This document shows, piece after piece, positions 1-25,942 of a stretch of DNA of 25,942 bases. The position numbers and the translations under genes were made by a program. The DNA lies in IMG/VR virus record IMGVR_UViG_3300015371_000151, positions 1 through 25,942 of that record. One strand, written 5' to 3'. Position 1 is the stretch's first letter; each line of letters opens with the position of its first letter. The notes beneath the pieces are model-generated. The model searched no databases, had not been told where the DNA came from, and worked only from the letters and a program-made list of their open reading frames with translations. Origin of the DNA: a virus.

Positions 1-21
1 GGCTGCCTTCCAAGGATTTCA

Positions 22-63
22 AGAGAGAACCCCCCACCAATCTATAAAGTGGGGGGCCTCTCT
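22..63. terminator. Hairpin terminator at the end of the leftward operon
   Basis: The arms CCCCCCAC (30-37) and GTGGGGGG (49-56) pair perfectly around an 11-base loop. After a small internal loop the stem continues with AGAGAG against CTCTCT. The plus-strand side is followed by a T-rich tract (64-74). The minus-strand side has only TTCTCTCTT. The hairpin lies just after the last minus-strand gene, so it probably ends that operon, and it may also stop rightward transcripts. The outer arms resemble those of the hairpin at 15517-15575. Confidence 0.75.
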
Positions 64-81
64 ATATTTATTTTCCTTGAC

Positions 82-450
82 CTATAGCGGGTTAACCTGG
101 CCCGGTGCAATAGCGTCAAGTTCCTCAACCGACTGCTGTAATGCATCTGCGGCTGCCTGAGACTTATTAGCCTCGGCTTGTGCAGCATCTAAAGCGGCTG
201 CTAATGCAGCATTCTGCTCAGTGTCCTCAATTTCCTCGGCTACCACTAAGTCAGAATATGCTTGCTGTGCCGCTGCTAACTGCTCCTGTAGGGCAGTAGT
301 GTCAAGATTGGCGAGACGTTCCTTTAACTGATTTACGGCACGCTGTACCGCTTCGACCATTTCTTCGATTGTCGCCATTCTTTGCTCCATCCTGTCTAGT
401 TGGGCCTTAATGTCCTTAAGTAATTGTCTATCCTGTCCAAATAGCGGCAT
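82..450 (-). CDS. Coiled-coil protein at the end of the lysis cassette
   Basis: This 122-residue protein has no function that I recognise. Nearly all of it, from about residue 8 to 112, is predicted long helix with heptad-like spacing. The first part is charged (DIKAQLDRMEQRMATIEEMV) and the second part is rich in alanine and glutamine. No signal peptide or membrane segment is seen. I chose the ATG at 450 because a GGAGG sequence (457-461) stands six bases before it. An upstream in-frame TTG at 486 would start inside the amidase gene without a ribosome site. It follows the amidase by 14 bases and precedes the operon terminator. It could be a lysis accessory protein or a virion protein; the sequence does not decide. 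Confidence 0.75.
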   Translation of the reverse strand: MPLFGQDRQLLKDIKAQLDRMEQRMATIEEMVEAVQRAVNQLKERLANLDTTALQEQLAAAQQAYSDLVVAEEIEDTEQNAALAAALDAAQAEANKSQAAADALQQSVEELDAIAPGQVNPL

Positions 451-464
451 AAACCACCTCCATA

Positions 465-1208
465 TCATTGTATTCGTGTCACCCAAGTACGGGCATTTCT
501 TATGGCTTGGTCAGCAGCATCAAGACTTTCAAATGCTTTTTTCTTGGGATCAACAACAGGTGGTTTAGGATCAGGAGGCGGATCGGGGTGTGTGATAAGT
601 TTCCACTCTCCTGCCGGTAAAGCAAGGGCTTCCTTAACTCTACGACGTAATTGAGCCATATCAAAACTGGGATCAATCTTACGCCTTGTACCTTCTTTAT
701 GCCCAATAACAGACTTCTCGGACCACCCATGTACCCTACAGGCGGCCGTTACCCATTTAACTATTGCCTCTTGTTGCTTAAGAGGATAAGGGTCCTTACC
801 ATTACCTAGATTAACAATCTCTACTGCATGGACAGCAGAATTGAAATCAATATCGTCTGATAGATCAGGCTTGGCTGGGAGAGTACCTTTCTCAGTAGTC
901 ATAACAGCAAAGGTATGTGAATCTCCCATACCAAAGTTATTAGTTCTACCATAACCTACCATGACAACTAAGCCGTCTTTATGTAAAACACTTTCACATA
1001 ATGGCCCAGGTAAATCACTCCGTCCAGTCCAACAAGTTTGGTCAATTCTACTAGAATCATCAGCAGTATGGTGAACAGCCACGCCGTGACGATTAGGACG
1101 TTTTACGCTATTGCGATTGTGATTCTGCCAATTCTTCCTGAACTGTTTTACTGTAAGTCCTTCTGCTCGTAATGCTTTAACAAAAGCAGAAGCACTTACC
1201 TCGCTCAC
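465..1208 (-). CDS. Endolysin: N-acetylmuramoyl-L-alanine amidase (Amidase_2 type)
   Basis: This 247-residue enzyme should cut the bond between N-acetylmuramic acid and the stem peptide of peptidoglycan at the end of infection. The amidase fold spans about residues 38-192. Visible zinc and catalytic residues are H46/H47 in GVAVHHTAD, E130 in HAVEIVN, H170 in IGHKEGTRRKIDPS, and K177/D179 in the same stretch, matching the T7 lysozyme/PGRP family pattern. The PGPLC and GRTNNFGMG segments resemble those of actinophage amidases. Residues 203-223 form a proline- and lysine-rich linker, followed by a short helical tail that may bind the wall but matches no domain I know. The start is GTG at 1208, sharing GTGA with the stop of the holin gene. 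There is no signal peptide, so export depends on the holin. Confidence 0.95.
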   Translation of the reverse strand: MSEVSASAFVKALRAEGLTVKQFRKNWQNHNRNSVKRPNRHGVAVHHTADDSSRIDQTCWTGRSDLPGPLCESVLHKDGLVVMVGYGRTNNFGMGDSHTFAVMTTEKGTLPAKPDLSDDIDFNSAVHAVEIVNLGNGKDPYPLKQQEAIVKWVTAACRVHGWSEKSVIGHKEGTRRKIDPSFDMAQLRRRVKEALALPAGEWKLITHPDPPPDPKPPVVDPKKKAFESLDAADQAIRNARTWVTRIQ

Positions 1209-1426
1209 GCTTCCTCCAATTCTTGCTTAGTAGGTGGAGGAGGATAAGGACTCACTCTTGAACGAGATACAACCGCTGCGATAATAATGCCAGCAACAGT
1301 TGCATAGCCAGTGATATTGTCAACTGACCAGTCGTCTGAATCTAATCCATGCACTATATAGAGTGCAGCGATCAAGACAATATTGATCCAGATAATAGGA
1401 TTCTGTTTAAAACTAAGTTGATTCAT
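1205..1426 (-). CDS. Holin-like small membrane protein (73 aa)
   Basis: Two hydrophobic segments are visible, about residues 10-28 (PIIWINIVLIAALYIVHGL) and 38-56 (ITGYATVAGIIIAAVV), separated by an acidic turn (DSDDWSVD). A proline-rich charged tail (SPYPPPP, then KQELEEA) follows. This size, topology and position directly before the amidase match phage holins, which form membrane lesions that release the endolysin. The start ATG overlaps the stop of the preceding 57-residue gene as ATGA, and the stop overlaps the amidase GTG. The call rests on topology and place rather than on a family motif. This protein and its neighbour could divide the roles of holin and antiholin. Confidence 0.75.
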   Translation of the reverse strand: MNQLSFKQNPIIWINIVLIAALYIVHGLDSDDWSVDNITGYATVAGIIIAAVVSRSRVSPYPPPPTKQELEEA

Positions 1427-1596
1427 TCGTCGTGATCCTTACCATTGGCATAGAGAATAAATAATACTAACCCACCTACTGTAATAAGGACGGCTGGGAT
1501 TAGTCCTTTTAGTCCATCAGGAGTAATCCTGACTAAAACTGCTGCTGTTCCTGTTGTAATACAGACAGTTGAAATCAGGGTTATCCCCCGTCGCAT
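1423..1596 (-). CDS. Small two-helix membrane protein, second holin or antiholin candidate (57 aa)
   Basis: This short frame begins MRRGITLIS and ends NGKDHDE. It has two hydrophobic segments, about residues 4-22 and 31-50 (GLIPAVLITVGGLVLFILYA), joined by a short loop containing PDGLK. Positive charges (MRR) lie at the N-terminus and acidic residues at the C-terminus. The ATG shares TAATG with the stop of the transglycosylase gene and the TGA shares ATGA with the next gene, so it fills the space between them exactly. This tight fit and the membrane pattern argue that it is real. It is likely to act with the 73-residue membrane protein in lysis timing; which is the holin cannot be told from sequence. 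Confidence 0.75.
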   Translation of the reverse strand: MRRGITLISTVCITTGTAAVLVRITPDGLKGLIPAVLITVGGLVLFILYANGKDHDE

Positions 1597-2204
1597 TACC
1601 TTCCCTTCATCCTTCTCCTGATAGATCGCGCATACGCATTACTGCTAGGATACCCAGCACCCCCACTTACATTACGTCCAACAGAACCCGGCCCACCATA
1701 CCAAGCCTGTGCTGCACCACTAGCACCGTACTTGTTGTAATACTCACGTAACTTAAACAATGCCACAGCATCCTGTAGTTTCTTGTTACGCATAAATTGT
1801 TGTGGGCTAATATTGTAGCCTAGTGCCTCTTTATCCCAACCTCCTGATCCTGCAATATTGGCAGGCATAATTTGGTACTTACCCATAGCACCGGAACTAG
1901 CGTTTCGAGCGCCGTAATTCCCTCCCGATTCTTGTTGAGCAATAGAACGAACAAAGGCTTGGAACCCACTAGAACCTTCGGCTGCCCTTAGCGAAGTATT
2001 TCCATAATTAGTTGGTCCCCCACCTTTACCACTAGTACCTGGGCCAGAACCGGGAATACCTCCAGCCGACATAGCATTCTGAGCGGGACCTAATGTCATC
2101 ATCATTTCTTGCAATGCATCATTCTGTAATTCAGTACGTCGCTTACTGCGCTGACGTTGTGCTGCTAAGTCAGCGAGAGTTTCTGCAAAAGTATCGTCTA
2201 TCAT
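1596..2204 (-). CDS. Lytic transglycosylase (SLT-like), probably virion-associated
   Basis: The catalytic domain covers about residues 80-197 of 202. It has the lysozyme-like signature of the SLT family: E92 in IAQQESGGNYG is the expected catalytic acid, followed by GAMGKYQIMP (105-114), then AQAWYGGPG (166-173) and YARSI near the end. The enzyme should cleave the glycan strand of peptidoglycan. The N-terminal 40 residues are a charged helix, and residues 47-66 are a Gly/Ser/Pro linker, with no signal peptide. It sits between the M15 peptidase and the holin genes, one base after the peptidase stop (TAA then ATG). Its place beside the internal virion proteins suggests wall entry during ejection, though a lysis role is possible. 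Confidence 0.87.
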   Translation of the reverse strand: MIDDTFAETLADLAAQRQRSKRRTELQNDALQEMMMTLGPAQNAMSAGGIPGSGPGTSGKGGGPTNYGNTSLRAAEGSSGFQAFVRSIAQQESGGNYGARNASSGAMGKYQIMPANIAGSGGWDKEALGYNISPQQFMRNKKLQDAVALFKLREYYNKYGASGAAQAWYGGPGSVGRNVSGGAGYPSSNAYARSIRRRMKGR

Positions 2205-2801
2205 TTAGTATCCCGTGGTACTAAAGTGCATTGGGTCCTTACGACTATGCCACGTACCGCCCCACACTAATCCAAGATTTGCTGCAACCCTAGCAATATT
2301 CTTTGGCATGTTGGTATGCAAAGAACTACCCATAGGATTCTGTGTAGAGTTAATATCAATAGCCCTACCGTAAGCGTGCTCGCTAAGGCGACTAAGACCA
2401 CGCGCATTACGATAACTATAAGAGCCGATATCATTAATCTTGTATCCACTACTGTTCAGATAATTCAGCAATCTTCGGAACTTATTGGTAGTTGATCCTG
2501 CCTCAGTAGTTAAAGAATGTCCATGCCATTTCCACGTTGCTAGCGGCGGAATAGCACCGCTACTAGGAGCACCACTACCAGTATTAGGAGCACCCATATA
2601 ACCGGAGACACCGCTACCTCCTGTTGATCCCCCGTTGCCTGCTACGGGCTGGTTTTGTTCTTGATTTAACAAGTCAAGGTAAGCACCTAAATTACCAACA
2701 GATTTACGAGTCCGTGCTTGTGTAGCATACTTATTTTGCTGCACGCCTTTAAGCACCGTGTCATAAATCGACGGTGCTGTTCGGCCCATTGTTGGTTGCA
2801 T
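2205..2801 (-). CDS. M15 family zinc peptidase (peptidoglycan endopeptidase or carboxypeptidase)
   Basis: The C-terminal half, about residues 85-198, has the M15 peptidase pattern. H142 and D149 lie in SEHAYGRAIDIN and H192 in DPMHFS, the expected zinc ligands, with D189 as candidate catalytic base, as in the Ply500-like members of the family. It should cut the peptide stem of peptidoglycan. The N-terminal 50 residues look helical, followed by a Gly/Ser-rich linker (54-84). This resembles the layout of the neighbouring transglycosylase. The gene overlaps the 1161-residue internal protein as TAATG and is followed at once by the transglycosylase. It is probably carried in the virion for entry, since the dedicated endolysin lies further on. 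Confidence 0.93.
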   Translation of the reverse strand: MQPTMGRTAPSIYDTVLKGVQQNKYATQARTRKSVGNLGAYLDLLNQEQNQPVAGNGGSTGGSGVSGYMGAPNTGSGAPSSGAIPPLATWKWHGHSLTTEAGSTTNKFRRLLNYLNSSGYKINDIGSYSYRNARGLSRLSEHAYGRAIDINSTQNPMGSSLHTNMPKNIARVAANLGLVWGGTWHSRKDPMHFSTTGY

Positions 2802-5800
2802 TATTGATTACCCTGCTGCTGTTTCCACAGTCGAATTAAAGTCAACCAACCTTCATTAGTCTTGGGAACATCCAGCCCTTGTTTCTTAAGTAAAGCACCT
2901 AATTCTGACTTAATCTCTCGTACCTTAGTGCGGCTTACGTCTCGTTGCCTGAATAATTCTCCACGCTGCATTGATGGAGATACTTCCTGACCATACAAGC
3001 CAGCCAGTTGAGAAATAAATCCACCAATGTTTTTCTTATCTTCTCCCCCACTAAAAGCCCTCGTACCTTGTCGTGCATAAGGTAATTGATTGAGGAAGTA
3101 ATCAGAGTAACCCTTAATCTTACTTTCTCCTGGCTGAATTAACGGTACATTTTGTCCAGCCTTAGAAGAAAGGAAAGCGTTCTTGTTCTCTTTAAGTTCG
3201 TATGGGTCCTTGATTACAGGAGTCAACATACTAGTAGCAACGTCCAATATCCCGGAAGGTTTACCTAATGTGGGGGCTACAACAGAGTTTACAATGTCAC
3301 CAAAGGGACTAGGAACTTGGAACATAGCAGGATTATCTTTAGTATCCCAAGGTAATGCATTGGCTAGGTTAGCACTAGGAGAATATCCAGCCTGAATCAT
3401 CCAGTCAGGAACTAATCCTTGCATATTAGGCAGAGGTTCCCCATAAGGGTCCTGCCCCATCATTGTACTCAATGCTTGCTGAGCCTTAGTAGGAACAATC
3501 ACCTTTCCAGGCTGAGTAAGCATTAATTCCATCATCAAAGGCAGAGCTTTACGAGTCCACTTGTAGAAGGGGAACAGGTTGCTCATCCATTGCTTTTCAA
3601 ACTTAGTGAAGTCAGTATAATCGAAGTGCATCTTACGAATATCAGCAGCGGCATCTGCCATTACTTCATCAAGAGTTCCAAAACCCTTTTTGTTGCGCTT
3701 AACTAACTCAATGAAGTGAGCAACACGGAAATAGTCTTCCCGCACTTCGGATGCTTCTACTACCTTTGACCGTAATTGCCTACCCGTTGCTGCAACACCA
3801 ATAGGCTGCTCGGATAATGTTCCATACTCTGATAGAGCATAGTTCTGTCGAATGCCATACTTATTTATACCAGCATAAATTTCGGCGTCAGTAATAGCCG
3901 CACCCTTAGTACCATTAGGCCGCTTTACTGGCTTCCTAGTGTGAAAAAGAACCCTTTGATTAGGTCGCTTGAATGCGTTCTCTAGGATATCTCCTTCCTG
4001 TAATAATAATGGAGTGTCTCCACCAAATTTCTCTAATTGCTTGTGTAGAACTCTAGCAGATTGCTCATAAGATCGTATTGATACATTATCCATCATGTTG
4101 ATGAATGTGTCACCCATAGCGTTACGAATATGGAAGCCAGGGTTAACAACAGTGAAAAGGAACTTGATGGGATAGTTGATACGTGATAAAGTCTTTGTAA
4201 ACCCATTCCAAGAACGTTCACTTTCCATTACCTTGAGAATTTTTTCTAAGCCAGAAGCAATCTGTGGATCAAACAACATACCATCTAATAGACCGTGAGT
4301 AGCCTTAGTATGAATTTCTCTATAGCCTTGCTCACGTAACTTGTTGAAAAGTTTTTCTCCACCCTTTAATGTACCTGTCCCTGCGGTACGAACACCGAAA
4401 GTTTCTCCTGCTGATGCAAACATGGCTCGCTTAGAAGCGGCTCTTTCAAAAGCCTGCTCTGCTAACCATAAAGCGTTAGGTCCTGTAACTCCCTTTTCTT
4501 CCCAGGATTTAATAGAAGAACGAATCCAGTTATTCTGATCAGCCTTAAATTGACCCTTGAATCCAGGAGGTAACATATCACTAAGTTCAGCAGCAGAATA
4601 TTCCGGGTCTCCTGTAGCAATACCACTAACCTTATTCTCTAATGCTCCTAAACGGTTGTGGTAATATTGTGCAGCATCAACTTCCTTCCCACCAACATTA
4701 ACTATTACTCCAGAATTCTTCCCTCTACCTAATGCAACACTTGCAATCATATCCTGATCGTCTTTACTTACTCCACGAAATACCTGTCGTAATTCATGCC
4801 CTAGCATATGGGCACGCTGAAAGCCAGCCCCAAGAGTAGAAAGCCTAATACTATGCAATGCAGGATCAACACCTGCTGATGCTTGAAAAACATCTTGGAA
4901 AACTCTAAGACCTTTTTGTACTGGCTCGGGCCTAATAATTGAACGAGTAAATGCAGTCGCTATAGGGGCCGGGACAACAGTAAGTTTCTTACCCCTAGCA
5001 CCCGCTAATCCAAATCCAACACCCTTTTGTATCTGAGTATTGACTACATCTTCATAATTCTTCAATGCTGTTTCTAGCCAAGCATCAGATTCCTTTTGTG
5101 CTAACTCCCTAGCAGTAGCATTAATATCAGCCATAACTCTACGTTGAGAGGCAGCCGACTTGTCCAGAGAGGACGTAATTCTCGCAGACCATTCGGGGCT
5201 GTCAAGCATTTCTGTTTTAATTTCCTTGTACCTACGAGCCTTAACAGCCCCATGCAATTTATCTAGAGGCTCGAAGATTTGTGCTTTCTCACCTAATGCT
5301 GTACTTTGCTTAACCTTACCCTTAGCATAACGTCCACCACTAAGTAACTCTCCCGTTAAGTCATCTACCTTACCGGCTTGCCGTAAATGTTCTAAGGCTT
5401 TAGCACTCAGTCCAGCAGCCTTACCAGCCTTAGGAACAAGTCCTACACCAGTATATGACAGAGGGTCTAATCCAACATCAGCACCAAATCCAGCAGTAGC
5501 GCTCCAGAAGTTTCCTGTAGATTCTGCTAGTCCCTTAGTAAAGGGAGAATCTCCACCTACCTTATTAATACCACTTTCGATAGCCTCATCAAGACCAGTA
5601 CGAGCAATCATACTACCAAAGGTATCTTTTTCTTTACCCATAAATCCACGGCCAGCACCCTTACCACCAGCCTCTAAAATATTAGCAATACTAGCAGGAT
5701 CAGAAAAGTCAGCCTTTTTAGTAGCCCCTGCTATACCCTTAGCAAGTCCAGTAGTAGCATAAAGAGGCCGATACAGTTTATCCATAAGCCAAGGAAGTAC

Positions 5801-6286
5801 GCCACCCCCACCTTTCTTTGCCTGCCCTACAGGAGAACCTTTGGCTGTGGCAATTAATCGGTTATTCTTGTTTAACTCCGCAGCCATTTCCTTAGTGCCA
5901 GGACCTAATCCTTTAGCACTAGTACCAAAAGTACCTCCGTATCCTGCTTCCCTCATTCTACGTTGAGCATCAGCAAAAGCAGGAGTACCCTTAGTATATA
6001 AGCCGCCTCCCTCTGATTCGTCACCAGTAATATAAACATCTTGTGAGTTAGCCCTAGCACCACTTAACATTTCCCCGCGAGAAATAAGTGAACGACTATT
6101 TAACTGCTTTAGTCGGCGGGCTTTATCTGCGGCTGACGGCTCAATCCATTCAACAGTGACAGGGGCTCGCAAAGGCATATCCACGAACCATTTTTGGTAT
6201 GCGTCAGCTAAAGCGGGATTGCGAAAATGAGGCGCGGGCATACTAACCCCGCCACCGATGTTAATACGGTTCCTCTTTTTAGCCAT
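2801..6286 (-). CDS. Very large internal virion (DNA ejection) protein, 1161 aa
   Basis: This is the longest gene of the window. Residues 1-350 are basic and rich in Gly, Ala and Lys; the middle (370-640) is helical, with a conserved-looking part around 475-520 (LGAGFQRAHMLGHELRQVF). Residues 704-735 hold a hydrophobic stretch with NPGFHIRNAMGDTF, and residues 887-930 hold FDYTDFTKFEKQW followed by NLFPFYKWTRKALP. I have seen NPxFHxRN and FPFYxWxRK patterns in large internal or minor head proteins of podoviruses. No enzyme motif is seen inside it; the wall enzymes are encoded separately just downstream. It probably leaves the capsid with the DNA and helps build a channel. It is coupled by TAATG to both neighbours. 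The internal-protein role is an inference from size, place and composition. Confidence 0.8.
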   Translation of the reverse strand: MAKKRNRINIGGGVSMPAPHFRNPALADAYQKWFVDMPLRAPVTVEWIEPSAADKARRLKQLNSRSLISRGEMLSGARANSQDVYITGDESEGGGLYTKGTPAFADAQRRMREAGYGGTFGTSAKGLGPGTKEMAAELNKNNRLIATAKGSPVGQAKKGGGGVLPWLMDKLYRPLYATTGLAKGIAGATKKADFSDPASIANILEAGGKGAGRGFMGKEKDTFGSMIARTGLDEAIESGINKVGGDSPFTKGLAESTGNFWSATAGFGADVGLDPLSYTGVGLVPKAGKAAGLSAKALEHLRQAGKVDDLTGELLSGGRYAKGKVKQSTALGEKAQIFEPLDKLHGAVKARRYKEIKTEMLDSPEWSARITSSLDKSAASQRRVMADINATARELAQKESDAWLETALKNYEDVVNTQIQKGVGFGLAGARGKKLTVVPAPIATAFTRSIIRPEPVQKGLRVFQDVFQASAGVDPALHSIRLSTLGAGFQRAHMLGHELRQVFRGVSKDDQDMIASVALGRGKNSGVIVNVGGKEVDAAQYYHNRLGALENKVSGIATGDPEYSAAELSDMLPPGFKGQFKADQNNWIRSSIKSWEEKGVTGPNALWLAEQAFERAASKRAMFASAGETFGVRTAGTGTLKGGEKLFNKLREQGYREIHTKATHGLLDGMLFDPQIASGLEKILKVMESERSWNGFTKTLSRINYPIKFLFTVVNPGFHIRNAMGDTFINMMDNVSIRSYEQSARVLHKQLEKFGGDTPLLLQEGDILENAFKRPNQRVLFHTRKPVKRPNGTKGAAITDAEIYAGINKYGIRQNYALSEYGTLSEQPIGVAATGRQLRSKVVEASEVREDYFRVAHFIELVKRNKKGFGTLDEVMADAAADIRKMHFDYTDFTKFEKQWMSNLFPFYKWTRKALPLMMELMLTQPGKVIVPTKAQQALSTMMGQDPYGEPLPNMQGLVPDWMIQAGYSPSANLANALPWDTKDNPAMFQVPSPFGDIVNSVVAPTLGKPSGILDVATSMLTPVIKDPYELKENKNAFLSSKAGQNVPLIQPGESKIKGYSDYFLNQLPYARQGTRAFSGGEDKKNIGGFISQLAGLYGQEVSPSMQRGELFRQRDVSRTKVREIKSELGALLKKQGLDVPKTNEGWLTLIRLWKQQQGNQ

Positions 6287-7173
6287 TAAGGTAGCCGCCG
6301 CTTTTTCTTCACAACCCGAGGCTTATTGCTCTCCACAATATTACGTCGAGCATTAGCCATAGCGTCTAATGCCTGAGCCGATTGATAGTCTAAGTCACCC
6401 CCGAGTCGTTGTCTGGCAATAGCGTTCATAAATCTCTGTTGCTGACGGTCAGCATTTTCAGCCCTAGCGGCATCCTTAAGTTGTTCCATCAAGGTGTAAA
6501 CCTTGGCACGACGACCAGCCTGAATACCACCAATCTCGCTGTTAATGTCTGAACGTCGTTCTAATCCCGAAGCCCTACCTTCTCCGGCCAATAAACCCAT
6601 CATCTGATTAAATGAGCCAGTATTGGCGGCACTTGCGGCTCTAGCGTTTTCTCCACCCGATTGTACTAATGAAGCCATACGCGCACGGTCGGATTCATTT
6701 CCTGCATTGAAGTCGCCTTGAATACCTAAACGATCCGTCTCACTTTGAGTTTCTTGTTGCCCCTTACCGTATTCGCTATTAACAGAATTAAGTAGGTTAG
6801 CATAACGATTAGCAATGGCAGTATCAGATGCAGCACCAGTTTGTCGAATACTTGTAGCCGCAGCCCTATTACTCGCACCTAGATCAGCGTAAGACTTTCT
6901 GATAACTCCACGTTCATTACGGAGTTCTCTAAGTGCTGGCTCAATTTCTGCCTGAACAGTGAAGCCAGCACGTCGAGCCTGAGCGTTCTTAGTAGCGAAT
7001 CCCTTACGAATACGGCCTTCATCATTACGCCGAGTACGTGCGTATCTCTTTAAGGTGGCCGTATCGCCAGGAGCACCAAACCACTCCATATTAAGATTAC
7101 GGAGTTTATTGAACTCTTTACGCTGAACGCCAGTAAGTTTCTTAGGCTTAGGCTTACGTCGCTTGTTTGCCAT
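6286..7173 (-). CDS. Basic helical internal virion protein candidate (295 aa)
   Basis: I do not recognise a family. The protein is strongly basic at both ends (KRRKPKPKKL near the start, KPRVVKKKRRLP at the end) and otherwise long helix rich in Ala, Arg, Gln and Asn. A glycine-poor middle with many alanines (about 100-260) fits a coiled or bundled helical protein. It has no membrane segment, cysteines or enzyme motif. It lies second-last in a run of three basic genes before the 1161-residue protein and is coupled to both neighbours by TAATG overlaps. By analogy with podoviral ejection proteins, which come as sets of two or three in this position, I infer an internal or ejection protein that binds DNA in the capsid. 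Confidence 0.7.
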   Translation of the reverse strand: MANKRRKPKPKKLTGVQRKEFNKLRNLNMEWFGAPGDTATLKRYARTRRNDEGRIRKGFATKNAQARRAGFTVQAEIEPALRELRNERGVIRKSYADLGASNRAAATSIRQTGAASDTAIANRYANLLNSVNSEYGKGQQETQSETDRLGIQGDFNAGNESDRARMASLVQSGGENARAASAANTGSFNQMMGLLAGEGRASGLERRSDINSEIGGIQAGRRAKVYTLMEQLKDAARAENADRQQQRFMNAIARQRLGGDLDYQSAQALDAMANARRNIVESNKPRVVKKKRRLP

Positions 7174-7586
7174 TATGAATGCTTCCTTCTACGACGTCGT
7201 AAGTCTAATTGAGCGGCTGTCTGAGCCTTACGTAATTCAGCCAAATTGTATTGATAGTTTTGCTTTAAGTTACCCTGAGAAGAATCTAAGCCAGCCAAAC
7301 TACTATCTCTAACGGCAGCAAGTGAAGCTAATTGTCCAGCAAATGCCTTACCAGTATCGGCTCTCTGTTGCCCATATCCTGATGAGAAAGCCATACCTCG
7401 CCCGGCAGCAGAGTTTAATACCCGACGGTATGCATTAGGCTTTTCCGCCTCTACTTCACCAGCCTTAGAAGCATAATCAGTATTGAGACTATTACGTTCG
7501 CCAAGCATACGATTAATCGCTTGCTGATACTGCATAGTCAATCTACGTCGTTGACTAGCAAATTGATCCAAATAAGGCAGAGCCAT
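7173..7586 (-). CDS. Basic helical protein, internal virion set (137 aa)
   Basis: The family is unknown. The sequence is mainly helical, with many Gln, Ala, Leu and Arg, and ends in a compact basic tail, LRRRRRKHS. A glycine-containing turn near the middle (SAAGRGMAFSSGYGQQ, about residues 59-74) separates two helical halves. No membrane segment or catalytic motif is visible. It shares the amphipathic composition and basic C-terminus of the following 295-residue protein, and it may be a smaller ejection protein or a minor capsid component. TAATG overlaps couple it to the genes on both sides. Confidence 0.65.
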   Translation of the reverse strand: MALPYLDQFASQRRRLTMQYQQAINRMLGERNSLNTDYASKAGEVEAEKPNAYRRVLNSAAGRGMAFSSGYGQQRADTGKAFAGQLASLAAVRDSSLAGLDSSQGNLKQNYQYNLAELRKAQTAAQLDLRRRRRKHS

Positions 7587-7849
7587 TATCGCCCCTTCGG
7601 AATAATCTGCCCTGTTAATGTAACATCTAGTCCAGCCATATTCATAGCCTGAACTGGGCCAGTACCACTAACAGGATTACGCTTCTTTTTCTTATCTAAT
7701 ACACGAAGAATCGCTTGCGCTTTTCCCGAACGTCGCTGATTTCTTTGCTCACGCTGAACATAACCAGTTGGACTACGCATAGTGCCAGACTGAGCATTAG
7801 GCATACCCATATTGTATATCTTTTTGCCCGCAGCATAGTCGTTCTGCAT
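7586..7849 (-). CDS. Small basic protein of unknown function (87 aa)
   Basis: This protein of 87 residues is rich in Arg, Lys, Gln and Asn, with a basic cluster RVLDKKKKRNP near residues 49-59, and has no recognised domain. The C-terminal third is more hydrophobic (MNMAGLDVTLTGQIIP). The best ribosome site, GGAGG, lies 12 bases before the ATG, which is longer than usual, and no nearer in-frame start codon exists. The preceding adaptor gene ends 40 bases upstream. It leads the run of basic genes that ends with the 1161-residue protein and couples to the next by TAATG. A role in the head interior or as a connector is possible but not shown. Confidence 0.6.
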   Translation of the reverse strand: MQNDYAAGKKIYNMGMPNAQSGTMRSPTGYVQREQRNQRRSGKAQAILRVLDKKKKRNPVSGTGPVQAMNMAGLDVTLTGQIIPKGR

Positions 7850-7889
7850 AACTAAACTCTACCTCCGAGGCCCTTTACTAACAAGGCAA

Positions 7890-8549
7890 TCACCAGTCAG
7901 TCCAGTTTTCACCGGATGAGAATGAGTAATTAATAAAGGGATAGTATTCTTGAGTGCTCCCTTCCTCATCCTTAGCCTCAGAAATCCCCATTTGAAACTC
8001 TGCTTTTTTAATTGCATACCTTGTAGAGTCTTGATCTAAGTCGGCAGCCTGAGCAGCACAATATTCGATCAATCTAGTATCGTATCTTGTATTCAACTCA
8101 GGAATGTCAGTCATCAGAGCAACTGCTACAGGGGCCCTGTTGTAGTTCATCAATAAACCAGTTGAAGATGCTCTATCGGGAGCAGGATACAAGAACAGGT
8201 TACCTCCATACACCCAATACATTTCAGGCGTTCCTCTGGGATAAACAGAGGAATCGTCTAAATTCTTGACTGTATCCCGAGCCTCGGGAAAAGATGTTTC
8301 CCTAATGGGGAGGCCAAAGATTGAGAGACTGTGCATCCTAATTAAGTCAAGGGGAATAGTATAACTCGACTGTCCAATAACAGTGGCACTAGTAGCCCGC
8401 TGCTTTAATAAATCGTTCTCTAATACAATCTCCCTCATAGCGTCGTTAATCCAGTCAAAGAAAGCCTGGTCAGTTAACAACACTCCATCGGCATCCCCAA
8501 ATTGTCTACGAACCCTTGTAGCAATTTGTAGGACTGTCAGGGTGCCCAT
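7890..8549 (-). CDS. Head-to-tail adaptor (P22 gp4 / SU10 adaptor-like)
   Basis: The N-terminal half has the pattern of adaptor proteins that bind under the portal in podoviruses: LQIATRVRRQFGDADG, then a helix FFDWINDAMREIVLEN, then SYTIPLDLIRMHSLSIF. Later parts (RGTPEMYWVYGGNLFLYPAPD, about 105-124) form the beta portion seen in this family, and a C-terminal helical part (147-190) follows. The usual length for the family is about 160-250 residues, and this protein has 219. It would close the capsid and provide the docking ring for nozzle and fibres. It lies directly after the repeat-rich fibre gene with one base between stop and ATG, far from the portal gene. Confidence 0.8.
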   Translation of the reverse strand: MGTLTVLQIATRVRRQFGDADGVLLTDQAFFDWINDAMREIVLENDLLKQRATSATVIGQSSYTIPLDLIRMHSLSIFGLPIRETSFPEARDTVKNLDDSSVYPRGTPEMYWVYGGNLFLYPAPDRASSTGLLMNYNRAPVAVALMTDIPELNTRYDTRLIEYCAAQAADLDQDSTRYAIKKAEFQMGISEAKDEEGSTQEYYPFINYSFSSGENWTDW

Positions 8550-8550
8550 T

Positions 8551-10131
8551 TCAACTCCAAACAGTAATGTTTTTGGGAACAGGAGTCCATATAGAAATAC
8601 TAGTTACAGTAGCAGTTAGAGTTAGATAGTCTGTAGCCGAAAACAAAATAGTACCTTGGGCTACGTTTCCACTCGAAGTAATAGTAAAGGCAGATACAGC
8701 ACTAAAAGCAATATTAGCAATAACAACATGAACACTAATGAGAAGAAGTGTAGAAGTATTGTTAAAAGTTAGACTAGCCTCTGGCTGTCTAATTATAGCC
8801 AAAGTCAAAGTTGATACGTTATTGAAAGAGAGAACAGCAAATTGTTCTACAAATGCGGTCATACTTAATGTTGACACGCTACTAAACAAAACATTTGCAG
8901 TAATAGAACCTAAAATGTCACCAACAAGGACAAGTGTAGATGTACTCGCGAAGTTAAGAGTGCCAAGTTGAGTAATGACACCAGTAAATGCAATACTAGA
9001 TACGCTGTTAAAGGTAATAGCAGCGGGTCTAGTGGCTACAGCAGTAGCAGTTAATGTGGACACACTGTCGAAGTTAATAGTACCAACAGCAGTATGAGTG
9101 ATAGTGCCAGATAATGAGAATGTAGATACAGAATCAAAGGATACTGTGGCAAGTCTAGTTATTTCTACGCCACCAACAGGACCACTACCAGTATCGTCCC
9201 AAACTGTTGCAGAGTCATCCCACGTAGATACAGAGTCATCCCATTTGGCACCAGTACCGACACTACCATATGATAATGTAGAAGTAGAAGCAAAGTTAAG
9301 TGCTGCTGCTCGTAATCTGTCTCCTGTAAGAGTTAAAGTAGATGTGGAACTAAATGTTATATTTGCTTTATCAGTTTCAGTGCCAGTAAGAGTAAGACTA
9401 GAGGTAGCACTAAAGTTGAGAGTCCCATTCTGTGTTGTAACAGGAACAGGACCTACGAAAGTAAGAGAAGTATCGTCACCTTTACAACTATCAACATAAA
9501 TACTGCCAACAGTAGCAGCACCCGATATCAAACCTGTATGTATACTAGTAGCAGCAGGAGCCTGTCCAGTATCAGTTGTATCATTAGGCGTCATAGTTTC
9601 TGCGGCAGTTTGTGACGTACCTAAATAATAGCAGAACCTAACTTTACCATTTGTAGATGCAGGAGCAGTACCCGTAGTTCCAACTTGTGCAGCAAAATCG
9701 AGAGTTACATCTACAGGATAGGCGGGTAAAGTAGCAGACGTAAATATAATTGAACCGGCACGGTTCTGCACAATTAAACGGTTTGATGCATCTGTAGCGA
9801 CTCGTGCTAAAATAGCGCTAGGGCTAGTAGAACGAATAGAGATTAGTTGTTCTGTATCCATCCGTTGAGGAATACGAAACTTTGTTCGTACCCTCGCTTG
9901 TACCGCGTTAATATTCCAGGCGAAGCCAGAAATATCGCCAGATGTTCCACGAATACATTCAATGGCTACTAAACCATCAGGAACATTTGCTAATACTTTT
10001 TCTATCTTAGGTGATACAGACCCAACTAAGAATCCGATAGCAGTACCGCCACCGTCATCAGAAATAGCAACTGTTAAAGCAGTACCATCAGCAGAAGGTA
10101 TGCCTTCCCAGTTGTTATCAAAGGCGGTCAT
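8551..10131 (-). CDS. Repeat-rich fibre-type virion protein (526 aa)
   Basis: Residues 1-235 contain a predicted beta-sandwich that resembles LamG/concanavalin-like domains (RTKFRIPQRM at 82-91, then ISIRSTS and ILARVATDASNRLIVQN). Residues 237-506 are made of twelve repeats with a Phe near the start and a core like F-S-S-x-S-T-L-x-L-T-G, spaced 20-22 residues apart. After the third repeat there is an insertion with three W-D-D units (296-313). The C-terminus reads IWTPVPKNITVW. Such repeats suggest an elongated beta-rich stalk with a carbohydrate-binding head, so a tail fibre or capsid fibre is likely. Neighbours are the beta-helix protein upstream and the adaptor downstream. The receptor cannot be inferred. 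Confidence 0.75.
   Translation of the reverse strand: MTAFDNNWEGIPSADGTALTVAISDDGGGTAIGFLVGSVSPKIEKVLANVPDGLVAIECIRGTSGDISGFAWNINAVQARVRTKFRIPQRMDTEQLISIRSTSPSAILARVATDASNRLIVQNRAGSIIFTSATLPAYPVDVTLDFAAQVGTTGTAPASTNGKVRFCYYLGTSQTAAETMTPNDTTDTGQAPAATSIHTGLISGAATVGSIYVDSCKGDDTSLTFVGPVPVTTQNGTLNFSATSSLTLTGTETDKANITFSSTSTLTLTGDRLRAAALNFASTSTLSYGSVGTGAKWDDSVSTWDDSATVWDDTGSGPVGGVEITRLATVSFDSVSTFSLSGTITHTAVGTINFDSVSTLTATAVATRPAAITFNSVSSIAFTGVITQLGTLNFASTSTLVLVGDILGSITANVLFSSVSTLSMTAFVEQFAVLSFNNVSTLTLAIIRQPEASLTFNNTSTLLLISVHVVIANIAFSAVSAFTITSSGNVAQGTILFSATDYLTLTATVTSISIWTPVPKNITVWS
8614..9423 (-). repeat. Twelve coding repeats of 20-22 residues in the fibre protein
   Basis: The repeats begin at the Phe residues 240, 260, 280, 332, 354, 374, 394, 416, 436, 456, 476 and 497 of the 526-residue protein. 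Each carries a variant of F-x-S-x-S-T-L-x-L followed by T/S-G or a variable loop. Spacing is 20-22 residues apart from a 52-residue gap that holds the W-D-D insertion. The DNA has diverged between copies, so the repeat is kept mainly at the protein level. Confidence 0.9.
9193..9246 (-). repeat. W-D-D triplet repeat inside the fibre protein
   Basis: Residues 296-313 of the 526-residue protein contain three units: KWDDSVS, TWDDSAT and VWDD. The same unit occurs three times in the 51-residue protein encoded at 11160-11315 (AKWDDQV, AKWNDQT, AKWDDGA). The two sites are about 2 kb apart in the same operon. Confidence 0.85.
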
Positions 10132-10140
10132 TAATTTACA

Positions 10141-11163
10141 CTACCTGACATTAATAAGAGTGTTTGTTCCCTCTAACTTATTATTACTCTGTGTTCCACG
10201 CCCTAGAGCAGTAAGACCATTGGCATTTAATTGCCAACTCGTGCCCTGGTTAGCATCGGTTCCCCACCAACCATTACGGACATTCCCGTAGTTAGGTACG
10301 TTATTGGGACAGTTAAGCATCCCAAAAGTACCACCATGCCACCAGTCACCATCACTATCAATAGAACAGTTAGGAGCCTGCTCAATACCCATTTGTAAAC
10401 AACTGTTAGCAGTTAGGTTCGCTCGTTTATTTCCAGACGATGCGGCTAAAGATGTACCTAATGAGAATCCTGCATCTGTAGTTGCTCCATCAGCATTATA
10501 GAAACCTTCAAAGTTATTGCCAACAGTTACTACCGCATTATTACTACCCTGAATTTGTATACAGTCATTATGAGTTCCATTGGCATGGAACGAATCTGGA
10601 TACCAAAAACTTAAGGCATGAATATGGCAGCCCTTAAGGGCTACATCAGTAACACCAATTTGTCCCGAGTTGGTATTAAAAACCTGACATCCATCAACAG
10701 TCCATTTAATATGACAACGTTCTGCATGAATATGGTGAGAACGTAATGCTTCAACCCATTCACTAGGATGCTGACACCAAAGATCACAGTCATAAAGATT
10801 AATATCAGAAACGTTAGGACCCATACCATGAACAAGTCCCGTAGGTCCAGAAGAAAAGCCAGCAGCAGGGCCATTAATTCTAGACCTAGTAATATTTACA
10901 GTCCCGGAAGCAGTAATATTGAAATAACCAGTTAGATCAATTAAGTCATAATCACCAGCACTTGACACGTTAAAAGTGGTAGTAATAGGTTGAAGTGACT
11001 GTCCCATTAAAACGTCAGTAGTTACACCACAGTTAGTTCCACCTATAGGTTTATATGACTTATAGGCACCATACGAAAATGTCAAGGGATCGTAAGTCCC
11101 TACAGGGGAATATCTCCTATTGCCGCCCACTGTAGCGAGAGCGCTCCGACGATAATAACTCAT
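10141..11163 (-). CDS. Right-handed beta-helix virion protein (tailspike or fibre candidate)
   Basis: This 340-residue protein has many short beta turns of the parallel beta-helix type. Examples are YFNITASGTVNITRSRINGP near 80-99, INLYDCDLW and HIHAERCHIKW in the middle, and HNDCIQIQGSNNAVVTVGN near 199-217. The pattern of N, D and G at turns with a hydrophobic pair between them fits pectate-lyase-like proteins, which in phages are often tailspikes that bind or cut polysaccharide. The segment HNDCIQIQG resembles the HxDGIQI motif common in phage beta-helix proteins, with Cys replacing Gly. Eight or more cysteines is unusual for an extracellular phage protein. Catalytic residues cannot be assigned. 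The ATG overlaps the 51-residue gene as ATGA. Confidence 0.75.
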   Translation of the reverse strand: MSYYRRSALATVGGNRRYSPVGTYDPLTFSYGAYKSYKPIGGTNCGVTTDVLMGQSLQPITTTFNVSSAGDYDLIDLTGYFNITASGTVNITRSRINGPAAGFSSGPTGLVHGMGPNVSDINLYDCDLWCQHPSEWVEALRSHHIHAERCHIKWTVDGCQVFNTNSGQIGVTDVALKGCHIHALSFWYPDSFHANGTHNDCIQIQGSNNAVVTVGNNFEGFYNADGATTDAGFSLGTSLAASSGNKRANLTANSCLQMGIEQAPNCSIDSDGDWWHGGTFGMLNCPNNVPNYGNVRNGWWGTDANQGTSWQLNANGLTALGRGTQSNNKLEGTNTLINVR

Positions 11164-11315
11164 TGAGCACCGTCATCCCATTTAGCAGTTTGATCGTTCC
11201 ATTTAGCAACTTGATCGTCCCATTTAGCCCCAGTAGTTGTAGGAGGGGGAATTGGAGGGGGAATAGGAGGTTTAGGAGGACGAGGACGTCTACTAAAAAT
11301 ACCCCTCATGCTCAT
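11160..11315 (-). CDS. Polyproline protein with three W-D-D repeats (51 aa)
   Basis: This short frame encodes MSMRGIFSRRPR, then a polyproline stretch (residues 11-25, with IPPPIPPP), then three units: AKWDDQV, AKWNDQT and AKWDDGA. It starts at the ATG at 11315, which shares ATGA with the stop of the 178-residue gene. It ends with a TGA that shares ATGA with the start of the beta-helix gene. An internal ATG at 11309 is the only other nearby start. The exact fit and the repeat shared with the 526-residue fibre protein (9193-9246) argue that it is translated. The function is unknown. A small linker or adhesive piece between fibre proteins is one possibility. Confidence 0.8.
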   Translation of the reverse strand: MSMRGIFSRRPRPPKPPIPPPIPPPTTTGAKWDDQVAKWNDQTAKWDDGAQ

Positions 11316-11848
11316 GCCAAGTTCAATCCATAATCAGCATCCCAAGAAGAACCGCCACTAAAGGAAGTCAATACAAATCTATCTCTACCAGTGTTAGGTG
11401 TAATAGTAAGAGCAGGTGGACCACCACCCCCAGGCCACCTAATACCACTCCACCAAGTAACAGTCCGACTCCCTGTAGCATCTTGCTTAATAATAACTTC
11501 AACAAAGTTAGCAACAGCACTACCACCAACTAAGTTAGTAGGTGCTGCTAATACACAGTTGGCTGCACTAAGGTTTAGAATCTTAGTGCAGCCTAAAGCC
11601 AAATCAAAAGTCTGGGCTGCTCCTGCCGTTGTAATAGTCTCAACAGTATGAGCCCGCGCCATAAAGGCAAGGAAGTCTTTTACAGTAGCAAACGATCCTT
11701 TAGGAACAGTCCCTAACTCTGTAGCAATTGCTAGAATTTCATCTGCCGTTTGCTGCGCTAATTGACGCTGAGTAGGAGAAGATAATCCTAATGCAATGCC
11801 CGCAGGAGGTACTGTCAGTGTGGGCATAGATGATGGATAGTTTGCCAT
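11312..11848 (-). CDS. Fibre or virion surface protein (178 aa)
   Basis: The N-terminus (ANYPSSMPTLTVPP) and a helical part with QQTADEILAIATELG (about 33-47) are followed by GSFATVKDFLAFMA. A beta-rich domain then covers about residues 70-178, with TVTWWSGIRWPGG and RDRFVLTSFSGGSSWDADYG at the end. The pattern of a short coiled region followed by a domain containing W-x-x-G-I-x-W-P-G-G is common in phage tail fibre proteins. It lies in the fibre block and ends in ATGA overlap with the 51-residue gene. The role as a trimeric surface or tail fibre protein is inferred from this pattern, and the receptor is unknown. Confidence 0.7.
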   Translation of the reverse strand: MANYPSSMPTLTVPPAGIALGLSSPTQRQLAQQTADEILAIATELGTVPKGSFATVKDFLAFMARAHTVETITTAGAAQTFDLALGCTKILNLSAANCVLAAPTNLVGGSAVANFVEVIIKQDATGSRTVTWWSGIRWPGGGGPPALTITPNTGRDRFVLTSFSGGSSWDADYGLNLA

Positions 11849-11858
11849 TATTCACCTT

Positions 11859-12257
11859 CTATGCTAATGTGGAAACAATTGCTCCCGAAGCAAATGAAAG
11901 AGTATCCCCTGCCTGCATAGCCTTGTTTGCGGCTAAGCCTCCCCATTCAATTCGTTTAGGAGTACCGTCACTAGTAAATGTCTCACCAGCAACTACTGTT
12001 TCTGCACGAGGATAGTTAGTAATAGTTACTGCTGCGTTAGTGGCTTGTGACCCTGCTGATGCGGCTGCCCAGGCAGTAGAAGGAGCACCAACACCCGAAG
12101 TATAACCGCCACCAGTAGCAACCTCAGTACCAGTAGTGGTAGCAGTACCAATAACAGTAAAAATTCTAAGTCTAATTGGTGCTGTAAAGGCTGGGAACTG
12201 AGTACCCCCATGTAAATGAGTCAGAATCTCATTAGCCCTAGTTTGGTCTAGTGCCAT
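11859..12257 (-). CDS. Virion structural protein (132 aa), tail or head-completion type
   Basis: The protein starts MALDQTRANEILTHLHGG and continues with beta-rich segments (PIRLRIFTVIG, VTITNYPRA). It ends with a block common in phage structural proteins, KRIEWGGLAANKAMQAGDTLSFASGAIVSTLA (given here by its core, residues about 101-132). Thr, Ala and Gly are abundant. Many phages of Gram-positive hosts carry this kind of small structural protein next to the fibre genes. No enzyme motif is present. Two bases separate it from the CxxC gene upstream and ten from the fibre gene downstream. Whether it decorates the capsid or belongs to the tail is not decided. Confidence 0.7.
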   Translation of the reverse strand: MALDQTRANEILTHLHGGTQFPAFTAPIRLRIFTVIGTATTTGTEVATGGGYTSGVGAPSTAWAAASAGSQATNAAVTITNYPRAETVVAGETFTSDGTPKRIEWGGLAANKAMQAGDTLSFASGAIVSTLA

Positions 12258-12259
12258 GA

Positions 12260-12655
12260 TTACTCTCCACCTTCGGCAAAAACTGCATCTACTTGACCGG
12301 CTAATGAAGTAAGTTCATCCCCAACACTATCTACCGATCCTGACGTAAGGAAATCCTTTAAGGTATCTCCTGTCTTATCAGCACCACCTAATTCTCTGAT
12401 CTTATCACATGAACCATCAAAACAGCCACGCATAGCACAGCAGTCTATATGGTATGTTTTTGTTGAGGGATTGTAAAAATCATCCAGAATTCTACTCTTA
12501 GTAGCGTTATCCACATCAGCATCGAGAATTTTCTGTAATACTTCGGGATTTCCTACTGGACCAGCAAAGTTACCAATACCATACGCGATTTCATGCCTAG
12601 GGTGGTCATCAATACCACCACATTGGTCACAAATTCTTAAGTAGCCACTTCCCAT
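12260..12655 (-). CDS. Small zinc-binding-type protein near the connector genes (131 aa)
   Basis: Two cysteine and histidine clusters are seen: C9-x-x-C12 with H18 and H21 in RICDQCGGIDDHPRH, and H69 with C72, C73, C78 and C83 in YHIDCCAMRGCFDGSC. Together they could hold one or two zinc ions. The rest is acidic and partly helical. Similar CxxC...DDHPRH proteins occur beside capsid genes in actinophages, where they are usually left unnamed. It starts in TAATG overlap with the 163-residue gene. A head-completion or assembly role is inferred only from its place. Confidence 0.7.
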   Translation of the reverse strand: MGSGYLRICDQCGGIDDHPRHEIAYGIGNFAGPVGNPEVLQKILDADVDNATKSRILDDFYNPSTKTYHIDCCAMRGCFDGSCDKIRELGGADKTGDTLKDFLTSGSVDSVGDELTSLAGQVDAVFAEGGE

Positions 12656-13146
12656 TATCTTATCCTATTCCCGTGATCGCGGATAACGATATCCTTACTC
12701 ACAGTATACTTATTTAGAGGCGATACAAGAATATGTTTGGCTATATCATGTGCCTCCGCCATTTGTTCCTCGTACACCTTTCTTCGTACTGCCTTAATGG
12801 CCTCATTACGAGCATCCATTTCTGTCAGTACGTTGGTCTTTGTATTGTCAGCAAGGAACAATTTTTCAAGAACCTCTCCTGTAAATTCCTGCTCATTCTT
12901 TACCCACATAATAATAAACTCTTGTCCATCGGGTAAGACTTCAAGAATACAGAATTGGTACTGGTCCTTACCTTTTTGGTTTGGGGGAATCCAACGAACT
13001 TCAACACGACCGTTATAAGTATCATGGATAAGTTCAATAAGACGAACAACTCGTTGAGATACAATGTGCCCATCTTCTAAAGTTTCAAAGTTAAGGTTAG
13101 GGTCATCCATAACCTCACGCATGGTCTTAACATTAATAGCACCCAT
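12655..13146 (-). CDS. Unknown protein between capsid and fibre genes (163 aa)
   Basis: I do not recognise a family. The N-terminal half is mixed alpha and beta (VVRLIELIHDTYNGRVEVRW, then YQFCILEVLP and EFIIMWV). The C-terminal half is one long charged helix (about 108-140, with MDARNEAIKAVRRKVYEEQM) followed by a short beta tail. It has one cysteine and no membrane segment. It shares TAATG overlaps with both neighbours, so it is part of the connector/completion run that follows the capsid terminator. Confidence 0.75.
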   Translation of the reverse strand: MGAINVKTMREVMDDPNLNFETLEDGHIVSQRVVRLIELIHDTYNGRVEVRWIPPNQKGKDQYQFCILEVLPDGQEFIIMWVKNEQEFTGEVLEKLFLADNTKTNVLTEMDARNEAIKAVRRKVYEEQMAEAHDIAKHILVSPLNKYTVSKDIVIRDHGNRIR

Positions 13147-13334
13147 TACGGAACCTCGTTTGAGTGAAAGTAGAATGTAACCTTACCGCCAGTTTTCTTA
13201 GTTTTCTGCATGTTTGAATTGCAGAGAGTACCACCCTTTGATCGTAGTAAAGCAAACATACGATCATTAATAGTACCAGTAGTAAAACCGGCGGCAGTAT
13301 ACTCTGCCATTAATGTAGCCATGAGGTTTGCCAT
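13146..13334 (-). CDS. Small unknown protein after the capsid gene (62 aa)
   Basis: The protein begins MANLMATLMAEYTAAGF and has a basic C-terminal part with TKKTGGKVTFYFHS. No domain is recognised. It has an AGGAG ribosome site five bases before the ATG, located just after the T-rich tail of the terminator at 13344-13386. It is therefore the first gene after that terminator and ends in TAATG overlap with the 163-residue gene. This makes it a true gene rather than chance. Confidence 0.7.
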   Translation of the reverse strand: MANLMATLMAEYTAAGFTTGTINDRMFALLRSKGGTLCNSNMQKTKKTGGKVTFYFHSNEVP

Positions 13335-13343
13335 TATACTCCT

Positions 13344-13386
13344 GAGGAAAAGGGGACCAGATATTCCTCGGTAATAACTGGCCCCC
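13344..13386 (-). terminator. Intrinsic terminator after the major capsid gene
   Basis: On the minus strand GGGGGCCAG pairs with CTGGTCCCC over nine pairs, one of them G-U, with a 17-base loop, followed by TTTTCCTC. It lies 16 bases after the capsid stop and 10 bases before the next gene, whose ribosome site follows the T tract. It probably ends only part of the transcripts, so that capsid mRNA exceeds that of the downstream genes. Confidence 0.75.
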
Positions 13387-13401
13387 TCTCCCGATTATGG
13401 T

Positions 13402-14610
13402 TTACGACTCCGTAATGTCCTGGATAACCCAGTTCGCATTACGCTTCTTGCAACCAATCTGCCAATACTGCCTGAGTAAAGTCTCCCAGGCGTCAAAGTC
13501 GTGAACCCACTTCCACATAGTTCCATCGGGCTGTGGGAAATGCCATTCCTTATCCCGATACAACTTAAATGTGGATTCGTCTAAACCATACATAGTTTGA
13601 GGCGGGCAGTCCACGTCAGTCACTACAGGGACGTCGCCTTGATCCGTAGCGAATGCCAGACCCTTAAATCCACCCTTAAACTCAACAGAGTTAGTAAATC
13701 GACGCTGCTGAACTAAAAGGTTGAAGTAAGATCGACGAACACCTAACCCACAGAAAACAACGGAAGTTTCTCCGCCATTTGCGCGGGCACGGTCAACGGC
13801 ACTAATCATTAACGTCTCAGATAGTGGCCGAGGCGTGCCAGAGTTTGTGTCCACAAAAGACTTCCACACTGGCTCAACTGCTGGGTCCACGTTAAGATAA
13901 GTTCCTGAATCCTTAACTGCCGTCTTTAAGCCAATTGGCTCACGCATAACAGTAGCAGAAACAGGACCGTTACCCTGTCGAACAATTAACGTACCGGCAG
14001 CCGTAGTAGCAGAAACATCTGCACCATCATACGTAACAACACCAGTAGAAGTGTTGATCGCAGTAATGTTACGGTTAGCCGCTTGCGAAACACCAGCAGC
14101 AGTAACGAGGTCAATAACCTGCCCGACCTCTAAATACTGAGTGCTGGATACAGTAACAGTGTTAGCAGCGTCAGCAGTTTCAATCGCTAATGCACCAGTA
14201 CCATCACCGTAGAAGATACGGTTACAGTCCTTAAGTACATCAGACTTCATGCCGGATAATTCCTCGTCCATCAAGTTAACGAACGCTTGTTCGTTACTCT
14301 CAGCGAGTTCCATACCCTGACCTGAAATGCGGAGGCGACCATAACCAAAGGCGAGGTTAACCTGCGCCACGGCATAACCTTGCTGACCGCCAACCTGCAA
14401 CTGCTCTAATTCCTGGCGATAACCAATACCCTGGTTACGCCGGACCCTTAATGGGAATCGAACGTAACGACCACCGACGTCAGAACTAACACCGTCGGAG
14501 GTACGCTCAATACGCCTTAGGCCCACAACCTCGGTATTTAACTGCTCTTGTAAGCCGGGCTCATAAATCTCTTTAAGAATCGCGGCAGCAGTTGTAAGTG
14601 AAGCAGGCAT
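13402..14610 (-). CDS. Major capsid protein (probable HK97 fold)
   Basis: This 402-residue protein follows the scaffold gene by five bases and is followed by a terminator, the usual setting for the most abundant virion protein. It begins MPASLTTAAAILKEIYEPGL and has an N-terminal part with RRNQGIGYRQELEQLQVGGQQGY (core residues about 57-79), which fits an N-arm and E-loop. A helix with SNEQAFVNLMDEELSGM then stands for the spine helix. Residues about 150-215 are a beta-rich insertion (VSSTQYLEVGQVIDL, then NTSTGVVTYDG), like the I-domain type insertions of HK97-fold capsids. The C-terminal part holds VFCGLGVRRSYFNLLVQQR. No prohead protease gene is seen nearby. The assignment rests on length, order and fold-like features. 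Confidence 0.88.
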   Translation of the reverse strand: MPASLTTAAAILKEIYEPGLQEQLNTEVVGLRRIERTSDGVSSDVGGRYVRFPLRVRRNQGIGYRQELEQLQVGGQQGYAVAQVNLAFGYGRLRISGQGMELAESNEQAFVNLMDEELSGMKSDVLKDCNRIFYGDGTGALAIETADAANTVTVSSTQYLEVGQVIDLVTAAGVSQAANRNITAINTSTGVVTYDGADVSATTAAGTLIVRQGNGPVSATVMREPIGLKTAVKDSGTYLNVDPAVEPVWKSFVDTNSGTPRPLSETLMISAVDRARANGGETSVVFCGLGVRRSYFNLLVQQRRFTNSVEFKGGFKGLAFATDQGDVPVVTDVDCPPQTMYGLDESTFKLYRDKEWHFPQPDGTMWKWVHDFDAWETLLRQYWQIGCKKRNANWVIQDITES

Positions 14611-14615
14611 CTTTC

Positions 14616-15413
14616 CTACCCTTGTGGTTTGTTAGCCCTAGCGATCGCTAAAGCCGCTTCCTTACGTTGCCTGTCTGACATTTCCCGAGGATTAACAACA
14701 TTAGAAGGAACTCCACCATTACCGCCACCACCAACAATAGGTGCTTGCATCCCTGGCTGATTCATTTGCTGCGCTTGCTGACCTAAACGCTGCTTATACA
14801 TTTCATAAGCCATATTCAGATCATTAGTATGCGCTGCAATCATCAAAACCATTTCATCATCAAAGTCACCATATTGTTCATGCATTTGATCTAACTCGTC
14901 AAGAACTTCTTGTTCCTCTTGTTCCATTTGCTGTTGCTCATACTGATTTTGAATTAACTCAGCCAATTGTCCTTGCTGCTCAGTTAATTGCTGGAACGCG
15001 GGGTCTTGACTCAGATCAAATTGCTGCTGGCCGTAATCTTCCTCCTGATCGTATTGTCCTTCGCCATTCTGAATACCAAGCATTTGTGCTAGTCCCTCAT
15101 ATAAAGCCTGAGGATTTTGTTCTAGCATCATGGCGAGTTGTGTGGCTTGAGTTAAATACTCTGGCTCATATTGCTGAACCAACTCATCATAGCCACCATA
15201 CTCTTGTAACTTGGCTAATTCATTTTGACGCATCCTCGTGACATTAGCGTCCCAATCCTTAAAGACAGGTTCTACTGCGCCACGTAAACCCTCAGGGATT
15301 CGATCCAAATAATCCGCATAAGGGGAACGGTTCCCTGTATTAACCTGCTGCTGTTGTTGTTGAGCAGGCTGACCCTGGGGATTACCGTCATTCTCTTGCG
15401 CCGGCATAGACAT
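14616..15413 (-). CDS. Capsid scaffolding protein
   Basis: This 265-residue protein is strongly acidic, helical and very rich in Gln and Glu, which is typical of scaffolds that guide capsid assembly and then leave the prohead. The N-terminal part contains YADYLDRIPEGLRGAVEPVF (about 32-51), a segment like those of actinophage scaffolds. The centre is a long Q/E-rich coiled coil (130-190). The C-terminus ends in a basic helix (MSDRQRKEAALAIARANKP), which probably binds the capsid protein. An AAGGA site stands seven bases before the ATG. A hairpin (15517-15575) separates it from the LysM gene, so scaffold and capsid probably form their own transcription unit. Confidence 0.8.
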   Translation of the reverse strand: MSMPAQENDGNPQGQPAQQQQQQVNTGNRSPYADYLDRIPEGLRGAVEPVFKDWDANVTRMRQNELAKLQEYGGYDELVQQYEPEYLTQATQLAMMLEQNPQALYEGLAQMLGIQNGEGQYDQEEDYGQQQFDLSQDPAFQQLTEQQGQLAELIQNQYEQQQMEQEEQEVLDELDQMHEQYGDFDDEMVLMIAAHTNDLNMAYEMYKQRLGQQAQQMNQPGMQAPIVGGGGNGGVPSNVVNPREMSDRQRKEAALAIARANKPQG

Positions 15414-15476
15414 AAATCTGTCCTTATTCCGAGGATTGGTCCGGCTGTACCCACAAGGCCCTGGCCGCTTGCTCTA

Positions 15477-15505
15477 AGATTAGGTATAGGAGTAATCAAT
15501 AACAA
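15477..15505 (-). promoter_or_regulatory. Weak candidate promoter before the scaffold gene
   Basis: On the minus strand TTGTTA (15505-15500) is followed after 17 bases by TAATCT (15482-15477). The match to the sigma-70 consensus is only 4/6 and 3/6. It is listed because it lies just after a strong hairpin and about 64 bases before the scaffold ATG, where a promoter for scaffold and capsid would be expected. Confidence 0.3.
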
Positions 15506-15516
15506 GGCATACACAA

Positions 15517-15575
15517 AGAGAACCCCTAGTTAGTCTATAACTGGACCACGCAGTTAGACTAACTAGGGGCTCTCT
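15517..15575. terminator. Strong long-stem hairpin terminator before scaffold gene
   Basis: Arms at 15517-15543 and 15551-15575 form a 20-pair stem (one G-U on the minus strand) that continues with five more pairs after a two-base bulge; the loop is seven bases. The plus-strand side is followed by CTCTTTTAATATT and the minus-strand side by TTCTCTTTGTG, so it may act both ways. The arms AGAGAACCCC and GGGGCTCTCT resemble those of the hairpin at 22-63. It starts only four bases after the LysM stop codon. Confidence 0.85.
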
Positions 15576-15578
15576 CTT

Positions 15579-16283
15579 TTAATATTGCCTACCGGGAACG
15601 TTGTAGGGAACACCTGCCTTTTTAAGAATACGCTTAGGCTTTGGCAGTTTCCTAGGCTTAGGTTGCTGTTTCTTTTGAATTCTACTTAAATGCCTACGAT
15701 ACTTATTTCCCTCAGAGGGAAGATTAATCTTAGTTCCTACAGGAATCTTGCGGGGATCGACACCTTTAAGATTAGGGTTGTGATTGACGATACGATGCCA
15801 AATATCCGCATCACCAAACTTACTCTTAGCAATACCCGATAAAGTATCACCTTTCTTAAAAGTGTAGGAACTAGTAGGAACATTCCTTACAGGATTTCTT
15901 TTAATATTCTGAGGCCCACTAGGACGAGGAATAGGTTTATTGGTCCGTCCTGGCCGACGAGGTAACTTGGGAGGCTTAGGCTTCATAGGTCCCGTATTAC
16001 CATTAGGCGGAATCCTAGGAGGACTAGTAGGACCTTCACCGGGTCCAGGCTTAGTTGGAGGCGTTTGCCCACTAGGCTTAAAAGGCCCTGGATTACGATT
16101 AACTGCCCCAGCAAAAGAAACAGTAGGGGGCGCAGGCTTTCTAACTCCCTGTAAGGTAGAAGGACGTAAAGTCCTAGCCACCTGGCCCTTCATAAAACCT
16201 TGCTGGCTCTTGGCTTTCTGAAACTTTAATTGCTTACGCCGGGCATTTAACTTGGCCCTAAAGTCTAGTTCTGGGGCTGCCAT
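15579..16283 (-). CDS. LysM-containing proline-rich basic protein (234 aa)
   Basis: Residues 139-189 form one LysM domain: YTFKKGDTLSGIAKSKFGD, then WHRIVNHNPNL and IPVGTKINLP. LysM binds N-acetylglucosamine in peptidoglycan, but in phages it is also found in structural proteins as a small folding unit. Residues 35-137 are disordered and rich in Pro, Gly, Lys and Arg, and the C-terminus (193-234) is again basic. No catalytic domain is present. It lies between portal and scaffold genes rather than in the lysis cassette, so a virion role is likely: a minor head protein or a wall-contacting part at the connector. The start ATG lies inside the end of the 50-residue gene, with an AGGAAG site before it. 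Confidence 0.88.
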   Translation of the reverse strand: MAAPELDFRAKLNARRKQLKFQKAKSQQGFMKGQVARTLRPSTLQGVRKPAPPTVSFAGAVNRNPGPFKPSGQTPPTKPGPGEGPTSPPRIPPNGNTGPMKPKPPKLPRRPGRTNKPIPRPSGPQNIKRNPVRNVPTSSYTFKKGDTLSGIAKSKFGDADIWHRIVNHNPNLKGVDPRKIPVGTKINLPSEGNKYRRHLSRIQKKQQPKPRKLPKPKRILKKAGVPYNVPGRQY

Positions 16284-16410
16284 TTTTCTTCCTTAGAACT
16301 CTTTGAAACTTATTGACAGGAATAGAACCATATTCCTTTGTCCAGCGTTTAGCAATTTCAGGGTGCTGCGACCACATAAATCGTCGTTGCTTCTCCGACC
16401 TGAACGGCAT
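16258..16410 (-). CDS. Small SEKQRR-type phage protein (50 aa)
   Basis: The frame reads MPFRSEKQRRFMWSQHPEI, then AKRWTKEYGSIPVNKF and a basic end. Small phage proteins with the pattern M-P-F-x-S-E-K-Q-R-R-x-x-W...P-E-I-A-x-x-W-x-x-E-Y-G are widespread among tailed phages, without a known function to my knowledge. The ATG shares TAATG with the stop of the 80-residue gene. The end overlaps the LysM gene by 26 bases in another frame. The whole protein is basic and probably forms two short helices. Its place by the portal suggests a head or connector role, but this is unproved. Confidence 0.88.
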   Translation of the reverse strand: MPFRSEKQRRFMWSQHPEIAKRWTKEYGSIPVNKFQRVLRKKNGSPRTRL

Positions 16411-16652
16411 TAGATACCTGTAAGGTCGTCACTAACTCGAATGGCATAAACCATGTCGTTCTTACTCATTTGGTCTAAACGAGCGGCTGTATAATAAGCA
16501 GCATTAATAGCAGTAAGTCGAGTACGCATAGCAGCAACGCTAGCATAGTTAGCAGGAGTAGCAATATTAGACGAAGTAGCACCCGCCTTACCTGTGCGCC
16601 TCTTGTCAACGACCTCTAAATTCCCCCCGCTCGCAATGTCATTCTGTGCCAT
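16410..16652 (-). CDS. Small unknown protein after the portal (80 aa)
   Basis: The protein starts MAQNDIASGGNLEVVDKRRTG and has an alanine-rich helical C-terminal half (SVAAMRTRLTAINAAYYTAA, about 38-57, then MSKNDMVYAIRVSDDL). No family is recognised. It overlaps the portal stop by TAATG and the next small gene by TAATG. The tight coupling to the portal and its size suggest a head-related accessory protein. Confidence 0.75.
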   Translation of the reverse strand: MAQNDIASGGNLEVVDKRRTGKAGATSSNIATPANYASVAAMRTRLTAINAAYYTAARLDQMSKNDMVYAIRVSDDLTGI

Positions 16653-18658
16653 TATTGCATACCACCCATCTGCTGCTGGCCTTGTGGTACATTACCTGTA
16701 GTATTATCTACAGGAGCGTTGGGATCAACTGCTTGGCCCGGCAAAGGCATACTCTGAGCCATAACCGCTTGCTGATGTGTTTGTACGTGGATTTCAAACA
16801 TCATTTTAATCTCGTCAGGCAGCATTTCAAACTCAGAAGTCTTACGGAAAGAATCGTGTGTTTGAATATGTGCTTGGTGATTATCCCACGTATTAGGAGC
16901 AAATGCCGCTGCAAAAGCACCTTGTGGGTCTTCCCCAGGTTGAGGCGGGGGAATTGCTTTAATAGGTTCTCCCACCTTCATCTTCATATTCTCGCGCTCA
17001 GCCTGACGCTTATCCTTCTGTAATTCATCGTACAGTTTTTCTAGTCCACCCATTTCTAGGCGCTCTAAACCAGTCATAGGATCAATATGTCCATTATTCA
17101 TAAGGTCCATAATAACTGCTTGCCTAGCAGCCTTAGAGGTACTTAAGGCAGAGCCAGCCTCAATACGTACATCATTATTAAGGGTGGTTCCAGTAATATC
17201 ACGCTTATCAAACTCTAATGCATCAAAGGCTTGATTTTCTCCAACAACCTTAATCTGCCTAGGTGCTCCCCAAAACTGATGGACTAGTGCCAAATACTGA
17301 CGTCCGACTTTACGAATCGCTGCCTCTTGGGATTCAATTGTCGGGGCCAGTTTACTATCGTCCTGTTCTTGGAGGAAGGAAATTGCCGTAGCAGCCGTAA
17401 CCTGCGAGTTCGGCGTACCGCCTCTGGAGATTTCATGCTGTCCACTTATATCATCCATATCTGTCTGGAGAATATCTAATTCTCTCTCGACATAACTGGG
17501 GATAGGTGGCGTTTCCATAGCCTGCGGTGGGGCTAAACCAGGAGTATATTCAACGACCTGACCAGGCTCAGCAGCAATACGTTGTACCTGAACAGAACCT
17601 TTAGGAGCCATATAACGCGGACGACTCATCATATTCTTGTTCTCGATTAACTGAGAACGAGTCTTATTAAGTTCCCGCTGAATAGGAATCAAGTCGTCGA
17701 TTACTGAGGAAGGATAAAATGCTCCACTAGGTACGTGATCTAGTTTAGCAAAGGGAAACTCTTTGTGCTCGTACGGATAAGCCGGTTCCTTAGTGGTAGG
17801 ATCAGTATACATCTGAACAACTTTTTCATCAATAACAGTAACTAATCCACCGTTGGGGAAATCCTTGTGTCTATAAGGCTTGATCCATACTTCATAGACA
17901 GAACATTCTTGAGTGTTCTTGGCTCCGTCCTTTCCTACTCCTAGATAAGCCTCATTGAGAATATCGTTGGTAGTATTACTAGTCTTAGGCTTATAATCCA
18001 ACTGATAAACTCGCTGAGCATCCTCAGGAGTCATAGTAAATACATGGATAACCCAAGGCTGCTTTTCAATATCTTCCTCTAGTAAATCAGGAACGATAAT
18101 ATTAAAAGGACGAACTCGTTCAACATGAATGCAACCCTGTTGATGGGTGACGTAATCAATAGCACCGGGGTCCCAAAAAGTCTTGAGGAATCCTATTCCA
18201 CAAATACTCCGCCATAACGCTGCACGTTGTAGAGTGGTCTGTAATTCCAGGGAAGTATAAGCCGACTGGAATAATGCCTCTGCTGCCCGTGCTGCCATGA
18301 TATCACTATCATCTGTAGTGGCAGGAACCACGGTCATATTAGGCTTTTGCGAAGTTGTCTTAGAAATCTCCGTACGAATAATACCACGAATCTTATTTAC
18401 AACTATACGCACTCGCCATGGAGGTTGCTGGGGGGTAAACAGTCTGTAATTTGTTGCTGAGGTACTCGAACGGATCATCTGAACGTTCTGATTACCCCTA
18501 TAAAACGCATAGTTTAAGTACCATTGACGCTCATACTGCCCACGGGACGACTTTGCGTGCTCGTACTGCTCTAATACCCACCGTGCTAAAGCATCATTTT
18601 TCTGCTCGGCCTTATACTGGGTCAGCAGAGGGATTTCCTCTAAGGGACTCGTCGTCAC
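16652..18658 (-). CDS. Portal protein (P22-like family)
   Basis: This 668-residue protein should form the dodecameric ring through which DNA enters and leaves the capsid. The N-terminal region has YERQWYLNYAFYRGNQ (42-57) and RIVVNKIRGIIRTEISK (83-99), as in the P22/podoviral portal family. The centre contains YPSSVIDDLIPIQRELNKTR (the wing/stem region), then ISGQHEISRGGTPNSQVTAA and a long helix (AAIRKVGRQYLALVHQFW) that fits the crown-side part. The C-terminus is rich in Gln, Pro and Met (about 560-668). The start is GTG at 18658 with GGAGG five bases before it; it follows the membrane-anchored 129-residue gene by 11 bases. Length is in the range of podoviral portals. Confidence 0.93.
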   Translation of the reverse strand: MTTSPLEEIPLLTQYKAEQKNDALARWVLEQYEHAKSSRGQYERQWYLNYAFYRGNQNVQMIRSSTSATNYRLFTPQQPPWRVRIVVNKIRGIIRTEISKTTSQKPNMTVVPATTDDSDIMAARAAEALFQSAYTSLELQTTLQRAALWRSICGIGFLKTFWDPGAIDYVTHQQGCIHVERVRPFNIIVPDLLEEDIEKQPWVIHVFTMTPEDAQRVYQLDYKPKTSNTTNDILNEAYLGVGKDGAKNTQECSVYEVWIKPYRHKDFPNGGLVTVIDEKVVQMYTDPTTKEPAYPYEHKEFPFAKLDHVPSGAFYPSSVIDDLIPIQRELNKTRSQLIENKNMMSRPRYMAPKGSVQVQRIAAEPGQVVEYTPGLAPPQAMETPPIPSYVERELDILQTDMDDISGQHEISRGGTPNSQVTAATAISFLQEQDDSKLAPTIESQEAAIRKVGRQYLALVHQFWGAPRQIKVVGENQAFDALEFDKRDITGTTLNNDVRIEAGSALSTSKAARQAVIMDLMNNGHIDPMTGLERLEMGGLEKLYDELQKDKRQAERENMKMKVGEPIKAIPPPQPGEDPQGAFAAAFAPNTWDNHQAHIQTHDSFRKTSEFEMLPDEIKMMFEIHVQTHQQAVMAQSMPLPGQAVDPNAPVDNTTGNVPQGQQQMGGMQ

Positions 18659-18669
18659 TTATTCCTCCG

Positions 18670-19059
18670 CTAATGAATACCTTCATCTTCAAATTCAGGA
18701 ACAAACTGAGCACCGGGATGTTCTGCTAAGAATTGCTGCCAATCTGTTTGATAATCAGAATCCGATGTTTGTTGGGGGTTTGTCCCCAGAATCTCCGGGT
18801 TCTGACTCTGTATCATCTGGAACGCTGTCGCGTCTTTGCTGAATAAGAGGTTCGTCAGTCTCCGAATCTCCAATTCCTGACGATAATTCGTCTCCCTCAG
18901 ATAAATCACTTCCGTCGGAGTTGCCGGAACCTGTAATTGTAGATGAGGGGTTTGTGAAGGTTCCGTACTTGTTGGCTTGTACTTCCACACGTACACTACT
19001 ACCGATATTAGCAACAGTAGTAGAATTAAACTCAGGATTGAGAGGGATACCGTAAGCAT
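18670..19059 (-). CDS. Membrane-anchored protein overlapping the zinc-finger gene (129 aa)
   Basis: The protein begins with a clear single membrane segment (residues 4-25, LSILSLILLLLLISVVVYVW), followed by KYK as a cytoplasm-side or stop-transfer signal, a Pro/Thr-rich linker, a probable short coiled coil (52-73, with ETNYRQELEIRRLTNLL) and an acidic C-terminus. About 305 bases overlap the 208-residue zinc-finger gene in a different frame; the last 85 bases lie outside it. The ATG has a GGAGAG site eight bases upstream, and the stop lies 11 bases before the portal start, so it fits the operon. The function is unknown. A membrane-tethered protein next to a portal gene is odd. Confidence 0.65.
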   Translation of the reverse strand: MLTVSLSILSLILLLLLISVVVYVWKYKPTSTEPSQTPHLQLQVPATPTEVIYLRETNYRQELEIRRLTNLLFSKDATAFQMIQSQNPEILGTNPQQTSDSDYQTDWQQFLAEHPGAQFVPEFEDEGIH

Positions 19060-19381
19060 TAAGAATACTCTCCATTCCGAGGATATGAGTTTGGAGTTCT
19101 GTTACCAACTCTTTCTGTGTCTTTAATTCATCATTAAGAGACATTGCTTTATAGTCAGGCAGCATTCCTACTACCATAGCCATAGCAACGACACATTGCT
19201 CACAGAAATAAACTGCTCCTGCTAAATCTTGACGAATCTCATCAGGAGTATGCCGAGGACAGAAATCAGCATTTAATCCAGTATCCACTAATCTACGCTT
19301 ACCATATGGGATACCACAAATTAAACACTGTCCTGGGGCAGCAGGATATTGAACTAATTGAAAACGATCACCTGACGACAT
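18755..19381 (-). CDS. Zinc-finger protein with disordered acidic tail (208 aa)
   Basis: Six probable zinc ligands lie in the first 65 residues: C19 and C22 (QCLICG), C41 and H44 (FCPRH), C60 and C63 (FCEQC), followed by a hydrophobic helix AMAMVVGML. A charged coiled region (81-107, DELKTQKELVTELQTHIL) follows. Residues 108-208 are disordered and rich in Ser, Asp, Glu and Gly, and this is exactly the part overlapped by the 129-residue membrane protein in another frame. The function is unknown; zinc domains of this kind may bind protein or nucleic acid. The GGAG site before the ATG at 19381 supports the start. It lies between a charged unknown protein and the portal. Confidence 0.75.
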   Translation of the reverse strand: MSSGDRFQLVQYPAAPGQCLICGIPYGKRRLVDTGLNADFCPRHTPDEIRQDLAGAVYFCEQCVVAMAMVVGMLPDYKAMSLNDELKTQKELVTELQTHILGMESILNAYGIPLNPEFNSTTVANIGSSVRVEVQANKYGTFTNPSSTITGSGNSDGSDLSEGDELSSGIGDSETDEPLIQQRRDSVPDDTESEPGDSGDKPPTNIGF

Positions 19382-19402
19382 AACTCTCCAATATTACCGA
19401 GG

Positions 19403-20134
19403 TTACTTAGAGGTAGTCTTTTTAACTGTCAGTTTAGGCTTATTATCGTTATTCTCAACAATCTGATCTTCAAGAACGTCTTCAATAGCCTCATACTTTA
19501 AGACCTGTAACCGAGCCTTCTCAATAGTGTTCCCTGTAGGAGCAGCATAATCAGGCTTAGCGTCAACGTCCCGATTATCATGATAACGGTCAGCAGCAGG
19601 AACCTGATTAGCAACTTCCTCTAAGGCTAACTCATGCTCATTAAAACTAGTTTCTTTTCGGGTTAATTTTGGGTTAATTGAATCTCCAGTCACTAACCCA
19701 TCTTTGGTAGTATTAGGAGGCAACGTGTTAAAACTACCATGCATTTCACGGCCAACCTTAATCTCAGCCGCAATCTGCTTGTCAGCGTATTCTTTTTCTT
19801 CCTTAGTCTTAGGCTCTTGGAAACGTGCGGGATCGGGAGCCTGATAAGGCAGAATAGTGCCACCGGCTAATTCGGTACGCTGCACAGTATCCCGCATACG
19901 CTTCTGAATAGCCTCATCTTCCTTGGCTGCGTCAGCCCGTTCCTTCTTTAAATCAGCGTCAGCCTTCTTTTGTTCTCCTTCACTAAGGAATACAATATTA
20001 GTTTCGACATTACCCATTTCATCAGCGTTAACAGTATAAGGGTCCTTGAGAGCCGGAGCGCGATTTTCTGCGTGCGCTCGACGTAACTCCCTCTCGTATT
20101 CCTCAACCTCATCTAAAGTGACATGCTTGGTCAT
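19403..20134 (-). CDS. Charged hydrophilic protein of unknown function (243 aa)
   Basis: The sequence has no recognised domain. It is strongly charged, with lysine, glutamate and aspartate in alternating runs (EQKKADADLKKERADAAKED near 52-72), and is probably helical and partly disordered. The C-terminus is basic (KPKLTVKKTTSK). No cysteines, membrane segment or catalytic motif are seen. The ATG has an AGGGAG site five bases before it, after a 77-base gap from the terminase gene. Lying between large terminase and portal, it may help packaging or portal assembly, but this is only position-based. Confidence 0.7.
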   Translation of the reverse strand: MTKHVTLDEVEEYERELRRAHAENRAPALKDPYTVNADEMGNVETNIVFLSEGEQKKADADLKKERADAAKEDEAIQKRMRDTVQRTELAGGTILPYQAPDPARFQEPKTKEEKEYADKQIAAEIKVGREMHGSFNTLPPNTTKDGLVTGDSINPKLTRKETSFNEHELALEEVANQVPAADRYHDNRDVDAKPDYAAPTGNTIEKARLQVLKYEAIEDVLEDQIVENNDNKPKLTVKKTTSK

Positions 20135-20211
20135 TATTACTCCCTACCCTGCCAGGTATTTGGTCCCAGATTAACCCAAAAGCCCTACAGGAGCCTAGTC
20201 GTTCAACTAAG

Positions 20212-21909
20212 TTACCAGTCTCCGCCTATAAATTCCTCAACTTCCCAATTAGTTTCCTCACCCCCAGCGTATTCACTCACCTTCCAGCCGTTCTTTTCTA
20301 TGAATTCCTCGTCAAAGTCTCGTTCTGCAATCCTAACCTTAGTGGTAGGGATAATCTCGTTAAGTTGCCACTCACTATCTTGATTAGGTTTTTCTGTTTT
20401 AAGGTCCACATGGCTCATAAAGAAGTAGCGACAACTATCAACAGCATGGTCGTCTTTCTTTACTGGCTGTTCTTGTGGGTTATTGTTCGCTTCTGCTTGC
20501 CGTGAGACGTAGGTTCTCCATCTGTATCGCTTAAGTTCCCAAATAAGTTTTTCACAGTTGGACGTGATGAGCCAGTAAGGGACTCTTGTTCCGTCTGCTT
20601 CGTAGTCTGCGGTTCGTAGGTATCGCTTGATTCGTTCGATTCCGGCTTTGACATCATTAAGTTCCTGCCCGTGACGAATGATTATTCCATATTTAGTATA
20701 TTCCTCGAAAATACTGACCCCAGTATTAGGAAGCCTGTTACCAATACTAGGATCACCCACGTAATAATCAGGCTCCTTTCCAAAGAACGTATTAGTCTCG
20801 TGGACTTCCTTGGCGTGCTGACTAATAACCCAATTCCTTTGGTAGTGTTCCTTAAATGTAATAACCCTACCCTCATAGTTAATGGCGTGCCATAACCAGG
20901 CGGTAGCGTTATTGAGGCCGTGGTCCAGACTAGCCACCCAAACATAATCTTTGGGAGGATGATAGGACTCAATAACATGGATTGCGGGGTTGAACTCTGG
21001 ATAAATAAGACCGCCCTTACGAACGAATTTACCGTGAACACGGGCCTCAATATCGTCTTTTCCCAACAGCGCAATAAACGATTCTCGTTCTTCGTCGGAG
21101 AGGTAAGGATTCTCGTATAAATCCACTTCGGTAACGTGAATGTTTGGTAGGTTGTTATTTGCTTCGTCCGCTGGGTCGTAAATTTCATCAAAAGTCCACG
21201 TCATCCCATCCAGCGGAGTCATAGTTAACCAGGCACACCCACCAGTATCAATTAATCGTGCCATACATTCTGTATATATTTCCTGTGCGCATTCTTCGTC
21301 GAAGTGGATAAAATGTCTGGATGTGCCTGCAAAAGTTTCAAGATCCTGCTTGTGGGTTTTGATTTCGATCCATCCTCCACGAATAATTCTTCCATTACCG
21401 GCAGGATCAAGTCGGTCACTAAAATATATTGTGTGCGTTTCCTTGTCCCATGCTTCCGACCAACTATTACCGCGAAGATACGTAAGGGGCGTCCATCTTT
21501 GGAATTGAGGATAAATAATCTTTTCCCACCCGTATTCATAGTCCGTAGTAACCACCCTACCATGAATAGGCTCCGGCCAAATAGCGTCAATGTCGATATA
21601 TGGGTGCGTTTTCGTAACCCACCAAATATCTTCACAAACGCCGCCAACGGTCTTACCCGACCTGTTTCCTCCAATATACAATCGTACATGTCGTAGGACT
21701 TCCTTAATACTTATCCGAGGGCCACCTAATAATCCAGCATTAACACCGCGATAGCCTTGAATCCGCCCAAAAGAATGAAAGTCATTCTGCTTTTGATGTG
21801 GAGAGTATCCTAGAATATTAGGAGTCTTGCTGGACGTAATAAGAGCCTCACCAATGTGCATAAATGCATCATTAGTGTCCCGAGGGTTATTGGGTTTTAC
21901 TTTAGGCAT
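20212..21909 (-). CDS. terL: Terminase large subunit (packaging ATPase and nuclease)
   Basis: This 565-residue protein drives DNA into the prohead with ATP and cuts the concatemer. The Walker A site is GGNRSGKT at residues 80-87. Walker B is FIHFDEE at about 200-206, and the coupling motif LTMTP is at 228-232. The C-terminal RNase H-like nuclease has acidic residues D329 (VASLDHG), D386 (VGDPSIG) and D487 or D491 (DDHAVDSCRYF). The length is normal for the family. The ATG shares TAATG with the stop of the 169-residue gene. It is separated from the small subunit gene by two structural-type genes, an order less common than adjacent terS and terL. Several long same-strand frames inside it are shadows. 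Confidence 0.97.
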   Translation of the reverse strand: MPKVKPNNPRDTNDAFMHIGEALITSSKTPNILGYSPHQKQNDFHSFGRIQGYRGVNAGLLGGPRISIKEVLRHVRLYIGGNRSGKTVGGVCEDIWWVTKTHPYIDIDAIWPEPIHGRVVTTDYEYGWEKIIYPQFQRWTPLTYLRGNSWSEAWDKETHTIYFSDRLDPAGNGRIIRGGWIEIKTHKQDLETFAGTSRHFIHFDEECAQEIYTECMARLIDTGGCAWLTMTPLDGMTWTFDEIYDPADEANNNLPNIHVTEVDLYENPYLSDEERESFIALLGKDDIEARVHGKFVRKGGLIYPEFNPAIHVIESYHPPKDYVWVASLDHGLNNATAWLWHAINYEGRVITFKEHYQRNWVISQHAKEVHETNTFFGKEPDYYVGDPSIGNRLPNTGVSIFEEYTKYGIIIRHGQELNDVKAGIERIKRYLRTADYEADGTRVPYWLITSNCEKLIWELKRYRWRTYVSRQAEANNNPQEQPVKKDDHAVDSCRYFFMSHVDLKTEKPNQDSEWQLNEIIPTTKVRIAERDFDEEFIEKNGWKVSEYAGGEETNWEVEEFIGGDW

Positions 21910-22418
21910 TACATTATCACTAATCTAGTAGGGAATGTACTTCCTGCTCGAATACTGGCTGTTCCTGTACCTACCCCTCTAACCATCCTTAATTCAATGG
22001 CACCCGTAACGTTATCAGAAGGCAGATAAGTACCCATAACCATAAAGCCTGTATTAACGCCCGATCCCTGTGCTTGTACGGGTCCACCGGCCATAAGAGT
22101 AGCAGGATTATATAGACGGAAATCAAACACGTCAGTACCAACGGTCGCATCAAATGACCCCTGTGCTAGCACTAAATATCGTCTATTCTTTTTCCACGTA
22201 CTTGTAATAGACAGAATAACTAACTCAGCAGTACCCGATGTAGGGCCTAAATCTGACGTTCTACTAGCAAACTTAAATAAAGGACTCTGATCGAAATGGT
22301 CGTGCTCTCCTGATGCTGCCTGATTAGGGCGCTTCCCTAATGTATGGTGGTGTGAAACAGCACGATGATCTACGTCATCATTATCGTGAAAGAGATTAAC
22401 CTCTTTAGGTGTCGCCAT
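21909..22418 (-). CDS. Histidine-rich N-terminus virion protein (169 aa)
   Basis: The N-terminal 45 residues contain a histidine and acidic cluster: DNDDVDHRAVSHHHTLGKRP, then NQAASGEHDHFDQ. The pattern H-x-T-L-G...P-N-Q-A-A-x-G-x-H-x-H occurs in minor tail and virion proteins of phages of Gram-positive hosts. Histidines spaced in this way could bind metal. The rest (45-169) is beta-rich with TSTWKKNRRYLVLAQGSFDA and FDFRLYNPATL, like a jelly-roll decoration or fibre domain. It is coupled by TAATG to the propeller-like gene before it and the terminase after it. The structural role is inferred. Confidence 0.7.
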   Translation of the reverse strand: MATPKEVNLFHDNDDVDHRAVSHHHTLGKRPNQAASGEHDHFDQSPLFKFASRTSDLGPTSGTAELVILSITSTWKKNRRYLVLAQGSFDATVGTDVFDFRLYNPATLMAGGPVQAQGSGVNTGFMVMGTYLPSDNVTGAIELRMVRGVGTGTASIRAGSTFPTRLVIM

Positions 22419-24235
22419 TATTTAACACTACTGTCTGTATAAGCCGCCGATCCTTGTACGTTTCTATTAGCCCCTACAGGAATGTAGGTGAGATCAAGAG
22501 AGTCAATAAAGTTAACTCCGTCAACGTAGTTATTAACGTTCCCCATCTGCTCAATAGGGGGATTTTCTACGTCCTCAGTCTCGAAAGTAAACTGAATCGC
22601 TCGTGCTCTTTTGTCCACTGTTATCCTATAAGGTGTACTGTATTTCTCTGGCGAGTGTACCTTCTGAATAACTCCGCTTGAAGAAACTGACAATACGGAG
22701 TTAGGGCTAAAGTCTACGGTCGTCTTATAAGGGGTTTTGTTCAGAACCTCGTCCCCCTCCTGCCTCCACCCGAAGTACCCGCTCATAATGAAGTGTCGGA
22801 AGCGCTTATAGAAGTCTCTAGGTCCAGCATAAATGACCCCAGTCTTAAGTTTATAGTACGGAACCTGTCCTGTAATAGTGCTACCAGTACCATTATAGAC
22901 TCTTATGAACTGATCTAATGTCGCTTCTCCAATATAAACTCGCTTCGAGAGGACCATCAAAGGGCCATAGTCAGCCAGCCAAGCCGTTGTGGACGATCCT
23001 AGAGCGTCGAAGGGCATTAGTAGGTACTGATTAAGGCTGTCAGCAATAAGAGGGGGAGCCTGATTCAGCACCGCAAACTGGTTCTGTGATTGAGTTCCTA
23101 GTAGGTCAAATCGGTATCTAGTCCACGCACCAGTGTTAAAGTGGTACACGTACCAGCACGTTCGAGGATTAGTGGTCGAGAAATTGTAAGCGTGATAGAG
23201 CAATCCGTAGTCTAAGTTTATCAAAAACACGGTTTCTCGCCTCTGCCGACCCAGGTGCAGGGGGGTCCCGATGGGCCTCAAATCCTCATTAATGATCTCA
23301 TATACCTCATCCTGGGTCCCTAAAAATAAACGCCCATTCGATTCTGCCCAAGAACCCGTACCGTAAAGGTCCCCACTGAACGTTACTTGCCTCAGTTGCC
23401 CGTCAACTCCTGGGTCAGTAATGAAGTCAAACCGCCAAATCCGCGACTCTGCATCAAAAATCCACAGTGAATCCTGATGTATTATCATATCAATAATATT
23501 AGCCTTCGTCGATAACTGGAAGTTACCTCCGTCTGGACTAGCAAAAGTAGTCGGGTCAGTTGCTTTACTGTAGTAAATAGTACTTGAGTCAATAGCGAAA
23601 ACTCTGTCTTTCCAGACAAGAGCCTGAGATAATCCTACCCCGAATGCGGGCTTCCCTGTAGGTAAACCTGTTGCAGTAAAGTCCGTAATAGCCGTTGGAG
23701 TAGTAGTCCCTTGAGCCGCCTGAAATCTAAACGCTGCGGCTGAGTCGTCTCGGTAAACGAACCACTGTCCGTTATATAATATTGCCGTTAATCCCGCAGG
23801 AGGACTTGCCGAAGTAATAGCCTTAGTCCACCGCATCTGAGTGTTCTTGCCGTAAATCTGATAGAAGATAAATGTAGTCGGACTAGTAACAGTAGGCCGA
23901 ATAGCGTAAAGAACCGAACTAGCAACTCCGTCAAAGAAAGCCTGCTTACCTGATACGATAAAATGGCTTCGTCCACTAGCCGAGTTAGTAAAGTCCCCAC
24001 TATTCTGACCGACTACTGGTAATACCGGATCCCGAGCAACAAGCCGCCCGTCCCCTACAGGGCGCAGGTTACAGATATCATCGACGTATCCTTCTATGTT
24101 ACTACGCCGCTGGTAGGATAGCACCGCTCCGTAAGTTCCAACAGGGTATTCGGAGTTATCTCCTGCTTCAAAGTTAGCGGCATCCATGCCATTAGACCAA
24201 TCAATAGGGATTGACTGGTCGTGAGGTCCGTACAT
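22418..24235 (-). CDS. Beta-propeller-like virion protein, candidate tail nozzle (605 aa)
   Basis: The N-terminus has ICNLRPVGDGRLVARDPVLP (about 54-73), similar to the NLRPxGDGxL start seen in podoviral tail nozzle proteins (P22 gp10, T7 gp12 type). Repeated beta blades follow: LVWKDRVFAIDSSTIYYSKA (about 211-230), IIHQDSLWIFDAESRIWRF (about 250-268), ESNGRLFLGTQDEVYEIIN (about 293-311), and TCWYVYHFNTGAWTRYRFD. These W-x-F-D and Y-x-I blades suggest a six- or seven-bladed propeller. A C-terminal beta domain (450-605) follows. Its place between terS and terL is unusual. An alternative is a general surface or fibre component. Confidence 0.72.
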   Translation of the reverse strand: MYGPHDQSIPIDWSNGMDAANFEAGDNSEYPVGTYGAVLSYQRRSNIEGYVDDICNLRPVGDGRLVARDPVLPVVGQNSGDFTNSASGRSHFIVSGKQAFFDGVASSVLYAIRPTVTSPTTFIFYQIYGKNTQMRWTKAITSASPPAGLTAILYNGQWFVYRDDSAAAFRFQAAQGTTTPTAITDFTATGLPTGKPAFGVGLSQALVWKDRVFAIDSSTIYYSKATDPTTFASPDGGNFQLSTKANIIDMIIHQDSLWIFDAESRIWRFDFITDPGVDGQLRQVTFSGDLYGTGSWAESNGRLFLGTQDEVYEIINEDLRPIGTPLHLGRQRRETVFLINLDYGLLYHAYNFSTTNPRTCWYVYHFNTGAWTRYRFDLLGTQSQNQFAVLNQAPPLIADSLNQYLLMPFDALGSSTTAWLADYGPLMVLSKRVYIGEATLDQFIRVYNGTGSTITGQVPYYKLKTGVIYAGPRDFYKRFRHFIMSGYFGWRQEGDEVLNKTPYKTTVDFSPNSVLSVSSSGVIQKVHSPEKYSTPYRITVDKRARAIQFTFETEDVENPPIEQMGNVNNYVDGVNFIDSLDLTYIPVGANRNVQGSAAYTDSSVK

Positions 24236-24241
24236 ATTACT

Positions 24242-24266
24242 CTCCTAAGTGAGCCCCTTATAGGAG
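24242..24266 (-). promoter_or_regulatory. Hairpin that can hide the ribosome site of the nozzle gene
   Basis: On the minus strand CTCCTA (24266-24261), which is part of the last two codons and stop of terS, can pair with TAGGAG (24247-24242), the ribosome site of the 605-residue gene. The loop has 13 bases. Ribosomes ending terS would open the stem. The pairing is only six bases, so this is a candidate for translational coupling, not a proven element. Confidence 0.45.
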
Positions 24267-24947
24267 TTCCCCTTTAATGGAAGGCCGCTGAGGGGCGGCA
24301 ACCCCCTGCGTAGAGAGTAACTGAAGTTCCCGCCCGATTGCTTCTAATACAGAAGGGTGATCTGTAGCAAGGTGCCTTGTGAGGATTTCTGTAATTTTAA
24401 TGATAACAGTTTGCACGTCAATAGCGTTGGAAGAAGTTCCGCGATATCGACCTGTGAATTCATTGATAAATTTAATAGCTTGCATGTCTCCGCTCCGAGC
24501 GGCATCAAATAAGGCTCTGTCGATTTCATCAGTATTCTCTCCGACAATTCTATCGACCCTCGTTTTTAGATAATTTAGGAAGGCGGGATCGGCTTTCCAG
24601 GCTTGGTAAGTCCTTAGTGATATTCCAAGGTCTTTGAGTTTTCGGTGATCGGGTCTAGTATCATTATAATCGAGTATTTGGTTGATAGCGAGGAGTTGGA
24701 TTGGACTAAGTACTTCTCCGTTGATGCGGGCAAAGTCTATCCCCTTATCTCTTAGATAGCCCTTAACGGTGGAGGAGTTCCATAGGTTAATCGTCTCGCG
24801 TCTAGTTAACCCTAGAGCATTTTGAATAACCTCGAAGTTAGGGAGTTCACCTTTTTGTAGAAAGACCTGCTCAACAAAGGTACAGAATTCTAATTGACCA
24901 TCAGTCATGTTCCCAGAACGATTACTCGTATTATCGGTAGTCGTCAT
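24258..24947 (-). CDS. terS: Terminase small subunit candidate (phBC6A51-like HTH)
   Basis: Residues 79-130 hold a helix-turn-helix of the phBC6A51 type: LSPIQLLAINQIL, then LKDLGISLRTYQAWKADPAF. It is followed by RALFDAARSGDMQAIKFINE and FTGRYRG (144-170), the helix and sGDxxAIKxxxEfTGR sequence that is common in small terminases of phages of Gram-positive hosts. A second helix-turn-helix-like segment may lie at 18-66. The small subunit recognises packaging DNA and feeds the large subunit. The start at 24947 overlaps the 76-residue gene by 17 bases; an inner ATG (residue 14) has a poorer ribosome site. A C-terminal segment (185-229) would contact other subunits. Confidence 0.82.
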   Translation of the reverse strand: MTTTDNTSNRSGNMTDGQLEFCTFVEQVFLQKGELPNFEVIQNALGLTRRETINLWNSSTVKGYLRDKGIDFARINGEVLSPIQLLAINQILDYNDTRPDHRKLKDLGISLRTYQAWKADPAFLNYLKTRVDRIVGENTDEIDRALFDAARSGDMQAIKFINEFTGRYRGTSSNAIDVQTVIIKITEILTRHLATDHPSVLEAIGRELQLLSTQGVAAPQRPSIKGELL

Positions 24948-25161
24948 CCTTTAGAACCTTCTCTATCTTAACTCGGTCATCTGGGTGTAGATGCGTATGC
25001 ATTTCAACAGCCCTACAGGAGGAGAAAAGAGCAGCATGGGCTGCCGAGTTACTAGGAATGAAACGGTAATAATCAAAAAGGAATGGTACTGTAATGTTAT
25101 CAGCCATTATGCTACATCCTTCTATTGTTATGTTTCCTTGTGTTATTTCATTATCTGGCAT
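24931..25161 (-). CDS. Small unknown protein coupled to the regulator (76 aa)
   Basis: The frame could begin at 25218, but I start it at the ATG at 25161. That ATG shares TGATG with the regulator stop and has a GAAGGAG site seven bases before it. A further inner ATG (MADNITVPF) has AAGGA nine bases before it and is a possible second start. The protein contains FLFDYYRFIPSNSAAHAALF, two cysteines (one in SSCRAVEMHTHLHPDDR) and a charged end VEKVLKDDDYR-like (KIEKVLKDDDYR). No family is recognised. It lies between the regulator and terS, overlapping terS by 17 bases. Confidence 0.7.
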   Translation of the reverse strand: MPDNEITQGNITIEGCSIMADNITVPFLFDYYRFIPSNSAAHAALFSSCRAVEMHTHLHPDDRVKIEKVLKDDDYR

Positions 25162-25736
25162 CAGGCTGCTCCTTCTTTTGGAGTCTTGAATAAAGGCTCT
25201 TTCATTAAGGTTCGCCATTCTCGATAAGAGTCCTGTAATCGAACCATGACTAATCCTAACTCAAGGCCCCAAAGAACATTGGATAACTGTTCGGGAACAC
25301 TTCGTGTTCGGCCAGCCTCAAATCTAATAATAGAACTAGGGTGCAGACAGAACGCCTTGCAGAACTCTAATCTTGTTTTATATCCTAGACGACGGTACCA
25401 GTTAACTAACGGGTGCTCCATAGTGTTGTAATCCAACTGAGGGAGAACGTCTAGTATATCTTTGTTCTCTTTATCTAGTCGTCGTATCTGTTGTTCCAGA
25501 ACTGAAGCACGTTGACTAGTTTGATACCGAACATACTCAGGACGAATACTCCAAGGAGTGAGAGAGTGGGAATCAAAATACCGAAGAATAGTTGGAGGAA
25601 TATCAACATAAAGACCCTGCTCCGTTCGTAGTAGTGTAGAAGTACTGACTTCAAGTATCTTAGAAAAATCTGTTATAGAAAGAGATAATCGAAGCCGTTC
25701 CTCTCTGATGGGGTTCGGTTCTATTATTGTATCCAT
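25161..25736 (-). CDS. Regulator with two helix-turn-helix units (191 aa)
   Basis: Two XRE-like units can be aligned within the protein: residues 9-57 (IREERLRLSLSITDFSKILE, then VSTSTLLRTEQGLYVDIPPT) and 108-158 (LVNWYRRLGYKTRLEFCKAF, then CLHPSSIIRFEAGRTRSVPE). Both share F-x-K...S-x-x-x-R-x-E-x-G...P. A charged coiled linker (77-98, SVLEQQIRRLDKENKDIL) lies between them. It should be a DNA-binding transcription regulator, and it stands at the head of the leftward operon facing a rightward gene. The start at ATG 25736 has no ribosome site; a TTG at 25778 also lacks one. The gene may be read from a leaderless transcript, as with many phage repressors. Confidence 0.78.
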   Translation of the reverse strand: MDTIIEPNPIREERLRLSLSITDFSKILEVSTSTLLRTEQGLYVDIPPTILRYFDSHSLTPWSIRPEYVRYQTSQRASVLEQQIRRLDKENKDILDVLPQLDYNTMEHPLVNWYRRLGYKTRLEFCKAFCLHPSSIIRFEAGRTRSVPEQLSNVLWGLELGLVMVRLQDSYREWRTLMKEPLFKTPKEGAA

Positions 25737-25754
25737 GATACCAGTGTAGGTCAA
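25726..25754 (-). promoter_or_regulatory. Candidate sigma-70 promoter at the head of the leftward operon
   Basis: On the minus strand TTGACC (25754-25749) and TACAAT (25731-25726) lie 17 bases apart, close to the consensus. The expected start, about 25719, falls inside the regulator reading frame, so this promoter would miss the ATG at 25736. A second, weaker set, TTGCTT then TACACT also 17 bases apart, would start at that ATG and give a leaderless message. Either could be used. Confidence 0.55.
25729..25741. promoter_or_regulatory. Candidate operator palindrome GTATC-CAT-GATAC
   Basis: A perfect inverted repeat with five-base arms and a three-base centre lies across the regulator start codon and overlaps the -10 element and spacer of the candidate promoter. 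A helix-turn-helix dimer bound here would block transcription. Short palindromes arise by chance, so this is a suggestion only. Confidence 0.35.
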
Positions 25755-25796
25755 ACTATTAAAGAAAGCAAGGGGCAATAGGGATGGAGGCGTATG

Positions 25797-25942
25797 ATGA
25801 CAGATATAACTAATCCTAAGATATTTGGATCGCGTAACGACATTGATACTGACTTTATACTGACTCGTGAAGGGGAGGCTGTATCCGTTATTGTTGAGTT
25901 TAAAGGACGTGATTCGCTGGAGTTAAAGAGGCTGGCTGGAAA
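25797..25942 (+). CDS. Start of a rightward gene, cut by the window edge (48 aa visible)
   Basis: The only plus-strand gene begins at ATG 25797, with GGAGG (25786-25790) six bases before it; the ATG at 25794 is also possible but lies too close to the site. The visible protein reads MTDITNPKIFGSRNDIDTDF and continues with a beta-like stretch (AVSVIVEFKG) and a charged helix. No family can be named from this piece. It is divergent from the regulator gene, with about 60 bases between the two starts, so the space holds signals for both directions. It probably begins the rightward (early or replication) genes. Confidence 0.7.
   Translation, partial: MTDITNPKIFGSRNDIDTDFILTREGEAVSVIVEFKGRDSLELKRLAG

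Follow-up and report, generated by a model that had tools for sequence, protein, structure and literature searches.

The Rz/Rz1 spanin genes are the classic out-of-phase overlapping pair of phages. The locus described here lies in a virus record of 25.9 kb (IMGVR_UViG_3300015371_000151; 25,942 nucleotides, positions 1 to 25,942 of the record, hereafter called the window) and resembles Rz/Rz1 in that a small, predicted membrane-associated protein is encoded out of phase with a gene on the same strand. The differences, however, are several. Whereas Rz/Rz1 belong to a lysis cassette, the overlapping gene of the window, here denoted M, adjoins the portal gene, with the endolysin gene located at 465-1208. 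The inner-membrane spanin subunit is oriented N-in/C-out, whereas the predicted orientation of M is the opposite, with lysines and arginines following the helix; the outer-membrane subunit carries a lipobox, whereas in M a lipobox-like motif is found in 6 of 73 proteins and is not conserved. Furthermore, the partner of M, the upstream gene Z, encodes a zinc-ribbon-like protein that has no membrane helix. Topology, lipobox, and endolysin adjacency all speak against a spanin identity of M, and a holin identity is likewise disfavored, M not being adjacent to the endolysin in a lysis cassette.

Another point of comparison is phage T4, in which prohead assembly begins at a portal bound to the membrane, with help from the viral chaperone gp40 and the host protein YidC (PMC9958956, PMC9026906). 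The likeness is that of a small protein at the membrane portal, a site that for M is proposed only. The two proteins show no sequence similarity (hhalign probability 0.2%), the gp40 sequence lacks an obvious hydrophobic segment, and gene 40 lies between uvsX and 41 rather than being nested in another gene. M is not a gp40 homologue.

The same locus, with Z orthologues and an overlapping M frame, is present among the annotated hypothetical proteins of cultured phages: gp12/gp13 of Jasminevirus, phage DS1, and gp18/gp19 of phage Shocker. Full-length M is not annotated in the eight Jasminevirus records, in DS1, or in Shocker. The Jasminevirus and DS1 records omit M, whereas Shocker gp19 (locus L007, 5589-5939) is short, being annotated from an internal TTG and beginning only past the membrane helix; the conserved start, farther upstream and inside gene 18, would add that helix. 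In Jasmine (KU160650 7026-7454; NC_041875), there is no CDS where M lies, and the gene numbers skip 14, between gene 13 and the portal gene 15, exactly at M. Plausibly, M has escaped annotation because long same-strand overlaps are avoided. Overlapping phage genes are a known kind, but the Z/M family and its setting look new.

Organization of the locus

All features of the locus are on the minus strand of the window, in the order terminase (21909-20212), an acidic 243-aa gene (20134-19403), Z, M, portal, an 80-aa gene, a lysozyme-like gene, a scaffold-like gene, and the major capsid protein gene. The portal gene (16652..18658, GTG start) was identified by its match to the PHROG 156 portal (E 1.9e-68). 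Z encodes 208 amino acids (18755..19381), a call supported by the open reading frame, the AlphaFold2 model, and relatives. M encodes 129 amino acids from an ATG (18670..19059) in the +1 frame relative to Z, and the two genes share 305 nt (18755..19059). A Shine-Dalgarno-like GGAGAG (19068..19073) precedes the ATG of M with a spacing of 8 nt, and 11 nt separate the M stop (18670) from the portal GTG (18658). Two further features of the window were noted. A lysozyme/transglycosylase-like gene (15579-16283) lies between the portal gene and the scaffold-like gene (PHROG 380), and a 73-aa small hydrophobic gene (1205-1426) lies beside the amidase endolysin gene, the two forming a candidate holin/lysin pair.

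The Z and M proteins

Z consists of a zinc ribbon (residues ~8-70), a helix (76-109), and a disordered acidic/serine-rich tail (110-208). In the AlphaFold2 model, residues ~10-40 and 55-110 make up a confidently predicted domain, and pLDDT is around 50-60 for residues ~110-208, essentially the overlapped part. Of the two CxxC pairs, CLIC (19316..19327) and CEQC (19193..19204), C19 is invariant and C22 nearly so, and C60 and C63 are invariant, in a 67-row alignment. However, the pairs are absent from many actinophage-like Z proteins, including those of Brad and Shocker, which implies that zinc is dispensable. Loss of the CxxC pairs with retention of the overlapping membrane gene was noticed in L005, L007, L159, L192, L197, L208, and other loci. 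Apparent motifs of the Z tail (e.g. QG/QR and V) were not taken as evidence on Z; by reasoning from the codon phasing, they are expected by-products, in the other frame, of the M motif SKDPxxF.

The hydrophobic segment of M is the strongest among the predicted genes of the window (19-residue Kyte-Doolittle mean 3.03). AlphaFold2 places helices at residues 2-27, 50-73, 77-86, and 100-113 within an overall fold of low confidence (pTM 0.34), and the first of these is the predicted membrane helix (18979..19056), supported also by hydropathy and by topology statistics. In the topology statistics, lysine/arginine stands at 0.11 before the helix versus 2.44 after it. In most lineages, M is thus predicted to be a single-pass membrane protein, with an N-out/C-in topology and a cytoplasmic helical and acidic C-terminal part. 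Identities among the M proteins of relatives are near 20%. The alignments share a motif around S-K-D-P-x-T/A-F-Q-x-[IL]-Q, which appears in the window as SKDATAFQMIQ (18808..18840) and recurs in the loci added later.

The first-pass annotation, made from the letters and open reading frames of the window, had called a 129-residue frame (19059-18670) with a GGAGAG site, a clear membrane segment, and a stop 11 nt before the portal, overlapping by about 305 bases a 208-residue zinc gene with a disordered tail. The coordinates, the hydropathy, and the AlphaFold2 models all agree with that description.

M has no family match in Pfam or PHROGs, and Z has none in Pfam, PHROGs, NCBIfam, PDB, or viral fold libraries, except for the PHROG of which Brad gp12 is itself a member. 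No Z profile match to the known zinc-ribbon families of Pfam, NCBIfam, and PDB rises above the cut-off. Weak family, PDB, and fold matches of Z or M were discarded as single-member, coiled-coil, or low-complexity, as were the Tako8 PDB matches of the M profile, in which no stretch passes alone. No description of M was found in the literature, the coverage being open-access papers.

Relatives of the locus

A capsid protein search led to two informative IMG/VR relatives and to cultured podophages, namely, the Arthrobacter phages Brad, Adat, Jasmine, and Casserole (Jasminevirus), Cellulosimicrobium phage DS1, and Microbacterium phage Shocker. The Z/M overlap is present in all of them. A scan with the portal alignment gave 80 loci, and in this first survey, an M in the +1 frame ending at the portal was found in 82 of 82 loci with enough sequence (73 non-redundant); the medians are 221 nt for the overlap and 123 aa for M. 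Two further scans contributed 53 distinct loci, again with a +1 partner in every case, bringing the total to 126 distinct relatives, in each of which a +1 partner overlies the 3' portion of the upstream gene. Other searches were unproductive: single-protein scans of viral contigs with Z or portal as query recovered no relatives, tblastn with Z found no phage match, and scanning bacterial genomes with a portal profile yielded no relative either; the Z alignment is too diverged to serve as a scan query.

An N-terminal membrane helix is present in 109 of the 126 M proteins. The 17 others (L008, L094-L099, L101-L103, L105, L106, L110, L114, L117, L120, and L121) form a single clade (SH-aLRT 99) beside helix-bearing clades in a 102-row portal tree, obtained by a quick search with a midpoint root, which is compatible with a single loss of the helix. 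The helix-less M consists of a short coiled-coil-like stretch and an acidic tail. Profile comparison with the helix-bearing M is weak (probability 25%, 37 columns), and the main argument for homology of the two forms is therefore that they share position and frame. In L101-L103 (about 1087-2080), where Z/M pairs were identified by reading the open reading frames, the automatic detector's picks being spurious, another gene intervenes between the pair and the portal. There, the two genes appear to have moved together, and the overlap persists despite the changed gene order.

Selection on both reading frames

In the window alone, the +1 frame is open in 2.3% of synonymous Z shuffles, and the observed hydrophobicity of M is reached in 0 of 1000. 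Over the 73 non-redundant loci, codon shuffling that preserves Z predicts an open M frame in 11.6, against 73 observed, and shuffling that preserves M predicts an open Z frame in 7.6, again against 73, with the corresponding values for M in the helix-less clade being 5.4 and 17 of 17; given that the loci share ancestry, the joint probabilities are not formal and overstate significance. Nevertheless, identities near 20% imply that most M codons have changed despite this shared ancestry, and by these reciprocal shuffles, both frames are open over the overlap beyond chance. The +2 frame is open in none of the 73 loci.

Substitution patterns point in the same direction. In close pairs, differences peak at Z position 3 outside the overlap and at Z position 1 (equivalent to M position 3) inside it. 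At Z positions 1/2/3, L082 and L091 differ by 0.33/0.19/0.46 ahead of the overlap and by 0.34/0.18/0.09 within it, and in every informative TM-type pair, Z position 3 is no longer the fastest inside the overlap. Pooled over eight pairs and counted per opportunity, the transition rate for Z-synonymous changes outside the overlap is 0.192, falling about six-fold, to 0.030, for changes inside the overlap that are synonymous in Z but alter M; changes that alter Z but are synonymous in M proceed at 0.110, and those that alter both at 0.020. For M, the N/S ratio comes to about 0.23 within the overlap and 0.19 in the remainder of the gene. Purifying selection thus acts on both frames, strongly on M and weakly on the Z tail, where the rate of 0.110 compares with 0.156-0.192 among synonymous changes elsewhere than in the overlap, and stops are avoided. 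The Z tail is therefore kept open under loose constraint. Among six helix-less pairs, the substitution shift is clear in three (L105/L110, L097/L098, and L101/L102) and not clear in the others (L008/L094, L096/L099, and L114/L117); the case that the helix-less M is coding is good, but weaker than for the helix-bearing M.

Across the relatives, the median M start corresponds to Z residue ~97, about the end of the folded part of Z, and M appears to be translated by separate initiation: a Shine-Dalgarno match of at least 4 nt precedes 70% of the first ATGs of the M frame, against a background of 15%. Programmed frameshifting, which would yield a Z-M fusion instead of a separate protein and which the constant +1 frame might bring to mind, is very improbable in view of these matches, the good start codons (ATG in 66 of 73 M genes), and the stop codon that, in 55 of 72 loci, lies in frame no more than 30 nt ahead of the M start. 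That the open M frame is an artefact of Z composition or of a sequencing frameshift is more improbable still, almost negligibly likely. Out-of-phase frames can be open by chance, and for a single locus that probability is often 0.02-0.5, but joint conservation, the shifted substitution spectrum, and the presence of M in finished GenBank genomes contradict this explanation, which the relatives refute. Taken together, the sequence comparisons make it highly probable that the locus holds two genuine genes, conserved as a pair and overlapping out of phase.

The overprinting of two coding frames proposed in the first-pass annotation is accordingly borne out by the 126 relatives, the reciprocal shuffles, and the shifted substitution spectrum, and no relative breaks the membrane frame with stops. 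Three of its points need qualification. Both frames are constrained, but asymmetrically; neither zinc nor the membrane helix is universal, the constant feature among the relatives being the +1 overlap; and a functional pairing of the two products, or with the portal, is at this stage a proposal.

Codon usage bears on the origin of this arrangement. In the overlap, the codon-usage score is +0.024 for the Z frame and -0.208 for the M frame, with non-coding controls at -0.14 to -0.24, that is, the Z codons resemble those of the portal gene and the M codons those of non-coding frames. By that criterion, Z is the older gene, which suggests that M arose by overprinting of an already existing Z. The overlap is present in every relative, so the birth of M would predate the common ancestor of the sampled phages, among which no non-overlapping ancestor was seen.

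Discussion

The position of M in the head block, its N-out/C-in topology, and its end at the portal start make a role in assembly our first choice. The gene order terminase-Z-M-portal-scaffold-capsid and the T4 precedent of a membrane-bound portal aided by a viral chaperone were counted in its favor, and in many loci, the end of M abuts or overlaps the portal start. M probably starts at its own Shine-Dalgarno site where the Z fold ends, overruns the Z tail, and stops at the portal. Under the assembly scenario, its product would serve head morphogenesis as a tether or chaperone of the portal/procapsid starting complex on the inner face of the cell membrane, with Z as a possible partner and a Z-M or M-portal contact conceivable. 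That M serves portal/head assembly as a membrane tether or adaptor is quite possible, if short of probable. The lack of similarity to gp40 and of a match to any named family or fold counts against it. The helix is missing in a clade of 17, so a membrane tether cannot be essential for every relative, and the idea of direct portal coupling is weakened by the gene that separates Z/M from the portal in L101-L103.

The main rival, which we regard as rather unlikely, is a role of M in the virion or in ejection: the protein would travel inside the head and insert into the host membrane to aid DNA entry. The single hydrophobic helix, the late structural gene position, and the podovirus relatives are all compatible with such a role, short-tailed phages need membrane passage, and some podophages have small genes for internal virion proteins immediately ahead of the portal; the helix-less clade, however, would need another membrane component. 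A role in lysis or its timing, as a holin, antiholin, or spanin-like protein, is improbable. Small single-pass membrane proteins are what one would look for in such a role, and the out-of-phase nesting recalls Rz/Rz1, but the window already has an amidase endolysin with an adjacent hydrophobic protein, and the place of M beside the portal, its orientation as judged from charge, and the scarcity of lipobox-like motifs all argue against it.

Returning to the assembly role, we offer tentatively, and as doubtful in its entirety, the scenario that Z/M represents an unrecognised family in which a usually membrane-bound protein, overprinted on a zinc-ribbon gene in all sampled members of a large podophage group, gives these phages a membrane-tethered portal/procapsid step, with one clade that has lost the helix but retains the overlap. 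Jasmine, among the cultured relatives, is a podovirus (PMC5513430). Regardless of function, more than 100 diverged examples of one overlap are a rare natural series for measuring two proteins that share DNA, a series with some members that lack the zinc ligands, some that lack the membrane helix, and some in which the gene order has changed. If M does tether the portal, membrane-initiated head assembly, as in T4, would extend to podophages, the cultured members of which infect actinobacteria.
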